From: Pseudanabaena sp. ABRG5-3
GTDB lineage: Bacteria > Cyanobacteriota > Cyanobacteriia > Pseudanabaenales > Pseudanabaenaceae
Length of the DNA: 64,000 nt
Assembly: GCF_003967015.1 (NCBI RefSeq)
Contig: NZ_AP017560.1
Span: 2,170,001-2,234,000, forward strand
Direction of reading: 5' to 3'
Positions 1 to 64,000 of this stretch are shown here, one piece after another. The position numbers and the translations under genes are program-made. Numbering within the stretch: the stretch's first letter is position 1; each line of letters begins with the position of its first letter. The notes beneath the pieces were generated by a model. It searched no databases and was not told the origin of the DNA. It saw nothing but the letters and a program-made list of their open reading frames with translations.

Positions 1-49
1 GTGTACGCTCACGCTTAGTTCTAAGACTTGTCAATTAGGCGATCGCCTT

Positions 50-256
50 CTAGTTATCAGGAAATTGCCAACACATAATCCGTTCGACATTTTTGGAGCC
101 ACAACGACATGCCTCAGCATGGGAAGCAACCCATTCATAATCACATTTGCGACAGTGATGTAGGACGTTGTTGATATTAGCGGCAGCAATGTGATCGCGT
201 CCTGCTTTTAGTTCTTCAGGTGTGAGGACGGATTCAAGATCATTTGGCTCAGTCAT
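50..256 (-). CDS. Small zinc-ribbon protein, copy 1 (68 aa)
   Basis: A 68-residue protein with a HCRKC pair and a CRC pair about 15 residues later, followed by another Cys near the C terminus; this looks like a small zinc ribbon. It differs at only three residues from the protein at 1792-1998. It lies 28 bp downstream of the PIN toxin 285-692 on the same strand, so it is probably the last gene of an antitoxin-toxin-ribbon operon. Function is unknown. The repeated position behind a PIN module suggests a link with the TA system, but this is inference. The downstream flank also resembles that of copy 2, including a HIP1-like site just before the stop. Confidence 0.7.
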   Translation of the reverse strand: MTEPNDLESVLTPEELKAGRDHIAAANINNVLHHCRKCDYEWVASHAEACRCGSKNVERIMCWQFPDN

Positions 257-284
257 TACAACATCTCCCTTTGGGTTCTGTTTT

Positions 285-692
285 TTAAAGTTCGAGAAAA
301 TCGGCTGGGGTGAGAATCTGAATATCTCTAAAAGGATGTAGAACTAACAAGTCGTGATCGCCTGTAATCAAATAATCAGCTTTACCATTGACCGCCACTT
401 CTAGAAATTTATCGTCTTTGTGATCGCGACAGATATTTATTGACTCAGTAATCTCGATCGCTTCTATTTTGGATGCTAAGGTTTGCAAAAATTTCGAGCG
501 TTTGACTAAGGAGACATAGCGATCGAATTTTTTACGAGTGAGGACTTCGGTTATTTCTGTGACTGTGGCTTCTGACATTAAGATAATTCCATGAGCCATG
601 CTGTAATCAAATAGTTTTTGAGGTGGTGTATTTTTGCTCAAGATACTACTGATAAGGATATTTGTGTCGATGACAAAGCGTAATTTATTCAT
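285..692 (-). CDS. PIN-domain toxin (VapC-like ribonuclease, COG1569 type)
   Basis: A 135-residue PIN protein. The acidic residues expected in the active site are visible: D9 in FVIDTNILIS, E46 in the TVTEITEV stretch, D93/D94 in HKDDKFLE and D112 in TGDHDLL. Family members are Mg-dependent ribonucleases that act as TA toxins. The ATG overlaps the 3' end of the antitoxin 685-900 by 8 bp, implying translational coupling. The catalytic set looks intact and the length is usual for COG1569 proteins. The RNA target cannot be inferred. Confidence 0.85.
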   Translation of the reverse strand: MNKLRFVIDTNILISSILSKNTPPQKLFDYSMAHGIILMSEATVTEITEVLTRKKFDRYVSLVKRSKFLQTLASKIEAIEITESINICRDHKDDKFLEVAVNGKADYLITGDHDLLVLHPFRDIQILTPADFLEL

Positions 693-900
693 CTTCTAGA
701 AGTTTCTCTAGTATTTCTGGAGTTAGTCCGTTGGATTCGGCTTCGTCTCTAAGGTCGGCAACTATATCTTCTAAGGATTCTTCTAATGAACGTTTCAAGA
801 TAGATGTCATTAGTGCTTGAAATTGTTGTTGGCTCTGTGGTTTGAATGCTCTATAGGCTCTAGCAATTTCTGGCTCGACTTCAAAGCTGATGGTTTCCAT
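685..900 (-). CDS. Antitoxin of PIN pair (copy b)
   Basis: A 71-residue acidic protein opening with METISFEVEPEIARAYR and ending in an acidic helix. It overlaps the following PIN toxin by 8 bp, the classical arrangement of an antitoxin preceding its toxin. It is a clear paralogue of 2715-2939: both share the METI..EVEPEIARAY start and a NGLT.EIL C-terminal motif. The N-terminal part probably supplies DNA binding and autoregulation and the C-terminal part toxin neutralisation, by analogy with other TA antitoxins. No named family is recognised with certainty. Confidence 0.75.
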   Translation of the reverse strand: METISFEVEPEIARAYRAFKPQSQQQFQALMTSILKRSLEESLEDIVADLRDEAESNGLTPEILEKLLEDE

Positions 901-1013
901 AATTTACCTCCAATTTTTACTTTTCCTATTTTACTCAGGTTTGATTTACCTCTAATTGAGACGATTGCCCACTTCTCTATCAATAATTAGGTCTAGGTTT
1001 GAGATCTGATTTA

Positions 1014-1400
1014 TCAGGTTGTTAACCAAGCTAAAATCTCGTCAATTATCGATTCGATACTTGGTAGTGGATAGACGATGATTTCTCCATTTTGTTGATG
1101 TTTATGTTCTTTTTCTGATAGTGGTGGTTTATGAGCAGCATTATCGTAACGAAAAATTAAACTTTCTCCTGCATCTTGATATTGGTAGGCATAGCTGAAA
1201 TGTTCGATCTGTTGCTGCTTGGCGGAAATGTATTCTCGAATAAAAAGTACGGAGTTATCAATTAGTTCTACTTTGATATTGATGAAGAGTTCACCTGATG
1301 GACGAGATTCGCTATTAGATGTAATTGTTTTGGCTAAACCGTAATCTTCTAGCCGAGAAACTGCAATAACTAAGTCTTGAAAATAGCTAGATACTGACAT
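1014..1400 (-). CDS. TumE-family toxin (DUF6516-like)
   Basis: A 128-residue protein with the features of the TumE/DUF6516 family: an N-terminal beta-rich part (ELFINIKVELIDNSVLFIRE), a central FSYAYQYQ segment, and a His-rich EKEHKHQQNG loop before the terminal helix. The family is known from type II-like TA modules partnered with TumA. Here the start overlaps the preceding gene 1387-1695 by 14 bp, the expected antitoxin-then-toxin order. The module lies between the two zinc-ribbon/PIN units. The mode of toxicity is not established from sequence. Confidence 0.75.
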   Translation of the reverse strand: MSVSSYFQDLVIAVSRLEDYGLAKTITSNSESRPSGELFINIKVELIDNSVLFIREYISAKQQQIEHFSYAYQYQDAGESLIFRYDNAAHKPPLSEKEHKHQQNGEIIVYPLPSIESIIDEILAWLTT

Positions 1401-1695
1401 TTTGACTGATATTTTGTAGGCTTAGGAGAATATGTAAGTCTTGAGTAATATTTTCTAAACAGCGATATTCGCCAAACCATTCAATATATTCTAAGTCTTT
1501 GCCTTCTAGATTCTCTGCTGTCCAAGAGGTGATAAATTCACTGGAGGAGATTTGATATTTCTGCTCGAATGTTTTTAATTTTTGTTCTATTTGTTTTTTA
1601 CCTTGTTCCATTCGCAGGATTTCGGCACGGATTGTTTTTTGGAGAATTGCGATCGCGCGATCAGGGTATTCGGTAAGGATTTTTAACTCGTTCAT
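1387..1695 (-). CDS. TumA-like antitoxin
   Basis: About 102 residues, mostly helical and rich in Lys/Glu (KKQIEQKLKTFEQKYQ), with WTAENLEGKDLEYIEWFGEY in the centre, a pattern typical of the partner of TumE proteins. The reading frame opens with TTG at 1701, but the ATG two codons later (1695) is the better start. It overlaps the TumE-like gene by 14 bp. No separate DNA-binding motif is obvious. Identification rests on both sequence character and the tight coupling to its neighbour. Confidence 0.65.
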   Translation of the reverse strand: MNELKILTEYPDRAIAILQKTIRAEILRMEQGKKQIEQKLKTFEQKYQISSSEFITSWTAENLEGKDLEYIEWFGEYRCLENITQDLHILLSLQNISQNVSI

Positions 1696-1791
1696 GGTCA
1701 AGTTGCGATAAAGTTTTACTGCTATTTTAGTCTTTTTAGATCTTGCCGATCGCTAATCATGTCACTTTTCAGGCAAATAGGTGATCGCCTT

Positions 1792-1998
1792 CTAGTCATC
1801 GGGAAATTGCCAACACATAATCCGTTCGACATTTTTGGAGCCACAACGACATGCCTCGGCATGGGAGGCAACCCATTCGTAATCACATTTGCGACAGTGA
1901 TGTAGGACGTTGTTGATATTAGCGGCGGCAATGCGATCGCGTCCTGCTTTTAGTTCTTCAGGTGTGAGGACAGATTCAGGATCATTTGGCTCAGTCAT
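1792..1998 (-). CDS. Small zinc-ribbon protein, copy 2 (68 aa)
   Basis: Near-identical duplicate of the 50-256 protein (65 of 68 residues the same; differences at residues 7, 22 and 68). The same HCRKC and CRC cysteine pairs are present. It sits downstream of the VapC toxin 2054-2443, just as copy 1 sits downstream of a PIN toxin. Similarity continues a short way beyond the stop codon but not upstream of the start, which marks one edge of the conserved duplicated block. Function is unknown. Confidence 0.7.
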   Translation of the reverse strand: MTEPNDPESVLTPEELKAGRDRIAAANINNVLHHCRKCDYEWVASHAEACRCGSKNVERIMCWQFPDD

Positions 1999-2053
1999 GA
2001 TGAAGTTTCCTTATTCTGGACAGATTATTAATTTAGTAATCTTTTATAAATTA

Positions 2054-2443
2054 TCATTTTAGAATTTGAACTATTGGATAGGTACTGATTGCTTGATCGG
2101 CAGTCACTATCGTTAAATTATGCTGAATAGATTGACAAATTAAAAGTCGATCAAAGGGATCTCTATGTAAAGGTGGTAATCGAATTAGTTGTGTAATACT
2201 AGCTTCGTCAATTTGTAGGCTATCAATTTGATGTCGAATACGTTGTCTTGGTAAATATGTTGCAGGGGATTCTGGGAAAGGAAGTTTGCCAAGTTGATAT
2301 TTAATTGTGGCTTCCCAAACAGATACAACGCTGAGGTAGACATTGTTATTGGGGTCTTGGATGTAGTCGCGAAACTGTGAAGAAAGTTGAGGATCTCCAT
2401 TAAGAAACCAAAGAAAAATATGTGTGTCAAGAAGCAATCGCAT
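2054..2443 (-). CDS. VapC-type PIN toxin (COG3744)
   Basis: A 129-residue PIN ribonuclease. The start LLLDTHIFLW (D6), SVWEATIKYQLGKL (E44), LHRDPFDRLL (D95/D98) and TIVTADQAI (D116) are the hallmarks of the COG3744 VapC subgroup. It follows its likely antitoxin 2456-2671 by 12 bp on the same strand. All acidic residues are present and the length is normal, so it should be an active toxin. It belongs to a different PIN subfamily from the toxin at 285-692. Confidence 0.88.
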   Translation of the reverse strand: MRLLLDTHIFLWFLNGDPQLSSQFRDYIQDPNNNVYLSVVSVWEATIKYQLGKLPFPESPATYLPRQRIRHQIDSLQIDEASITQLIRLPPLHRDPFDRLLICQSIQHNLTIVTADQAISTYPIVQILK

Positions 2444-2455
2444 AATTTATCTGTT

Positions 2456-2671
2456 CTATTCAAAGTCTTTTAAGATTTCTTCTGGTAAAGGTTCGTCAAA
2501 GTTTTGAGGAACAGTAAATTCGCCAGCACAGAGGGCATATGGTCTTGGTTCTTTTAAGGTTTTATTTTGTTGTCTGCGAGTTTGTGTGAATAGCAAGAAG
2601 TCAAAAAGCTCTTCTACTAGTTCTTCGGGAACGTGGGAGATTTCTTGAATGAGTTTTTCTCTAGTGGTCAT
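2456..2671 (-). CDS. VapB-type antitoxin (DUF2281-like)
   Basis: A 71-residue protein starting MTTREKLIQEISHVPEELVE and containing ELFDFLLFTQTRRQ, the pattern of short cyanobacterial DUF2281-like antitoxins paired with VapC. The open frame extends upstream to 2731, but those extra 20 codons read through the remnant of another PIN gene (see 2690-2722). The ATG at 2671, preceded by AAGAG, is the credible start. It ends 12 bp before the VapC gene. Confidence 0.75.
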   Translation of the reverse strand: MTTREKLIQEISHVPEELVEELFDFLLFTQTRRQQNKTLKEPRPYALCAGEFTVPQNFDEPLPEEILKDFE

Positions 2672-2689
2672 GTGGTTGTTCTCTTGGCT

Positions 2690-2722
2690 ATTTGTATTTA
2701 TGACAAATCTCGGTTTAGTCAT
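2690..2722 (-). pseudogene. Remnant of a PIN toxin start (11 codons)
   Basis: Reading leftward from the ATG at 2722 gives MTKPRFVINTN, matching the MNKLRFVIDTN opening of the PIN toxin at 285-692. It overlaps the upstream antitoxin (2715-2939) by exactly 8 bp, the same overlap as in the intact pair 685-900/285-692. Homology then stops and the leader of the VapB antitoxin begins. This looks like the stump of a toxin gene that was replaced by the VapBC module. Confidence 0.6.
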
Positions 2723-2939
2723 CGTCTTCATTCAAAATTTCAGTAAGGATCTCTTGGGTTAGTCCGTTGGCTTTGGCTTGTGCTTGCATTTCTTGAATGA
2801 TGTCTTCCAAAGATAGTCTACGCACAAATTGTTTGAGCGAACTATTGAGAACAAGCTGCATTTTTTTACGGTCGATCAAGTTTGCCTCTTGATAGGCTCT
2901 AGCAATTTCTGGCTCAACTTCAATACAAATTGTTTCCAT
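2715..2939 (-). CDS. Antitoxin paralogue lacking its own toxin (copy a)
   Basis: A 74-residue acidic protein, METICIEVEPEIARAYQ at the N terminus and NGLTQEILTEIL near the C terminus, paralogous to 685-900. Its original PIN partner is reduced to an 11-codon stump; the next intact genes are the unrelated VapB/VapC pair. It may persist as an orphan antitoxin able to neutralise the toxin at 285-692, which would be a cross-talk hypothesis. It is the first gene downstream of the Argonaute gene, 69 bp away. Confidence 0.7.
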   Translation of the reverse strand: METICIEVEPEIARAYQEANLIDRKKMQLVLNSSLKQFVRRLSLEDIIQEMQAQAKANGLTQEILTEILNEDDD

Positions 2940-3008
2940 AATCTACCTCTAATCTAATTGGGCAAAAAATCTTGTTGTGTGTTCACTTATGTCTTGATTT
3001 CAATAACC

Positions 3009-5102
3009 CTATAGCCAATAAGGTATGGTTCCCTCTAAATCTTTAGGTTTAATTCCTTTCAAAACTAAACCGCCAATTTTGTCACTAAAGTGGATACTGA
3101 CTGGGGATCTCGTCCCCCTAAGTGAACCATAGTGCAAAAGTGTGAGCGATAAAACGGAGTGGACAGCTTGCTCAATTGTAAAAGGGGCTTCTGTACGAAT
3201 TTGCAAAGGTTGAGGCGTTGAATTTTTAAATGGAGGCAATGACGAGACTAAAAAAGCTTGAGTATCACTTAATTTAAAAACATCACCTTTAGCTGGTTGT
3301 TTCACTTCTCCATTAGTGAAGGAATAAATTCTCGGTACGGCATCTTTAATTACTTCAACCAGATAAAATTCTGCACTAATTTGTTTAGCCCATGATTTTA
3401 GAACCTGTTTCTCTTTGCCACGAAATAAGCCATCTCTATGAATAACTACTCTTTTTCCCTGAAACTCATCTATAGGGAATAAACTTTGTAATACATTCTC
3501 TGGAATGGTTTCTCCTTCTAGAGGAGCATCATGGATACGATATCTTAGTAGATCTCCATTGCTAAAGTATATACGAGCTATAGCAGTAGCATTAAGACTT
3601 CCTGATAGGTTTTTCTTTTTTTGACGAGCAACATCAAGACCAATTACTAAATCAGCATAAGGTAATGGTTCAGCTAAAGCAAAAGGAGTATTTCCTGTTT
3701 TTCCTAAAATCCCTAAAGCTATATTACCCAGCGCAAAAGTATTTGTAGTTGTTGATTTTTCAATATACTGACTGGGTATACATCGACCTATAGTTATAGA
3801 TTTAAATTTATCGTATGCACTACCTTCTTCTTCAGAATTATCATTAAAAAAAGCCAATATGATATTGGGCTGTTTTTCTTTCTGCATCAAAATATTAATA
3901 GCTTCTTCGATTTTTACCCTTGAATCTTCTTGAATATTTTGTAGACCTACATATTCAGAATTAAATTTAAATTTTTTCAATTCTTCTTGTAATGCTGGGC
4001 GAAATTTTTCTAAGCTCTCTGTATTGGAGCCTCTAATAATACCAATATAAATTGGCTGGTTTTCAGAAAATTTGCTTGATCTTCTATAAACCCCATTTTG
4101 TTTTAAGCTATTTATCATCTCATCATGTTTGCCGATCTTGGAATTACCAAAACAGAGATTTGAGCTAAAATTTAAACTGTCTGAATTCAAGAACAAATCC
4201 GAATCTTTTTGAGAGGTGTATGCATTTTGAATAAAATTTCGTTGCTTAGCAATTTCAGCAATAGAGCTTACTATTTCAGAACGCAACTTGGGTTCTATTT
4301 TTAAAATATTTAATGCTTTCTGAGAATCTACATTAAAGCGTTGACAGTCTGCTAATCGAAGAACAATCTTTAATGCACTCGAAATGTAGTCGTAACGAGA
4401 TTTCCCGACAGAAACAACTAATTCATCATCAGGTGCATTATTAATCAAAGCTTTTGATTCTTCTTTTTTTGTTAAGCTCAAAAGCCTCGTTCTGTGATCA
4501 ATCAGCCGACCTGTTATGGCGGCAATTTCATCTTTTAAGCTAGATCCCTTATCTTCAACCATTATTCCTAATAGCTGATTAGGGTCGGCAACTTTTGCCG
4601 CATAGGTCTTGAAATCTTCTTTGTAGATTAAATTTGATTGAACCGAAATAGAGATCGATGGATGGTCATTGACTACCCAAGCTTTTACACCATAAGTTCT
4701 CTCTATTTTAGCTCTGCCAAGATCGTGATTCTTCTGAGATAGCTTCAACTTGATTTCTCTTTGAATATCTGAGAACAAACCAAAAGCCACAAAATCTGCT
4801 TGGGATTGAGGTGTGATTGCAAAATCTGTATCTTGCTTCAATCCTTGCAAATTCCTATAAACTTCGGGCTGCTCTTGCCAAAGGACTTCTACAATATTTT
4901 TAATTTCGAGATCGGATACTAACTTATCTCCAACAATTTTGTTTTCACTCCATACCCAATGCCCCCCCAATTCAGCCCTTAATCTATATGCAAATTTCCA
5001 GCCAATAGTGGATATATCGTTGTTCCCTATTATCAACTTGTAAGCATAAAGTGTTGGCAATGTAGAAAGGTTAATAGGAAAAACTTCTATAAATGTTGTC
5101 AT
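3009..5102 (-). CDS. ago: Long prokaryotic Argonaute (pAgo), putatively catalytic
   Basis: A 697-residue protein with the layout of a long pAgo: N and PAZ-like region (about 1-330), MID (about 345-480) and PIWI (about 485-697). The PIWI tetrad appears complete: D490 in VIGLDVAR, E531 in the EGETIP glutamate finger, D557 in VIHRDGLF and D674 in IHFSDKIGG; spacing fits known active pAgos of the TtAgo/CbAgo type. Such proteins use short guides to cleave or interfere with foreign DNA. The stretch NTFALGNIALGILGK fits the MID/PIWI junction. It is AT-richer than nearby core genes and heads the TA stack, consistent with a defence island. No companion nuclease or helicase gene is adjacent. Confidence 0.93.
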   Translation of the reverse strand: MTTFIEVFPINLSTLPTLYAYKLIIGNNDISTIGWKFAYRLRAELGGHWVWSENKIVGDKLVSDLEIKNIVEVLWQEQPEVYRNLQGLKQDTDFAITPQSQADFVAFGLFSDIQREIKLKLSQKNHDLGRAKIERTYGVKAWVVNDHPSISISVQSNLIYKEDFKTYAAKVADPNQLLGIMVEDKGSSLKDEIAAITGRLIDHRTRLLSLTKKEESKALINNAPDDELVVSVGKSRYDYISSALKIVLRLADCQRFNVDSQKALNILKIEPKLRSEIVSSIAEIAKQRNFIQNAYTSQKDSDLFLNSDSLNFSSNLCFGNSKIGKHDEMINSLKQNGVYRRSSKFSENQPIYIGIIRGSNTESLEKFRPALQEELKKFKFNSEYVGLQNIQEDSRVKIEEAINILMQKEKQPNIILAFFNDNSEEEGSAYDKFKSITIGRCIPSQYIEKSTTTNTFALGNIALGILGKTGNTPFALAEPLPYADLVIGLDVARQKKKNLSGSLNATAIARIYFSNGDLLRYRIHDAPLEGETIPENVLQSLFPIDEFQGKRVVIHRDGLFRGKEKQVLKSWAKQISAEFYLVEVIKDAVPRIYSFTNGEVKQPAKGDVFKLSDTQAFLVSSLPPFKNSTPQPLQIRTEAPFTIEQAVHSVLSLTLLHYGSLRGTRSPVSIHFSDKIGGLVLKGIKPKDLEGTIPYWL

Positions 5103-5195
5103 TAGTAACTACGAAAAATGGCTTATAAACTCAGTAAGGTTATAATTTCAGCTATTTTAGCATAAAACATATAGTTTAAATTCATGATTTATTGA

Positions 5196-5218
5196 GTTTA
5201 TGCTTTACCAAGTAAGCG
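5196..5218. repeat. 23-bp direct repeat of the uvrB 3' end, distal copy
   Basis: GTTTATGCTTTACCAAGTAA plus GCG matches 5600-5622 (last codons and stop of uvrB) with a single T/C difference. The two copies bracket the orphan antitoxin 5318-5542 and resemble a duplicated attachment site or a recombination scar. No integrase is seen. Confidence 0.55.
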
Positions 5219-5317
5219 TTTGCAGTGATATGACTTTGACCCATTGTCTCAACTTCGCTTAACATATCGCCGCAAAGCACGCCCAAATTTTGGCGAAAAA
5301 ACAATCTTTCTCATAGA

Positions 5318-5542
5318 TTACTCTGGTGAATCAAGCATATTGCGTAATTCTGCGATCGCTTCTTCTGCGGTGTAAGACTTCAGTTCACCAGTCTGATATG
5401 CCGCTAACGCCTCACGCCCATTTTGAGCAATCTCATCGCGCCGACGCTCAATCTGACGATTACGAATAATTTTTACCAACATATCTTGTTGATCTATCGG
5501 TAACTGTTCAACAACCTCAATTGCTGCCGCAAGTGTAACCAT
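5318..5542 (-). CDS. Orphan antitoxin-like protein (74 aa)
   Basis: Starts MVTLAAAIEVVEQLPIDQQD and ends EEAIAELRNMLDSPE, a form common for cyanobacterial antitoxins that precede RelE/ParE- or PIN-type toxins. No toxin follows: the next gene on this side is the Argonaute gene, 215 bp away. It is bracketed by two copies of the uvrB 3' end sequence, suggesting it arrived or was left by a recombination event. Function as an antitoxin is inferred from sequence type only. Confidence 0.6.
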   Translation of the reverse strand: MVTLAAAIEVVEQLPIDQQDMLVKIIRNRQIERRRDEIAQNGREALAAYQTGELKSYTAEEAIAELRNMLDSPE

Positions 5543-5599
5543 ACGTCTTCCTAAGTGTTATTAAATTCACTTTACTTAAAATCTTATCTTGTTTTCTAG

Positions 5600-5622
5600 G
5601 TTTACGCTTTACCAAGTAAGCG
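5600..5622. repeat. 23-bp direct repeat at the uvrB 3' end, proximal copy
   Basis: Partner of 5196-5218. It covers the uvrB stop codon and last codons, encoding the terminal LGKA residues. Confidence 0.55.
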
Positions 5623-7605
5623 ATCGCGCAGAGCCTTAATCTTGTCGCGAAAGGCAGCAGCTTGCTCGAATTCCTGCTTCTTCGCTGCATCCTTCATTTG
5701 GGCTTCCAACTGCTCAATGATGGCGGGAATGTCATCCAGAGAAATCTCCTTCGCATTATTCACTACATACTCAAGCTGACGCTCGTTGAGGCGGCGTGAA
5801 ACAGATAGAAAATCGAGAATCGCATTACCTTCAATGGATTTCACAATTGACCTTGGCGTAATATTGTTATCTTCATTATGTTTAATCTGAATGCGGCGGC
5901 GGCGTTCCGTTTCGGAAATCGCTTTTTCCATACTATTAGTCAAGCGATCGGCATACATAATTACTTGTCCCGCTACATTTCGCGCCGCCCGTCCGATGGT
6001 CTGAATCAGCGATCGCTCAGCTCTTAAAAAGCCTTCCTTGTCAGCATCGAGAATCGCCACCAGTGACACTTCAGGCAAGTCTAAACCTTCTCGCAACAAG
6101 TTCACGCCGATCAGAACATCAAACTCCCCTTTTCGCAAAGCTTGTAGGATTTCAATCCGTTCAATGGATTTGATATCGGAATGGAGATACCGCACCGATA
6201 GATTTCGCTCTTGAAAATAGGTAGTCAAATCCTCTGCCATTTTCTTAGTTAGGGTTGTGATTAAGACCCGTTCTTTCCGCTTAATTCGTAATTGAATCTC
6301 ATGGTAGAGATCATCAACTTGCCCCTCTGTTGGACGGACAAAGATCTCAGGATCGACCACACCTGTCGGACGGATAATCTGCTCGACTACCTGCTCCGAA
6401 ACTTCCATTTCCCAATCTCCGGGGGTCGCCGAAACAAAAATACATTGTTTGACCATATCCCAGAATTCATCAGCCTTTAATGGTCGATTATCCGCCGCAC
6501 TGGGCAAACGGAAACCATGATCGATCAGCGTCATCTTTCTTGCGCGATCGCCATTATACATCCCTCTAATTTGCGGTATGGAAACATGGGACTCATCGAC
6601 AATCAGCAACCAATCATCCTTAGGAAAATAGTCCACTAAACAGGCTGGGGACTCTCCCGCTTGTCGTCCTGCGAGATGCCGCGAATAGTTTTCTACGCCA
6701 TTACAGAATCCGACTTCTTGCAATAGTTCCAGATCGTACTTAGTGCGCTGTTCCAGCCGTTGAGCCTCTAGCAATTTTCCTGCATTGGTTAACTCTTCTA
6801 ACCTCTCTTCTAATTCTTTTTTAATATCGGCACAGGCAATTTCTAAGCGATCGGCGGGAGTGACAAAGTGCCTTGCAGGATAGATATTCAAGGCTTCCAT
6901 ACTTTGTAAAATCTCACCCGTCACAGGATCGACATAGCGAATCGCTTCAATCTCATCGCCAAAAAATTCTAAGCGAATGGTGCGATCTTCGTAGGCGGGA
7001 CCAATTTCTAAAATGTCACCCTTGACGCGAAACTTACCACGACCTAGCTCGATATCATTGCGCTCGTACTGCACATTGGTTAGAGCCTTGAGCAATTCCC
7101 TTTGGTCATATTCCACCCCGACTGCTAAGGGAATCGAAGCCTTAAGATATTCTTCGGGAATTCCCAAACCATAGATACAGCTTACGGAGGCAACTACAAT
7201 TACATCTTTACGCTCAAAAAGCGATCGTGTTGCCGAGTGGCGCAACATATCGATTTCATCGTTAATCGAAGCAGTTTTTTCAATATAGGTATCGGTAACG
7301 GGAATATATGCCTCTGGCTGATAGTAATCGTAATAACTAATGAAATATTCGACGGCATTATTAGGAAAGAATTCGCGCAATTCATTACATAGCTGCGCCG
7401 CCAAGGTCTTGTTATGGGCTAGCACTAGGGTGGGCTTCTGATATTTGGCGATCGCATTAGCCACAGTCATCGTTTTGCCAGTACCCGTTGCGCCCAGTAA
7501 GGTCTGATAACGTAGTCCTTTTTGTAAACCATCGAGCAGTTGGGCGATCGCTTTGGGTTGATCGGCGGTGGGTTGCCAAGGGGTACGGATGTCGAACAGG
7601 GCCAT
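5602..7605 (-). CDS. uvrB: Excinuclease ABC subunit B (UvrB)
   Basis: A 667-residue UvrB, normal length. It is the damage-verifying helicase-like subunit of nucleotide excision repair, loaded by UvrA and partnered with UvrC. Visible signatures: Walker [19 protein letters not shown] near residue 40, the beta-hairpin [12 protein letters not shown] near residue 95, helicase motif [56 protein letters not shown], and a C-terminal UVR domain ([20 protein letters not shown]). The ATG at 7605 gives the standard N terminus [13 protein letters not shown]. Confidence 0.98.
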
Positions 7606-7662
7606 GAGTTTAGAAATTAGGTGAGAACGCTATCAAAATCAAGGATCTCTATCATATCAAAC

Positions 7663-7713
7663 CCTAATTGTAAGGAAGGACGGCGCGAAGCGCCGTCCTT
7701 CCTTACAATTAGG
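7663..7713. terminator. Perfect 24-bp palindrome, GAA triloop
   Basis: Arms 7663-7686 and 7690-7713 pair without mismatch around a three-base loop; the tip reads GGCGCGAAGCGCC. It lies 13 bp beyond the stop of the ABC ATPase gene and upstream of uvrB. A T-run is not evident, so it may act as a DNA/RNA hairpin rather than a textbook intrinsic terminator. Confidence 0.6.
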
Positions 7714-7725
7714 ACTATCGTTAAT

Positions 7726-8406
7726 TTAACTGCGTTCTAATAACACTTGTTTTAAGCGCATGGGATCACCTTTATCGATAACTTGACCTTGCTCTAATAA
7801 AAAGGCCCCATCAGCATAGTCAAGTTCATTTAAGCGATGGGTTACCCATAGGGCTGTAAGATTTTTTTGCTTGACGAGATCGCGCACCGAGGCAACTAGA
7901 TCGATTTGATTTTCCCCATCTAATAGAGCCGTTGGTTCATCAAGTAATAAAACTTCTGCATGTCGGGCGATCGCCCCAGCGATCGCTACCCGTTGTTTTT
8001 GTCCACCACTGAGAGCATAAATGGGACGACGGAGCATTTGTGAGAGATTTACGGCACTCAGAGATTCTTTGACCCGATGTAGAGTTTCGATGTAGGAAAG
8101 TTTCTCAGATACTAAGCCGAAGGCAATATCTGCCCCGACTGTAGGCATGACTAATTGGTGATCAGGATTTTGAAACACAAACCCCACGCGATCGCTAATT
8201 TCAATATCCCCCGACTTGGGCTTAAGCAATCCCGCTAATAGCCTCAGTAAGGTTGACTTACCACTGCCATTTGTCCCCAGTAGCATCCAAAATTCCCCTT
8301 TAGGGACAGACAAAGTACAGCGATCAAGAACGGTTTCGCCCGATGCCCAAGCAAAGGAAAGCTCGCGAACACTAATGGCGGCAGTGGTAACGGATTCAAT
8401 GGGCAT
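7726..8406 (-). CDS. ABC transporter ATP-binding protein, ECF/CbiO type
   Basis: A 226-residue ATPase: Walker A LLGTNGSGKST (about 42-52), Q-loop VFQNPDHQLV, signature LSGGQKQRVAIAGA (about 137), Walker B VLLLDEPT and the H-loop VTHRLNEL. The NPDHQ element and size fit the EcfA/CbiO group that energises cobalt, nickel or vitamin uptake. No EcfT or S component is adjacent, which is usual for the cyanobacterial member related to plant ABCI11. The substrate cannot be assigned from sequence. Confidence 0.88.
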   Translation of the reverse strand: MPIESVTTAAISVRELSFAWASGETVLDRCTLSVPKGEFWMLLGTNGSGKSTLLRLLAGLLKPKSGDIEISDRVGFVFQNPDHQLVMPTVGADIAFGLVSEKLSYIETLHRVKESLSAVNLSQMLRRPIYALSGGQKQRVAIAGAIARHAEVLLLDEPTALLDGENQIDLVASVRDLVKQKNLTALWVTHRLNELDYADGAFLLEQGQVIDKGDPMRLKQVLLERS

Positions 8407-8489
8407 TGGTTAAATGGCTAGTAATGCAAATATGCAAGTTAGGGAAGAGCTATAGGGGAGTGCAAAAACTCCCCCTAATAGTTTAAAGG

Positions 8490-8753
8490 TTAGCCGCGTA
8501 CAAAACCTGCACCGAGATTTGCCGAGGAGCCTGATTTTTCGGAAACCTGCACGGCTGAGATTTCACTCACAAGTACTGAGACCTTTTTACCTTCTTGTTT
8601 TTCGCAGGTTAATTCCAAAATCTTGGGATGACCGTTGTTGATCGCATTGGCAATCTCACGATAAAGAGATTCGGCGTTTTCTTGTTCCTTGCGCTGTACG
8701 GACAAAGCGATCGGATTATTTTTGAGGGTGATTTCGACTGTGTACATCAGCAT
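8490..8753 (-). CDS. UPF0367 family protein
   Basis: An 87-residue cyanobacterial protein of the UPF0367 family, recognised by MYTVEITLKNNPIALSVQRK at the N terminus and VSVLVSEISAVQVSEKSG near the C terminus. Function is unknown in all members. Either the ATG at 8753 or the one at 8747 could be used; an AGGAAA stretch 11 bases before 8753 favours the first, whereas family members usually begin at MYT. Confidence 0.85.
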   Translation of the reverse strand: MLMYTVEITLKNNPIALSVQRKEQENAESLYREIANAINNGHPKILELTCEKQEGKKVSVLVSEISAVQVSEKSGSSANLGAGFVRG

Positions 8754-9049
8754 TAATGAGGTTTCCTGCCTAGAGATAAAAAGAGATCAAAATAAATGCT
8801 TGTCTTTTCTCAGTATGCCATTGCATCGGCGATCCAAGGTGATGTTTGTAGTAGGGCATCCCGTATAGCCCTCTACTTAATCATTAACTCATATACAAAT
8901 TATCTACAGCAATATCTAAATTTAATGTATGTGATGAAAATGCTTTTATATCATGATTTGTATATTTATTTTAGTTTTTGAGTTCTACGATACTAAATAT
9001 TATTTAACAAGAGCGATAAATTAATGATTGCTGGAATGAAATAAAAAAC

Positions 9050-9223
9050 ATGACTCAAGATAATCTCCAAAGAGTTAGAACCCTCCGCCGACAAATTATT
9101 GCTGAAACTAGTCATGGCTTTGCCGATTGGAATTTAGTACAAAAGCTGCTAGATGAATTAATGGAAAATCATCACCAATACAAGCAGTTTGCTCTCAAAG
9201 AAAATCTTAGTCTCTATAAATGA
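9050..9223 (+). CDS. Small hypothetical protein (57 aa)
   Basis: A short open frame starting MTQDNLQRVRTLRRQIIAE and ending ENLSLYK, with the hydrophilic, helical character of a real small protein. Its stop at 9221-9223 is followed within a few bases by the strong hairpin 9228-9278, as expected for a genuine transcription unit. It is the only good coding frame in the roughly 525 bp between UPF0367 and nadA. No family recognised; upstream sequence is AT-rich with no clear promoter. Confidence 0.6.
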   Translation: MTQDNLQRVRTLRRQIIAETSHGFADWNLVQKLLDELMENHHQYKQFALKENLSLYK

Positions 9224-9227
9224 AAGC

Positions 9228-9278
9228 CAATTTAATCAAGAAAATCCTCGCATTGCGAGGATTTTCTTGATTAAATTG
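9228..9278. terminator. 24-bp palindrome between convergent genes, ATT triloop
   Basis: Arms 9228-9251 and 9255-9278 pair perfectly; core CCTCGCATTGCGAGG. It lies between the stop of the 57-aa gene and the stop of nadA (9280), with A/T-rich flanks on both sides, so it can serve as a bidirectional terminator. Confidence 0.75.
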
Positions 9279-9279
9279 A

Positions 9280-10278
9280 TTAAATTGACATTTCTAGCAT
9301 CCGTTGCATGGGCTTAAGAGCCGCTTGACGGACAGTTTCATTGAGAATGATTTCGGGGGAACGATTTTTCATAGCGAGATATACCTTCTCTAGAGTATTG
9401 AGACGCATGTAGGGGCATTCATTGCAGGCGCAATTACTAGTTGGTGGTGCGGGGATGAATTTTTTAAATGGAGTTGCCTTTTGCATTTGGTGAATCACAC
9501 CAGATTCTGTGACTACGATAAATTCTTGGCGATCGCTTTTCTGCACATATTTCAACAAACCTGTAGTCGAACCAATAAAGTCAGCATGACGCAATACATT
9601 GGCTTCACATTCAGGATGGGCGATGATATCGGCTTGAGGATGACTGATTTTTAGTTCTACTAACTTGCGCTCAGAAAAAATTTCATGCACCATGCAAGCA
9701 CCATCCCAAAGTAGGAGATCGCGTCCTGTTTGCTCGCTGACATAACGCCCCAGATTGCGATCGGGGGCAAAGATAATCGGCTGATCCTTAGGAATTTGAT
9801 TAACGATCGCGACAGCATTGGAACTAGTACAAATAATATCGCTCAGGGCTTTGATTTCTGCTGAGCAATTTATGTAGGAAATTACCAAATGATCAGGATG
9901 CTCAGCTTTAAAGGCTGCAAAGCGATCGGGTGGGCAGCTATCGGCAAGAGAGCAACCAGCATCAAGATCAGGTAGTAATACTAATTTGCTAGGATTCAAA
10001 ATTTTGGCGGTCTCGGCCATAAAATGAACTCCTAAAAAAACGATCACATCCGCTTGGCAATTGACTGCTGCTTGAGATAGTCCTAGAGAATCGCCGATAT
10101 AGTCAGCGATATCTTGCAGATCGGGATCTTGGTAATAATGTGCCAAAATAACCGCATTCAGTTCCTTTTTAAGATCAGCGATCGCTATAAATAGGTCTTG
10201 AGGAATGGCATTATGGGAAAGTTGGCGATCGCTAAGTTGTTCAGCTTTAGGAGCGGTGAGAAACACGGTTTGCCTCAC
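9280..10278 (-). CDS. nadA: Quinolinate synthase
   Basis: A 332-residue NadA that condenses iminoaspartate with dihydroxyacetone phosphate to quinolinate in NAD synthesis, using a 4Fe-4S cluster. Signatures: [85 protein letters not shown] and the Cys-rich [11 protein letters not shown]. The start is a GTG at 10278. NadB and NadC are not in the window. Confidence 0.97.
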
Positions 10279-10693
10279 TAATTAATATTTACTAGTATTT
10301 GCGGGTAGTCGGAATTGTCGGTTTAGGATGAACAGCGCAAAGCGATGCTCATCTATTTTGAACTACTAGGGTGAGAGAATTTTGTAAATCGGGCTTGGGC
10401 GACAGATTTATAGTGACAATTATTGATTCAATATATTTAATTATAGTAGAAATTACCAAAAATAGTTAATATCCATCAAACCTCATCTCAATTTTTTTGC
10501 AACTTTTTCTATAGGTTTTGCGTCATAATTTTAGAATCCGCAGATAATTAACAATCTAAGCTGCAAGGTTATGATTACTCTAAGTTTGGTGATTCCAGCT
10601 TTATGAGTTGGGTCTGATGGTGGGGATATATTTTGGATATTGTGCGTAAGTTAAGTGGATATGAGCTAAGTAAAGCTTGAGGTAACTGTAAAT
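10279..10693. other. 415-bp divergent intergenic region
   Basis: It separates the starts of nadA (left) and the M48 gene (right), so both promoters should be here. The only structure seen is a decayed hairpin at 10327-10353 with tip GCGCAAAGCG (AAA triloop, about three arm mismatches). No open frame, riboswitch or operator could be supported. Confidence 0.4.
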
Positions 10694-11578
10694 ATGAAAA
10701 CATCGATCGCCAAGTTGTCAATATCAAAATTGATTGGTTCAAGGCTTCAGCATTACTGGAAATTTGTCATCGTCTGTCTGATGTCTTTGTTATTAGCAGT
10801 TACGCTCAATCCCTTTGCTGTTAAAGCTTTTGACCTATCTGATCTATTTCGTGTTTTACCTTCGGCTATCCAGATCATTCAGCTTTCTAGCATTGGGGAT
10901 AATGACGAAGTTGCCCTTGGTAGACAAATCGACAGTCAAATTCAGCAAGAGGTGAGGATTAGTCGTGACCCTGCGGCAAATGCTCTAGTTAGTCGCTTAG
11001 GTCAGATTCTCGTACCAACGAGCGATCGCCCGAATATTCCCTATACATTTCGTGTAGTTGATGACAAAAATCTCAATGCCTTTGCGACGATGGGCGGATT
11101 TGTCTACATCAATACAGGTACAATCGCTGCTTCTGATAATGTGGCTCAGCTAGCGAGCGTCATTGGTCACGAAATGGGACATATTGCAGGTCGTCATGCC
11201 CTAGAACAAATGAAACAAATGGCGATCGCTCAAGGTATTGCTACGATTGCTGGGGTTGCTGATGATCGTTTAGTAGGCATTGGCGTAGATCTTGCTCTTC
11301 GCTTGCCCAATAGCCGTGAAGCTGAGTTTGATGCCGATCGCCGAGGTTTGATTAATATTACTAGAGCAGGTTTTGCTGCAAGAGCAATGCCCGCCTTCAT
11401 GCAGAAGTTAGCTAGTGCCAGTAACGGTGGTGGCGCTCCTTCCTTTTTAAGTACGCATCCAGCGACGGGTGAACGCATTAGCGCTCTTAATCAAGCTATC
11501 CAAGAGAATAATTTAAATACTTCAGGTGGTTTGAACGACGCTGAATATCAAAGAATTTGGCGATCGCGCTTTCGTTAA
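10694..11578 (+). CDS. M48 family metalloprotease, exported
   Basis: A 294-residue peptidase with an N-terminal signal/anchor segment (FVIVCLMSLLLAVTLNPF, about 24-41). The zinc site is HEMGH (H159, E160, H163), with the third ligand E211 in REAEFDADRRG, the M48 ExxxD pattern. It resembles the BepA/LoiP-type periplasmic proteases that handle envelope proteins. Alternative assignment as a membrane Oma1-like protease is possible. The stop codon lies inside the hairpin 11574-11620. Confidence 0.92.
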   Translation: MKTSIAKLSISKLIGSRLQHYWKFVIVCLMSLLLAVTLNPFAVKAFDLSDLFRVLPSAIQIIQLSSIGDNDEVALGRQIDSQIQQEVRISRDPAANALVSRLGQILVPTSDRPNIPYTFRVVDDKNLNAFATMGGFVYINTGTIAASDNVAQLASVIGHEMGHIAGRHALEQMKQMAIAQGIATIAGVADDRLVGIGVDLALRLPNSREAEFDADRRGLINITRAGFAARAMPAFMQKLASASNGGGAPSFLSTHPATGERISALNQAIQENNLNTSGGLNDAEYQRIWRSRFR

Positions 11579-11620
11579 ATAGAAAAAGGTGGTACAAAGT
11601 ACCACCTTTTTCTATTTAAC
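11574..11620. terminator. 22-bp palindrome containing two convergent stop codons, AAA triloop
   Basis: Arms 11574-11595 and 11599-11620 match perfectly. The left arm holds the TAA of the M48 gene and the right arm the stop of the SDR gene (11612). It is GC-rich near the tip with A/T tracts outside, giving a workable bidirectional terminator. Confidence 0.8.
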
Positions 11621-12547
11621 TTCTATAAGTAGATTCGCTAAACGGGGATATTTAGAAACTAAACCGAAGGTTTCGGGAGAGACCACATCATAGGTAAAAT
11701 GACGCTGGGCTATGCAGAAGCGATCCCATGCGGCAACTTCAATACGGAAGAGTTTAATAATCGTATCAACGAGAAAAGGAGTAAGTTCAAATTGCCAGCC
11801 AACTTTCAAATTCAAAAATTCACAAAATTGAGCTACTAAATCCTGAGTAGTTAAGCGCTGCATTCCCAAAACTAAACGAGCAGGAGATGCTGGAATTGCT
11901 GGGGCAGTGAGCAAGTGGGTAACAATTTGAGAAATATCACTTGCATGGACAAAATGGAAACTTCCATCGGTTTTGAGAAATCTCGCGTAGGGAACATATT
12001 TGAGAATATCTTTGAGTCCCTTGGAAAGATGGGAATAGGGCTTATCGGTAGCACCACCAAAGACGAGAGTAGGGAATACAGTAATTAGGCGATCGCGAAT
12101 AGTAGAATTCTCTAAAGTCTCTAAACAGGCATGTTTGGAAGCGATGTAATCTGTGCCAAATTTTCCTGCTTCAGGAATAATCTGATTACGGGAATCAAGA
12201 ATGCTGGCTGTGGAGAAATAGATCGCACGTTCACAGACCTGTGGATCGAGAGAAGAAAATAATTCAATGGTTTTGTCACGATTAACGATGAAGGCTTCTT
12301 CTCCGCCCCACCCTGCGGCAGTACTGACTACAAATTCCATTGTGCGGAGTAAGTCTTTGTGATTACCAATGTTCTGCATTGAGTCTTCAATGATATGGAC
12401 ATTAGGGCGATCGCTCAGATCAATTTGCAATTTACGGCGATCGCGTACCAGTAGATATAACTCATAATCAGTTTTTTCTAAAAGCTCCTCGATCAAATAA
12501 TGACCAACACAACCACTCGCACCCGTAATAAAGACTTTTTTCGGCAT
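11612..12547 (-). CDS. NAD(P)-dependent epimerase/dehydratase-like SDR
   Basis: A 311-residue extended short-chain dehydrogenase/reductase. The N-terminal FITGASGCVGHYLIEELL is the GxxGxxG dinucleotide-binding motif, and DYIASKHACLE carries the YxxxK catalytic pair. Such proteins modify nucleotide sugars or similar compounds; substrate not identifiable. It converges on the M48 gene. Length and motifs look complete. Confidence 0.85.
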   Translation of the reverse strand: MPKKVFITGASGCVGHYLIEELLEKTDYELYLLVRDRRKLQIDLSDRPNVHIIEDSMQNIGNHKDLLRTMEFVVSTAAGWGGEEAFIVNRDKTIELFSSLDPQVCERAIYFSTASILDSRNQIIPEAGKFGTDYIASKHACLETLENSTIRDRLITVFPTLVFGGATDKPYSHLSKGLKDILKYVPYARFLKTDGSFHFVHASDISQIVTHLLTAPAIPASPARLVLGMQRLTTQDLVAQFCEFLNLKVGWQFELTPFLVDTIIKLFRIEVAAWDRFCIAQRHFTYDVVSPETFGLVSKYPRLANLLIEVK

Positions 12548-12612
12548 TCTCTTAATAACTCTTGTCTTCTTAATAATAGAGTAATCGAGGTAGCTATTTC
12601 TACTTACCTCGA

Positions 12613-13566
12613 TTACTTGCGTAAAGGATCAACATAGCCTTCAGGACATGTTGGATTTGCACTTAGTTTAAATTTGGGTGGTGATTTGCGGGTTGCCTTT
12701 TGACTTTCGCAGAGCAGTGTAACCATTGTCACATCCGTAGATTCAGAAACTAGCTTGGTATAAACTAAGCTGGTATAGGATTTTAAGAAATCTTTTTTAG
12801 CCAAAGCGATATGTTGTACTGCCTTCTTGCTATCTAGAACTACAATTTGATATTTGTAATTCTCCGACTCGTCTTTGATGCCTATCTTCAAATCATCCAA
12901 TTTGTTAGTAAAATATCCTTGCTCTACAAAGAAGGCTTGATGAGCGCGACTCATTGCCCCCACATAGGATTTGGCTTCACTCTGCCATGCAAGATAGGAG
13001 AGAGGGACAGACTCAGGAAAATCAAGATTTGCATCCAGTTTTGTGTCATTAGAAATACGCTTCAATAGAAGTATATTTGGCATCAATATATTGCCAACTA
13101 GATTGGTTGTACTAGAGCCATAGTACATTTGCTGCGTAATTGCAGGCATGAACAATTGCTGGAGAATCAGTTGCCCTTTGGCGTTAATGGAGAAAGTTGT
13201 TCGAGAGCCAAAGCTACCTTGAAAAACATCTAGGTATGTCTGTCCATCTAAGGAATTAATTTGATATTTCGCTTTAACTGCTGTCTTTTTGGTGGGATTA
13301 ATCAGATAAAGATTACCTTCGGGCGTAAATAGAACCGTGAGTGATTCTGAATCACCACCTAATGTTGTGAGTTGCCATTTACCCAGTAACTTTTGAGATT
13401 CAGCCGTTAATTCAACTGGCTCGGCAGCGATCGCCTTAAGTTCTAGATTTTTTGTCAAAGATCCCAAAGTATCACGGGAAATTGCTAGCAATGCAGCATT
13501 AGCTCCTAAGGCGATCGCTAATGTCAGAATTAGTTTGTGAATCCAATACTTAGAGATATCTTTCAT
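12613..13566 (-). CDS. Exported protein with pilin-like C-terminal domain
   Basis: A 317-residue protein with an N-terminal hydrophobic segment (LILTLALALGANAALLAI-like, about 12-30). Residues about 60-150 (LLGKWQLTTLGG onward) look like a beta-rich lipocalin-like part. The C-terminal portion RAHQAFFVEQGYFTNKL resembles the globular part of cyanobacterial type IV pilin-like proteins. Function unknown; assignment of both parts is by pattern only. It is 65 bp upstream of the SDR gene on the same strand, with no clear hairpin between them. Confidence 0.65.
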   Translation of the reverse strand: MKDISKYWIHKLILTLAIALGANAALLAISRDTLGSLTKNLELKAIAAEPVELTAESQKLLGKWQLTTLGGDSESLTVLFTPEGNLYLINPTKKTAVKAKYQINSLDGQTYLDVFQGSFGSRTTFSINAKGQLILQQLFMPAITQQMYYGSSTTNLVGNILMPNILLLKRISNDTKLDANLDFPESVPLSYLAWQSEAKSYVGAMSRAHQAFFVEQGYFTNKLDDLKIGIKDESENYKYQIVVLDSKKAVQHIALAKKDFLKSYTSLVYTKLVSESTDVTMVTLLCESQKATRKSPPKFKLSANPTCPEGYVDPLRK

Positions 13567-13877
13567 AGATCTATTGATGTGTATTTAGGAATAACTCACT
13601 TTAATGCGGCAGTGTTAGGTAGTTGGGAGCATTAATAAAGAGATGCGCCCAACCATTTTAAAATGAACTAGAACCGCTAAGTAAGTAGGCTTAATCAAAT
13701 AAAACTATAAAATCTGTAGCATAATCTGGACATGCGCCACAGGCTTAGATTTAGCTTTTAATTCTGCTGAGATGCTGATGCCATTAAAAAACTTATTCCA
13801 TAGGTAGTTCAACATATTAAAAACCTAAAGCTAGAGATGTCGCCCACTTAGTGGGCGACATCTCTAGCTTTGATGAT
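13567..13877. other. 311-bp intergenic region
   Basis: It lies between two leftward genes. It contains the palindrome 13827-13871 beyond the HHL1-like stop; otherwise no coding frame or recognisable regulatory site. Confidence 0.4.
13827..13871. terminator. 21-bp palindrome, TTA triloop
   Basis: Arms 13827-13847 and 13851-13871 pair perfectly, core GCCCACTTAGTGGGC. It is 7 bp beyond the stop of the HHL1-like gene on that strand. Probable terminator. Confidence 0.65.
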
Positions 13878-14321
13878 CTATTTGACTGCTGGTTTCTTAG
13901 TTACGCTATTAAAATATTCCTTAGCCTTGGTAAAAGCATACTTGACCTTATCGCCAATAGTAGGATCAGGTAAAACTGCAACTGTAATTTCTTCATCAGG
14001 AAACTCTTTCAGACGATAGCCATATTCTAAATCGTCTTTGAACTTCCGTAAAACAGGATATAGGCGGATTGCCCCTTTCAACAACTCCGCCTCTTGTTGG
14101 AAAATAGCACGACTAATGAGATTACTGCGTTCTACTGCCATTGAACCCGCAGGAACCCATTCCTTCCCCTTGATGCGTACAAAAATATTGAATTCAGGTA
14201 AACCCTTGTCCTTCATCTCATCATATTTGTTTGCGGCAAGCTCACGCTTATTTGGCGCTTTCTTCTTTTTCTTTGGAGCACCCGAACCGCTAGCAAATCC
14301 CGTCGCCTTAGTTGCACCCAT
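13878..14321 (-). CDS. HHL1-like protein
   Basis: A 147-residue protein with a Lys-rich N terminus (GSGAPKKKKKAPNKRE), then NKYDEMKDKGLPEFNIFVR, WVPAGSMAVERS and LEYGYRLKEFPDEEI. This matches the cyanobacterial family related to plant HHL1, a chloroplast protein linked to photosystem II repair in high light. A role in the bacterium is inference from that family. No transmembrane segment is evident; length is typical. Confidence 0.75.
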   Translation of the reverse strand: MGATKATGFASGSGAPKKKKKAPNKRELAANKYDEMKDKGLPEFNIFVRIKGKEWVPAGSMAVERSNLISRAIFQQEAELLKGAIRLYPVLRKFKDDLEYGYRLKEFPDEEITVAVLPDPTIGDKVKYAFTKAKEYFNSVTKKPAVK

Positions 14322-14435
14322 CGCGTTACCTTTGATTTTTTAAAAGAGTTTTTAAATGTGTTAACAAAAGTTTACTTTAGTGGACGATGGAAACACAATC
14401 ATTCTTTAGGCAAGAAATTTAGGGATATTTATAAA

Positions 14436-14465
14436 AAACAAAGCCGCCCTAGGGCGGCTTTGTTT
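14436..14465. terminator. GC-rich palindrome at hemA 3' end
   Basis: A 30-bp perfect palindrome, core GCCGCCCTAGGGCGGC with A-rich/T-rich flanks. It overlaps the hemA stop codon (14464-14466). It has an even centre (CTAG) rather than a triloop and looks like a standard intrinsic terminator. Confidence 0.8.
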
Positions 14466-15765
14466 AACCTTCTTTCAATTGGCTAGAGGGTGAATCTAGA
14501 TCAAATAAGATTTGGAGCATTTGCATTGCTTTACGCCGCGATTCGATGTCCTGTTGAGCGCGTAACTGCACCATTGGATCATGCAGAATTTTGTTGATGA
14601 TGCCACGAGTCATACTCTCGATCACATCTTGATGCTTGTCGGCAAAGTCATTGCCAAGGCGAGATAGGGCTTTTTCCATCTCCTGCTCGCGAATGATTTC
14701 CATTTTTTGGCGCAGCTTGCTAATCGTAGGAACAGTCTCAAGCGATCGCCACCATAGATCAAACTCGGCTACGCAACCTTCCAGCAAAATCTCTGCCTGC
14801 ATCGCCATTTGACGGCGGCTCTCTTGGTTTTCCGCCACTACTGCTTGCAGATCATCAACGTTGTAAGCCTTAGTATTTGCTAACTCATTTACGTCAGAAC
14901 TAATATTGCGAGGTACAGAAATATCTACCAGTGTCAAACCAGTGTGATTTGGGGAGATCTCTTCAAGATGTTTGCGGCTGATAATCACTTCAGTCGAAGC
15001 TGTACTGGTAAAGACCAAGTCAGAAACTGCAACACAGTCAAACATTTGCTCAAGGGGATGAATATCAAACTGAGCACCGCTCGTTTCAAATTCCTTGAGC
15101 ATGGCTTCAGCACGCGATCGCGATCGATTAACGATCGCAATTTTTTGCGCCCCTTTGGAGATTAAATGCTTGACCAACAGGCGCGACATTTTGCCAGCAC
15201 CAATGATCGTAGTGTGCTTATCCGATAGATTTTTTAGCTTGATTTGAGCAAGCTCCACTGCCGCCGAACTGATCGAGACAGCACCTGTACCAATTTCGGT
15301 TTCAGTCCGAACTCGTTTACCTGCTGATAGAGCCTGTTTAAAAAGTTGGTTGAGAATTCGACCTGCACCGTTATGCTGTTGGGCGAGACGATGAGTATTT
15401 TTGACCTGTGCGAGAATTTGTCCTTCACCAAGCACGAGACTATCTAAACCTGAAGCAACTCGCATCAAGTGAGTCACCGCATCTTGACGGAGCAGAATAA
15501 ACAGATAGCGACGAAGGTACTGTAGAGGTAGTTGGCTAAATTCCGACAGAAACTGCATAATCTCACGAATGCCACTTTCGGCTTCGCTAGTGACTACATA
15601 CAACTCTAAGCGGTTACAGGTGCTTAAGATGGCAGCTTCTTCGATACTCGGATAGCTCATTAGTTGAGCGATCGCAGCTTCCATGCGATCTTCGGGGATA
15701 CTCAACTTTTCCCTTACTTCCACAGTCGCCGTTTTATGACTCAAGCCAACAACTGCAATATTCAT
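14464..15765 (-). CDS. hemA: Glutamyl-tRNA reductase
   Basis: A 433-residue GluTR, first committed enzyme of tetrapyrrole synthesis, reducing glutamyl-tRNA to glutamate-1-semialdehyde with NADPH. The catalytic Cys is C50 in [11 protein letters not shown]. Others: [17 protein letters not shown], the NADPH fold [16 protein letters not shown], and the C-terminal dimerisation helices. Product feeds chlorophyll, heme and bilins. Length is usual. Confidence 0.98.
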
Positions 15766-15890
15766 ATCGTAAATGCGTTTCTTATTTAGGACTGGAAATA
15801 ATTATCTTATTGGATGAGCTTATCAGGAGATAGCTACCAGTGTAGTAGGTACTTATTACTCCTTAACTTTCCTTAATGTACACACAAAAA

Positions 15891-15912
15891 ACAAGGGGCT
15901 TAAGCCCCTTGT
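15891..15912. terminator. Palindrome downstream of glpX
   Basis: ACAAGGGGCTTAAGCCCC continues to a perfect 22-bp palindrome, preceded by an A-run. It lies 47 bp beyond the glpX stop codon on the minus strand, where the A-run becomes a U-tract. Good intrinsic terminator. Confidence 0.75.
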
Positions 15913-15958
15913 CTTAAATTTGATTAGCGCCCTTCAAAGGTGGACGCTAAAAGAAACG

Positions 15959-17002
15959 TTAGCGGAGATTAATGGTCTTAGGTTTGTCGCTAGTCAAGTG
16001 AATGGTATCAACGAAACGAGCAGTTTTTGATTGAGTTGAGATAACCAAAGATTGAGTACGGCAACCACCGCTAAAGAAGCGAACGCCTTCCATCAAAGTT
16101 CCGGGGGTAATACCACAGCCAGCAAACAATACATCCTTACCACAAGCCAATTCATGGGCATCATAGACCTTATCTGGATCTTTAATTCCCATTTCTGTTA
16201 GGCGTGCAATATTACCTTCACGAGTCCACTTTTCGCTTTCGGGGGTATTAACTTCGGCTGGATCATAGATCAGACGACCTTGGAAATGTCCACCTAAGCA
16301 ACGCATGGCGGCTGCGGAAATAACACCTTCAGGAGCAGCACCAATACCCATCAAAGCGTGAATGTTTGTCCCAGCAAAACCACAGCAAATTGCAGCAGAT
16401 ACGTCACCATCACTGATCAAACGTACACGAGCGCCTGCGGCACGGATTTCGGAGATCAAGCCTTTATGCCGAGGACGATCCATAACTACTACGACCAACT
16501 CATCGATCGCACGATCTAGACATTCAGATAAGATTTTCAGATTTTCGGTAGGGGTTTTGCGGATATCTACATGACCCTTTGCCGCAGGAGGTGCAGCTAG
16601 TTTGTCCATATAAAAGTCTGGCGCTTGGAACAAACCACCACGCTCAGAAATTGCCAAAACTGCCATTGAGCCATTTTGACCATAAGCAACAAGGTTAGTA
16701 CCTTCACATGGGTCAACAGCAATATCAATTTCTTGTAATTCTTCGATAGTGCAGAATTCGGAAGCATTAGGCTGAGTGCAGATCCCAACTTCTTCACCGA
16801 TGTATAGCATAGGAGCCTCGTCCCGCTCACCTTCACCAATAACGATGCGTCCACGCATATGAATTTTGTTCATGCGTTCGCGCATTGCTTCAACTGCGGC
16901 TTCGTCGGCTTCGTCTTTCTTGCCCAAGCCCATGAACTTAGAAGATGCGATCGCAGCCTGTTCAACGACCTCAATAATCTCAAGGCTGATTGTACTATCC
17001 AT
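15959..17002 (-). CDS. glpX: Class II fructose-1,6-/sedoheptulose-1,7-bisphosphatase
   Basis: A 347-residue GlpX-type phosphatase. Cyanobacterial members hydrolyse both FBP and SBP in the Calvin cycle. Signatures: [53 protein letters not shown], the sugar-phosphate region [21 protein letters not shown] and a C-terminal [19 protein letters not shown]. Standard length and ATG start. A TTCTAGAAATTTTCTAGAA inverted repeat about 50-75 bp upstream (17055-17076) could be regulatory. Confidence 0.97.
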
Positions 17003-17513
17003 GTTTAGGAATCCCTACTTTATCTAAATTTTGTAACTATTAATTTTTTTGCTATATTCTAGAAATTTTCTAGAAACAGAAAACTAAATTAAGTTTAGTT
17101 GTGCCTTACTACACAACCTCGTAACTAAGTTTACAGGGCAGACTGTCACCAAACCTATAAGAAGACTAAATGAGTCATATTAAGTTTTCATAAGATCAAA
17201 TTATGAATCTTGATTCGCTTTACTTCCATCAAAATATATCAGTCAAAACCCAGAAGAGAGTTGCGCCGCAACTCTCTTCTGGGTTGGCTATAGCTATAAA
17301 GTTGGATTAAGAGCCTTCGCCTCTCGATCCCTTTAGTAAATAGTTTGCTTGAGAGACAATAATTAACGCGAGTTCAGGATAATTTGAAACGGGCTTTGAG
17401 AGAGGGTTTGCTACGCAAACCCTCTCTCAAAGATCAAAAGTAAAAGCCTTGCTAAGCAAGGCTTTTACTTTTGATCTTTTAAAATTTGCCAGCTTAACTC
17501 TAACTGACGTTAA
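17003..17513. other. 511-bp intergenic region with hairpins
   Basis: It lies upstream of glpX and downstream of the membrane-protein gene. It contains the palindrome 17247-17285 and the MITE-like element 17359-17517; the remainder (17003-17246) should hold the glpX promoter, with no clear boxes. Confidence 0.4.
17247..17285. repeat. 18-bp palindrome, GCC triloop
   Basis: Arms 17247-17264 and 17268-17285 pair perfectly, core GAGTTGCGCCGCAACTC. It is not adjacent to a stop codon; it lies between glpX promoter DNA and the MITE-like element. Confidence 0.6.
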
Positions 17514-17517
17514 TTAT
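17359..17517. mobile_element. MITE-like element, family 1, copy A
   Basis: About 159 bp bounded by inverted ends (AATTAACGCGAGTTC at left, its relative TAACGTCAGTTAGAGTT inverted at right). It carries two nested palindromes: 17394-17432 (TAC triloop, TTTGCTACGCAAA) and 17429-17479 (TAA triloop, CTTGCTAAGCAAG). Flanking TAATTA could be a target duplication. The right end covers the stop of 17514-18161. Copies B and C are at 18511 and 53801. No coding capacity. Confidence 0.7.
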
Positions 17518-18161
17518 GCTTCTTCCGTTGCACTGCTAAGCGTATTGCCAGCAATATCGTTATACAAAGAGACGAGAATGCAGATGCTTAGGGGCGCAGT
17601 CACAAAAATACCCACACCTAGTAAAAGCACTCCCAATATATTCATTAGCCCAATCAAGATAAGGAGTACAAATACTTGTAGCCATTGTCTCGAAACCAAC
17701 TTGCGACTTGCCTCTAAAGCCTGAAAAAATTCTAAATCCCAATCAACCGCAAACTGCACTGCAAACACATAGCTAACAGATAGATAGATACCAGGAATTA
17801 ATAGGAGCAGAAATCCCAAAGCAATCAGCAAACCGCCAACTAGTGAAATGAGAAATAACTGTAAGAAATACTTATTGCTCAGCCCTTTAAAAAAATCATT
17901 AAACTCAAAGGATTGTCCCCTCAAGATGGCTAATACAACAAAGGTATAGCCAGCACCTAAAGGTGCACTGATTAACGCAGAAGCAATTTGCCCTACGACA
18001 GGAATGAAAGCTAAGACTACGTTAATCAAACAAGTTACTAAGAAAAACCCCACCATCGGACCAAAACTTGGCTGAAGTGTTGCCCAGCCTTTGCGAAAAT
18101 ACTTTTCAACATTGACTTCATAGTCTTTTTGTAGAACTGCCTCTAAACCGTTCGCATTCAT
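17514..18161 (-). CDS. Multi-pass membrane protein, unknown function
   Basis: A 215-residue protein with about five hydrophobic segments, including GFFLVTCLINVVLAFIPVVG, LFLISLVGGLLIALGFLLLL and VFVLLILIGLMNILGVLLLG. A soluble stretch RKLVSRQWL separates the last segments. The pattern resembles small DUF975/glycerophosphodiesterase-membrane-type proteins, but the family is not certain. Its final codons abut MITE copy A, whose hairpin probably supplies the terminator. Confidence 0.65.
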   Translation of the reverse strand: MNANGLEAVLQKDYEVNVEKYFRKGWATLQPSFGPMVGFFLVTCLINVVLAFIPVVGQIASALISAPLGAGYTFVVLAILRGQSFEFNDFFKGLSNKYFLQLFLISLVGGLLIALGFLLLLIPGIYLSVSYVFAVQFAVDWDLEFFQALEASRKLVSRQWLQVFVLLILIGLMNILGVLLLGVGIFVTAPLSICILVSLYNDIAGNTLSSATEEA

Positions 18162-18267
18162 AATGATGTGACTCCTCTTAAATCAAGGTTAAATGCCATA
18201 GCATTTTTAATGACTCTAAGACTACTACAGCACAATCCGTTAAATTTGAATTTAATACAAAACAAAA

Positions 18268-18316
18268 CTCAAGAGATGATTGGCGGCGCGAAGCGCCGCC
18301 AATCATCTCTTGAGTA
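18268..18316. repeat. 23-bp palindrome with GCGAAGC tip
   Basis: Arms 18268-18290 and 18294-18316 pair perfectly around GAA; tip GGCGGCGCGAAGCGCCGCC. The tip is shared with 7690 and 59707 although the arms differ. It lies in a divergent promoter region. Confidence 0.65.
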
Positions 18317-18510
18317 AGCAAAACTTACTTTGATATATCTAAAGAATGTAAGCTGTTGGACTGCTCCGACTTGCATTTTTTAGATAATTACCTTGATTAA
18401 GATCAGTTTGATAAAAACGGGAAATGATAAGAATTGCCAAGAGCTTCTTACCATTTCGTTATTTGCAAAGCACGATGCAAATAGCTGTAACGAAATCACG
18501 TTTTATTGCC

Positions 18511-18660
18511 TAACATTAGTTCGGGTTAAGCTGGCAAATTTTTAAAAGCCTAAAAGTAAAAGCCTTGCTAAGCAAGGCTTTTACTTTTAGGCTTTGAGAG
18601 AGGATTTGCGTAGCAAATCCTCTCTCAAAGCCCGTTTCAAATTATCCCGAACTCGCATTA
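18511..18660. mobile_element. MITE-like element, family 1, copy B
   Basis: About 150 bp, in reverse orientation to copy A. Ends AGTTCGGGTTAAGC and (inverted) AGTTCGGGATAATTTG are imperfect terminal repeats. Internal palindromes: 18545-18595 (TAA loop) and 18591-18631 (GTA loop, TTTGCGTAGCAAA). It is located between divergent genes. Confidence 0.7.
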
Positions 18661-18825
18661 CCTAAAAAGACTGATGGAATCTCTATTAATACAGATTTAG
18701 AGAATGGCAATACCATTTTCTAAATCTGAAAAGATTGCTGGGCTTGAATTTTATCCATGTGAAACTTGATCACCCTTCACAGAATTGGGATCAGACAAGT
18801 TCTGAGAGTAATTCATTTACTAATT

Positions 18826-18856
18826 TTGGTTAAGAAATGCTTAACACTGGTACGAT
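18826..18856 (+). promoter_or_regulatory. Possible purF promoter/operator
   Basis: A TTGGTT box (18826-18831) and TACGAT (18851-18856) have 19-bp spacing, and a GTTAAG-AAATG-CTTAAC inverted repeat (18829-18845) overlaps the first. Weak evidence, by eye only. Confidence 0.25.
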
Positions 18857-18908
18857 CTAAGCATGGGCTTTTCTCCTCTACCCCACTAACGTACTGCGTA
18901 TAACTGCT

Positions 18909-20453
18909 ATGCTGCCAGACCATTCTGTTTTTGCTGATGAGATGCCTATCAAATTTCTTAATCACCACGATCTTAATGATCTAGATATCGATAATGATAC
19001 TGAGTCTAACTCTAATGATTTTAATAATATTGAGACTGATAAACCACAGGAAGCCTGTGGAGTTTTCGGGGTTCTAGCAGCCGAGGGGGATGTTGCGAAA
19101 CTTGTATATTTTGGACTATACGCCCTACAGCACCGTGGGCAAGAATCCGCAGGAATTACAGTCTATGACGATCGCGGTATGACTCATACCTATAAAGCGA
19201 TGGGATTAGTCTCACAGATTTTCAATGAGACGATTCTGTCAGAAATGAAAGGGGCTTTGGCGATCGGGCATAATCGCTACTCCACCACAGGTTCGAGTAA
19301 GGTGTGCAATGCTCAGCCTATTGTGGTAACTACTCGCCTTGGCGATTTTTCCCTTGCCCATAATGGCAACTTGGTAAATGCTACGGAACTGCGCGGCGAG
19401 CTTTCTGCTCAAGGTCATGCCCTCGAATCAACCACTGATTCCGAAGGTATCGCCTTTGCCGTCGGAGAGGCCGTAGAAGAAGGCAAAGATTGGCAAGAGG
19501 CGATCGTTACGGCTTTGCGTCGATGTCACGGAGCTTTTAGCTTAGTGATGGCAATTCCTAATGCAATTGTTGGTGCGCGAGATGCCTATGGTGTCCGCCC
19601 CCTAGTAATTGGCAAGACTCCCGATGGCTCTTATGTATTGTCGTCAGAGACCTGTGGCTTAGATATCATTGGCGCAGAATATGTGCGTGAGGTTCTCCCA
19701 GGGGAACTTGTAATTATCACAATGGAAAAAGGGATTCAATCTTTGCAATGGGAAAAATCTAACCCCAAGCTTTGTGTATTTGAGATGATCTATTTTGCAA
19801 GACCTGATAGCGTCATGCATGATGAAAGTCTTTATACCTATAGACTGCGAATTGGTCGTGAATTGGCGAAAGAAAGTTTTGTGGAAGCGGATATTGTGAT
19901 CGGTGTGCCTGATTCGGGTATTCCTGCGGCGATTGGGTTTTCCCGCGAGTCAGGGATTCCTTATGGTGAGGCTTTGATCAAAAACCGCTATGTGGGACGC
20001 ACTTTTATCCAGCCAACTCAGGCAATGCGAGAGTCTGGTATCCGCATGAAGCTGAATACGCTCAAGGATGTTTTGCAAGGTAAGCGGGTAATTGTGATCG
20101 ATGATTCGATCGTAAGAGGAACCACGAGTCGTAAAATAGTAAGAGCATTGCGTGAGGCTGGTGCAATTGAAGTACATATGCGTATTTCTTCACCGCCTGT
20201 TACTCACCCTTGTTTTTATGGTATTGATACGGACTCGCAAGATCATTTGATTGCCTCGCACAATTCTGTTGATGCGATCGCTAAGCAGATTGAGGTTGAT
20301 ACGCTTGCGTATCTCAGTCACGACGCAATGTTAAAGGCGACAGAGATTGATACCACGCATTTTTGCACGGCTTGTTTTACAGGAAAATATCCGATTGAAG
20401 TTCCTGATAAGCTCAAGCGCACCAAACTTATGCTAGAAAATACTGCACCATGA
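18909..20453 (+). CDS. purF: Amidophosphoribosyltransferase
   Basis: A 514-residue PurF, first enzyme of purine synthesis: transfers glutamine amide nitrogen to PRPP. The Ntn nucleophile is C50 in PQEACGVFGV, exposed by propeptide removal; the preceding 49 residues are Asp/Asn-rich and long for a propeptide. If translation begins at the internal ATG (M12) the propeptide is 38 residues. Glutaminase motifs LQHRGQESAGI and HNRYSTTG and the PRPP loop VIVIDDSIVRGTTSRKIV are clear, as are Cys residues (FCTACFTG) for a Fe-S cluster. It overlaps the next gene by 4 bp. Confidence 0.97.
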   Translation: MLPDHSVFADEMPIKFLNHHDLNDLDIDNDTESNSNDFNNIETDKPQEACGVFGVLAAEGDVAKLVYFGLYALQHRGQESAGITVYDDRGMTHTYKAMGLVSQIFNETILSEMKGALAIGHNRYSTTGSSKVCNAQPIVVTTRLGDFSLAHNGNLVNATELRGELSAQGHALESTTDSEGIAFAVGEAVEEGKDWQEAIVTALRRCHGAFSLVMAIPNAIVGARDAYGVRPLVIGKTPDGSYVLSSETCGLDIIGAEYVREVLPGELVIITMEKGIQSLQWEKSNPKLCVFEMIYFARPDSVMHDESLYTYRLRIGRELAKESFVEADIVIGVPDSGIPAAIGFSRESGIPYGEALIKNRYVGRTFIQPTQAMRESGIRMKLNTLKDVLQGKRVIVIDDSIVRGTTSRKIVRALREAGAIEVHMRISSPPVTHPCFYGIDTDSQDHLIASHNSVDAIAKQIEVDTLAYLSHDAMLKATEIDTTHFCTACFTGKYPIEVPDKLKRTKLMLENTAP

Positions 20454-20911
20454 CAAAGATCCTCTTTCATCTCGCATTTCCCGTTAAGGATATTCCAAGC
20501 ACTAAAGCTTTTTACATTGATGGTTTGGGCTGTCTGGCGGGACGCGAGTCAAATGACTCACTGATCATGAGTTTGTACGGACACCAGTTGGTAGCACATG
20601 TTGTTCACGATTCACTCGAAGCACAACGTGGGATTTATCCTCGTCATTTCGGCTTAGTTTTCTATTCAGAAAGTAACTGGATGGCTTTGTTAGAAAAAGT
20701 GCATGATAAGCGTCTTAAGTTTTATCAGAAACCCAAAGTTCGCTTTGTGGATACGCCTTTAGAGCATCGCACTTTTTTCTTGGCAGATAATTCAGGCAAC
20801 ATTTTAGAGTTTAAGCATTATAAGTTTGAGACAGCTATTTTTGGCGAGACTGATTTTCATGAAGTCGGTGATGCAGATTTTGCCAAACAGGTTCCTGTAG
20901 TTACGCACTAA
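20450..20911 (+). CDS. VOC superfamily protein (glyoxalase/dioxygenase-like)
   Basis: A 153-residue vicinal-oxygen-chelate fold protein: FHLAFPVKDIPSTKAFYIDGLG at the N terminus and a C-terminal module FFLADNSGNILEFKHYK with the metal-ligand Glu expected in this position. Its ATG overlaps the purF stop (ATGA), so it is translationally coupled to purF. No substrate can be assigned, and a purine-related role is speculation. Confidence 0.8.
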   Translation: MTKILFHLAFPVKDIPSTKAFYIDGLGCLAGRESNDSLIMSLYGHQLVAHVVHDSLEAQRGIYPRHFGLVFYSESNWMALLEKVHDKRLKFYQKPKVRFVDTPLEHRTFFLADNSGNILEFKHYKFETAIFGETDFHEVGDADFAKQVPVVTH

Positions 20912-21116
20912 CAAAAAAGACAACGTCCTGCGTTGTCTTTTTAAAAATATAAAAAAGGAGATGGCGATCGCCATCTCCTTTTTGCTGTGCTTTTAATTTT
21001 TGACGAAGCATTTGAAATTGCTTTCTTTTCTGTCTGTGGCGTGCTGAGCCGCCTTTACCCTTATCGTTTCTACCTTCTTTGCGCGGGGATTCCCATCGCT
21101 TTAGTCTTTGATTCAT
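20901..21116 (-). CDS. Doubtful small basic ORF (71 aa)
   Basis: The first 50 residues (MNQRLKRWESPRKEGRNDKG onward) are strongly basic and look like a nucleic-acid-binding peptide. The C-terminal portion, however, is only a read-through of the hairpins 20914-20983, and the stop overlaps the VOC gene. It may be a real small gene with a degraded 3' end, or chance. Confidence 0.3.
   Translation of the reverse strand: MNQRLKRWESPRKEGRNDKGKGGSARHRQKRKQFQMLRQKLKAQQKGDGDRHLLFYIFKKTTQDVVFFVSA
20914..20942 (+). terminator. Intrinsic terminator after purF-VOC
   Basis: AAAAAGACAACG, a 5-base loop, then CGTTGTCTTTTT. Directly follows the VOC stop and ends with a T-run: a textbook terminator. Confidence 0.85.
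20952..20983. terminator. Palindrome centred on HIP1
   Basis: A 32-bp perfect palindrome with GGAGATGGCGATCGCCATCT as core. The HIP1 octamer is the exact centre. A- and T-tracts on the two sides fit a bidirectional terminator. Confidence 0.7.
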
Positions 21117-21267
21117 TTTCTTTTACTTATGACTAAGTTTGGTTTTTCCAAATAGATATTGCTAAATATTTTGGGATAAGATGCTTTTTGCACCCTATTC
21201 TAAATATACGTTAAGCACCTTGGGAATTACTATCAATCTTTAGCATGAAAGATGTTATAGCAATTTA

Positions 21268-21300
21268 AGTTGATTCGCTCGCGTAGCGAGCGAATCAACT
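21268..21300. terminator. 15-bp palindrome over a stop codon, GTA triloop
   Basis: Arms 21268-21282 and 21286-21300; core CGCTCGCGTAGCGAGCG. The stop codon of the ArsC/Spx-like gene (21295) lies in the right arm. Confidence 0.65.
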
Positions 21301-21660
21301 ATTTGGGCTTGGCATTAACTTTTGTTTGACTTCTTCAGGATTTCTAAATCCCACAGCGATCGCGACACCGTCTTTTGCAAATAGAGGTCGCTTGAGAAGC
21401 ATGGCATCCTTGGCATAGGCTTCAATCCATTGGATATGTGACCATGTTTCCTTTTCATTACCAAGCGCTCGGTAAGATTGTCCTGAAGTATTTCGCATTG
21501 TCCTTTCCCCTAAGACATTTACCCATTCAGCGATCATGGTTCTAGATGGCGGAAAATCTTTGGTATTGATAAATTCATAGGCAAAACCTTGATTATCTAA
21601 CCAAGCGATCGCCTTTTTGCAAGTCCCACAACTGGGAATGCCATAGACTTGAATAGACAT
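21295..21660 (-). CDS. ArsC/Spx family thioredoxin-fold protein
   Basis: A 121-residue protein with the N-terminal YGIPSCGTCKKAIAWL, a CxxC redox pair (C11, C14), and RPLFAKDGVAIAVGF near the C terminus. This is the pattern of the Spx/MgsR subgroup of the ArsC family; true arsenate reductases use a CX5R loop instead. Role could be redox regulation. No arsenic genes are nearby. Confidence 0.85.
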   Translation of the reverse strand: MSIQVYGIPSCGTCKKAIAWLDNQGFAYEFINTKDFPPSRTMIAEWVNVLGERTMRNTSGQSYRALGNEKETWSHIQWIEAYAKDAMLLKRPLFAKDGVAIAVGFRNPEEVKQKLMPSPNS

Positions 21661-21698
21661 GAATTTTTTCAGCTATATAACTTATTGTTTTTCTCTAA

Positions 21699-21788
21699 CT
21701 CAGGATAATTAAAACTCAGATCTAAAACCTGCGGCACAGGGGGCGAAAATTTTAGGGTTTTATATTTAATTAAGTCTACCTACTTATA
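21699..21788. mobile_element. MITE-like remnant, family 2
   Basis: It shares AAAACCTG and GGGTTTTATATTTAATTA with the better copy at 23472-23577, as well as a right end reading CTACTTATA. The internal hairpin is decayed. Boundaries approximate. Confidence 0.5.
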
Positions 21789-21873
21789 GTAATCCTAAAT
21801 CATTTATGAAATTGTGATGATCTGTGGGAAATGTATCTTATAGAATAGCTTTCCTGCAAATTGTTTAGGATTT
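21785..21873. mobile_element. MITE-like remnant, family 3
   Basis: ATAGTAATCCTAAATCATTT at the left and AAATTGTTTAGGATTTT at the right form imperfect inverted ends. The same ends occur at 36861-36950 (TAGCARTCCTAAAT). No coding capacity. Confidence 0.5.
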
Positions 21874-21978
21874 TTGTTTGCCAATGCTAATTTAGCGTCA
21901 GTTCGACAAAAGTGGCAAATGGCTATATCGAACTTACATTAATTTCAAGGTGGTGATGCTTTGCACGGTTCCCCTAAA

Positions 21979-23163
21979 TTAACCTTGAATTGTTGTAAAG
22001 TCTGACTCGTCTCCAAAATCTCGAAGATTTGATACAGAATAACTAGGTATGGCGATCGTATTTCTATGACTGTGTAAAATTTCCTGTGCTTCAGGTGAAT
22101 TGATATGGACTAAAGCTCTCTCTACAGCCTTGCGTACTGAACGATCTGGATCTTTTAGAGATTGCGAAAGATAAAATACGGCATCATGAGTTGCGATTTC
22201 CCCCAAGGCGGCGGCGGCATCACAGCGTACATAAGCATATTCATCCTCTTTTAGGACTTTAGCCAGTAATGGTACAACTTCTTCCATCCCAATCTGCCCC
22301 AATGTGCGGGCGGCAACACTACGGGTATGACTAGAAGGATTTTTTAGCATTTGGGCAACAGGGGCGATCGCAGGAATGCCAATATTTTTTAGAGCTTGGA
22401 CAGCTTGAGACTGCACACTAATATCATTCTCGGTTAATAAGCTGGCAAGGGGATGTGCCGATAAGGGAGATTTAATCTGTCCTAAGGCCCAAGCTGCTTC
22501 AAAACGGACGGATTTACTGCCATGTTTGAGAGATTCGATCAAACTGGTAACAGCTAGAGGCGAGCTAATTTGACCGAGGGAATGCGCCGCATGGACTTTG
22601 ACAATATCATCACTGTACTTGAGGGCATCAACTAAAGGGGAGACCGCAGGCAAGCTAGCCCTTCCTAATGCTTTTGCCGCCGCCGCTTGGACTTGAATGG
22701 ATGGGTGATGTAATAGGCTGATTAAAGCACTAATTGCTTCGGTGCTACCGATCCAACTCAGGGCTGAGGCAGCCTGCCAACTTATTTGGCGCTGGGGATT
22801 TTTAGTAGCCTCAATGAGAGGGGCAATCGCTAGAGGCGATCGCAAATATCCCAAGGCGATCGCCGCTTTTTTAGAAGTGGCAACCTCATCACTTTCTAAG
22901 CGATCGAGCAATGCAGGTACAACATTTTCTCGACAGCGAATGATTTTTTGTAAGGCAATAGAAAAATGGTCAGAACGAGCTGCCGCATCAAACTCAGCGA
23001 GGATTGCTGACTCTCCCCCTAGCTCAGGAGCAGACATGATATGGCGATCTTCTGGAAGGGCATACCCCGGAGATACAGGAATCCGATAGTCTTCAAGCTT
23101 TGGTGGTGTAACTCTTGAAGTGTTAGGGATTTTGGGTGTTTGGGGTGGCTGCGGTCCATTCAT
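21979..23163 (-). CDS. HEAT-repeat protein
   Basis: About 394 residues made almost wholly of PBS-lyase-type HEAT repeats of about 31 residues from residue 85 on, for example AAIALGYLRSPLAIAPLIEA, AAKALGRASLPAVSPLVDAL and AARTLGQIGMEEVVPLLAKV. Such scaffolds mediate protein contacts, and in cyanobacteria some act in phycobilin attachment (CpcE/NblB types). This one lacks evidence for a specific partner. The frame opens at TTG 23184; ATG 23163, with AGGACA upstream, is a better start. Confidence 0.85.
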   Translation of the reverse strand: MNGPQPPQTPKIPNTSRVTPPKLEDYRIPVSPGYALPEDRHIMSAPELGGESAILAEFDAAARSDHFSIALQKIIRCRENVVPALLDRLESDEVATSKKAAIALGYLRSPLAIAPLIEATKNPQRQISWQAASALSWIGSTEAISALISLLHHPSIQVQAAAAKALGRASLPAVSPLVDALKYSDDIVKVHAAHSLGQISSPLAVTSLIESLKHGSKSVRFEAAWALGQIKSPLSAHPLASLLTENDISVQSQAVQALKNIGIPAIAPVAQMLKNPSSHTRSVAARTLGQIGMEEVVPLLAKVLKEDEYAYVRCDAAAALGEIATHDAVFYLSQSLKDPDRSVRKAVERALVHINSPEAQEILHSHRNTIAIPSYSVSNLRDFGDESDFTTIQG

Positions 23164-23184
23164 ATCGGGTGTCCTATTAAGCAA

Positions 23185-23754
23185 TTAGTACGTTGTCTAG
23201 TCCCGTTACCCATTACAACAAGCCCAAAGGTTAGCTGTATTAACATTACATTTTACGAGCAGAGCCTGCAACACTCATTATAGAAATTGCACTGGCTAAA
23301 ATCTCCACAGTTGTAAAACTTTAGCAAATCTATAGTAGTTTCCTTGTTTGTAGATATTTATTTTTTCAGAAGGTCGCACCCTTGGGGCGCTCTTTGTACA
23401 AAGCCTTGGGGGATTGCTATAGGCAAAAAGAAAAAGTGATTTCAGAAAGGTTTTGGTATCAAACTTTATTGATAAGTAGCTAGGCGTAATTAAAAGACAG
23501 AACCAAAACCTGTGGCGCACACGCAGCGTGCGCTACAGGTTTTGGGGTTTTATATTTAATTATACTCAGCTACTTATATCGATAAAATTCAATGTGCAGT
23601 AGCTCTAATAGGTTTGTTTTTTCAAGTTCCCAGCAAATTACGTTCAAAGATTAAGGATAACTATTAATATAGCGATCGCCGTCATTCTGAAATTCGATCA
23701 ATGGGATGAAAGTAAGATTGTCTATCTGCTTTAAAATTTCATGCAGTTTTTAGA
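23185..23754. other. 570-bp divergent intergenic region
   Basis: It contains the family 2 element 23472-23577; the remainder has no convincing gene. Promoters for both flanking genes should be here but are not identifiable by eye. Confidence 0.4.
23472..23577. mobile_element. MITE-like element, family 2
   Basis: About 106 bp with inverted ends ATAAGTAGCTAGGCGTAATT and ATAAGTAGCTGAGTATAATT (the latter inverted at the right). Its centre is a 20-bp-arm palindrome 23503-23544 with core GCACACGCAGCGTGCGC. Non-coding; a related remnant is at 21699. Confidence 0.65.
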
Positions 23755-23793
23755 TTGATCTTGCCAACGGCAAATATTGCTACTAGCTCACCT

Positions 23794-24783
23794 ATGAACC
23801 AACTTCTCAGCGCTTTTACTTTGTTTTTGAGTCTCCTTGTTGAAGCGATTCCATTTTTAATGATGGGAGTTTTGCTATCTGGAGCTTTGCTGATATTTGT
23901 AGATGAACGCAAACTGATTAAGATTCTACCCAAAAATCCATTTTTAGGTGCATTAGCAGGTAGCTTGCTTGGGTTTATGTTTCCTGTGTGTGAGTGTGGT
24001 AATGTGCCTGTGGCAAGGCGGTTAATCTCTCAAGGCGCACCAATATCCGTTGCAGTTAGTTTTTTGCTGGCGGCTCCGACGATTAATCCTGTAGTAATTT
24101 GGGCAACTTGGACAGCATTTCGCGATCAGCCTGAAATTGCAGTGTTAAGGGTTGTGCTTTCATTGGTGATCGCCATAATCGTGGCGATGGTATTTAGCTC
24201 TCAAAAAGATTTGCGAGCGATTTTACAACCTAATATCGCGATTGCCTTGCCTGCACCCAAAGTTAAAGCTGGTACTGTGCCTACGGGGACATTTTTCTTG
24301 GGTGAAGATCGTAGCCAGCCTTTAGATTTATCAGGCTATAACACTGAGAGTAATCAAATTATTACGAAATCTTTGCCTGATCGCTTAAATCTATTGTTAG
24401 ACAATACCCTTGCAGAAATGCGCGAATTAGGTGCAATTTTGGTGTTCGGTAGTGCAATCGCTGCCATCATTCAGGTATGGGTTCCTCGCGATATTATTCT
24501 CAATTTGGGGCAAGGACCAGTTAGCTCGATTTTGTCCATGATGATTTTGGCAGCGATCGTTTCCATTTGCTCAACGGTGGATGCCTTTTTTGCCCTGTCC
24601 TTTGCGTCAACTTTTACAGGTGGGTCTTTGCTAGCCTTTTTGGTGTTTGGGCCGACGATCGATCTCAAAGCGATCGGTTTGATCTTAACGATTTTCCAGA
24701 AACGCGCCGTTATCTATATGTTTTTAATAACCGCCCAACTCACTTTTTTAAGCTGCCTGTTTATCAATTTCCAAATTCGTTAA
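23794..24783 (+). CDS. COG0701-type permease (UPF0718/DUF318)
   Basis: A 329-residue multi-pass membrane protein with the family motif FPVCECGNVPVARRLI and SFLLAAPTINPVVI, repeated structure in the C-terminal half (SICSTVDAFFALSFA, FGPTIDLKAIGL). Members are predicted permeases of unknown substrate, and some are linked to arsenic or metal resistance. A TTG at 23755 gives 13 further residues; neither start has a clear ribosome site. The hairpin at 24791 follows the stop by 7 bp. Confidence 0.85.
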   Translation: MNQLLSAFTLFLSLLVEAIPFLMMGVLLSGALLIFVDERKLIKILPKNPFLGALAGSLLGFMFPVCECGNVPVARRLISQGAPISVAVSFLLAAPTINPVVIWATWTAFRDQPEIAVLRVVLSLVIAIIVAMVFSSQKDLRAILQPNIAIALPAPKVKAGTVPTGTFFLGEDRSQPLDLSGYNTESNQIITKSLPDRLNLLLDNTLAEMRELGAILVFGSAIAAIIQVWVPRDIILNLGQGPVSSILSMMILAAIVSICSTVDAFFALSFASTFTGGSLLAFLVFGPTIDLKAIGLILTIFQKRAVIYMFLITAQLTFLSCLFINFQIR

Positions 24784-24790
24784 ACTACTG

Positions 24791-24851
24791 AAACCCAGAA
24801 AAATATTTGAAAGCATTGCAAAGCAATGCTTTCAAATATTTTTCTGGGTTT
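24791..24851. terminator. 29-bp perfect palindrome, AAA triloop
   Basis: Arms 24791-24819 and 24823-24851 pair without mismatch, the longest in the window; tip GCATTGCAAAGCAATGC. It follows the permease stop. No T-run follows directly apart from TTTT within the right arm. Confidence 0.75.
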
Positions 24852-24856
24852 TAAGT

Positions 24857-24871
24857 CAGCGCAAAGCGCTG
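24857..24871. repeat. Short hairpin CAGCGCAAAGCGCTG
   Basis: A 6-bp stem with AAA triloop, immediately after the 61-bp palindrome and just before the next open frame. Confidence 0.45.
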
Positions 24872-24920
24872 TATGCTGATCAAAAGCTATTTCCTCCGTT
24901 ACTTAATTGAAAGGTTGCCC

Positions 24921-25982
24921 GTGTCTGTTAGTGAATCTGTGCTCGAATCTATCTCTATCGAATCTATTACCAATGAAGCTTTAAACAATATCGATCCCAC
25001 AGATTTTTCGCTGTCCTTGCCCGATCCGAATGATGAAGGTTTAGCAGAGGGGCAGTTTCTCGCAGAAGTTGATCAAGCATGGCAGGTATGCGATCGCTTT
25101 GATTTGCAAACAGATATTTGGCGCGGCAGAATTTTGCGAACTGTGCGCGATCGCGAAAAGGCAAATGGTGAAGGTCGTGGCACTGGCTTTTTGAAATGGC
25201 TACAAGAGCGTGAAATCAGTAAATCTCAAGCCTATTCATGGATTCAACTAGCGAATAGTGCGGATACACTCATGGCTGATGGTCAGCTCGATGCCGATGA
25301 TATTCGCCAGTTCAGTAAGCGCGCCTTTCTGGAAACCTCCCAAGCCTCCCCTGAAGTGCAGCAACTAATTGTCGATGCGGCTCGAAATGGAGAAAAGATT
25401 ACCCGTCGTGAGGTGCGTCAACTCTCCGATGAATGGACTGCCATGAGTTCTGACCATCTGCCTGATGATTTAAAAGAGAAGGTTGCAGCCCATACGATTC
25501 CTACGCGCTATGTGGCTCCGTTGGTGCGCGAAATTGATAAATTGCCTGAAGCTTACCAAGTACCGATCAAACAGGCGATCGCGGATGGTTCTGATCTGGA
25601 CAATATTAAACTTGTCACTGCTGATGCTCAACGGTTGACTAAATATTTATCAAATACCAGTCAAGTCCAAGCGATTACGCAGCGCTCTGTAAATATCGAT
25701 CTTGCCCTCGAAGAAGCTCTTCGCATCGGATGTCTCAAGCTTGCATCGGATCTCGTTAGCCAAGCCTCACAACTCGAACAGGCGATCGCGAAACTCTATA
25801 GCACATGGAAACGAGTCTCAATGTCTGCCGATCAGCTATATGTAGAAGCAGGTGCAAGTACTCCCAATTTAATTGATTTACTTAATTCTCTTGATTCTCT
25901 TGCTAGTCCTAATGTTGCCGTACAAATTGGGAATGATCAATCAGGGCGAACGATTCGCTTACAAATTACGGAAGAGTCTTAA
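24921..25982 (+). CDS. Conserved cyanobacterial protein, unknown function (353 aa)
   Basis: A soluble, helix-rich protein. Residues about 50-110 (FLAEVDQAWQVCDRFDLQTD, GFLKWLQEREISKSQAYSWI) resemble DUF3102-type or ParB-like helical segments, and ISKSQAYSWIQLA could be a helix-turn-helix, but a DNA-binding role is not secure. The frame can start at ATG 24873, which lies against a hairpin; GTG 24921 has AAAGG upstream and is preferred. Followed after 52 bp by a membrane protein gene. Confidence 0.7.
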   Translation: MSVSESVLESISIESITNEALNNIDPTDFSLSLPDPNDEGLAEGQFLAEVDQAWQVCDRFDLQTDIWRGRILRTVRDREKANGEGRGTGFLKWLQEREISKSQAYSWIQLANSADTLMADGQLDADDIRQFSKRAFLETSQASPEVQQLIVDAARNGEKITRREVRQLSDEWTAMSSDHLPDDLKEKVAAHTIPTRYVAPLVREIDKLPEAYQVPIKQAIADGSDLDNIKLVTADAQRLTKYLSNTSQVQAITQRSVNIDLALEEALRIGCLKLASDLVSQASQLEQAIAKLYSTWKRVSMSADQLYVEAGASTPNLIDLLNSLDSLASPNVAVQIGNDQSGRTIRLQITEES

Positions 25983-26034
25983 ACAACACCAAACTCCGTC
26001 AGAAAGGCTTACATTAAACCCAAGTGGTGAGAAT

Positions 26035-26529
26035 ATGGAAGATCAGCAAAATTTCCTTTATGAATACACTAAGTTTTGTCTAGAGCAGGCTCAGCACGGA
26101 GTTGACACTTTGGGTACTAAGCTCTCTGGTGTCATGGAAATCAGTGCTTTGTTGCTGCTTGGTTTGCGGGTTACTTCCACCTTTCAGATCTACGTCAAAC
26201 CAGAACAAGCCCATTTGTACTTCCTCTATTTGAGTCTCAAACTTTCCGCCTGTGTTGCCCTTGCGATCGCGATCGCCTTTGCAGTATTAGGACTCTATCC
26301 ACGCAAAGTTTCAACTACGGGACTCTCGCCTGAAGTCCTTATGCAAAAAGGCGAAAGCTTACAAACAGCAATTACGACGACATGGATGCAGCAAATTAGT
26401 GACCTGCAAGCCTATAAAGAAGATCGCACCGTATTTTTGCGTAAGTCAATGGTTTCATTGGGAATTGGCATTGCGATCGCAACTTTTGCGACTACTGATG
26501 CTTTTTTCATGGCAGTATCAGGTAAGTAA
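26035..26529 (+). CDS. Small membrane protein (164 aa), unknown function
   Basis: It starts MEDQQNFLYEYTKFCLEQAQ. Three hydrophobic segments: ISALLLLGLRV, FLYLSLKLSACVALAIAIAF and IGIAIATFATTDAFFM. The open frame extends upstream inside the preceding gene, but the ATG at 26035 lies at the natural boundary. It is likely co-transcribed with the genes at 24921 and 26556. No family recognised. Confidence 0.65.
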   Translation: MEDQQNFLYEYTKFCLEQAQHGVDTLGTKLSGVMEISALLLLGLRVTSTFQIYVKPEQAHLYFLYLSLKLSACVALAIAIAFAVLGLYPRKVSTTGLSPEVLMQKGESLQTAITTTWMQQISDLQAYKEDRTVFLRKSMVSLGIGIAIATFATTDAFFMAVSGK

Positions 26530-26555
26530 GATCGCCTAAGTTGGATCGATAGCCT

Positions 26556-27962
26556 ATGTTGACTGCTTTTTTAATATCGTTATTGACTAATCCCACAGGG
26601 TTACATAGCGCTGTAGAAACTAATTCAGTTAATACAGTTAACAAAATCGCTCAAGCCCCAAATCAACGCCAAATTATTTTGGATCGCCAAGAAATGCGTC
26701 CTCTCATGGGCAGTCTTGACGAAGTGCCGATGTTTAATAGCAATAGTCCCGAAATCGTGCAAACGGAAGGGATTTTGCTATCTGCATTTCCTCCTGAAGG
26801 GATGGCACATCCCAAGGCGCATTTAAACTTTCCCTTTCAAGGTCGCTTTGATGTGTTTACCCACCATATTTCCAAAGCACCACCACCAAAGGATTTAAGA
26901 ACTTTATATATTGGCGCGATCGCCTACAACCCCACCGATAAACCTGTAACCATTGATCTGTTGCAAGGGGCAAGTTATCTCAGTCAGCCTGATGCGCCTT
27001 TTTATGACGCGCCAAACTATTCGCTCAATAATAATGGTGAAACCTATCGCGGCCCAGGCGATCGCGCCATGCTCGATATTTTGCGCGGTCGTCGTCAAGA
27101 TATCTTTCCTGCTCAAATCGTGATTCCGCCGAAGCAAAGCCGCATGTTGATGAATGTGCCAATTCCCGTTAAGGAATTAGATCCACCCTTAAATGGGCGA
27201 TCGGGATTATCCCGTTTACGCAGTGATGGCAAGGTTTATGTCGCAACGCTATCTCTCTATGCTCGTATCAATCCTGATGGAACGGAACGTGCTCCCAATC
27301 TAGCGGAATGGGAAAACATTCTCAAAAATGGTGAACTCGCCAAGCCTCGCGATGTTGTACCAACACCACCAGATATAAAGGAAGGATTCTTTGAATATAG
27401 CCGTGTGGCTGGTGTTCAACTGGGTTCGCAATGGTTTGGGAACTTAACCGATAAAGATAGCAATGATCTAGCAATTCCTAAACGGGGAGAATCCTATTCC
27501 TATGGATTGAGCCTGTTGCAATACGGCACAATGGGAACAGGTCAAGTGCAGACTGCGCCGCTAAAGGTTCGCTATCCCGACACAGCCTATTCAGCTCATG
27601 GCAATTATGGTGTGCAGTATAACCTGACGATGCCTTTGCACAATCCGACTAGCGAAACGCAAACAGTGGTTCTCTCTTTCCAGAATCCGATCAAATACGA
27701 TAAGCCCGTTGGTGGTTTGCAGTTTTTTGAACCATTACCCGATGATGTCTTTTTCCGGGGTTCGGTGCGCGTAAAATTCCGTGATGATAGGGGCTTAGCA
27801 CAAACTCGCTATGTACATCTGATGATGCGTCGTGGTGAGCGTGGCAAACCTTTGGTTACTTTAAAGATGCCACCAAGCGATCGCCGTGTTGTCCAGTTTG
27901 ATTTTCTCTATCCTGCGGATGCCACACCTCCACAGGTTTTGACAGTAACGACTACACCTTAA
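26556..27962 (+). CDS. DUF3370 family exported protein
   Basis: A 468-residue cyanobacterial protein with an N-terminal hydrophobic segment (LTAFLISLLTNPTGLHSA). Family hallmarks: VQTEGILLSAFPPEGMAHP, RTLYIGAIAYNPTDKPVTID, LQGASYLSQPDAPF, MLMNVPIPVK and HGNYGVQYNLTMPLHNPT. Predicted beta-rich envelope protein of unknown function. Only 26 bp separate it from the membrane protein gene upstream. Confidence 0.85.
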   Translation: MLTAFLISLLTNPTGLHSAVETNSVNTVNKIAQAPNQRQIILDRQEMRPLMGSLDEVPMFNSNSPEIVQTEGILLSAFPPEGMAHPKAHLNFPFQGRFDVFTHHISKAPPPKDLRTLYIGAIAYNPTDKPVTIDLLQGASYLSQPDAPFYDAPNYSLNNNGETYRGPGDRAMLDILRGRRQDIFPAQIVIPPKQSRMLMNVPIPVKELDPPLNGRSGLSRLRSDGKVYVATLSLYARINPDGTERAPNLAEWENILKNGELAKPRDVVPTPPDIKEGFFEYSRVAGVQLGSQWFGNLTDKDSNDLAIPKRGESYSYGLSLLQYGTMGTGQVQTAPLKVRYPDTAYSAHGNYGVQYNLTMPLHNPTSETQTVVLSFQNPIKYDKPVGGLQFFEPLPDDVFFRGSVRVKFRDDRGLAQTRYVHLMMRRGERGKPLVTLKMPPSDRRVVQFDFLYPADATPPQVLTVTTTP

Positions 27963-27999
27963 AGTTGCGATCGTTTAGAATATTCTCAAACCTTTATAA

Positions 28000-28036
28000 T
28001 TACCAAGTGGCACTTATTATAAATACCACTTGGTAA
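28000..28036. promoter_or_regulatory. Inverted repeat before the Septu operon
   Basis: TTACCAAGTGG and CCACTTGGTAA are 11-bp perfect arms around a 15-base AT-rich loop that contains TATTATAAAT, a plausible -10 box. It lies 18 bp upstream of ptuA. It could be an operator or the terminator of the DUF3370 gene. Confidence 0.4.
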
Positions 28037-28054
28037 ATCTATATAAAAAATACA

Positions 28055-29395
28055 ATGAAAATAAATTGGCTATCAATAAAAGATTTTCGTGGATTTAGAG
28101 ATTGCGGAATCACTTTTCCGAAGAACTCTAATATTGTTGTGTTTATCGGTATAAATGGAGCGGGGAAATCCGCAATTTTAGAAGCAATTAGTATTTTGTT
28201 AAATGTATTAGTTAAGGATATTTGTTCTCAAAAAAGAACTTCTCCTTTATCATATAAAGAACTTAGTTCAGACGACATAAATTTAAAAGCAAAAAGTTAT
28301 CGGCTTGATATGATCTTTTCTAGTCAAGTTAAGAATCATCAGGTTTTTAGAAATAAGGATCTAGGAGATAAGTATAATATTACACTAGTCTATAAGCAGA
28401 ATCGTATCGATGGAACTTATAGAGACTTTGTGAAAAATATTAAATCTTCTATTTTAGAATCTGAACTTGAATTATTAGATTTACCGATATTTATTTATTA
28501 TTCGATTAATCGTAATGTTGTAGATAACACAAAAAATGGTAAGCCTAAACAGATAAACAAATATCAAGAACCTCAATATTTAGCATATGAAAATGCTTTT
28601 TCTAGCCATGTAAACTCATTTAATGAATTTGTACAATGGTTCAAGATGGAAGAAGACTTTGAGCATCAACTTCAAATAGACTATAAAGATTTTGATTATC
28701 GTAATAGAAGACTAGAAGTTATTAGATATGCTATTAACAAGTTTCTAAATGTATTTGATTTTGCAAAATTTTCTGATTTAAAAATAGAAAGAGAACGAAC
28801 TATTAACTATCCTATTAGTCTTAGTCAAGAATCTATTATAAGTTCTCTGACTATTGATAAAGATGGGCAAAGATTTAAATTTTCACAACTTTCATCTGGC
28901 GAAAAAATGATGTTGTCTTTGGTTGTTGATGTTGCGCGGAGATTAGCGATCGCAAATCCAAGCCTAGATAACAAACTAGAAGGTGAAGGCATCGTATTAA
29001 TTGATGAAATTGATCTACATTTGCATCCACAATGGCAACGTAAACTTCTACCCGCACTTACGCATACTTTCCCAAATATTCAATTTATTGTCACGACACA
29101 TTCCCCACAGGTTTTAAGTCATTTGCCTAGAGAAAGTGTCTTTTTACTAGAAGATAATAAAATTAGTGATCGAGAAATTTATACAGAAGGTCGTGATAGC
29201 AACTCTATTTTACTCGACGCTTTTCATGTACCCGAAGTTGACAAGGAATATGAAGTGGAAATTAAAGAAATATATGACTTGATCAGTAACTATGATGCAG
29301 AAAATGCACAACAGAAACTAGAAAAGCTTAAAGAAAAGCGTGGAGAATATGACCGAGAAATAATGCGGATGCAATCATATATCGATATTTTATGA
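28055..29395 (+). CDS. ptuA: AAA family ATPase of a Septu-type system (PtuA)
   Basis: A 446-residue SMC/RecF-like ATPase: Walker A FIGINGAGKSAILEAIS (about 30-46), ABC-like signature LSSGEKMMLSLVVDVARRL (about 278), Walker B GIVLIDEIDLHLHPQWQRKL (about 311) and H-loop FIVTTHSPQVLSHL. The C-terminal tail is charged coiled coil (QQKLEKLKEKRGEYDREI). In Septu the PtuA ATPase regulates PtuB nuclease attack on invading nucleic acid. Stop overlaps ptuB start by 4 bp (ATGA). Codon use is AT-rich compared with neighbours and HIP1 sites are rare, suggesting transfer. Confidence 0.88.
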   Translation: MKINWLSIKDFRGFRDCGITFPKNSNIVVFIGINGAGKSAILEAISILLNVLVKDICSQKRTSPLSYKELSSDDINLKAKSYRLDMIFSSQVKNHQVFRNKDLGDKYNITLVYKQNRIDGTYRDFVKNIKSSILESELELLDLPIFIYYSINRNVVDNTKNGKPKQINKYQEPQYLAYENAFSSHVNSFNEFVQWFKMEEDFEHQLQIDYKDFDYRNRRLEVIRYAINKFLNVFDFAKFSDLKIERERTINYPISLSQESIISSLTIDKDGQRFKFSQLSSGEKMMLSLVVDVARRLAIANPSLDNKLEGEGIVLIDEIDLHLHPQWQRKLLPALTHTFPNIQFIVTTHSPQVLSHLPRESVFLLEDNKISDREIYTEGRDSNSILLDAFHVPEVDKEYEVEIKEIYDLISNYDAENAQQKLEKLKEKRGEYDREIMRMQSYIDIL

Positions 29396-30096
29396 AATAT
29401 ATTAAAAAGAAAAAGGAGCCTAAATCATTAACTGATAAACGTAATACTGAAGGCTCTATCTACGAGTGTGCTCAACTTGATTGGCAAAAACAATTACTTA
29501 ATGAACAGGGTTATCTTTGCGCTTACTGTATGAGACCTATTAGTTTAGAACGTAAAAATGAAAAGCCTTGTATGGAAATTGAGCATTACCTATCCAGATA
29601 CTTATGTAAGCAAAGAAAGCTTGATTTAGGATTGAGGTGGCAAAATATGCTAGGTGTTTGCAATGGAATATCTGGCTCAGAATTTCATTGTGATAAGACC
29701 AAAGGGAATAAAGGTAAAGCTAATGGAAAAGTTGAACTTAATGTACTAAATCCTCTAAATGTTCAAACATCAGAAGAAATAGTTACCTATACGCCACTAG
29801 GACAAATAATACCAAACACACACAATACAGCTTTGAAAGAAAAAATAATTGAGGATTTAAATTGTATCCTTAATTTAAATAATGAAAATCTCAGGCTAGC
29901 TCGAAAAGATGCAATGGATAGAGCTAAAGAATTTCTAATAAAAAACAATCCAACTGGTACTTGGGGAGTTAAAGAAATTGACAAGGAAATTGTTAATTGG
30001 AAAAGTAAAACAAAAGACGGTAGATATAGAGCATATTGTCAAGCTGCTATTTGGTTTTTAGAATATCTCAAATCTAAGCCTATTCACAAATCATAA
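29392..30096 (+). CDS. ptuB: HNH endonuclease of a Septu-type system (PtuB)
   Basis: A 234-residue nuclease of the TIGR02646-like family also found with some retrons. Visible: zinc Cys pair C43-AY-C46, catalytic H65 in MEIEHYLSR, N85 in WQNMLGVCNG, and C90/H99/C100 with HCDKTKGN. It overlaps the ATPase gene by 4 bp. The combination of AAA ATPase with this HNH type identifies type I Septu; no reverse transcriptase lies nearby, so a retron is unlikely. AT-rich like its partner. Confidence 0.87.
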   Translation: MKYIKKKKEPKSLTDKRNTEGSIYECAQLDWQKQLLNEQGYLCAYCMRPISLERKNEKPCMEIEHYLSRYLCKQRKLDLGLRWQNMLGVCNGISGSEFHCDKTKGNKGKANGKVELNVLNPLNVQTSEEIVTYTPLGQIIPNTHNTALKEKIIEDLNCILNLNNENLRLARKDAMDRAKEFLIKNNPTGTWGVKEIDKEIVNWKSKTKDGRYRAYCQAAIWFLEYLKSKPIHKS

Positions 30097-30216
30097 ATTT
30101 ATCATTTTCTGCAAGGCTCAAAATTAGGTAATATAGCCAAATAGGTTAGGGATATGAAGATAAAACCTTAATCATATTCCATTCAAAATAGTAGATACGT
30201 CTGGAGAGAAGATCCC

Positions 30217-30942
30217 TTGCGTCAGTTTAGTGTGCTTGGTCTGCCCGTGCATATTCATGAAAATTATCGTGATTGGCTTGCTCAAAGATTGCAAACCAAT
30301 CAAGGTACGCATGTTGTCACCATCAACGCCGAAATGACAATGCAGGCGCGAAAAAATCCTGCTTTGGCAAACGTGATTAAGCAAGCTGAGTTAGTTGTGC
30401 CAGATGGTTCGGGGATTGTGCTTTATCTGCGATCGCAAGGTGAAAAGATCGATCGCTGTCCGGGCATTGAGCTATCGGAACAGATTGTGCAAATTGCGGC
30501 GGAGAAGCAATGGCGGATTTTTTTGATTGGGGGTGCGCCTAAGGTCGTCGATACCGTTGTCGATAGCTGGCGGCAGAAATGGGAAAATATTGCGATCGCA
30601 GGAATACATCACGGTTATTTTGACCCAGCGATCGAACAGCAGATTTGTGAACAGTTGCAAAGCTCTCAGCCCGACCTGATTCTTGTGGGTTTAGGAGTTC
30701 CGCGCCAAGAACTATGGATTCAGAAAAATCGTTATCTTTGCCCTGAATCGGTGTGGATTGGCGTGGGGGGCAGTTTCGATATTTGGTCTGGCATCAAAAC
30801 TCGCGCCCCTGAATGGTTTAGCAATAATAATCTAGAGTGGCTTTACCGCCTCTATCAAGAACCTTGGCGTTGGCGGAGAATGCTCTCACTTCCTCATTTT
30901 GTCTGGTGTGTCACAAAAGAATCTTTATTCAAAAAGCAGTGA
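30217..30942 (+). CDS. WecG/TagA/CpsF family glycosyltransferase
   Basis: A 241-residue GT26-type enzyme that transfers N-acetylmannosamine-like sugars in surface polysaccharide synthesis. Motifs: VVTINAEMTMQARKNP, VVPDGSGIVLYLR, RIFLIGGAPKVVD, DLILVGLGVPRQELWI and GVGGSFDIWSGIKTRAPEW. The start is TTG at 30217 with GGAGAG upstream. No other cell-surface sugar genes are adjacent, so the specific polymer is unknown. Confidence 0.9.
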   Translation: MRQFSVLGLPVHIHENYRDWLAQRLQTNQGTHVVTINAEMTMQARKNPALANVIKQAELVVPDGSGIVLYLRSQGEKIDRCPGIELSEQIVQIAAEKQWRIFLIGGAPKVVDTVVDSWRQKWENIAIAGIHHGYFDPAIEQQICEQLQSSQPDLILVGLGVPRQELWIQKNRYLCPESVWIGVGGSFDIWSGIKTRAPEWFSNNNLEWLYRLYQEPWRWRRMLSLPHFVWCVTKESLFKKQ

Positions 30943-30979
30943 TGATGTCTCGCACTCCGCTAGGGACATCATCACTGCT
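30935..30979 (+). terminator. Long hairpin after the glycosyltransferase
   Basis: AGCAGTGATGATGTC (30935-30949) pairs with 30965-30979 around 15 bases. It includes the stop codon. Longer loop than the other palindromes here. Confidence 0.55.
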
Positions 30980-31106
30980 AACCTAGCTGAACTCTTCAGG
31001 ATTTTGTTCATCATAAACTCTTAACAAAGTTACAAAATCGTAATGTTGATCCAATTGCAATTCTCGAAAATCTACCCATTAATCTCAAAATATCTATCAA
31101 ACATCT

Positions 31107-31553
31107 ATGACAGTTGAATTTCCTGCGTTTACACATACATTATTAGCTGCTAAGAAAGCTAAAGGTTTAAGCTTTACTGATCTGGAAAAGTTGTTGGGAC
31201 ATGATGAAGTATGGATTGCTTCACTGTTTTATGGTCAAAATAGTACTTCTGTTGAAGAAGCCAAAAAGATTGCAGATATACTGGGGCTAGGGGAAGATAT
31301 CGTTGCGGCGTTGAGTTCTTATCCTAGTAAGGGTTTAGGCTCTGTGGTTCCCACCGATCCATTGATCTACCGCTTTTACGAAATTATGCAGGTGTATGGA
31401 TATCCAATGAAAGAGATTATCCATGAAAAATTTGGTGATGGAATTATGAGTGCGATTGATTTCACTCTTGACATTGAGAAAGTGGAAGATCCTAAAGGCG
31501 ATCGCGTCAAGGTAACGATGAATGGTAAATTTTTACCTTACAAAAAATGGTAA
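31107..31553 (+). CDS. cynS: Cyanase (cyanate hydratase)
   Basis: A 148-residue CynS that decomposes cyanate with bicarbonate to ammonia and CO2. The N-terminal helix-turn-helix-like part includes [20 protein letters not shown]. Catalytic residues correspond to R89, E92 and S115 (IYRFYEIMQ and DGIMSAIDF), with the same 3 and 23 residue spacing as the E. coli enzyme. Single gene with no cynA/B/D transporter adjacent. Confidence 0.97.
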
Positions 31554-31560
31554 AAATGCA

Positions 31561-31754
31561 ATGAATCACCCCGCCGCAAGCGGACGGGGTATCAAATTCT
31601 TTTTTACTAGAATGTACTAACACCGCAGAGCGGTGGGGTATTTACCCTCCTAGTTAAATGAATCACCCCGCCGCAAGCGGACGGGGTATCAAATTCTTTT
31701 TTACTAGAATGTACTAACACCGCAGAGCGGTGGGGTATTTACCCTCCTAGTTAA
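31561..31754. repeat. Tandem 97-bp duplication, IS200/IS605-end-like
   Basis: Two perfect consecutive copies (31561-31657 and 31658-31754). Each contains the hairpin CCCCGCCGCAAGCGGACGGG (G) with a bulged A, and a second hairpin CACCGCAGAGCGGTG. Bulged subterminal hairpins are typical of IS200/IS605 ends and PATE-type derivatives. No transposase or TnpB frame is present. Confidence 0.65.
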
Positions 31755-31788
31755 ATAAAAAAGGCGTGCAAAGCACGCCTTTTTTATT
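31754..31788. terminator. 16-bp palindrome over a stop codon, AAA triloop
   Basis: Arms 31754-31769 and 31773-31788, core GGCGTGCAAAGCACGCC, with A6/T6 tracts. The stop of the VOC gene (31784) is inside. Works as bidirectional terminator. Confidence 0.8.
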
Positions 31789-32170
31789 GCATCAATTCAA
31801 TTGGTAATCCATCGGGATCGGCGATAAAGGCAACTAGATAAGTGCGATCGCCAATAGTTTGTTCTCTAGGTGGTAAAAGCAATTTGACTTTACCTAATCT
31901 ATTTACTAGATCTTGCAAAAAGGATTCTAGATCTTCTACATGAAATGATAAATGGTAATAGCCCACGTAATGCTCGTCACCAAAGGGATTCTGGATATTT
32001 TTTGGTTCGGGGACTTGCATGAGTTCCAGATGAGTACCCGCACCTCGCATCCAACAAGCTAATGTAATTCCCGCCGTAAAGCGTTCTATTACTTCAAAAC
32101 CTAACGCCTCATAAAAGGCGATCGCCTGAAAAATATCTGCTGTTTTAATTGAGGTATGGTGATATTTCAT
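31784..32170 (-). CDS. VOC family protein (lactoylglutathione lyase-like)
   Basis: A 128-residue VOC protein: YHHTSIKTADIFQAIAFYEALGF at the N terminus carries a metal-site His; THLELMQVPE, YYHLSFHVEDLESFL and FIADPDGLPIELMQ supply the remaining likely ligands. The pattern fits glyoxalase-I-like enzymes, although the substrate is uncertain. It is 3 bp downstream of the RND transporter gene and probably co-transcribed with it. Confidence 0.85.
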   Translation of the reverse strand: MKYHHTSIKTADIFQAIAFYEALGFEVIERFTAGITLACWMRGAGTHLELMQVPEPKNIQNPFGDEHYVGYYHLSFHVEDLESFLQDLVNRLGKVKLLLPPREQTIGDRTYLVAFIADPDGLPIELMQ

Positions 32171-32173
32171 GAT

Positions 32174-35100
32174 TTATCTGGCGGGAGGTAGGGAAACAGG
32201 AGGCTTTGGCTGAAGATTTTGTCCTTCTCTTGCCTTCTCCTTTTTGCGAATGTCGCGACGCTTCCAATACTCTTGCAGATTTTCCATGTAGACATAGAAA
32301 ACAGGCGTGATATAGAGCGTGAGCAACTGCGAGAATAGCAAACCACCAACTACGGCTAAACCTAAGGCTCGGCGAGATTCTGCACCTGCACCAATACCAA
32401 GGGCGATCGGTAAGGTTCCCATTAAGGCGGCGAGGGTGGTCATCATGATTGGACGGAAGCGCACTAAGCAAGCTTCGTAGATTGCTTCATAGGCTGTACT
32501 GCCTTGTTTGCGAGCACCGATCGCAAAGTCCACCATCATAATCCCGTTCTTTTTGACAATACCTACGAGCAGAATCACACCGACAAAGGCGTAAACATTG
32601 AGTTCACTACCGAAGATCAGCAACGTGAGCAATGCGCCAAATCCTGCAGAGGGTAAGCTGGTGAGAATCGTAATCGGATGGATGAAGCTCTCGTAGAGAA
32701 TCCCTAAGACAATGTAGATGACGAGAATCGCAGCTAAGAGTAATAATCCTAAGCCCTGTTGCGAGTCTTGGAATACTTGGGCTGTCCCTTGGAATTTTCC
32801 TGAAGCAGTGGCGGGTAAAGTTTCTCTGGAGAGACTTTCGATTTTACCAACGACATCACTAAGGGAGATTCCTGGTTTGAGGTTAAAGGAAATTGTCACC
32901 GCAGGGAGTTGTGATAGGTGATTAACTGAGAGTGCGCCTACAGTCTGTTTGAAGGAGGCAAATGTACCGAGGGGAACTAGTTGTCCATTACTTGATCGCA
33001 CTGATAGCAATTCCAGAGATTGTAAATCCTTTTGATATTCGGGCATGACACCCATAATCACAGCATATTGGTTATCAGAGCCATAAATCGTCGAGACTTG
33101 ACGGGTGGAATAGGCATAGGATAAGGCTGATTCGATTTGGGTGGCGGTGATGCCTAATGCTGAAGCGCGATCGCGATCGATTTCAACGGTGACTTGAGGA
33201 TTTTTGATCTGCAAGTCGCTGCTGACATCTTGGAGACTATCGAATTGGCGAAGCTTTTTCTCTAGTTCGGGTACAGTGCTATAGAGTTGTTCAATATCAG
33301 TATCAGAGATAGTGTATTGATACATTGCCTTAGTAATTTGTCCACCAAGGCGAATCGTGGGCGGATTTTGCAAGAAACAACGAATACCAGCAACCTTTGC
33401 TAATTTGGGACGTAGCTCTTGAATGATTTGGTCAACACTGCGCGATCGCTTACTGCGTTCTTTTAACCGCATAAACAAGCGTCCATTGTTAGGCAAAGAG
33501 ATGAATCCCGATGCCCCAACCGTTGAGTTAATTGCTTCGACATCAGGGTCTTTGCTGACAATATCGGCGATTTTTGCTTGCAGCTTAGACATATCCTCGT
33601 AGGAGATGCCTTGGATGGCTTCGGTGGTGATCAAAAGCTGATTAAGATCGTCATTGGGAATGAATCCCTTCGGTACTATTCCAAATAGAACAATTGTGGC
33701 AATTAAAACAGCTAGGGAAATTGCAGAAGTAACACGGTGATATTTAAGAGCCTTCCGCAAACTCCACGCATAAAAGCTTTGAAAAAATCCACCGTCCTTT
33801 TCCAGATGACTATACCCATTACCATGACCATTACCGTTACTATGACCATTCAGATTTTCAGCCCCATTGCCATTGTGTAAAACAGTAAACTCTTCACTGT
33901 CATTTCCATCAATATTCCCATTTACATTATTTAGATTTTGTGGTTTACCACTATGGGGAGTATGTTTAAGAAATCGACTGCAAAGCATCGGAGTCAAGCT
34001 GATGGAGACAAATCCTGACACCAGAATGGCGACGCTAATGGTGACGGCAAATTCCTGAAATAGACGACCGATAATCCCAGCCATAAACAGAATCGGAATA
34101 AATACCGCCACCAGTGAAATCGTCATCGATAGCACCGTAAAGCTGATCTCTTTAGAACCATCGATCGCTGCTTGATAGGGCGATTTACCCATTTCTAGGT
34201 GACGGACAATGTTTTCCAGTATGACCACCGCATCATCGACCACGAAGCCTACGGATAGGGTCAATGCCATCAAAGAGAGGTTGTCGAGGGAATAGCCCAG
34301 CTTATACATCACCCCAAAGGTGGCGACGATGGACAATGGCACGGCAACACTGGGAATCAAGGTGGCGTAGAAATTCCGTAGAAATAGGAAGATTACCATG
34401 ATTACAAGGGCGATCGCTAAGAGTAGGCTGAACTGCACATCTTCAACGGAATGGCGCACGGAGATCGAGCGATCGTACAGAATTTCCATATCGATCGCCG
34501 CAGGAATCTGTTCGCGGAAAGTGGGCAGTAACTTCTCTAAAGTCTCCACGATCGCCACGGTATTTGTCCCCGGTTGACGTTGAATCGAGAGCACGATTCC
34601 CCTTGTGCCGTTGTACCAAGTAGCAAGTCGGTTATTTTCTACGCTGTCGGTAACATTGGCAATTTCGTTCAGACGTACAGGAGCGCCATTGCGATAGGCG
34701 GCAATGAGCTTACCGTAAGAGGCAGCATTTTCCAAACCAGCATTAGTATCAATGGTCAAGGTGCGGTTTTCGCCATAGAGCGTTCCCGTCGGTTGATTAG
34801 AGTTACCCTGCGCGATCGCTGTGGCAACCTCATCAATGCCAATTCCTTTAGTTTTTAATGCTTGGGGATCAAGTTCAATCCGCACCGCATATTTTTGAGC
34901 GCCTTGGACTGTCACCAATGCCACACCATCGACGGTGGATAACCTCTGGGCTAGTAAGTTCTCTGCATATTTATCAACTTCCGCTAGGGTCAGTACATCG
35001 GATTTGAGAACAATAAAGAGAATGGGCAGATCGGCGGGATTGACTTTGCGATATTGGGGCGGATTAGGTAGGGTCGGCGGCAATTGCCTTGCAGCTTTAG

Positions 35101-35437
35101 CGATCGCCGCTTGGACATCCTGTGCAGCTCCGTCAATTTGGCGATTGAGGTTAAATTGCAAGGTAATCGTGGTATTGCCAAGGGCGCTACTGGAAGTCAT
35201 CGAGTCCAAACCTGCGATCGAGGAGAACTGCTGCTCCAATGGTGTCGCTACCGAGGATGCCATCGTTTCAGGGCTAGCCCCCGGTAATGTCGCTGTCACG
35301 CTAATCGTGGGGAAATCCACCGTTGGCAAGTCGCTAATTGGTAATAGGCGATAGCTGACAAACCCAAAAATGAGGATGGCAAGCATGACTAGGGTAGTCA
35401 TGACAGGACGACGAATAAAGGGTTGGGTAATGTTCAT
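32174..35437 (-). CDS. RND efflux transporter permease (AcrB/HAE1 family)
   Basis: A 1087-residue inner-membrane pump starting MNITQPFIRRPVMTTLVML; the frame extends 33 codons upstream but the ATG at 35437 gives the standard N terminus. RND signatures: GASPETMASSVATPLEQQF, GFVVDDAVVILENIVRHLEM (proton-relay TM4 Asp pair) and VGIVKKNGIMMVDFAIGARK. Between TM6 and the amphipathic helix (about residues 490-550; DNA 33790-33965) there is an Asn/Gly/His-rich low-complexity insertion, uncommon for the family. It works with the periplasmic adaptor gene 35475-36836; no TolC gene is nearby. Confidence 0.95.
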   Translation of the reverse strand: MNITQPFIRRPVMTTLVMLAILIFGFVSYRLLPISDLPTVDFPTISVTATLPGASPETMASSVATPLEQQFSSIAGLDSMTSSSALGNTTITLQFNLNRQIDGAAQDVQAAIAKAARQLPPTLPNPPQYRKVNPADLPILFIVLKSDVLTLAEVDKYAENLLAQRLSTVDGVALVTVQGAQKYAVRIELDPQALKTKGIGIDEVATAIAQGNSNQPTGTLYGENRTLTIDTNAGLENAASYGKLIAAYRNGAPVRLNEIANVTDSVENNRLATWYNGTRGIVLSIQRQPGTNTVAIVETLEKLLPTFREQIPAAIDMEILYDRSISVRHSVEDVQFSLLLAIALVIMVIFLFLRNFYATLIPSVAVPLSIVATFGVMYKLGYSLDNLSLMALTLSVGFVVDDAVVILENIVRHLEMGKSPYQAAIDGSKEISFTVLSMTISLVAVFIPILFMAGIIGRLFQEFAVTISVAILVSGFVSISLTPMLCSRFLKHTPHSGKPQNLNNVNGNIDGNDSEEFTVLHNGNGAENLNGHSNGNGHGNGYSHLEKDGGFFQSFYAWSLRKALKYHRVTSAISLAVLIATIVLFGIVPKGFIPNDDLNQLLITTEAIQGISYEDMSKLQAKIADIVSKDPDVEAINSTVGASGFISLPNNGRLFMRLKERSKRSRSVDQIIQELRPKLAKVAGIRCFLQNPPTIRLGGQITKAMYQYTISDTDIEQLYSTVPELEKKLRQFDSLQDVSSDLQIKNPQVTVEIDRDRASALGITATQIESALSYAYSTRQVSTIYGSDNQYAVIMGVMPEYQKDLQSLELLSVRSSNGQLVPLGTFASFKQTVGALSVNHLSQLPAVTISFNLKPGISLSDVVGKIESLSRETLPATASGKFQGTAQVFQDSQQGLGLLLLAAILVIYIVLGILYESFIHPITILTSLPSAGFGALLTLLIFGSELNVYAFVGVILLVGIVKKNGIMMVDFAIGARKQGSTAYEAIYEACLVRFRPIMMTTLAALMGTLPIALGIGAGAESRRALGLAVVGGLLFSQLLTLYITPVFYVYMENLQEYWKRRDIRKKEKAREGQNLQPKPPVSLPPAR

Positions 35438-35474
35438 CGGGAATTGGGAATGGGTGTTTGAGAGAAAACTGCAA

Positions 35475-36836
35475 TTAGTTTTTGTCTTTATCCTCTTTTT
35501 TGTCGCCTTGTTCAGATTTATCCTTCTTCTCGCCACCCTGATTTTGGGGATCTTTTACTTCAACCTTGGCATTAGGAGAGAGCGCAAATTGTCCGTCAAT
35601 GACGACCTTCTCTCCAACCTCTAAACCACTAGCGATCGCTGCATCATTACCAACGGTATTGACCACTTTAATAGGACGAATCTCTACGGTGTTATCAGAC
35701 TTGACGACATAAACGAACTGTCCTTTTTGACCTGTTTGAATTGCTGGCGTAGGAATAGAAATTGCGTTTACTTCGTCCGTCAATTTGAGAACCACATCAA
35801 CACGCTGACCGGGGGCAATGCGATCGTCTAAATTGGCAAAGGTCGCCTTTAGCTGCACAGTTCCCGTAGTGACATCGACGACACTATCAATGAAAGTAAG
35901 TTCACCTTCAACGGGCTTTTTATCGTTAGTGACAAAGGCTTGTACCTTGAGCTTGCTGCGCTTTTGGAATTGCTTAACCTGCGCTAAGGATTTTTCTGGA
36001 ACCGAAAAAGTCACATAAATCGGTTTGATTTGGCTAATGGTCACTAAAGGACTATCAGCATCAGCTTTAATGAGGTTACCTTGATTGACTTTAATACTGC
36101 TCACTCTTCCATCTACAGGAGAGTAAATTTCTGTATAGGAAAGCTGAACTCTAGCATTATCAATTAGCGCCTCACCTGCGGCGAGATTGGCTCTAGCCGC
36201 CTCAATATCAGCTCTGGTCGCTTCAGCCGCCGCTACAGTGGTATCGATCGCACTGCCAGATGCATTGACGGTTGCTTGAGAGACACTAGCATTGGTGCGA
36301 AACTGCTCGGCTTGGGTACGACTAATTGCACCTTCGGTATAGAGACTGTCATAGCTTTTACGCTGGAAATCGGCAAACTGTAGCTGGGCGGCATCACGCT
36401 CTTTGTTTGCCTTGGCTTGAGCGATTGTCGTCTCGGCACGAACTTGGTTAGCGATCGCCTGTTGCAATTGGGCTTGATTACGGGCTTGGGCGGCGATCGC
36501 CTGTTGCAATTGAGCTTCGAGGGGGCGGGGATCGATGCGAAATAGCAAATCGCCTTGCTTTACATCTTGTCCATCCTTAAAATTGACCTCAACTAACTGC
36601 CCACCAATGCGCGACTTGACCGCTACGGTGGAATAAGCCTCCACTACACCCGTACTGCGAATCTGCACAGGGAGAGTTTTTTGAACCACAGGTGCAACTA
36701 CCACTGGCACAGGAGGGCGTTGATCTTTGCGAGATTCGGCTTGAGATTCACCACAGGCTGTCATCAAGCTAGGGATGGTGATCGATACCGATACTAAGAT
36801 TAATGCTGATAAGAGAGGATGCCGCATAGTTTTCAA
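35475..36836 (-). CDS. RND efflux periplasmic adaptor (MFP) lipoprotein
   Basis: A 453-residue membrane fusion protein. The signal peptide ends in the lipobox PSLMTACGE, so it is a lipoprotein. The biotinyl-lipoyl-like halves are VAVKSRIGGQLVEVNFKDGQ and IYSPVDGRVSSIKVNQGNLI, with an unusually Gln/Ala-rich alpha hairpin in between. The C terminus is Lys/Asp/Glu-rich (GGEKKDKSEQGDKKEDKDKN). It lies 37 bp upstream of the pump gene; divergent MarR gene suggests regulation. Confidence 0.93.
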   Translation of the reverse strand: MKTMRHPLLSALILVSVSITIPSLMTACGESQAESRKDQRPPVPVVVAPVVQKTLPVQIRSTGVVEAYSTVAVKSRIGGQLVEVNFKDGQDVKQGDLLFRIDPRPLEAQLQQAIAAQARNQAQLQQAIANQVRAETTIAQAKANKERDAAQLQFADFQRKSYDSLYTEGAISRTQAEQFRTNASVSQATVNASGSAIDTTVAAAEATRADIEAARANLAAGEALIDNARVQLSYTEIYSPVDGRVSSIKVNQGNLIKADADSPLVTISQIKPIYVTFSVPEKSLAQVKQFQKRSKLKVQAFVTNDKKPVEGELTFIDSVVDVTTGTVQLKATFANLDDRIAPGQRVDVVLKLTDEVNAISIPTPAIQTGQKGQFVYVVKSDNTVEIRPIKVVNTVGNDAAIASGLEVGEKVVIDGQFALSPNAKVEVKDPQNQGGEKKDKSEQGDKKEDKDKN

Positions 36837-36860
36837 GCGATCATAATTATTGAGATTTAC

Positions 36861-36950
36861 ATAGCAGTCCTAAATCATTTGTAGATTTTGGGGTTTGTTA
36901 AAGAGTAAACCCTTGAATCGCTCTACAACAAACCATTTAGGATTGCTATA
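36861..36950. mobile_element. MITE-like element, family 3
   Basis: Imperfect 25-bp inverted ends: ATAGCAGTCCTAAATCATTT at left and TATAGCAATCCTAAATGGTT (inverted) at right. About 90 bp, non-coding, within the efflux/MarR promoter region. A related remnant occurs at 21785. Confidence 0.6.
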
Positions 36951-36990
36951 TATGAATAAAAAGTTAGCTACAAATTTTTTATTCATATAT
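36948..36990. promoter_or_regulatory. 15-bp perfect inverted repeat in the efflux/MarR intergenic region
   Basis: ATATATGAATAAAAA and its complement are separated by 13 bases. AT-rich. Could be an operator or an extended TIR of the preceding element. Confidence 0.4.
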
Positions 36991-37037
36991 TTTTAATATG
37001 GTTTTGTTGTATTGTAATTGTTAACTTATCTAACTAT

Positions 37038-37057
37038 TAGTAGTACTACATTACTAC
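37038..37057 (+). promoter_or_regulatory. Candidate MarR operator
   Basis: TAGTAGTACTACATTACTAC contains the perfect palindrome GTAGTACTAC (37040-37049), with a further inverted half site. It lies about 16 bp before the MarR start, a fitting place for autoregulation. Confidence 0.4.
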
Positions 37058-37072
37058 AGCTTCAGAGTCAAG

Positions 37073-37519
37073 ATGAATTCATCACATAATTTTGTTTCTC
37101 CACAGCTTTGCGCGACCAAGGTTATGGATGTAGTCCCTTCTGTGATGCGATGGATACATACTGAAGTGCGTCAACAAAAATCGACTTGCTTAACTATTCC
37201 CCAGTTACGCGCCCTTGCTTTTATTCAAATGAATCCTTGCTCATCGCTGGTAGCACTTGCAGAATATTTGGGTGTTACTAGTGCTTCAACTTCCACAATG
37301 GTCAATCGCCTAGTCCACAAGGAATTTATCACCCGTGAAGAGCATCCAAAATTAAGACGGCAGGTGATTCTCAGCCTCACCCCCGCAGGCGAAGAACATC
37401 TGCAACAAGTCCGTCAAATTAGTTGCGATCGCCTTGCTGAAAAGCTAGTAGATCTATCCCCCGAACAACTAGCTGATTTAATCGCTGGACTCGAAGAACT
37501 CAGTCAAATATTTAGGTAA
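37073..37519 (+). CDS. MarR family transcriptional regulator
   Basis: A 148-residue winged helix protein: VALAEYLGVTSASTSTMVNR is the helix-turn-helix and RREEHPKLRRQVILSLTPAG-like wing (residues about 82-105) follows. It is divergent to the RND adaptor/pump genes, so likely their repressor. Intact; ligand unknown. Confidence 0.9.
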   Translation: MNSSHNFVSPQLCATKVMDVVPSVMRWIHTEVRQQKSTCLTIPQLRALAFIQMNPCSSLVALAEYLGVTSASTSTMVNRLVHKEFITREEHPKLRRQVILSLTPAGEEHLQQVRQISCDRLAEKLVDLSPEQLADLIAGLEELSQIFR

Positions 37520-37524
37520 ACGCT

Positions 37525-37616
37525 TATAGCGCTTTTCAAGCAGAGGTACATAGGTTTGTTTCCCCGCCTTCGGCGGGGAAACAAACCTGTACTTCACTAG
37601 GTTGGTAAACGCTATA
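37525..37616. mobile_element. MITE-like element, family 4
   Basis: Inverted ends TATAGCGCTTTTCAA and TATAGCGTTTACCAA (inverted at right) enclose a 17-bp-arm palindrome with TTC triloop, core CCCCGCCTTCGGCGGGG (37552-37588). It directly follows the MarR stop, where it could terminate transcription. Confidence 0.6.
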
Positions 37617-37656
37617 TCCGTAAAATTAGGAACTGTGCAGCTTTGACTCCCTAAGT

Positions 37657-37695
37657 AAAAATGATAAGAATCACCAAGTGATTCTTATCATTTTT
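37657..37695. terminator. 18-bp palindrome, CAA triloop
   Basis: First of three adjacent perfect hairpins. Core GAATCACCAAGTGATTC. A5/T6 tracts flank it. Confidence 0.65.
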
Positions 37696-37698
37696 TAC

Positions 37699-37729
37699 TA
37701 TTTGTGCTGTGCTTCGCACAGCACAAATA
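37699..37729. repeat. 14-bp palindrome, TTC triloop
   Basis: Second of three. TATTTGTGCTGTGC and its complement around TTC; other strand tip is GCGAAGC. Confidence 0.65.
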
Positions 37730-37761
37730 CAGACAAAGGAGGCTTAGCCTCCTTTGTCTGT
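37729..37761. terminator. 15-bp palindrome touching a stop codon, TTA triloop
   Basis: Third of three. Arms 37729-37743 and 37747-37761, core GGAGGCTTAGCCTCC. Ends on the stop codon of 37761-38288. Confidence 0.65.
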
Positions 37762-38288
37762 TAATAGCCTAAACTTTCATTTTGTTTATTTTTGGGAAGC
37801 TCAGAGACAGTGGCAGGCACATCACGCTTAGGACGAAGTGGTGCTGCTTGCAAAAAAATTGATTGTTCTGGACGCTCACGTACCAATTGTCCGGGGTTTT
37901 TCTGTGCCGCTCGCATCAAATCATTATCAAAAGAACCTTCAGCAGCAGTCAGTTGGCGCTCTTGGCGTTTAAGTTGTTCTAGCTTTTTGTATTGCTGATT
38001 CCACTGTTCTTGGGCATAGACCGTCCAGCCATAAATCGCGAATACAGATAGAGTCAGTAAAACTGTGACGACGATAGAGAGTTTCTGAGTGGACATCAAT
38101 AGTCGCAACCACAGAGGCAGTGGAAAGGCATTGGTGCGAGGAAGACGTTTGACGTTCTTGTTGCTTAAGGGTTTGCTACGACTTGCAGACAGGCGTTTAC
38201 TCTGACGATCCAGAGGTTGTGGGGATCGGTTTGGTTCAGGCATTCTCGCTCTGCTAGCTGTCATTTTCTTAACTCTTCTTTCACTCAA
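37761..38288 (-). CDS. Single-pass membrane protein, FtsL-like topology
   Basis: A 175-residue protein: about 75 residues of Arg/Lys/Pro/Ser-rich N-terminal cytoplasmic tail, one transmembrane helix (LSIVVTVLLTLSVFAIYGW), then a short coiled coil (QWNQQYKKLEQLKRQERQLT) and a Pro-rich C terminus. This arrangement resembles FtsL/DivIC division proteins and is common among cyanobacterial proteins of unknown role; sequence identity to FtsL is not evident. Function unproven. Confidence 0.6.
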   Translation of the reverse strand: MSERRVKKMTASRARMPEPNRSPQPLDRQSKRLSASRSKPLSNKNVKRLPRTNAFPLPLWLRLLMSTQKLSIVVTVLLTLSVFAIYGWTVYAQEQWNQQYKKLEQLKRQERQLTAAEGSFDNDLMRAAQKNPGQLVRERPEQSIFLQAAPLRPKRDVPATVSELPKNKQNESLGY

Positions 38289-38443
38289 GATTCACCACTG
38301 CTACTTGTAGCACCTTCATGCAGAAATTACCAAGTCTTTTTTGAACATTTTGGAATTTCTTTAACTAATGCAAATTTAATCAATGCAAATTTGAAGATGC
38401 GCAAATCATCGGATTTTGATTTCCGACCTTAGAATTATAGTTG

Positions 38444-39097
38444 TCATTGATTTTTTGGCAACAAGAATTTGAAAGTAATTTGATCCCCTTCTTGCAAACC
38501 GAGTTCTTGCGTTAGCCCAGCCCTAACTTCTAGTACGTTATCAGCAACAACCCCATTTTCGGGATAAATCGGACAGGGATCACTTTTACAGGTGGTGGCA
38601 TTACGAGCGATCGCTACCACCTTGCCATCAAGCAAGAAAATAATATCAAGAGGTGAAGGCGTATTTTTCATCCAAAAAGCAACAGGACGAGCAGGGATAA
38701 AGGGAAATAACATGCCGCGATCATCGGCTAATGGGGGACGAAACATTAGTCCTTTTTCTTGCTCCTTCGGAGTATTGGCGACCTCTAGCTGAATCTCGCG
38801 TCCTGCGATCGTGGCAATAGCAGTAATTGGCAAATATTGTCCTAGTTCTGAAACTGGTTTAGGTTTAGTTTGAGGAGTTAGCTGCGGTGATACAGTTTGT
38901 GGTGAAGTTGTAACGGGGATCGATGGACTTGCAGATGGTTTTGCACTGTCGGACACCGCAGGGGAGCTACAAGCAATCATCGACAGGCTCAGGCTAATCG
39001 TACATAGCTTTATACAAACTCTTTGGAGGATTTGGATCGAACTATGAACAGGTGTGTCACAATTTCTAGAAGTATCGCCAGTCATATTGCCAGTCAT
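38444..39097 (-). CDS. DUF192 domain lipoprotein
   Basis: A 217-residue protein with N-terminal hydrophobic stretch and lipobox-like SLSMIACSS, then a Pro/Ser/Thr-rich linker and the DUF192 domain: ANTPKEQEKGLMFRPPLADD, GMLFPF, FWMKNTPSPLDIIFLLDGKV, VLEVRAGLTQELGLQEGDQI. Function of DUF192 is unknown. The start is uncertain: ATG 39097 lies only 3 bp from the divergent GH57 ATG, so promoters must overlap coding DNA. Confidence 0.85.
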   Translation of the reverse strand: MTGNMTGDTSRNCDTPVHSSIQILQRVCIKLCTISLSLSMIACSSPAVSDSAKPSASPSIPVTTSPQTVSPQLTPQTKPKPVSELGQYLPITAIATIAGREIQLEVANTPKEQEKGLMFRPPLADDRGMLFPFIPARPVAFWMKNTPSPLDIIFLLDGKVVAIARNATTCKSDPCPIYPENGVVADNVLEVRAGLTQELGLQEGDQITFKFLLPKNQ

Positions 39098-39100
39098 CCT

Positions 39101-41320
39101 ATGTCTTTTCCTCTACATGTCGCATTTATCTGGCACCAACATCAACCTCTCTATAAAAGCGCGATCGCTGGCAAGTATCATCTGCCTTGGGTGAGGCTGC
39201 ATGGCGTAAAAGATTATTTGGATCTCGCGTTGATGTTGTCAAGATACCCAAAGCTACATCAAACAATCAATCTTGTCCCATCTCTAATTCTACAACTGCA
39301 AGACTATGTGGAGGGGAAGGCGTTTGATCCCTATTTATCATTGACCTTAACGCCTGTTGATAATCTCACGCGATCGCAAAAGCATTTTATTGTCGAGCAT
39401 TTCTTTGATGCCAATCACCAGACGATGATCGAGCCATACCATCGCTATGCCGACCTCTTAGCACAACGGCAAGCCTACGGGATCGAGTGGTGTGTGAATC
39501 ATTGGCAAGCCCCCGATTTTAGTGATTTACTGGCTTGGCATAACTTGGCATGGATTGATCCCCTATTTCGTGAAGCCGATCCTGAAATTGCTGAATGGTA
39601 CGAGCGTGGCAGAGATTTTACCCTCGCCGATCGTCAAAGAATTTACAGCAAACAACGCGAAATTATCAGCCGTATTTTGCCCCAACATCGGCAAATGCAA
39701 AAGCATGGGCAGTTAGAAATTACGACTACCCCGTATAACCATCCGATCATGCCTCTCCTTGCCGATACACAGGCAGGACGCATTGCTGTGCCCCAAATGT
39801 ATTTGCCTAATACTCGGTTTCGCTGGGAAACAGACATCAATCTACATCTCGAAAAAGCTAAAGAAATGTACCGCCAGCATTTTGGTTGCGACCCTAAAGG
39901 TTTATGGCCCTCAGAGCAATCGGTTAGCCCTGCAATTTTGCCCCATATCTCCAAGCAAGGATTCTCATGGTTATGCTCGGATGAGGGCGTATTGGGTTGG
40001 AGTCTAGGGCATTATTTCCGCCGTGATGAACGCGGTGCGATCGATGCCCCCCATTTGCTATATCAGCCCTATCGCCTCGAAACGGTGCATGGTGACTTAG
40101 CAATTATTTTCCGCGATCGCCTACTTTCAGATTTAATTGGCTTTAGCTATGGGGCGCTCTTACCTCAAGCTGCTAGTGATGACCTATGCGATCGTTTGAT
40201 GACAATTCAAAAACAACAAAATGAATATTTAGCCGAACATCCCGATGGTCAACCTTGGCTAGTGACGATTGCCCTCGATGGTGAAAACTGCTGGGAATTT
40301 TATCCTCAAGATGGCAACCCATTTTTGCAGACCCTGTATGAAAATCTTTCTAACAATCACAACCTAAAGCTAGTCACTCCCTCTGAATATTTAGCTAAAT
40401 ACTCACCCGTGGAAAAAATTCCGCCCCATCAATTGCATAGTGGCTCATGGATTGACTCTAGCTTTACGACATGGATTGGTGATCCAGTCAAAAATCGGGC
40501 TTGGGAATTACTTGCCGAGGCACGCCAAGTTTTAGCGCTTCATGCTGAAGCTACCCCTGAAAACAATCCTGAAGCATGGGAAAGCCTGATGGCAGCCGAA
40601 GGCTCCGACTGGTTTTGGTGGTTTGGGGAAGGGCATAGCTCCAATGACGATGCCATGTTCGATCGCCTATTTCGCGAACATTTACAAGTAATTTATCGCG
40701 CCCTCAATGAGCCAGTTCCCCATGCTTTGCTCTATCCTCTTGAACCCCATGATGTCTCTACTAGCGATCGCCCCACTAGCCTAATTCATCCTCTAATTAA
40801 TGGCAGATTTGAGAATGATGATTGGATAGGCGCAGGTAAAATTGAAATTAGCGGGGCGCGAGGGGCAATGCACCAAAATGTACCTGTTAAACGCCTATGG
40901 TATGGATATGATCATTTTTATTGCTACTTGCGTCTAGAATTTAGTAATCTAGAGAGCATTGCACAAAGTAAACTACATCTGTTGTGGTTTTATCCCAGTC
41001 GGATTCACCCCAATAGTCCTGTCAAGCTTCTTGATATGCCTGATGTATCACCGCTAAATTATCTATTTCGCCATCACTTAGCGATCAATTTTGCCGATAA
41101 GTCAGTTCAGCTTCAAGAATCTTTAGAGAAGTTTCAGTGGGAAACCATAGCAACTCATACGAAAATAGGTCTAGAGCAATGCCTAGAAATTGCCATACCT
41201 TGGAGTGATTTGGCGGTCAAGCCCCAATCTGTTGCAAGACTGGTGATTATGCTCAGCCAAAAAGAGCATTTTCAGATATCCCTACCTGAGTATACGATTA
41301 TTCCCATTGAAGTACCTTAG
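39101..41320 (+). CDS. Glycoside hydrolase family 57
   Basis: A 739-residue GH57 enzyme, a retaining alpha-glucan-active family (amylases, branching enzymes). The N terminus MSFPLHVAFIWHQHQPLYKS is family region 1; the probable nucleophile is E272 in GLWPSEQSVSPAIL; ALDGENCWEFYPQDG is region 4. A TTG-started frame extends 26 codons upstream but this ATG gives the usual beginning. Probably acts on glycogen; exact activity is open. The C-terminal 150 residues (GRFENDDWIGAGKIEISG) form a beta-rich extension. Confidence 0.9.
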   Translation: MSFPLHVAFIWHQHQPLYKSAIAGKYHLPWVRLHGVKDYLDLALMLSRYPKLHQTINLVPSLILQLQDYVEGKAFDPYLSLTLTPVDNLTRSQKHFIVEHFFDANHQTMIEPYHRYADLLAQRQAYGIEWCVNHWQAPDFSDLLAWHNLAWIDPLFREADPEIAEWYERGRDFTLADRQRIYSKQREIISRILPQHRQMQKHGQLEITTTPYNHPIMPLLADTQAGRIAVPQMYLPNTRFRWETDINLHLEKAKEMYRQHFGCDPKGLWPSEQSVSPAILPHISKQGFSWLCSDEGVLGWSLGHYFRRDERGAIDAPHLLYQPYRLETVHGDLAIIFRDRLLSDLIGFSYGALLPQAASDDLCDRLMTIQKQQNEYLAEHPDGQPWLVTIALDGENCWEFYPQDGNPFLQTLYENLSNNHNLKLVTPSEYLAKYSPVEKIPPHQLHSGSWIDSSFTTWIGDPVKNRAWELLAEARQVLALHAEATPENNPEAWESLMAAEGSDWFWWFGEGHSSNDDAMFDRLFREHLQVIYRALNEPVPHALLYPLEPHDVSTSDRPTSLIHPLINGRFENDDWIGAGKIEISGARGAMHQNVPVKRLWYGYDHFYCYLRLEFSNLESIAQSKLHLLWFYPSRIHPNSPVKLLDMPDVSPLNYLFRHHLAINFADKSVQLQESLEKFQWETIATHTKIGLEQCLEIAIPWSDLAVKPQSVARLVIMLSQKEHFQISLPEYTIIPIEVP

Positions 41321-41344
41321 TGTTGCGTTATTAAAGAGATAACA

Positions 41345-41902
41345 GTGGAAAAGCTAGAAAAGACCAGCATTGAGTCGATTGTCGAGCAGGCTTTACAAGA
41401 TCGCTACCTTACTCCAGCAATGGAAGCCGAAGTTGGACGGATCTGTGATAGTGCTTTTGAACTCTCGGTAGAAGAATATATGGCACTTGATCGCCTGATG
41501 GGTGCTTTGCTAACAGGGGAAGTAGTTGCTGTCCCACGCAAGCAATTTATTAATGTGATGGAAGAATTGGTGCTGAGTGAGGCTGTGGCAAGAGTTGCCG
41601 AAATCGAGGCAAATAGCAATAAAGTCTTGGATTTGGGGGATATTGCTGCCTATGCACTGAACCGTCTACCACCTTTGTACGCTACTACTGAGCAGGGCGC
41701 AAATTACCAAAGGGATAGGGCGCTTGCTGACTTACAACATTTAATCGCCCAGCAGGTCAAAGAAGCGATCGATCGCAACCTTGATCGTCCTGAATTCTTC
41801 CCCGATCGATCTACTTTTGGCTCAGTTAATAAAGATTCTGTACTTTCACAACTTAGCCATTTATTACAAGCCTATGCCCCAGCCTTCGAGGAAAAATCTT
41901 AA
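41345..41902 (+). CDS. ComFB family protein
   Basis: A 185-residue protein, GTG start. The ComFB domain is VAVPRKQFINVMEELVLSEA to LGDIAAYALNRLPPLYATTE. ComFB-domain proteins in cyanobacteria (CdgR) were reported to bind cyclic di-nucleotides, and in Bacillus the gene is in the competence operon. 24 bp after the GH57 gene, so likely co-transcribed. Role here is inference. Confidence 0.88.
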   Translation: MEKLEKTSIESIVEQALQDRYLTPAMEAEVGRICDSAFELSVEEYMALDRLMGALLTGEVVAVPRKQFINVMEELVLSEAVARVAEIEANSNKVLDLGDIAAYALNRLPPLYATTEQGANYQRDRALADLQHLIAQQVKEAIDRNLDRPEFFPDRSTFGSVNKDSVLSQLSHLLQAYAPAFEEKS

Positions 41903-41996
41903 ATTCTTTTAGATATTTTGAGAATTTCTCTAATTTAAAAAATATCAAAAGATATTGATTTTTACTTTTAGGATAAATTCAATATAAATAAAAGCA

Positions 41997-42533
41997 TTGA
42001 AATATTTTTTGATTAACTTAGTTACTATATTTCTAGCACAATTAAATTTATCATTTTTAACAACAAATCAGGCGATTGCGGCTGATAAAGTCATACTTAG
42101 GTATGGAATTTTCTCTGAGGATGTTACTAATAAACAACTAGAAGAATTTGCGCTTACAGGAGATTTAGATACACCATTAGGGGATTTTTTAAGACAAAAT
42201 CATTCTATTAGTTTTATACTTCAGAATTCTCTGAAACAAGAAATCCCAATTAATTTAGTAGCTTTAGATAAAGCTCTAAACCACACAATTGGTGATTTTT
42301 TATTGGATTATATAGGTCAGATTATTCAAATGCCTGCAGGTTCTGCTCATAAACAAGCTATTAGAGCAGCACTTATTCTATCGGCTCAAGATAATCAATT
42401 ATCCATTCTTGAAGTGATTAAGAATTATCCCGATGAACAAATTATAGTTGATGGAGAAAAGCTTGAAAAATTACAAGACAATATTAATATTTCTGTAAAA
42501 CTTATACAGTCTTTCTTTTCTAAAAATAAGTGA
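41997..42533 (+). CDS. DUF1400-type secreted protein
   Basis: A 178-residue protein with a signal peptide (IFLAQLNLSFLTTNQAIAADK) and DUF1400, recognised by VILRYGIFSEDVTNKQLEEF, ALTGDLDTPLGDFL and IPINLVALDKALNHTIGDF. This domain precedes alpha/beta hydrolases in cyanobacteria, but here there is no hydrolase part, so the protein is a stand-alone domain. Start TTG at 41997. AT-rich compared with neighbours. Confidence 0.7.
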   Translation: MKYFLINLVTIFLAQLNLSFLTTNQAIAADKVILRYGIFSEDVTNKQLEEFALTGDLDTPLGDFLRQNHSISFILQNSLKQEIPINLVALDKALNHTIGDFLLDYIGQIIQMPAGSAHKQAIRAALILSAQDNQLSILEVIKNYPDEQIIVDGEKLEKLQDNINISVKLIQSFFSKNK

Positions 42534-42541
42534 CTTGTAGT

Positions 42542-42588
42542 AAAATAAAGAACCAATTTTTTGTCACAAAAAATTGGTTCTTTATTTT
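42542..42588. terminator. 22-bp palindrome between convergent genes, TCA triloop
   Basis: Arms 42542-42563 and 42567-42588 pair perfectly. Core AAAAAATTGG-type AT-rich stem; serves DUF1400 and FHA-ABC genes that converge here. Confidence 0.75.
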
Positions 42589-42602
42589 GATTAATCTCAA
42601 TC

Positions 42603-45600
42603 CTAAAAAGACACAAAATCTTTACTTTTTTGGATAAAAATAACGGCTATTAACATTGTAAAAATCGCAATTAATGATATCAGCCAATGTTTTTTGATGT
42701 TAACTTTGAACATATGTCCAAAATCACGATGATATCCCTGAATTGTTCCTTCGGCTTCACCTAATGCACCTTCATAATCAGTTTTCCATTTGCCATAATC
42801 TTTTTGCCAAACTTGAATTTGATCCTGATATTTTTTAGTCTTTTGCTTATATTCTTCGAGATCTCGTGGATCATCAGGTAATTCACCTGGCTCTTTAGGT
42901 TTAGCTGGTTCAGGTATATCTACTGCTGGTCTATATTTAGATTTAATACCTGGAAAATTACATTGTTTAAAAAGTGGCTGTCCTAGACAGTTACAGTCTT
43001 TCTTTTTCTTTTCTACAGAAAGGCTTTTGCGCTCATTTTCTGGTAATTGCCAACAGATATCGTTAGCAACATCTGTACCCATGTCTGTAATCGTAACTAA
43101 TGCCTCAAATGGCCATTTGGTGAGACTAATATTATTAGCAATTTGTCCTGCTGTCCCAAAAGTACTAATTGGCAAAACTCCACCACCAAAAATGATTTGA
43201 GGAATGATGAAGATAATTGTGAGTAAAGGTGCAACGTTTTGGTTTGGAGATATTGATGATACTAGCAATCCCATAACCATACCTGCGATCGCTGATAAAA
43301 CCAGAGTAATATACATTTCCGTAATTACAGGTGAACTAGTAGGCATTTGAATTGCTAGATACTTTAGAAAGACAAAAACTGCCGCTTGATAAAGTGCTAA
43401 CAGGAGGAATATCCATATTTTTGACAATATATATGGCAGTACTGTAAGAAACACCATATGCTCACGTCGATAAATCTCGACTTCTTTGACAATTTCGCGC
43501 ATAGTTGTCAAACTACCTGTCATTACTGCAAATAAAACCGTAGTAAATAGCATAGTGATCACCTGACCAGCGTTACCTTTACTAGGATCGTAAATATCTG
43601 ATTTCCATGTAATGAAGTCCAAAATCCCTATGATTGGCGCGATCGCTAACATCAAAATGAGACTAACGCGATCGCGTAGTAAAACATCCACATTGCGCCG
43701 CGAGAGGATTAAAAACTGAGCCCAGTTAGAAATATGTTTACCTGCTGCACCACCTGCCTTTGATGGCTGTTGTCTAACACGAGTAGAAATAGTGTCTTCG
43801 CGGATGTCTTGTTGCCGATCCAGAACATATTTTTGGTAATAAGGAGATCGGCAATAGCGTTGTTGCCATTCCTGAGGGGTTAGTTCTCTTTCAACTTTTT
43901 GGTAGATATCTTTAAATTCATTGACTTCAAAATATTTTGGAGCTTCCTGCGGGGGGCCGAAATAGGCTACACGTCCACCTGCGGCTAAAAATACAACGAG
44001 ATCGCATACATGGATATTGCCAATATTATGAGTAATCAATAAAATTGTGCGCCCCCGATCTGCCAGTTTCCTCAAAAGCTGCATTACTTCTGCATCCATC
44101 CCTGGATCGAGTCCTGAAGTAGCCTCATCCAAAAAGAATAAACCCGGTTCTGTAATGAGTTCCACTCCAATGGATACCCGTTTCAGTTGACCACCGCTTA
44201 AAGCTTTAACAGGAACATTGCGACGATGCGTTAGTTCTAGTTCTTCCAACACAGCTTGGACTCTTGCTTGGCGCTCACTAAGGGTTGTATCTTTGGGTAA
44301 GCGTAACTGTGCAGCATAGTCTAGTACTTGATCCACACTTAACTCCATATGCACAATGTCCTTTTGAGGTACATAGCCAAGTTGAGTTCGATAGGCGCTA
44401 AAATTTTTGTAAAGATCATTGTTATTGACTAATACATGACCCTTGCTTGCGGGTCGGAATCCATTTAAAGCATCAAGTAACGTGGACTTACCACCACCGC
44501 TTACTCCTGCTACAATCACAAATTCCTTAGGCAAAATTGATAGGGAAATATCATCTAGCAATTTAATTCCTTTACCAACGATTTTAGTAAGGTGCAGTGC
44601 GTCAAGACGCAGATTCCCTTCTTCATCAATCCGATCTAAGGTTTCATCGATATTGAGCGTAAATGTACTCATGCCAATTCTGACGACATCTTGGACTTTG
44701 AGTGTCCAGTCACGGGTTAGCGCTCTGCCATTGACAAAGGTTCCATTACTAGAGTTCAGATCACGCAGAATTAGAGAGCCATTTTCTTTGCGAATTTCAG
44801 CATGATATCGAGAAACGGATGGATGATTGATACATATATCATTTTTGGGATCACGTCCAATTTTTAGTAGCGATCGCGAGCCAAGTTGTAAATTAGGATT
44901 GTTGGTAACTAATGTAGGTGCAGATACATTAGAGGATATAGAACCTATAAGCTGTAAAGATACGATGCCACCAACATAAAAAACATCACCCTCCTTAAGA
45001 ATTTTTCGGCGAATTAGTTGACCATCAAAAGTAATTCCATTTTTGCTATTAAGATCAAAAATTTCATACTGATTGCCATTACTTTGCAAATACCCATGCT
45101 GACTGGAAACAACAGGCATATCAATACAAATGTCAGAGCTAGGCGATCGCCCAAAGGTGATTTTCTCTTTTCCTAAGCTAAAGTCACGCATCCAATGGGG
45201 AGTAGAAATACGCAAGGTTAAATTTGCGTTAGGTGAACCAATTACGGTTTTGTCAATGGCTGGATTTTGAGCGAAGACAGTGAATTCCTGCTCTAAAGAA
45301 AGTGGCTGAGTTTGTTCTTCATTAAAAAAACGAAGCTCGAAACTACCTATAGTAATCTGATCGGCATTTTGGATTTTATGAGGTGTATTTGGCGATAATG
45401 CCCTTTGATTTAGAATAGTTCCGCTTGAACTTTTAAGATCTTCAATCTCAAAGTCACCAGCAGTATTTTTCGATAAACGAGCATGATGACGAGAAACATC
45501 TAAACTATCGAGACAAAGCATATTGTCTGCGGTGCGTCCAATACTCACCATATCAGACGCAATTATGTAACTTTGAACAGGGGCATCTCCCTTAGAAATC

Positions 45601-45623
45601 TCCAATCTCGCAAGTGTTGCCAT
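42603..45623 (-). CDS. ABC transporter with three FHA domains
   Basis: A 1006-residue fusion. FHA1 about 27-95 (VSIGRTADNMLCL), FHA2 about 155-225 (ITFGRSPSSDICI), FHA3 about 253-320 (LKIGRDPKNDICI); each retains the GR, S/H and N phosphothreonine-binding residues. ATPase about 340-570: Walker A AGVSGGGKST (373-381), LSGGQLKRVSIG (475), LFFLDEATSGLDPG. ABC2-type membrane part about 630-840; before the last TM there is a roughly 120-residue insert with Cys and Pro/Lys-rich coiled sequence (CNCLGQPLFKQCNFPG). Probably controlled by phosphorylation from the adjacent kinase. ABCG-like exporter; substrate unknown. Confidence 0.93.
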   Translation of the reverse strand: MATLARLEISKGDAPVQSYIIASDMVSIGRTADNMLCLDSLDVSRHHARLSKNTAGDFEIEDLKSSSGTILNQRALSPNTPHKIQNADQITIGSFELRFFNEEQTQPLSLEQEFTVFAQNPAIDKTVIGSPNANLTLRISTPHWMRDFSLGKEKITFGRSPSSDICIDMPVVSSQHGYLQSNGNQYEIFDLNSKNGITFDGQLIRRKILKEGDVFYVGGIVSLQLIGSISSNVSAPTLVTNNPNLQLGSRSLLKIGRDPKNDICINHPSVSRYHAEIRKENGSLILRDLNSSNGTFVNGRALTRDWTLKVQDVVRIGMSTFTLNIDETLDRIDEEGNLRLDALHLTKIVGKGIKLLDDISLSILPKEFVIVAGVSGGGKSTLLDALNGFRPASKGHVLVNNNDLYKNFSAYRTQLGYVPQKDIVHMELSVDQVLDYAAQLRLPKDTTLSERQARVQAVLEELELTHRRNVPVKALSGGQLKRVSIGVELITEPGLFFLDEATSGLDPGMDAEVMQLLRKLADRGRTILLITHNIGNIHVCDLVVFLAAGGRVAYFGPPQEAPKYFEVNEFKDIYQKVERELTPQEWQQRYCRSPYYQKYVLDRQQDIREDTISTRVRQQPSKAGGAAGKHISNWAQFLILSRRNVDVLLRDRVSLILMLAIAPIIGILDFITWKSDIYDPSKGNAGQVITMLFTTVLFAVMTGSLTTMREIVKEVEIYRREHMVFLTVLPYILSKIWIFLLLALYQAAVFVFLKYLAIQMPTSSPVITEMYITLVLSAIAGMVMGLLVSSISPNQNVAPLLTIIFIIPQIIFGGGVLPISTFGTAGQIANNISLTKWPFEALVTITDMGTDVANDICWQLPENERKSLSVEKKKKDCNCLGQPLFKQCNFPGIKSKYRPAVDIPEPAKPKEPGELPDDPRDLEEYKQKTKKYQDQIQVWQKDYGKWKTDYEGALGEAEGTIQGYHRDFGHMFKVNIKKHWLISLIAIFTMLIAVIFIQKSKDFVSF

Positions 45624-45645
45624 TACTACTGCCTAAATTATTGCG

Positions 45646-45683
45646 GTTTTCAAATGAGTGCGTACTCATACTCATTTGAAAAC
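45646..45683. promoter_or_regulatory. Inverted repeat upstream of the FHA-ABC gene
   Basis: GTTTTCAAATGAGT and ACTCATTTGAAAAC are 14-bp perfect arms with a 10-base spacer GCGTACTCAT. The spacer repeats ACTCAT, so an alternative shorter hairpin is possible. Lies 23 bp before the ATG, likely operator or attenuator. Confidence 0.45.
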
Positions 45684-45700
45684 AAAAAACAATCCTAGTA

Positions 45701-45751
45701 ATGATTTTGAGTTTTTATTTTGCCGTAGGCAAAATAAAAACTCAAAATCAT
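45701..45751. terminator. 24-bp palindrome abutting a stop codon, GTA triloop
   Basis: Arms 45701-45724 and 45728-45751, tip TTTGCCGTAGGCAAA. The right arm ends exactly at the stop codon of the gene 45752-46975. Confidence 0.75.
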
Positions 45752-46975
45752 CTAAAACGGGAGGCGGAAATTCCGATCACCATTACCTTGAATCACCAAA
45801 AACAGATTCTGTCGGCCCGATGGATTCCATTTACGACCAAGGATAACCAATCTGCCGCGAGTGGTTTCTTTCGGTTCCGTAGTGCCTGAGCTATCAGGAT
45901 CAATAATTACCCTTGCTGGTACTGTCTTCCCTTGCGCGTCAACGACCTTAGCAAATATCGGGACAAAGGTAAAAGCGCGATCGCTCTTATTTTCAATTAG
46001 CAACTTTGCCTCATAGGTTCCGCTACTAGTAACGTAAGCACCATCCAGACGGGCGGTCACAGAATCTACAGACTGACGAGCTGCTAAAGCTACTTTCCCC
46101 TGAGGACGCGCATTAGGATTCTGTGGAGTTGTTGAATCATTGCTGGGAGGTTTAGGAGGTTCCGCAGGATTTGCTGCTGCTACTTTTGGAGTTGTCTGTG
46201 GTTCTTCAGATACTGCTGATTCACCACAGGTTGGGTCAAGTTTATAAGCCTCTTTCCATTTTTCGACTGTTCCACCCCCAATGGGAACAATAATTCGGCT
46301 ATCGTCAGAAAATTTTAATCTTGTTCGCACTTCTCCCTCTGGCGCACTCGTTAAAATACGGACATCAGAAGAGGTTAATCTGAACACATTTCGAGTCATG
46401 TACCAAATGCTTTGGTATCTATACTTACGATTGGTTTCGTAGTCAGTAACCGTATATTCATAATTAAAAGCTCTGCGAGTTTTGGTAACACCACTGCTAA
46501 AGGCTTCAATTTCAATGATTCGATTACCAATACGGATTTCAAGACTTTTAGGAACTAGAGCATTTAGGTCGGCTGATCCATTTCTTGGCGCAACTTGAAC
46601 AAAGTACTCGACATAACAACCAGGAGGTCTATCTCCTGTAAGGGTAACGCCCCATAGAGAAATAAAAACAGCCGTTCCAGGGAGAATTATGCCAAAAGGA
46701 TCAGATAAGATGCCACCTTGCGTTCCATGTCTGTCAGGTACAATCCTTCCTAAAACTTTGTCTGTCAAACTATCAACAACATTGACAACTTGATTGTAAG
46801 GGAAACTACCAGCCGCCCAAGCAACACCTCGTCTTAGATCAAGATCGTCATCGTTCATTGTGGGGTAGTTTTGAGCGATCGCCGAAGGAATGCTCAAAGC
46901 CATCGTTGTACTCATGGTCATTACTGATGTAAGCAACGTTCCAAATAGCTGCGATTTATTGTTAAACAAAAACAT
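45752..46975 (-). CDS. Secreted protein of the kinase/FHA cluster (407 aa)
   Basis: Signal peptide MFLFNNKSQLFGTLLTSVMT to SAIAQ. Residues about 40-260 have no recognised domain but contain RGVAWAAGSFPYNQVVNVVD and RIVPIGGGTVEKWKEAYKL-like patches; a Pro/Asn-rich linker follows, and the final 120 residues (GKVALAARQSVDSVTARLDG onward) look like an immunoglobulin-like module. It lies between the kinase and the FHA-ABC transporter, same strand. Function unknown; perhaps a ligand-binding or exported partner. Confidence 0.65.
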   Translation of the reverse strand: MFLFNNKSQLFGTLLTSVMTMSTTMALSIPSAIAQNYPTMNDDDLDLRRGVAWAAGSFPYNQVVNVVDSLTDKVLGRIVPDRHGTQGGILSDPFGIILPGTAVFISLWGVTLTGDRPPGCYVEYFVQVAPRNGSADLNALVPKSLEIRIGNRIIEIEAFSSGVTKTRRAFNYEYTVTDYETNRKYRYQSIWYMTRNVFRLTSSDVRILTSAPEGEVRTRLKFSDDSRIIVPIGGGTVEKWKEAYKLDPTCGESAVSEEPQTTPKVAAANPAEPPKPPSNDSTTPQNPNARPQGKVALAARQSVDSVTARLDGAYVTSSGTYEAKLLIENKSDRAFTFVPIFAKVVDAQGKTVPARVIIDPDSSGTTEPKETTRGRLVILGRKWNPSGRQNLFLVIQGNGDRNFRLPF

Positions 46976-47017
46976 AAATTTTTTTAAGAGCGCGTCGTGA
47001 AATATTTTGTGGTGATA

Positions 47018-49006
47018 CTAGCAATTGCGAGATGAACAAGCGTTACTTGAAGGTGCTGGTGGTACATATACTGGTTCAGGTGGAGGTGCTGGCGCTGTAT
47101 ATACTGGCTCAGGTGGTACGTACACTGGTGCAGAGTAGGTTGGTGCGGAGTAAGTTGGCTCAGGTGGTGTATATACTGGTGCTTGATTACTGGCAGCGAT
47201 AGGAGCCTCTGGAATACTAACTGGAGCAGCAGGAATAGGTGCATTAATTAAGGCTATCTTATCTTCGGCTTGCTTCCGTAAAGGCAAAACTTTTTGAGTC
47301 CAATATGGGGTGTCGGCGACCTGTTTGGATGCAGAAACAACCTTTTTCCAGTCTTCCTTTTTACTTGCTGCGGTAGCTTCTTTATAGTTTGCCTCACTAT
47401 TAGTCCAAGCTGATTGCCATTTTGGAATCAAATCAGTAGCTTTTTTGCCCGCAGGTGTCTGAGCAGGAATTTTTTGCGCCATTTCGATAGCCTGCTCAAG
47501 TTTGCCTTCTTTAGAATACAGATCGGTAGCTTTTATGAGTAGACTATCACTCCATTTGCTAACTTCTGTTTGAGCCTCGGCATGGCTTGGGGTTTCAGCA
47601 CTAATAGTGTTCGCGATCGTGATTGCTTCTTGATATTTACCATCTTTCGCTAAACCTTTTGCTGAGGCAAGCTTGTCTTTTGCTTGTGATGATTGACAGG
47701 AAATAGACAGAGACTTTGCCTCATTTGCCTGAGCAGCATCTTTAGGGATTAGAGTCAGCTTATCCAAACAAGCATCATAATTAGCTTTGCTCTGAAAGGA
47801 TTTGGCTTCTGCGATCGCATTTTGAAAGTCGCGATCGCGCATCCAAGCATAGGCTCCAAACCCCGCTAATCCAATCGAGGCGATCCCAGCCAATGACAGC
47901 CATAAATTCCAATGGAAGGAATTAGGAGCAGCAGGTTTCGTTCCAACAACATAGGTTGGATTACTATCAGAAATAACAGTTTTTGCCGCACTAGAAACAA
48001 CTTCTGTTTTGATAGGATTAACAAAATTTTGAGCAGCTACTGTATTCGCAACATTAGGAGAAATAGGAATACCGACGGTTACAGCATTATTAGAGCTTAG
48101 TCCAGTTTGCGTAGGAGATTGATCGGGCTGACTGATCACTGTTGGCGCAAAGTAATTAGATGCAGTTGTATCGAAATGCCCACTAGTTAAAGATTGTAAT
48201 GCGGTCAAAGCTTCTGATGCATCGGCATAACGATCTCTAAAGTGAGAGCGCACCATTCTGTCAATGACAGCACCTAGTTGAGGACTTACTTGAGCATGAT
48301 GCTGCCACACTAATTCCCCCGTAGCAGGATCATCTGACAGTTGATCAGGTCGCATTCCTGTCAATGCTTGAATTGCAATCTTACCAACAGCATAAATATC
48401 ACTAGCATATCGGGGTTTATTGGCAGCCTGCTCATCAGGCATATAACCGTAGGAACCAATGGCAATGGAAACGCTAGTCATACCTGTTTGAGCTTTACCA
48501 CGACTAACTTCCTTAACAGCACCAAAATCAATGAGGACAATCTTTCCGTCACTTTTACGACGGATTAAATTAGAAGGCTTAATGTCACGATGAATTACAT
48601 TGTTTTGATGTACAAATGTTAAGACCTCTAAAATATCTTTAAGTAGATTAATAACATGAGATTCATGCATCTTTGTCATAGATGTCAATTCATCGGTCAG
48701 GGTATGCCCCTCAATATATTCTTGAGCTAGATAGAACTCACTACCTTCATTAAAGTGAGCTAGTAGACGCGGAATACAGTCATGATTGCCAAGGTTATAG
48801 AGAGCTTTTGCTTCTTTATCAAAAAGTTCTAGCAGCTTTTCAATCGTAGCCCCCTGATCTGGGTGAGGGCGAAACTGTTTAACCACACACAATGGGTGAT
48901 TAGGCAGATGCAAATCCTTTGCTAAATAAGTTTGTCCAAATCCTCCCGAACCTATAGCTTGGACAATTTGATAACGTCCAGCCAAGTTTGTCTGTGCTGT
49001 TAACAT
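47018..49006 (-). CDS. Membrane Ser/Thr protein kinase
   Basis: A 662-residue STPK. Kinase domain about 10-270: glycine loop AIGSGGFGQTYLAKD, K43 (CVVKQF), HRD D141 (VIHRDIKPSNLI), DFG D160 (LIDFGAVKE), activation GSYGYMPDEQ. One transmembrane helix about 366-389 (LWLSLAGIASIGLAGFGAYA). The outer part has TPR-like helices (AKGLAKDGKYQEAITIANTI) and a tail with repeats of PVY.PPEP, ending CSSRNC. Its likely targets include FHA proteins, and the FHA-ABC transporter is two genes downstream. Kinase looks active. Confidence 0.95.
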   Translation of the reverse strand: MLTAQTNLAGRYQIVQAIGSGGFGQTYLAKDLHLPNHPLCVVKQFRPHPDQGATIEKLLELFDKEAKALYNLGNHDCIPRLLAHFNEGSEFYLAQEYIEGHTLTDELTSMTKMHESHVINLLKDILEVLTFVHQNNVIHRDIKPSNLIRRKSDGKIVLIDFGAVKEVSRGKAQTGMTSVSIAIGSYGYMPDEQAANKPRYASDIYAVGKIAIQALTGMRPDQLSDDPATGELVWQHHAQVSPQLGAVIDRMVRSHFRDRYADASEALTALQSLTSGHFDTTASNYFAPTVISQPDQSPTQTGLSSNNAVTVGIPISPNVANTVAAQNFVNPIKTEVVSSAAKTVISDSNPTYVVGTKPAAPNSFHWNLWLSLAGIASIGLAGFGAYAWMRDRDFQNAIAEAKSFQSKANYDACLDKLTLIPKDAAQANEAKSLSISCQSSQAKDKLASAKGLAKDGKYQEAITIANTISAETPSHAEAQTEVSKWSDSLLIKATDLYSKEGKLEQAIEMAQKIPAQTPAGKKATDLIPKWQSAWTNSEANYKEATAASKKEDWKKVVSASKQVADTPYWTQKVLPLRKQAEDKIALINAPIPAAPVSIPEAPIAASNQAPVYTPPEPTYSAPTYSAPVYVPPEPVYTAPAPPPEPVYVPPAPSSNACSSRNC

Positions 49007-49115
49007 CTGAAGCCTTACCCCGAAACTAACAAACCTATCTTTATAATCCTAGCTTTCTATAAGCTTATTAGCAAGGTTTAAGAAATTTTTCAACCAATTC
49101 TCATTATAAAAATTT

Positions 49116-49164
49116 TGTCTAACTCATAACATCAGTTCGTCGAACTGATGTTATGAGTTAGACA
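49116..49164. terminator. 23-bp palindrome over a stop codon, GTC triloop
   Basis: Arms 49116-49138 and 49142-49164 pair perfectly, core CAGTTCGTCGAACTG. It contains the stop codon of the GAF-domain gene (49151). Confidence 0.75.
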
Positions 49165-51931
49165 GTGGCAAAATCAAACGACTGAGAATGCGGTTGTCCT
49201 CTAGCTGATAGAGAGATAACTCACCACCAGCCTCTAACATCAGATTTTGGCAAATTGCTAAGTGCAGCCCTGGGGGTTGATCCAGCAGTGAAGGTGATAG
49301 AGGATCGATCGCTCTGCCTTGATGTAGCTCTTGTAGTAAAGATGCATCTACTACGCCATAGTCTGTAATCGATAGTTCCAACAGCTTCTCATCGATTTGG
49401 CGACACCAAAGATCAATTCTTCCACCTACTTCCGATCGCCCACAGGCAAATAGTAACAACTCATTAAGAATCATCTCCATTTTGGCAATATCGCCGCCAA
49501 CTACCACATTGGCTTGGTTATGTACCTGTGACCAGATTTGCCGTTGCTTGACAAGTGAGTCCACTCGTTCTAAAGCACGCTTTAGCATACCTGCTAGGGG
49601 GGCAGTCTCATAGTTAGGACGTAAGCGCCATTGTTCCTTGCGGATAATCTGCGGTAATGGTGATAGGGAACCCTGCAACTGCTTGAGAGAACTTTGCAGA
49701 GTAACGTTATTAATACCGCCAGTACCATTAGCACGGGAATCCGCGTCTAACAATCGCTGCACACCACTGCTGACAGTCCGATAGATATCTTCTAATCGGC
49801 GATGCTTGTACCAATTGAGGCGTTCTAGTTCTTGACGATTATGCTTGAGATGATCCACTAGCAACAGATGACGGCGTGACCACGCGAGTTGGTTTGCTAG
49901 CATATTAAAGGCTTGTAACTGGCGATCAACCCATCTTCTTCCAGCGCGATCGGCAACCAAAATCATCCCTGTGGGCTGGTGTTCTGGTGTGGTTCGTAAC
50001 GCTGCCACCATTATATTTCCAAGAGCAGGTGCATTGAGCCAAGCCCTAGTTTGTTCTGGTAAATCATGGATACTCAAGGGCAAAATCCCTTCACTTTGAA
50101 TCGTCCATTGGGCAAGGGGATCTTCCTCGATCGCAATTAGAGTTTCGCTAATGGTGAGTTGATATTCATCACGACTACAAAAGACTGAGGCAATTTGTCC
50201 GCCCTGACGGCCGGGGAGCCAGACCACCAAAACGGCGAGGGGAGACTGTGTCACCTGTGCCATCAATTGGGTAGCAGTATGATGTAGTTTTTCGAGGGTG
50301 TTGGCTTGCTGCAATGCTACCAAACCAAATTGCACAGCTTGATGGGACTTTTGCCGTTCATCAGACAAACGTTGCAATTCATTTTGGTGAATGATTAACC
50401 CTATTTGTTGAGCAACTGCTTGTACCATTTCTCTTTCTGGGCGTGACCATGTGCGTGGAGCTTCATGAGCCACACCTAAAACGGCTTCTAAGGACTTGCC
50501 TGTAGAAGTACTGCTGACAATCATCGAGCGCACATCAAGGTCGAGCAGGGCATTTCTCCATGCCAAAAACTTAAAATCACTATCGAGATTTTCTACCGTT
50601 GCCGCATCGGGAGATTGCTCCAGCATTTGGAAATCTACGGGGGCTAGTCCGGGCAATAAATTAGCGATCGGACGACGGTTTTTAGGATGGTATTGAAAAT
50701 CGATCCGAAAGACTTCATTATCCTGATCGTAGGTTGCCACCCAAAAACGTTCGAGTCCTAGACGCTGGCATAGTTGTTCGGCAGCTTGATCAAGGGCATT
50801 TTGCCAATCATTATTGGAATAAATTGCCCTCGCAATGCCTGCGGTAAGAATCTGATCGGAAGCAATTCGGTCAACCGTAACTTCCATTTCTTCAAGGGGC
50901 GCGGTGATTGCGGCTAGTTGCGCTGCCCCAAGGACAAAATTACGCTCATCGTCTGTCCAGAGCCTTGGTTCATCGCCTTCTACGGACAAAAATCCTAAAA
51001 GCTCTGATTGGAAGAATATAGGCGCAATAATGATCGAAACTGCGCCGAACTGTTCCATGACCCGATTGCTAATTTCGCTTTTGGTCATAGATTTGGCATC
51101 AACCACGACCACGATCTGATCTCTTGATAAAGCTTGATATAAACCGGGGGCGTTTTGTACAGTTACTCCTGCCGTACTGTCAACTGCTTGCTTAGATTTG
51201 GGCCCAGCTTGGCGATTAGCAACCCTGCGCCAAAAATATTGGTGTTCGCGTTCAAACCAATAGATATTGGTGTGATCGGGCATTACAAAATTATGGGTTT
51301 CCTGCACGATCTCCTCAAGGCGATCGTTGAGGGTCGGAATATTACGGATTTTAGAAAGGATTTCGAGTAGGGGTTCATCGGGGCGTTTGGCATTGTGATA
51401 GTGCCATTCCGCATCAAGGCGGCTTAAAGTCGAGCCTAGAGTTCCTAATACTACGGACAGTCTGGCTCTTTCTTCATTACGCGGGGTAATATTCCACAGG
51501 GTTGAGCCTAACAGTACTACACCAAAACTGCGATCGCGGTGGTAGATTGGCCAGAGTAATGTACCTTGGATCTCGAATTTCTGGGCTAACTTTTGCCATT
51601 CACCACTGCGTTTTTCTTGACGCAGATCGGCAATGGGGACTGGTCTACGCTGCAAAATCACCTGATCAAGCAAGTCTCCTGCATTCAGGGCAAAGCGTTC
51701 TTTTAAAAACTTGATTTCACCCGCAGGCGTAGTACCACCTTTTCCTGTAAGGCGATGGTTTTCTTGATCGTATAGCCCGATCCAGATGAGTTTGTAGTCG
51801 AAATTGTCTCGAAGGTAATCGAGAGTAGCCGTTAATAGGTTGTCAATGCTATCTTCATCACGCAAGAACTGCATGATTCGCCCAAGGTTAACAAACTGGC
51901 GATCCCATGGGTTAGCTCCTGCTTGACTCAT
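49151..51931 (-). CDS. Multi-GAF sensor protein with degenerate kinase-like end
   Basis: A 926-residue soluble protein with at least four GAF-type sensor domains (about 15-165, 205-350, 370-520, 535-690; e.g. KLIWIGLYDQENHRL, SIIIAPIFFQSELLGFLSVE, LERFWVATYDQD). The C terminus (about 790-926) resembles a HATPase domain: KMEMILNELLLFACG as an N-box-like motif, but no H-box is evident and G-boxes are weak. It may be a sensor acting through protein contacts rather than a true histidine kinase. No response regulator is adjacent. Confidence 0.85.
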   Translation of the reverse strand: MSQAGANPWDRQFVNLGRIMQFLRDEDSIDNLLTATLDYLRDNFDYKLIWIGLYDQENHRLTGKGGTTPAGEIKFLKERFALNAGDLLDQVILQRRPVPIADLRQEKRSGEWQKLAQKFEIQGTLLWPIYHRDRSFGVVLLGSTLWNITPRNEERARLSVVLGTLGSTLSRLDAEWHYHNAKRPDEPLLEILSKIRNIPTLNDRLEEIVQETHNFVMPDHTNIYWFEREHQYFWRRVANRQAGPKSKQAVDSTAGVTVQNAPGLYQALSRDQIVVVVDAKSMTKSEISNRVMEQFGAVSIIIAPIFFQSELLGFLSVEGDEPRLWTDDERNFVLGAAQLAAITAPLEEMEVTVDRIASDQILTAGIARAIYSNNDWQNALDQAAEQLCQRLGLERFWVATYDQDNEVFRIDFQYHPKNRRPIANLLPGLAPVDFQMLEQSPDAATVENLDSDFKFLAWRNALLDLDVRSMIVSSTSTGKSLEAVLGVAHEAPRTWSRPEREMVQAVAQQIGLIIHQNELQRLSDERQKSHQAVQFGLVALQQANTLEKLHHTATQLMAQVTQSPLAVLVVWLPGRQGGQIASVFCSRDEYQLTISETLIAIEEDPLAQWTIQSEGILPLSIHDLPEQTRAWLNAPALGNIMVAALRTTPEHQPTGMILVADRAGRRWVDRQLQAFNMLANQLAWSRRHLLLVDHLKHNRQELERLNWYKHRRLEDIYRTVSSGVQRLLDADSRANGTGGINNVTLQSSLKQLQGSLSPLPQIIRKEQWRLRPNYETAPLAGMLKRALERVDSLVKQRQIWSQVHNQANVVVGGDIAKMEMILNELLLFACGRSEVGGRIDLWCRQIDEKLLELSITDYGVVDASLLQELHQGRAIDPLSPSLLDQPPGLHLAICQNLMLEAGGELSLYQLEDNRILSRLILPLSNS

Positions 51932-52175
51932 ATTTTTACCCTGACGTTTTTGACTTAGGTATGGTTAGCGGCGTACCGTAGAAAAATTTTAGCTTCCTAA
52001 AAGCAATTGCTCGCAGTATGGCAATGTATTTACAAATGACTTTTCATCATAAGCGTACAATCTTTAGCCCAGAAAGTCAGCAACAGATAATGCTTTTTCA
52101 AGTCTTTTATCAACTTTTGATCGATTTTTATAGCATTCTTCATAGGAATTGGAGGTAGTACCTTGTATTTTCAGG

Positions 52176-52487
52176 TCATTCGACTAACCATTCTAGCGAT
52201 CGCTCGCCAATTTGAAGAGGAATACTCACAGCTTTGCCGAGGCGTGGGCGTTCTTTGGTGGTTGCAATAAATGTTTGCACCTGTTCGACTACTCCCCAAT
52301 CACTTAGGTAAGAAGCAATCGTATCAAGATGTTGGAGAAACTCGACTTCGCCCATAGAAAAAGACTGCTGCTCTTGATATCGCCACATTACTTGTAAGAA
52401 GATTTTGCCTTGGGTTTTGCGTAATTGTACATCATAGGAAAAATTCCATTTATTGGCGATCGCTTGGCGGAGTTCTGAGCCTGTCAT
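52176..52487 (-). CDS. DUF3067 family protein
   Basis: A 103-residue cyanobacterial/plastid protein: MTGSELRQAIANKWNFSYDV, IFLQVMWRYQEQQSF, EFLQHLDTIASYLSDWGVVE and KAVSIPLQIGERSLEWLVE. This is the DUF3067 pattern; function unknown. Length typical. Separate unit upstream of the GAF gene; the roughly 240 bp between them hold no visible structure. Confidence 0.85.
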   Translation of the reverse strand: MTGSELRQAIANKWNFSYDVQLRKTQGKIFLQVMWRYQEQQSFSMGEVEFLQHLDTIASYLSDWGVVEQVQTFIATTKERPRLGKAVSIPLQIGERSLEWLVE

Positions 52488-52560
52488 AGTTTCTACATTT
52501 TTTGCTTAATACATCTTATCTCAACGATGATTTTGCTGCCTATGACCAAAATCACGTTAA

Positions 52561-53460
52561 TTAGGCGATCGCCTTGCCTAGATGTCCCTGAGCCTCTTGG
52601 AGGATTTGCGCGGCGGTGGTTGCCTCGACACCTTTCCAGTGCATTAACAAAGCTAATTTCACTTTTCTACCTGAGCGCTCTAATAATGCTGCTGAATCTT
52701 CGCGACTGAGGGCAGTGAGATCGCGAATAATCCTAATTGCCCGATCTTCGAGTTTACTATTGGTGACCGATACATCAATCATTCGATTGCCATAGACCTT
52801 GCCCAGTTGCACCATGACACCTGTAGAGATAGTGTTTAGCACTAGTTTGGTGGCAGTACCAGCCTTTAGTCTAGTTGAGCCAGCTAAAATCTCTGCCCCA
52901 ACAAGGGGGCGAATCTCGATATCGTACTGAATCGGAAATTGGTCAGGAGGTACGCAACAAAAAAAGATCGTTTTTGCACCCCGTTGTTTGGCAACTTTGA
53001 GCGCTCCATGGACATAGGGAGTTGTACCGCCTGCGGTAATACCAAAGACAACATCGCGATCGCTAATATTTCTCTCACGAATAGCATCGGCTCCATCATC
53101 TTCGCGATCTTCTAACGCTTCGGAACTCCGCACCATTGCATTCATCCCCCCCGCTAAGATCCCTTGAATCAATTCGGGATCACTGCAAAATGTGGGTGGA
53201 CATTCGGCAGCATCAAGGACTCCCAGCCGTCCACTTGTCCCTGCACCGATGTAAAATAGCCTGCCTCCATTGGCGATCGCCTCAGCAATTAGTGTAATCG
53301 CCTGAGCGATCGCTTCTTTTTCTTGCCCAACTGCTGTTACGGCTCTGAGGTCTTCTTGGTTAAACAGTTCTACTATTTCCAAAGCACTGAGTTGATCTAA
53401 ATTTTGGCTGTGGGGATTTGCTTGTTCTGTTAACAAATAACCGCGATCGTGATTTTTCAT
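52561..53460 (-). CDS. murQ: N-acetylmuramic acid 6-phosphate etherase
   Basis: A 299-residue MurQ that cleaves MurNAc-6P to GlcNAc-6P and lactate in cell-wall recycling. SIS domain signature: [59 protein letters not shown] and NGRMI-type [13 protein letters not shown]. Length complete. It overlaps the stop of the upstream PCP_red-type gene by 4 bp. Confidence 0.97.
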
Positions 53461-53642
53461 TGACCAAATTCAACTCTTGCTTTTTCAACAATTTCGGCAG
53501 TAATAGTATCACTTCCCGCCGCCTGTGCTAGTTGCTCAATTCTTTGACGAGCCTGCGATCGGACAAAGTAGGGAATATTTTTATATTTAACCTTGGCTTC
53601 TGCTGTCCAAGTTAAACCTTCAAAATAATCAGAATCTGGCAT
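53457..53642 (-). CDS. PCP_red-domain small protein (61 aa)
   Basis: A stand-alone domain related to the C terminus of light-independent protochlorophyllide reductase subunit Chl[31 protein letters not shown] and [14 protein letters not shown]. Start ATG at 53642 ([12 protein letters not shown]); the upstream in-frame extension runs into an IS-end-like sequence. Role unknown; translationally coupled to murQ by ATGA overlap. Confidence 0.8.
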
Positions 53643-53680
53643 AGCTTTGTTGGATGTATAGTATTGATTCTTATATTGTT

Positions 53681-53698
53681 TAGGACTTACGCAAGTCT
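53681..53698. repeat. IS-end-like motif TTTAGGACTTACGCAAGT
   Basis: AGGACTTACGCA is a frequent terminal motif of cyanobacterial IS/MITE elements (from general knowledge). Here followed by AAGTC forming a short inverted repeat; it lies just upstream of the PCP_red gene. Second copy at 53995. Confidence 0.35.
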
Positions 53699-53800
53699 TA
53701 AGGATGGACGACATTGCCACCCATGCCCATAGGCTAGTATGCCATTACCTCAGGTCGCATTAAGCCTTGCTTCGTGTAGGTTTACAATCATATGCTTTTT

Positions 53801-53945
53801 GTAACTATCGTGAGTTTGGGTTAAGCTGGCAAATTTTAAAAGCCCCAAAGTAAAAGCCTTGCTACACAAGGCTTTTACTTTGGGGCTTTGAGAGAGGGTT
53901 TGCTACGCAAACCCTCTCTCAAACGAACTCGCGTTAACTATCGTG
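53801..53945. mobile_element. MITE-like element, family 1, copy C
   Basis: Shares GTTAAGCTGGCAAATTTTAA and both hairpins with copies A and B, but one tip is mutated (CCTTGCTACACAAGG) and about 20 bp near the right end are missing. AACTATCGTG occurs at both flanks (53803-53812, 53936-53945), a possible target duplication. Confidence 0.7.
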
Positions 53946-53994
53946 CCAAAAGCAAAGTCATAAATTTGTGATAGCTTGAGAATTTCCTATATAT

Positions 53995-54010
53995 TAGGAC
54001 TTACGCAAAA
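53995..54010. repeat. IS-end-like motif, second copy
   Basis: TTAGGACTTACGCAAA, direct copy of the motif at 53681. Confidence 0.3.
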
Positions 54011-54138
54011 CAGACAAGAGATCAAGTTCTGGGCTGCGAAGCTTAAAGTCAGATAAATCAGACTAAAAAGCCACTATGATCAACTCGTTTCAACGGGTTT
54101 AAGCTTTCAGCCCGTAATTTATTACAGGGATATTGCTT

Positions 54139-56661
54139 TTACTCCTCCAAAGAACCTCTGGTTACCCCAAGTTGATTTTGCAACTTTAATTCCTTCCAAA
54201 GCTTAGAGCCAGAAATTTTGCCAGCTAACAGTTGTTGATAACGGTTAATTGTTTCCAATACCTGCGAAGGTGACTCATTGACAAACTCTAAACGAAAATG
54301 TCGCACACCAAGTTCCAAAAAGCGCTGCACGAATTCTGCACCTGTTTGAGCCGTGCCATTAAATACCGTATTGCGACAACCAGCGTCGGCTAATAAGACA
54401 TGTTCGGCTCCTGTGCGATCTCGCAATTTCACCTCATGCTTGTCACAGGGACGACCGCAATTAGTGTAATCAGTTCCCTCCGAGAGAAAGGCACAGAATA
54501 CGCAATGCTCCATGTGGAACATGGGCATATGTTGATGAATCGTGATTTCAAACCATTGGGGAGGACATTTTTTGAGTAAGGATTCCAATTGATGGATGCT
54601 GAGATCGTAGGAAGCGGTGAGGCGTTCGAGGAGAAAAGATTGCTTGAAATAGTTAGCGGTTAAAGGATTGGCGATATTAAAAGAGAAGTCTGCAATAATT
54701 CTTTCTTCTGCGAAAAATTGTAAATGGTCATAATTGCGAATCAGATAACCATCGGCATTACTAGAGCGCACTTGCTTGAGAATATAGTTCTCATTAGGTT
54801 TAGTAATGCGTGGTGGTGCAACCCAAATCTCTAGATCATGGGCAGCTTGTTGCGCCATTTCCACCGCACTCTGATAGGATGTTGGGTCTTCAAATTCGCA
54901 ATAGATGGTGGAAATATCAGTGGTTAAAACTGCTTTTAATTGTTCTAAATTTCGCACTAAAACAATAGTTTCGGGTGCAATTTCAGGACTAGATTCACTC
55001 TTAGATAATACATTCGGTAATAAATCAGTATAGGAATGAGAATTTAATTGCCAACGTTTGGGACTACTGCGAAGGTTGTCTAACTGCTCGACCAGTTCGC
55101 GGCGAATGCGATTGAGTTCACTCACAGGCAGCATCGCCGCACCTTGCAAATGATTGTGCAGAGTTCCCAAACAGAAAGGCGTATTTCCCAATCTTCCCAA
55201 TTGTTCTGTTAAACGTTCCGTTGTTAATGGCTTGTTATTTGCTTGCTCTAAGGGCATTGTGGAATCCACTTGAGCGATATTTCCTTGACCATCGCGAGCG
55301 ATCGCAGTTAGATTCTGTCCAATTTCGCCATGAATTTCGATGTCAATGGGACGCTGAAAGAGAATTTTTTCGCTGGTATAGGTTTGGCGCAATTGTTTAT
55401 CAAGTTCAGGATCGTTAGTTTTCCAGAGGCGATCGCCTACGCGCACCCGTCGCAAATCCACATCACGCCGCCCAAAGGTAACAAGCGTATCTTTATCCAG
55501 CGATTCCACTGCATAAACCCGTCCGCCTTCTTCGCGATCGGCAGGTTTACCCGCATCAAAAACTACACCATCCCCTGCTTTCAGGGGCGCTTGCAAGCGC
55601 AACACCACCTGTTTATCGCGCCCATCCCGAATCTCGGTAATTTCCCCCAAATATACACCACGTTTTTTGCCAAACCTTGCATGGACTAGGGCTTGATTGT
55701 CGATACCATCGAGCCAACCTGTGTATAGACCCCGTGAAAATGCCATTTCTAATTGGTAGCGATCAACCGCACTCACCTGATTTTCTAAGCCTTGCACCAC
55801 CCGATCGATCGCTTGGCGATATACCTGCGTTACACTCGCCACATATTCAGGATGCTTCAAACGTCCTTCAATCTTCAGGGATACCACTCCCGCCTCGATC
55901 AATTCTGGCAAAACCGCTAACCCTGCCAAATCTTGAGGACTAAGCAGATAACGGCGATCGCCCAAATCCATCGGCTGACCATCGACAATCATCTCGTAGG
56001 GCATCCGACAGGCTTGGGCGCATTCGCCACGATTTGCCGATCTCCCGCCCAAGGATTCACTGGTCAAACATTGTCCCGAATAGGCGACACACAAAGCCCC
56101 ATGCACGAACACTTCTAGGGGCAGCGAAATCTGGCGATCGCCGATATGTTTTTGAATTTTGCGAATTTCCGTGATCGAGCATTCTCGCGCTAAAACTACC
56201 AGATCGCAGCCCAAGGACTTTGCAAACTCCACTCCTGCGCCACTAGTCACCGTCATCTGGGTTGAGCCATGAATGGGAAAATCGGGCGACAAATGGCGAA
56301 TTAAGCGACATAAGCCCACATCCTGCACGATCGCTGCATCCACTCCCGCCGCAATAATTGATCGCAAATAGGATTCCACCGAGCCTAATTCTGAGGTAAA
56401 AATCAAGGTATTGAGGGTCACATAACCTTTCACACCGCGACGGTGTAGAAATGCCATCAATTCAGGCAAATCCGCTTCTGTAAAGTTATGCGCCCGCATC
56501 CGCGCATTAAATTTTTCCAAGCCAAAATAAATAGCATCTGCCCCATTTTCCACGGCTGCTTTGGCACATTCCCAAGTCCCCGCAGGGGCAAGTAGCTCAG
56601 GAGCTTTGATAATAGGGCTTGTAAGCTCAGTCTCTAGGGATATTGTAGGATTGACAGTCAT
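54139..56661 (-). CDS. U32 family peptidase / RlhA-like protein
   Basis: An 840-residue U32 protein: PELLAPAGTWECAKAAVENG, ADAIYFGL, VFVHGALCVAYSGQCLTSES, SANRGECAQACRMPYE, LKIEGRLKHPEYVASVTQVY. The Cys set (C199, C214, C218-type plus a C-terminal CVFCAFL..C..PCD motif) suggests a Fe-S or radical-like hydroxylation role, as in RlhA, which modifies 23S rRNA C2501. The middle has a DUF3656-like insert. Length about 840 is typical for two-part members. Divergent from AIPR gene. Confidence 0.9.
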   Translation of the reverse strand: MTVNPTISLETELTSPIIKAPELLAPAGTWECAKAAVENGADAIYFGLEKFNARMRAHNFTEADLPELMAFLHRRGVKGYVTLNTLIFTSELGSVESYLRSIIAAGVDAAIVQDVGLCRLIRHLSPDFPIHGSTQMTVTSGAGVEFAKSLGCDLVVLARECSITEIRKIQKHIGDRQISLPLEVFVHGALCVAYSGQCLTSESLGGRSANRGECAQACRMPYEMIVDGQPMDLGDRRYLLSPQDLAGLAVLPELIEAGVVSLKIEGRLKHPEYVASVTQVYRQAIDRVVQGLENQVSAVDRYQLEMAFSRGLYTGWLDGIDNQALVHARFGKKRGVYLGEITEIRDGRDKQVVLRLQAPLKAGDGVVFDAGKPADREEGGRVYAVESLDKDTLVTFGRRDVDLRRVRVGDRLWKTNDPELDKQLRQTYTSEKILFQRPIDIEIHGEIGQNLTAIARDGQGNIAQVDSTMPLEQANNKPLTTERLTEQLGRLGNTPFCLGTLHNHLQGAAMLPVSELNRIRRELVEQLDNLRSSPKRWQLNSHSYTDLLPNVLSKSESSPEIAPETIVLVRNLEQLKAVLTTDISTIYCEFEDPTSYQSAVEMAQQAAHDLEIWVAPPRITKPNENYILKQVRSSNADGYLIRNYDHLQFFAEERIIADFSFNIANPLTANYFKQSFLLERLTASYDLSIHQLESLLKKCPPQWFEITIHQHMPMFHMEHCVFCAFLSEGTDYTNCGRPCDKHEVKLRDRTGAEHVLLADAGCRNTVFNGTAQTGAEFVQRFLELGVRHFRLEFVNESPSQVLETINRYQQLLAGKISGSKLWKELKLQNQLGVTRGSLEE

Positions 56662-56757
56662 AAGGAAAATGTGGGGTGCTATTCTATTCTATTCTAGGCT
56701 AATACACAAGTCTGCAAGTGGTGATGCTAGCAGATTCACCTTGACCATCTCAATTCC

Positions 56758-58449
56758 ATGAATATAAATGCTTCTATCATTGATCAACGCTTAGCATCGG
56801 TAATAGATAATATTCGTCAACAAGCTAGTGAAGAACTTCGCATTCGTGATGAGGCAAAGCTCAAATCACTGTCATTTGTGTACTTATGCGTCAAGACTAT
56901 TTTAGATTTAGAAGACGAGCAAACCTTTGATTGTTTAACCGAAGGTGGGGGAGATTTTGGCGTAGATGCGATGCATATCTCTGAGGAGCATGATGGCGAA
57001 TTTACCGTTAGTTTATTTCAAGCCAAGTATAAAAATAACTTAGAGGTAAATTCTAATTTCCCAGAAGAAGGAATCGAAAGTCTAATCAATGCCATTAAGT
57101 ATTTGTTCAATCCTACCGCCCGACTAGATTATATTAATCAAAGACTCCTTGCTAAAGTGGAAGAAGCACGTAGTTTAATTCGTGATGGATATATTCCTCA
57201 AATTCGTGCCTTAGCTTGTAATAATGGATTGAAATGGAATAGTTCTGCCCAAGAAGCAATTGATCGCGCTGGCTTTGGGGATCAAGCGACATGGGAACAT
57301 GTCAATCACGATCGCCTCGTCAATATCCTCCAAGCATCGAAACCCGTCAAAGATACCTTACAGTTAAGCGGTAAAGCGATCATCGAAGATATGAGCTTTA
57401 GTCGAGTACTCGTAGGCAGGATTTCAGTAACAGAAATCGCTTCTTTAATTGCAAGACATGGAGAACGTTTACTTGAAAGGAATATTCGTCGTTATTTAGG
57501 ATTGCAAGGTAATCGGGTTAATGAAGGTATTCGTGATACTTTGAATAGTGAAGAAAGAAATAATTTTTATTTTTATAACAACGGTATCACCTTAACTTGT
57601 GACAAATTTGCTTATAACGGATTGCAAGATCGTAATTATCCAGTACGTGTTGAAAATCTCCAAATAATTAATGGTGGACAAACCTGTATGACGATCTTCA
57701 AAACTCTACAGGAACCAAATTTATTTCAAAAAATATTACCTCAAGATACTCAAGCTTATGTCTTATTAAGACTCTATGAATTACCAAGTGATAATATTAA
57801 TCTCGTCCAAAAAATCACCTATGCTACTAATAGCCAAAATCCAGTGGATCTTAAAGATTTGCGTGCTAATGATGAGCGTCAACAAAGATTAGAAATAAAT
57901 ATTCAACAATTGGGATTTAATTATCGACGTAAACGTTCTGAAACTAGCGCAAAATCTACAGATATTAGTTCAGGAGTGGCGGCGGAGGCGGTACTATCTA
58001 TTTGGCGAGAAAAGCCGCACCAAGCTAAGTTCTTTTCGCGCGAACACTTTGGTAAACTCTATGACTCAATCTTTACAGAAAGTCTCAATGGAGCACAAGT
58101 AGTTCTAGCTGTGCAACTATATCGAATTGCCGAAAATCGACGCAAGCGTCCAGAGTCGCAAGATCCTGACTTTATTCGTTATGCTTCATGCTTTATCGCG
58201 ATGCAAATGGGAAGGAGGCTTCTCCACGATCTCCAAATTAAAATGAATGATATTAGTCACCTTAATTTCCATCATGCTCAAAAATTGATTGAACAAAATG
58301 GAGAAGCATATTTTAATCATGCAGTACAGGATATTCAACTAGCCCTTGAGTCTTTGTATGGTAGTAACGAAATTTCTCTACAACAACTTTCAGCAACTTT
58401 TCGACGTGGTGATTTAATCGATAAGCTTCAGCAAATCAAAATCAACTAG
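56758..58449 (+). CDS. AIPR family protein with Mrr-like nuclease motif
   Basis: A 563-residue AIPR (abortive infection phage resistance) protein. The N-terminal part has GGGDFGVDAMHI (D70) and SLFQAKYK (Q88, K90), the D...QxK motif of Mrr-type PD-(D/E)XK nucleases. The AIPR core is NFYFYNNGITLTCDKF, VENLQIINGGQTCMTIFKTL and NSQNPVDLKDLRANDERQ. Members are linked to phage defence. It is the third defence locus in the window, 21 bp before the rRNA methyltransferase gene. Less HIP1-rich than neighbours. Confidence 0.9.
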   Translation: MNINASIIDQRLASVIDNIRQQASEELRIRDEAKLKSLSFVYLCVKTILDLEDEQTFDCLTEGGGDFGVDAMHISEEHDGEFTVSLFQAKYKNNLEVNSNFPEEGIESLINAIKYLFNPTARLDYINQRLLAKVEEARSLIRDGYIPQIRALACNNGLKWNSSAQEAIDRAGFGDQATWEHVNHDRLVNILQASKPVKDTLQLSGKAIIEDMSFSRVLVGRISVTEIASLIARHGERLLERNIRRYLGLQGNRVNEGIRDTLNSEERNNFYFYNNGITLTCDKFAYNGLQDRNYPVRVENLQIINGGQTCMTIFKTLQEPNLFQKILPQDTQAYVLLRLYELPSDNINLVQKITYATNSQNPVDLKDLRANDERQQRLEINIQQLGFNYRRKRSETSAKSTDISSGVAAEAVLSIWREKPHQAKFFSREHFGKLYDSIFTESLNGAQVVLAVQLYRIAENRRKRPESQDPDFIRYASCFIAMQMGRRLLHDLQIKMNDISHLNFHHAQKLIEQNGEAYFNHAVQDIQLALESLYGSNEISLQQLSATFRRGDLIDKLQQIKIN

Positions 58450-58470
58450 TACCTGTATAAGAACAAATTA

Positions 58471-59664
58471 ATGGCAAAGTTACGCGAAATTGTTGTTTCT
58501 ACTCAACTTAAAGAACGTTTGGCTCAAGGTCATCCTTGGATTTATCGCGATCGCTTACCGAGAGAGGCACGCTTTGAGACGGGGGAATGGGTGCGGGTCA
58601 AGTGTGGCGGCTGGACGGGATTTGGACTATGGGATAACAAAGGTCCGATCGCTATTCGGATATTTTCGCAGCGACAGTTACCCGATCCACGTTGGCTGAA
58701 AGCGCGAGTACAGGCTGCATGGGAACTGCGATCGCAGTTGCGCGAACAGAATTGCACTGCCTATCGGTGGTTGTTTGGCGAAGGGGATGGCTTAGCAGGG
58801 ATTACCGTTGATCTGTATGGGGAATATGCGGTGGTGCAAACCTATATGGAGGGAGCCAGCGTTCTGCTTGATTGGTTAGTGAATGCCCTAATAGCCGTCG
58901 CTCCTTTACAGGGGATTTTATGGCGGACAAAGCATTTAGAGAATGCCGAAAGTGAAAATCCGCAAGAGAGCAAAACTCAGTTGCTATGGGGTAGGGAGCC
59001 GAAGGGGGATATTACGGTCAAGGAACATGGGCTATTGTTTCAGGTCAATTTGCAAACGGGACAAAAAACTGGCTTATTCCTCGATCATCGCGAAAACCGT
59101 CGCTTTGTTGGGGAAATTAGCAAAGATAAAACGGTGCTGAATTGTTTTTCCTATACGGGTGCGTTTTCACTCTACGCATTGCGTGGTGGTGCGAGTCACG
59201 TGACCAATGTAGATATTGGCAAGCATTTAGCGGCTGTCGCCGATACGAATGTGCGTTTGAATAATTTCGATCGCGATCGCCATAATTTTGTAACTGCCGA
59301 TTGCTTTGATGTGTTGCATCGCTACGCACAGGAGCAACAAACCTTTGATATTGTGATCCTCGATCCGCCCACTTTTGCTAAGAGTAAACAAAATCGGTTT
59401 GCGGCAATTCGTGCTTATACGAAGCTAAATGCGATCGCCCTTAAATGTGTCGCGCCCAATGGTCTGTTAGTTTCGGCAAGTTGTACTAGCCAAGTTAGTC
59501 CCGAAGCCTTTAAGGAAATGCTTGCCACTGCTGCGGAATCAAGCGATCGGCGTATCCAAATTATCCATGAAGCAGGTCAGCCCCTCGATCATCCTGTGCC
59601 TGCTGCCTTTGCCGAAGGGCGCTATTTAAAGTTTGTAGTCGGTAAAGTTAATCAGATTGTCTAG
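58471..59664 (+). CDS. Class I rRNA methyltransferase, RlmI-like
   Basis: A 397-residue SAM-dependent methyltransferase: N-terminal PUA-like domain (KLREIVVSTQLKERLAQGHP) and Rossmann domain with TGLFLDHRENRRFV, VLNCFSYTGAFSLYALRGGA, DPPTFAKSK and VSASCTSQVSPEAF. RlmI methylates 23S rRNA C1962 in E. coli. Length is normal. The hairpin 59681-59733 follows. Confidence 0.93.
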   Translation: MAKLREIVVSTQLKERLAQGHPWIYRDRLPREARFETGEWVRVKCGGWTGFGLWDNKGPIAIRIFSQRQLPDPRWLKARVQAAWELRSQLREQNCTAYRWLFGEGDGLAGITVDLYGEYAVVQTYMEGASVLLDWLVNALIAVAPLQGILWRTKHLENAESENPQESKTQLLWGREPKGDITVKEHGLLFQVNLQTGQKTGLFLDHRENRRFVGEISKDKTVLNCFSYTGAFSLYALRGGASHVTNVDIGKHLAAVADTNVRLNNFDRDRHNFVTADCFDVLHRYAQEQQTFDIVILDPPTFAKSKQNRFAAIRAYTKLNAIALKCVAPNGLLVSASCTSQVSPEAFKEMLATAAESSDRRIQIIHEAGQPLDHPVPAAFAEGRYLKFVVGKVNQIV

Positions 59665-59680
59665 TCAAATACTCCCTTGC

Positions 59681-59733
59681 AACTAAAGAATTAGGGTTGC
59701 GGCGCGAAGCACCGCAACCCTAATTCTTTAGTT
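59681..59733. terminator. 25-bp palindrome with GCGAAGC tip (one mismatch)
   Basis: Arms 59681-59705 and 59709-59733. Tip GGCGCGAAGCACC, same family of tips as 7687 and 18291. Between convergent genes. Confidence 0.7.
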
Positions 59734-59751
59734 AAGGTGCAAAGCACCTTA
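59733..59751. terminator. 8-bp hairpin over a stop codon, AAA triloop
   Basis: TAAGGTGC-AAA-GCACCTTA directly abuts the larger palindrome and contains the stop codon of the M41-like gene (59749). Confidence 0.6.
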
Positions 59752-60432
59752 TTTGATAGTTAGAGTCGCTTGCTCAATAGTTTGATAACAGGCTTCGATA
59801 GAAGCTCCATTTTGCATTTGTTCTGCAAGAGCGATTAAAACGGAACGGCGATCGCTCAGTAAATTTTTGGCATTTAATAACGCCCAACGTTCTTGCACTA
59901 TTGGATTTGGTAAATTGGCAATCGCTTGACGTAAACGCTGAATATCATCTAACCCGCCTTCTGTTTCGCCTTCACACATGATTTGCTCGGCGGCGATCCC
60001 TGCCATATAGACGGTGCAATAACGATCTAGGAGATTGACCGAATTAGCAGAATTATCTACTTCAATTTCTACGCCGCCTTCAATACCGCTAAAACTTTCG
60101 CTAGCTAATACTTCTCCCAAAGATTGACCGACAATTCCCGCGATCGCATAGTTAATTACTTTAAAGCCCAAAACATGAGCCGCCAGAAAATGTCCTGCTT
60201 CGTGATAGGAAACACGCTCACGGTATTTGGGATCTCTTGCCCTCAGCCATGCTTGTGCATATGCCCCAAATTTACCTTGCCAAAAGCCAATATCAATGCC
60301 CCATGCACTAAGTAAGGCAATCGCGATCGCTGCAGGGACAATCGGCGATAACCCCACCATCGTGCCGACTAGGGACATCATGGTGATTGTAAAAATGGCG
60401 ATTGCTAGTAAATCAGTAGCCGTAACGTTCAT
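59749..60432 (-). CDS. Membrane-anchored M41 (FtsH)-like peptidase lacking AAA domain
   Basis: A 227-residue protein with two N-terminal transmembrane helices (LLAIAIFTITMMSLVGTMVG, IVPAAIAIALLSAWG), then a zinc motif HEAGH (H77, E78, H81) and the third ligand region GGLDDIQRLRQA (D162/D163). This matches the peptidase part of FtsH, without its ATPase. Such truncated homologues are conserved in cyanobacteria and plants. It overlaps the VanY gene by 4 bp. Substrate unknown. Confidence 0.88.
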   Translation of the reverse strand: MNVTATDLLAIAIFTITMMSLVGTMVGLSPIVPAAIAIALLSAWGIDIGFWQGKFGAYAQAWLRARDPKYRERVSYHEAGHFLAAHVLGFKVINYAIAGIVGQSLGEVLASESFSGIEGGVEIEVDNSANSVNLLDRYCTVYMAGIAAEQIMCEGETEGGLDDIQRLRQAIANLPNPIVQERWALLNAKNLLSDRRSVLIALAEQMQNGASIEACYQTIEQATLTIK

Positions 60433-61355
60433 GACTTTTTAATAAATGAGCCACTACGTGGTTGCTTTTTGTAGAAAGTAGCCAGACTTTCATCATCACC
60501 GACAAAGCGCCAATGCCAAGGCTCATACATCACACCCTGAGAATTATTGGGTGGGAAGGACATTTCAAAGCCGTACTTAGCTGCATTATTTTGCAGCCAT
60601 TGAAAAGCAGCAGTTTTCTCGAAACTAGTTGACAGATTGGCACTTGGAACCGATGCGTCACCTAGATCCATGGCATAGCCCGTGTGATGCTCACTATGTC
60701 CAGGGGGCGCACTGACCTTAGCGCGTTGGGCTGGGGTTTGATTACGTTGCTTACTGATCTCAAAAAAAAGTTGTTGCTGCTCAGCGATCGTCCGAAACCC
60801 AGAAATCACCACAAAATCAACACCATCAGCCTTTGCCGCCGCCTCCATAGCCAGATAACTTTTTGCCGCCGCCTCCCTCAGTTTGATTTCATAGCCATCA
60901 CTTGCTCTACTAATGGTGCGTAGTTGATTAGCAGGAGCTTCTTTGTAAGGGTGATGTCCAAAGAGATCGGGAGGACTATCAGGCTCATTGGCAACTACGT
61001 CAGGATTATCACTAGCTGCTTTACTCGAGGAGGGGGGTGTACTCGTACTTATAAATGGTGCAACTGTTGGAATAGTTGAGGGACGCTCGGTTTGAGGTTC
61101 TGCTTTGGGTTCTGTTGAGGAAACTTTTTCAGCTGTGGATACTGCCTGCGGGGGATTGGTGGCATTAGCATTCAGGGCAAACCAAATGCGGGTGCTAACG
61201 ATCGGCGAGAGAAAGGCTAATACTGCTAAACCATATCCCCACCAAGGAACCGCCTGTAGCGATCGCACAACAGGATTGGCTGGTACTTGCTTTTGGGGTG
61301 ATCGCTGGGGATCGCTGACCCTTTGGGCAATGGGGATATCATTTTGGGTAGGCAT
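60429..61355 (-). CDS. D-alanyl-D-alanine carboxypeptidase, VanY type
   Basis: A 308-residue peptidase: one N-terminal transmembrane segment (VPWWGYGLAVLAFLSPIVST), a Ser/Thr/Pro-rich linker, then the M15B domain with FVVISGFRTIAEQQQLFFEI, zinc ligands in SAPPGHSEHHTGYAMDLGD and EPWHWRFVGDDE. It trims peptidoglycan stem peptides. GTG at 61385 is an alternative start; ATG 61355 preceded by AAGG is preferred. Followed by an overlapping M41-like gene: two envelope peptidases in one transcript. Confidence 0.92.
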   Translation of the reverse strand: MPTQNDIPIAQRVSDPQRSPQKQVPANPVVRSLQAVPWWGYGLAVLAFLSPIVSTRIWFALNANATNPPQAVSTAEKVSSTEPKAEPQTERPSTIPTVAPFISTSTPPSSSKAASDNPDVVANEPDSPPDLFGHHPYKEAPANQLRTISRASDGYEIKLREAAAKSYLAMEAAAKADGVDFVVISGFRTIAEQQQLFFEISKQRNQTPAQRAKVSAPPGHSEHHTGYAMDLGDASVPSANLSTSFEKTAAFQWLQNNAAKYGFEMSFPPNNSQGVMYEPWHWRFVGDDESLATFYKKQPRSGSFIKKS

Positions 61356-61466
61356 AGGTGTATAAACCTTGGAAGTTTTAACCACAGTTCTAAATATATA
61401 TCAGTAAATCTAGAAATTAGAATTCGCACAAAGTGTGAACTTCAAAATTAGAGGTTGCCTTAGCTC

Positions 61467-61515
61467 AAATTTATAGGATGTTTGTCACCTTCGACGAGAA
61501 ACATCCTATAAATTT
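61467..61515. terminator. 17-bp inverted repeat over a stop codon
   Basis: AAATTTATAGGATGTTT and its complement, with a 15-base loop holding GTC...GAC. The right arm contains the stop codon of the VOC gene (61506). Confidence 0.6.
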
Positions 61516-61907
61516 GGGGTTGACGATGTTTGGACAATTTCCAAAAGATTGCCATCGGGATCGTTTAAAAATAGGATTTTTTGCCCCCAAGGCATGATTT
61601 TCGGTGGTGAGATTATATCTATGGGCATACGAGATTGGCGATCGCATAATTCTTGATATACCTGATCAAGATCATTAACGGTCATCGATAGTAAAAATGG
61701 ATTACCACTAATAACTTGCTTACCGAGATCGCCAAATAATTTAGGCAACCAAGCGCGATCGTATAGACCTATTTTCAGTTTGCCACTATAACCCTCAGCG
61801 CTATCAGGTTTAGCAGGTTTCTCAAAGCGAAAGCCTAACCCATCACGATAAAAAATTAGCGATCGCCCCAAATCAGACACGAATAAAGCAATGTAGTCGA
61901 TTTCCAT
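61506..61907 (-). CDS. VOC family protein
   Basis: A 133-residue VOC protein (start ATG 61907, MEIDYIALFVSDLGRSLIFY). The C-terminal LFLNDPDGNLLEIVQ has the metal-site Glu. It overlaps nothing when this start is used and begins 7 bp after the stop of the transporter gene upstream, so probably co-transcribed. Function unknown. Confidence 0.8.
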   Translation of the reverse strand: MEIDYIALFVSDLGRSLIFYRDGLGFRFEKPAKPDSAEGYSGKLKIGLYDRAWLPKLFGDLGKQVISGNPFLLSMTVNDLDQVYQELCDRQSRMPIDIISPPKIMPWGQKILFLNDPDGNLLEIVQTSSTPNL

Positions 61908-61914
61908 TTTTAAG

Positions 61915-63375
61915 CTATGACTTTTCTTGTAAAACCACTTCAGGCTGCTCTCCAGCCAACTCATTTTTGATATCTAAAGATTGCGACTCAGGTAAAGCTG
62001 TCGTTTGATTAGACTGGTGAAACTTACCATTCTTTTCGTCAGGCAACCATTTTAAGAATGGGAGTGGCAATAGACTGCTGATATTTGCAATTGTAATCAA
62101 TATCCAAAGATTATCGAAATTGGATTCCGTAACCCCTAGAAAATGGGTCAGCACAGCCCCTAATTGAAATGAACAGAGCGCTGAGATATTAATGACCGAC
62201 ATCAACAGTGCAAATAAAGTCGCTTCGATCCCCTCAGGGCAAAGTCTCGCTGCTAAAACCAAAACAGGCATAAACGCAATTCTGCCTGCAACCGTCAAAA
62301 TCAGACTATCACCGAGGCTAAACCAGCGATCGTCAATGCCTAAGGCTCTATTAGTATGGGTCACAAGCAATAAACTGGTTAATCCTAAAACTGTGGAAAT
62401 AATCGTAGTCCAAAAGAAAATTTTGCGGGTTGGCACTGCTTTAAAGAAGCGTTGAAATAGCCATACTCCCAGCAAACCAGCCCAGCTTGCAAAAAACTTG
62501 ATTGTTCCTAAAAATTCAGGGTTAAATTTCAGTTCATTCGTAGTGAAATAGAAAAATGCGGTATCAGAACTGGGCGTTGCTTGCCAAATAAACAAGAAAA
62601 GTGTTGGTAGCCAAATAGCTTTATTGGTAAAGGCTTGGCGTAACTGACTAAAGTTAAACTTCAGCGACATCCATAGCTGTGAATTGCGGGATAGCGTCGC
62701 AGGTGTTGTCGATTCGAGATTAGTTGCTGATTTGTCAGGCGCAACAATATATACCGTAGACATCGGTGGATCAGCGATCGCAAAGGCAGAAATCCCTACT
62801 AACAGAGGCAAAATCGCCGTAATCTCAAATACAAACTTCGCGCCAAAATGCTCTAACAAATATCCACTCAAATAAGCGGACATAATTGCGCCAATGGATG
62901 AGGCAATCCAGCTAAAGGATTGCAAAGAGCCTGCATCTCCCTCTGGTTCTAGTCTTGCGCGTTGCACAATCAAGGCATCAGTAATTGCATCCGAGCAAGC
63001 CAGTGAAAGAGAGCCAGCAGCAATCATGGCGATCGCCCAAAATGGAGTTTTCACCCAAAGCCCCATACTTGACCATGCAAAAATCCCCAATACACTTGAC
63101 AGCAATAGGTAGGGACGACGACGATAACCAAATATAGGGAATCCGTCAGAAATCAAACCATAGAGGGGTTTAATTGTCCAAGGTAGCATCGTAATCCCAA
63201 TCATTGAGGCAACTTCCGCAGGACTTAGCCCTAAGTCATCCTTAAGGAAAAAACTGACGGCAAGCTGCGAGATTGCCATTGCACCTTGGACAAAATAAAT
63301 AATAGCGATCGCCCCTAACTCTAGGTCAAACGAGTGACCTCGTAGCCTTTTGAGCCAGTCTGATTGGATTAGCAC
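61915..63375 (-). CDS. Folate/biopterin-type (FBT/BT1) transporter
   Basis: A 486-residue MFS-related membrane protein with about 12 helices: AIIYFVQGAMAISQLAVSFF, MLPWTIKPLYGLISDGFPIF (family motif), GYRRRPYLLLSS, SFSWIASSIGAIMSAYLSGY and the second half TPSSDTAFFYFTTNELKFNP. The KPLYGLISD and GYRRRPY motifs identify the FBT family; a Synechocystis member transports folates. GTG start at 63375. The substrate is not proven. Confidence 0.92.
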   Translation of the reverse strand: MLIQSDWLKRLRGHSFDLELGAIAIIYFVQGAMAISQLAVSFFLKDDLGLSPAEVASMIGITMLPWTIKPLYGLISDGFPIFGYRRRPYLLLSSVLGIFAWSSMGLWVKTPFWAIAMIAAGSLSLACSDAITDALIVQRARLEPEGDAGSLQSFSWIASSIGAIMSAYLSGYLLEHFGAKFVFEITAILPLLVGISAFAIADPPMSTVYIVAPDKSATNLESTTPATLSRNSQLWMSLKFNFSQLRQAFTNKAIWLPTLFLFIWQATPSSDTAFFYFTTNELKFNPEFLGTIKFFASWAGLLGVWLFQRFFKAVPTRKIFFWTTIISTVLGLTSLLLVTHTNRALGIDDRWFSLGDSLILTVAGRIAFMPVLVLAARLCPEGIEATLFALLMSVINISALCSFQLGAVLTHFLGVTESNFDNLWILITIANISSLLPLPFLKWLPDEKNGKFHQSNQTTALPESQSLDIKNELAGEQPEVVLQEKS

Positions 63376-63473
63376 GATACAATTGCCTAAATATTAAGAA
63401 ATTTTAATCTCAATATATTTTAGTCCTTTTCTCATCAATCAACTCATATAACCGCTCAAACCTACTCGAAATT

Positions 63474-64000
63474 CTATATATTCAGTCGGCAGTTCCAATT
63501 CTTAAGGCGATCACTAACTTTTTCTGATGGATTCACAATCTCCTCTTGGGTTCTGGGACGTAAATATCCATTCCATTGATAATTTAATAAGGCAGCGTAC
63601 TCTCTCAATACCACTCTGAGTTGCTTGAGGTTACTCCATTGCAAAGGTAAAGGTATCACATGAGGAATAACTTTAAAACCATAGTTCTGAAATAAAATTT
63701 GCGCTCGTAGCATGTGAGGTGCATCTGTCAACAATAATATTTTCTGAATTCCTTTCGGGTAAAGTAATGCTGTCGTAAACTGGGCATTTTCTTCTGTTGT
63801 TTGTGAACATCTCTCACCACTTATTTTTGACTTAGGAAGTCCTTTTTGTGCTAACAGGGTAAGTATTTCTTCTGCATCTAACATTCCACTCACAAACAGA
63901 ATAGGGGCACGTTTTTGTTCCCAGATTTCAGCACCAAATTCTACTCGCCTATCTCGTAATGGCTCACCTCGACCTAAAATGACAATGGCATCAACTTTTT
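63474..64000 (-). CDS. YdcF family (DUF218) protein, 5' end outside the window
   Basis: Partial: the frame is open from the window edge (VDAIVILGRGEPLRDRRVEF) through SGMLDAEEI, KISGERCSQTTEENAQFT and KILLLTDAPHMLRA to its stop at 63474. These are the DUF218 motifs (VILG, E..S.NT.EN, VTD..H..RA). DUF218 proteins bind SAM or process envelope components; function unclear. C-terminal REYAALLNYQWNGYLRP fits the YdcF end. Confidence 0.85.
   Translation of the reverse strand, partial: KVDAIVILGRGEPLRDRRVEFGAEIWEQKRAPILFVSGMLDAEEILTLLAQKGLPKSKISGERCSQTTEENAQFTTALLYPKGIQKILLLTDAPHMLRAQILFQNYGFKVIPHVIPLPLQWSNLKQLRVVLREYAALLNYQWNGYLRPRTQEEIVNPSEKVSDRLKNWNCRLNI

What the first reader, a model, noticed from the sequence alone, without database searches (positions are those of the whole stretch)
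42603..49006. Kinase - secreted protein - triple-FHA ABC exporter cluster
A transmembrane Ser/Thr kinase, a signal-peptide protein and an ABC exporter carrying three intact FHA domains follow each other on one strand. FHA domains bind phosphothreonine, so the kinase probably gates the transporter. The kinase's outer part (TPR plus Pro/Tyr repeats) could sense the secreted protein. This would be a phosphorylation-controlled export system in a cyanobacterium.
Basis: partly seen in the sequence, partly recalled or inferred. Interest (0 to 1): 0.65.

Follow-up and report, generated by a model that had tools for sequence, protein, structure and literature searches.

The report
Kinase, secreted partner and FHA exporter
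Three neighbouring genes in a cyanobacterium encode a membrane protein kinase, a secreted partner protein and a membrane exporter with phosphate-reading domains; the kinase and its secreted partner form a recurring pair, while the exporter was joined to them in only two of the species searched.

Summary
On the minus strand a Ser/Thr kinase with intact catalytic motifs and one TM segment (KIN, 49006-47018), a signal-peptide protein (SEC, 46975-45752) and an ABC-2 exporter with three FHA domains (ABC, 45623-42603) are collinear. KIN and SEC are 42 bp apart; the 128-bp gap before ABC is filled by a dispersed double-hairpin repeat, so co-transcription of ABC is uncertain. The triad was found in 2 of 388 class genomes (window and one congener); another congener, 94-95% identical on both flanks, lacks the block. 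FHA-ABC exporters are scattered through cyanobacteria; a kinase gene adjoins 3 of 22 inspected (0.2 expected). KIN-SEC is the recurring unit: a kinase adjoins 6 of 17 SEC_N genes, and the other 11 have a trypsin-like or caspase gene within two genes. SEC's C-terminal domain ends 16 of 16 large kinase ORFs in one family. Best reading: SEC and the kinase ectodomain form a periplasmic sensor, wired in this lineage to an Rv1747-like exporter, so it works like mycobacterial PknF-Rv1747 with an added secreted partner. Phosphorylation, FHA binding, signal and cargo are inferred. 'Three intact FHA domains' is nearly right: FHA1 lacks the NG; only FHA3 is kept throughout.

The parts
47018..49006 (-). 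KIN: transmembrane Ser/Thr kinase, 662 aa (kinase 12-260, Thr-rich juxtamembrane 275-365, TM 368-385, ectodomain 386-600 with two conserved Cys, Pro/Tyr tail ending in CSSRNC)
47207..47851 (-). KIN ectodomain (KIN_P), a widespread cyanobacterial module also found behind caspase-like domains
45752..46975 (-). SEC: secreted two-domain protein, 407 aa, no Pfam family over cut-off
46211..46876 (-). SEC_N domain (residues 34-255), Cys 120 and Cys 250 invariant in 15 sequences; beta-rich AlphaFold2 model (mean pLDDT 84.2), best listed fold IalB 3dtd (Z 7.8)
45755..46171 (-). SEC_C domain (about residues 269-407), Ig-like / adaptin-ear-like beta-sandwich in a lower-confidence model; found elsewhere as the C-terminus of kinases
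45624..45751 (-). SEC-ABC gap: dispersed double-hairpin repeat (25-bp stem directly after the SEC stop, second hairpin before ABC)
42603..45623 (-). ABC: 1006 aa, FHA1-FHA2-FHA3-NBD-ABC2 permease-loop with four invariant Cys-last TM
44634..45623 (-). Regulatory region with three FHA domains; FHA3 is the only one whose R, S and NG are kept in 24 of 24 aligned sequences
49117..49163 (-). 20-bp terminator-like hairpin between the upstream GAF-protein gene and KIN
42051..49135 (.). Block absent from congener G002 (flanks 93.8% and 95.1% identical); homology stops inside the DUF1400 gene

Best explanation
KIN and SEC are a periplasm-facing sensing pair. SEC is exported (indicated only by its signal-peptide-like start), folds into an N-domain and an Ig-like C-domain, and docks on the ectodomain of KIN, as suggested by recurring adjacency and by fusions of its C-domain to kinases elsewhere. 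The docked or undocked state switches the cytoplasmic kinase (inferred). Active KIN phosphorylates threonines in its own juxtamembrane segment and/or in the linkers between the FHA domains of ABC. An FHA domain, most likely FHA3 beside the ATPase, binds the phosphothreonine and turns on, turns off or clusters the exporter (inferred by analogy with PknF-Rv1747). Cargo is unknown; an envelope lipid or glycolipid is the likeliest class because the exporter is of the ABCG/ABC-2 kind. In this lineage the more common KIN-SEC pair came to lie directly upstream of an otherwise independent FHA-ABC gene; the hairpin repeat between them may lower ABC expression relative to KIN-SEC.
For: Same-strand layout with a 42-bp KIN-SEC gap and a terminator-like hairpin upstream of KIN. 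Intact kinase motifs. R and S of all three window FHA domains kept; FHA3 R, S and NG in 24 of 24 aligned sequences, window included; FHA3 matches the solved Rv1747 FHA chain 6cah at residues 253-318, E 5.3e-6. All 17 SEC_N genes found in 388 genomes have a kinase, trypsin-like or caspase gene within two genes: same-strand adjacent kinase in 6, adjacent trypsin-like in 10 (one of these also has the kinase), caspase in 2 (window). SEC_C ends a kinase in 16 of 16 ORFs of 780 aa or more in family f24, with a TM segment in the 14 of these checked, and one 312-aa protein joins a KIN_P-like segment to SEC_C without a kinase. FHA-ABC genes adjoin a kinase in 3 of 22 against 0.225 expected. A C-terminal two-Cys tail, a pattern chosen after seeing the sequences, is present in 5 of 6 SEC-linked kinases against 4 of 22 others. 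Precedent: PknF positively modulates Rv1747 (PMC3908365 abstract); PknF phosphorylation of Rv1747 1-310 promotes condensates, reversed by PstP (PMC9312465 passages).
Against: The triad was seen only in two congeners. The SEC-ABC gap is a dispersed hairpin element, z -9.7 as RNA and matched many times in the five congeneric genomes searched, so ABC may not be co-transcribed and may have landed there. In 19 of 22 inspected FHA-ABC genes no kinase is adjacent; the two same-strand cases are in one family with kinases lacking a good TM segment, so they may be one event, and the third is divergent. The Thr motif in the linkers is only about twice the shuffled expectation (8 of 19 against 3.7; 13 of 24 against 6.1; related sequences). 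SEC_N partners also include trypsin-like and caspase genes, so SEC need not be a kinase ligand, and SEC_C also ends non-kinase proteins (M48 peptidase L157; L159). No phosphatase among the seven proteins scanned. The genome has 31 kinases and 17 FHA matches, so cross-talk is possible.
Confidence: 0.4

Rival explanations
1. KIN-SEC is a real pair but has nothing to do with ABC; ABC is a passenger that ended up downstream, regulated (if at all) by other kinases of the cell.
For: ABC is not beside SEC in the other 15 SEC_N loci; 19 of 22 FHA-ABC genes have no adjacent kinase; 31 kinases in the genome; a dispersed hairpin repeat separates SEC and ABC.
Against: Same strand and no other gene between; the repeat and the gene order are shared with G013, over a stretch 84.8% identical in nucleotides, so the arrangement has persisted; kinase adjacency of FHA-ABC elsewhere exceeds a simple chance model (3 of 22 against 0.225).
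Confidence: 0.35
2. SEC is a periplasmic adaptor or substrate in proteolysis and stress signalling: a general partner of membrane or secreted enzymes (kinase, caspase-like, trypsin-like), and the kinase reads SEC's processing state.
For: 10 of 17 SEC_N genes sit beside trypsin-like genes and 2 have a caspase gene within two genes; one locus reads trypsin-TPR-trypsin-SEC-kinase (L034); the KIN ectodomain also occurs on caspase-like proteins; SEC_C also ends an M48 peptidase (L157).
Against: No peptidase gene lies among the window neighbours scanned; no cleavage site or inhibitor motif was looked for or identified.
Confidence: 0.2
3. SEC is cargo or an accessory subunit of the ABC exporter rather than a kinase partner.
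For: SEC lies directly upstream of ABC.
Against: SEC carries its own signal-peptide-like start; 15 of 17 SEC_N genes lack an adjacent FHA-ABC; the exporter is of the ABCG/ABC-2 type, which typically moves lipids or small molecules (recalled).
Confidence: 0.05

Closest known systems
PknF-Rv1747 of Mycobacterium tuberculosis (kinase + FHA-ABC exporter operon)
   Same: Ser/Thr kinase gene on the same strand upstream of an ABC exporter whose cytoplasmic N-terminus carries FHA domains and linkers; FHA3 here matches the Rv1747 FHA chain 6cah.
   Different: Three FHA domains here instead of two (PMC9312465 passages); a secreted two-domain protein and a hairpin repeat lie between kinase and exporter; the kinase ectodomain is a cyanobacterial module; order seen in only two species; cargo unknown. 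Rv1747 itself was not aligned end to end.
Cyanobacterial Hanks-type kinases with C-terminal accessory domains (survey PMC2176072, passages seen)
   Same: Most extra domains are C-terminal; transmembrane and TPR-bearing members are described.
   Different: 'ABC transporter' occurs 0 times in its main text and the passages seen name no secreted partner; the ectodomain here has no Pfam hit over cut-off.
GarA / OdhI type FHA regulators
   Same: FHA domains with nearby phosphorylatable Thr; FHA1 and FHA3 match GarA/OdhI chains.
   Different: Those are small soluble metabolic regulators, not exporters (recalled).
IalB (invasion associated locus B) fold, 3dtd
   Same: SEC_N model aligns over 134 residues to the 147-residue chain, Z 7.8, rmsd 3.8; next entry Z 5.5.
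   Different: 10% identity, no Pfam match, no functional inference; Z under 8 may be a common arrangement.

Membership tests
Rv1747-type FHA-ABC exporter | N-terminal FHA domains followed by NBD and ABC-2 permease in one chain | tested here: met
Rv1747-type FHA-ABC exporter | Phosphothreonine-contacting Arg and Ser of the FHA domains present | tested here: met
   all three window FHA domains; across 24 aligned sequences R and S are kept in FHA3 24 and 24, FHA1 14 and 16, FHA2 11 and 11; window FHA1 has SSG instead of NG
Rv1747-type FHA-ABC exporter | Cognate Ser/Thr kinase gene in the same operon | tested here: inconclusive
   Same strand in the window, but SEC and a hairpin repeat intervene; order seen in only one further congener; co-transcription not tested
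Rv1747-type FHA-ABC exporter | Linker phosphorylated by the cognate kinase and bound by FHA | not testable with these tools
   weak Thr-motif enrichment only
Hanks-type Ser/Thr protein kinase | P-loop, VAIK-type Lys, HRDxKxxN, DFG | tested here: met
PASTA kinase (PknB/StkP type) | Extracytoplasmic PASTA repeats | tested here: not met
   no PASTA family listed; NCBIfam PknB_PASTA_kin 134.3 bits against cut-off 450, match to residues 6-291 only
TPR protein (KIN ectodomain) | TPR repeats over Pfam cut-off | tested here: not met
   TPR_19 19.4 bits, cut-off 25
DUF4352 (SEC_C) | Pfam match over cut-off | tested here: not met
   18.2 bits, cut-off 25.9; Ig-like sandwich fold compatible
IalB family (SEC_N) | IalB fold | tested here: inconclusive
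   Z 7.8 to 3dtd_C; no sequence match listed in Pfam
Anti-phage defence kinase (PD-T4-6) | Kinase family model match plus defence context | tested here: inconclusive
   PADLOC kinase models match the kinase domain strongly (E 2.2e-95); defence neighbours were not searched for

The most novel reading that the evidence does not exclude
SEC_N is an unnamed cyanobacterial secreted domain that serves as the common periplasmic partner of three kinds of enzyme (transmembrane kinases, caspase-like proteins, trypsin-like proteases). It would form an exchangeable envelope-sensing module in which the same ectodomain can carry a kinase or a caspase inside the cell, and which in this lineage drives an FHA-gated exporter, so that an outside signal is carried across the membrane into export control.
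Probability: 0.3. Interest if true: 0.65.

Novelty: new variant of a known kind. Interest (0 to 1): 0.4.

Why it matters
Kinase-FHA-ABC control is known in mycobacteria. A cyanobacterial counterpart would show the principle outside Actinobacteria and offer a harmless organism in which to study it. The recurring kinase-secreted protein pair offers a candidate for the ligand-side partner that is usually missing for bacterial Hanks kinases, so how their ectodomains are switched becomes directly testable.

Tried and rejected
Conserved three-gene operon across cyanobacteria: rejected. Triad in 2 of 388 class genomes; the ABC survey used E <= 1e-150 and scored at most two candidates per genome, so weaker or further copies are not counted.

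A clean operon: weakened late. On re-checking I found that the SEC-ABC gap is a double-hairpin repeat. The terminator scan had not listed it. For this I lowered the main confidence from 0.45 to 0.40 and raised the passenger rival from 0.30 to 0.35.

Recent insertion of the block: not favoured. In G002 the homology breaks 54 bases into the DUF1400 ORF, and G021 keeps DUF1400 pieces beside ComFB, which fits deletion in G002 from an ancestor that had the block. Gain in the window lineage was not tested with a tree.

Anti-phage defence: PADLOC kinase models match, but they cover the kinase domain in general; not pursued.

A shared phosphosite motif T[VIL][VILM] in KIN and in the ABC linkers: present in both, but enrichment is only about twofold in related sequences; kept as a lead.

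KIN_P search with alignment A8: the five best hits are the five rows of the model, so their rank proves nothing. It shows only that the ectodomain is widespread (320 of 388 genomes at E <= 1e-8). Of the 30 best loci, 26 have a kinase match, 3 a caspase match, 1 neither; weaker hits were not typed.

SEC in Pfam (over cut-off), NCBIfam and PHROGs and its profile against solved-structure sequences: no match. Foldseek gave none at E <= 0.001 for SEC_N. The full-length SEC fold search was filled by the C-domain, so the N-domain was folded alone.

Literature: no listed title or abstract start describes a cyanobacterial kinase-FHA-ABC exporter system; listings only, plus passages of PMC2176072, PMC6213207, PMC1262709 and PMC2877116. 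PMC1262709 passages note that FHA genes cluster with kinase genes in M. tuberculosis and that FHA-kinase fusions occur in cyanobacteria. The library holds open-access papers only.
Full report
What is there. Three minus-strand genes run KIN (49006-47018, 662 aa), SEC (46975-45752, 407 aa), ABC (45623-42603, 1006 aa), with gaps of 42 and 128 bp. A 20-bp hairpin with a T-run separates KIN from the GAF-protein gene upstream (consensus scan only). Downstream, DUF1400 and ComFB genes lie on the opposite strand.

The SEC-ABC gap. It is not plain spacer. It holds a 25-bp-stem hairpin directly after the SEC stop and a second hairpin before ABC; folded as RNA with short flanks it scores z -9.7 against shuffles. 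The gap is shared with G013 at 91% and with one place in G188. Partial copies are scattered: 47 matches in the window's genome, 44, 12, 90 and 51 in four congeners, where palindromic copies can count twice and at most 40 candidates per genome were scored. It is a dispersed repeat and could attenuate transcription of ABC. KIN-SEC co-transcription looks likely; that of ABC is open.

KIN. The Pkinase domain (residues 12-260) has all catalytic motifs. A Thr-rich juxtamembrane stretch leads to one TM segment (368-385). The ectodomain (386-600) is 93% identical in G013 and 30-33% in three more distant SEC-linked proteins, with two invariant Cys. It is not a TPR domain at Pfam's cut-off. A related ectodomain is found in 320 of 388 class genomes at E <= 1e-8; of the 30 best loci typed, 26 have a kinase match, 3 a caspase match and 1 neither (L048, the same gene as L181, also by Pfam). 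KIN ends in a Pro/Tyr tail with two Cys at the very C-terminus. Such a tail occurs in 5 of 6 SEC-linked kinases (sequences) and in 4 of 22 other kinases with this ectodomain (Fisher one-sided 0.0066; pattern chosen post hoc, sequences related, so only indicative).

SEC. The start reads as a signal peptide ending AIA. No Pfam family passes its cut-off and none is listed in NCBIfam or PHROGs. SEC_N (about 34-255) has invariant Cys 120 and Cys 250 in the 15-sequence alignment, a fair model (mean pLDDT 84.2), and as best listed fold IalB 3dtd (Z 7.8, 134 aligned), which is borderline. Short matches to its C-terminal part occur in many genomes of the class; in ten loci examined they are small secreted-looking proteins (L108-L117). 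SEC_C is an Ig-like sandwich in a lower-confidence model, with 3fbq at Z 10.2 and adaptin-ear domains near Z 9. Three SEC_N proteins (L042, L047, L048) have a different C-terminal domain, which also occurs in other secreted-looking proteins.

ABC. Three FHA domains, NBD with Walker A, LSGGQ and a Walker B-type motif, ABC2_membrane permease, and a long loop before the last TM with four Cys kept in 24 of 24 aligned sequences. FHA3 keeps R, S and NG in 24 of 24 (SRxH is complete in 22). FHA1 keeps the Arg in 14 and the Ser in 16; FHA2 keeps them in 11 and 11. This singles out FHA3 as the likely working reader.

Gene order. In 388 class genomes the SEC search at E <= 1e-5 hit 44 genomes; 17 of these have SEC_N, the other 27 matched through the C-terminal part. 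The profile search gave the same 17 SEC_N genes as strong hits (E <= 1e-87). I fetched all 16 outside the window and labelled neighbours by BLAST against proteins typed by Pfam. A kinase stands next to SEC on the same strand in 6 of 17 (window, G013, G037, G028, G207, G189); a trypsin-like gene is adjacent in 10 of 17 (one on the opposite strand; G207 has both); a caspase gene lies within two genes in 2 of 17. All 17 have at least one of these. ABC follows SEC in 2 of 17. In named Nostoc-type genomes the run is about 190 aa, 265 aa, 270 aa, SEC_N; in L134 and L036 (the same locus) these are COP23, trypsin and trypsin by Pfam; the other named loci were not scanned.

Fusions. SEC_C forms the C-terminus of a kinase in 15 of 19 further loci (L142-L156) and in L123; a TM segment is seen in the 14 of these 16 that were checked. 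Of the other four loci, L157 is an M48 peptidase, L158 a 312-aa protein with a KIN_P-like segment plus SEC_C, L159 a 674-aa protein without a kinase match, and L160, at a contig end, gave no hit. SEC_C also ends ORFs of about 610-640 aa in congeners (not scanned by Pfam). Fusion and adjacency together make a KIN-SEC partnership the best supported claim here.

FHA-ABC elsewhere. 40 of 388 genomes have a homologue at E <= 1e-150, two of them in the window's genus, window included. I examined 22 genes in 20 loci, the two genus members aside. Kinase neighbours: L063 and L070 on the same strand upstream (no good TM segment) and L071 divergent (kinase-TIR-AAA protein). From kinase counts in those 15 genomes, 0.225 such neighbours are expected; P(3 or more) is 0.0016 under a simple Poisson model that ignores shared ancestry.

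History in the genus. G013 carries the whole block in the same place beside ComFB, within a 10.2-kb alignment at 84.8% nucleotide identity. G002, 93.8% and 95.1% identical on the two flanks, lacks window 42051-49135, with 88 bp between the flanks, and its DUF1400 homology stops where the gap starts. Seven other congeners examined keep ComFB without the block beside it. The block is patchy, and a loss in G002 is the simplest reading.

Mechanism. Shown: the genes, their domains, intact catalytic and FHA residues, recurring KIN-SEC pairing and kinase-SEC_C fusions. Inferred: SEC binds the KIN ectodomain; KIN phosphorylates itself and the ABC linkers; an FHA domain binds the phosphothreonine; the exporter is switched or clustered. 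The inference rests on PknF-Rv1747: the two genes form an operon and PknF positively modulates the transporter (PMC3908365, abstract and outline). Rv2623 binds FHA I and is proposed to regulate Rv1747 negatively, with glycolipid (PIM) export suggested (PMC5549992, abstract and passages). Phosphorylation by PknF drives condensates of Rv1747 1-310, reversed by PstP (PMC9312465, passages). The sign of control therefore cannot be predicted.

Judgement. The finding is real and its gating idea reasonable, but it is a variant of a known kind, and its recurring core is the kinase-secreted partner pair rather than the triad. That the class is cyanobacterial follows from named relatives with matching contig lengths. 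The genus name, probably Pseudanabaena, is my guess and was not tested.

Noticed in passing
window 45624-45751: The SEC-ABC gap is a dispersed double-hairpin repeat of the genus, 47 matches in the window's genome and up to 90 in a congener.
   Followed up: partly
L048 9342-12269; L190; L200: Proteins with a caspase-like match carry the same kind of ectodomain as the kinases: the intracellular enzyme appears to be exchangeable.
   Followed up: partly
L036, L037, L125-L140: Nostoc-type genomes have a run COP23, trypsin-like, trypsin-like, SEC_N; checked by Pfam in one locus (L036 = L134), by order, length and BLAST in some others.
   Followed up: partly
L108-L117: Small secreted-looking proteins (about 150-260 aa) with an IGxGTVxAWxxxY-like ending, distant kin of SEC_N; no Pfam family over cut-off in the three scanned.
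   Followed up: no
L047 7368-9011: Directly after a kinase-SEC pair lies an FHA-GAF-adenylate/guanylate cyclase protein, another possible phosphothreonine-reading output.
   Followed up: partly
window 42051-49135: Clean absence of the whole block in congener G002, with the DUF1400 homology cut short.
   Followed up: yes
L066 and L067: Two FHA-ABC genes about 13.6 kb apart with DNA polymerase I, an M16-like (by similarity to L070's) and a CobS gene between them.
   Followed up: no
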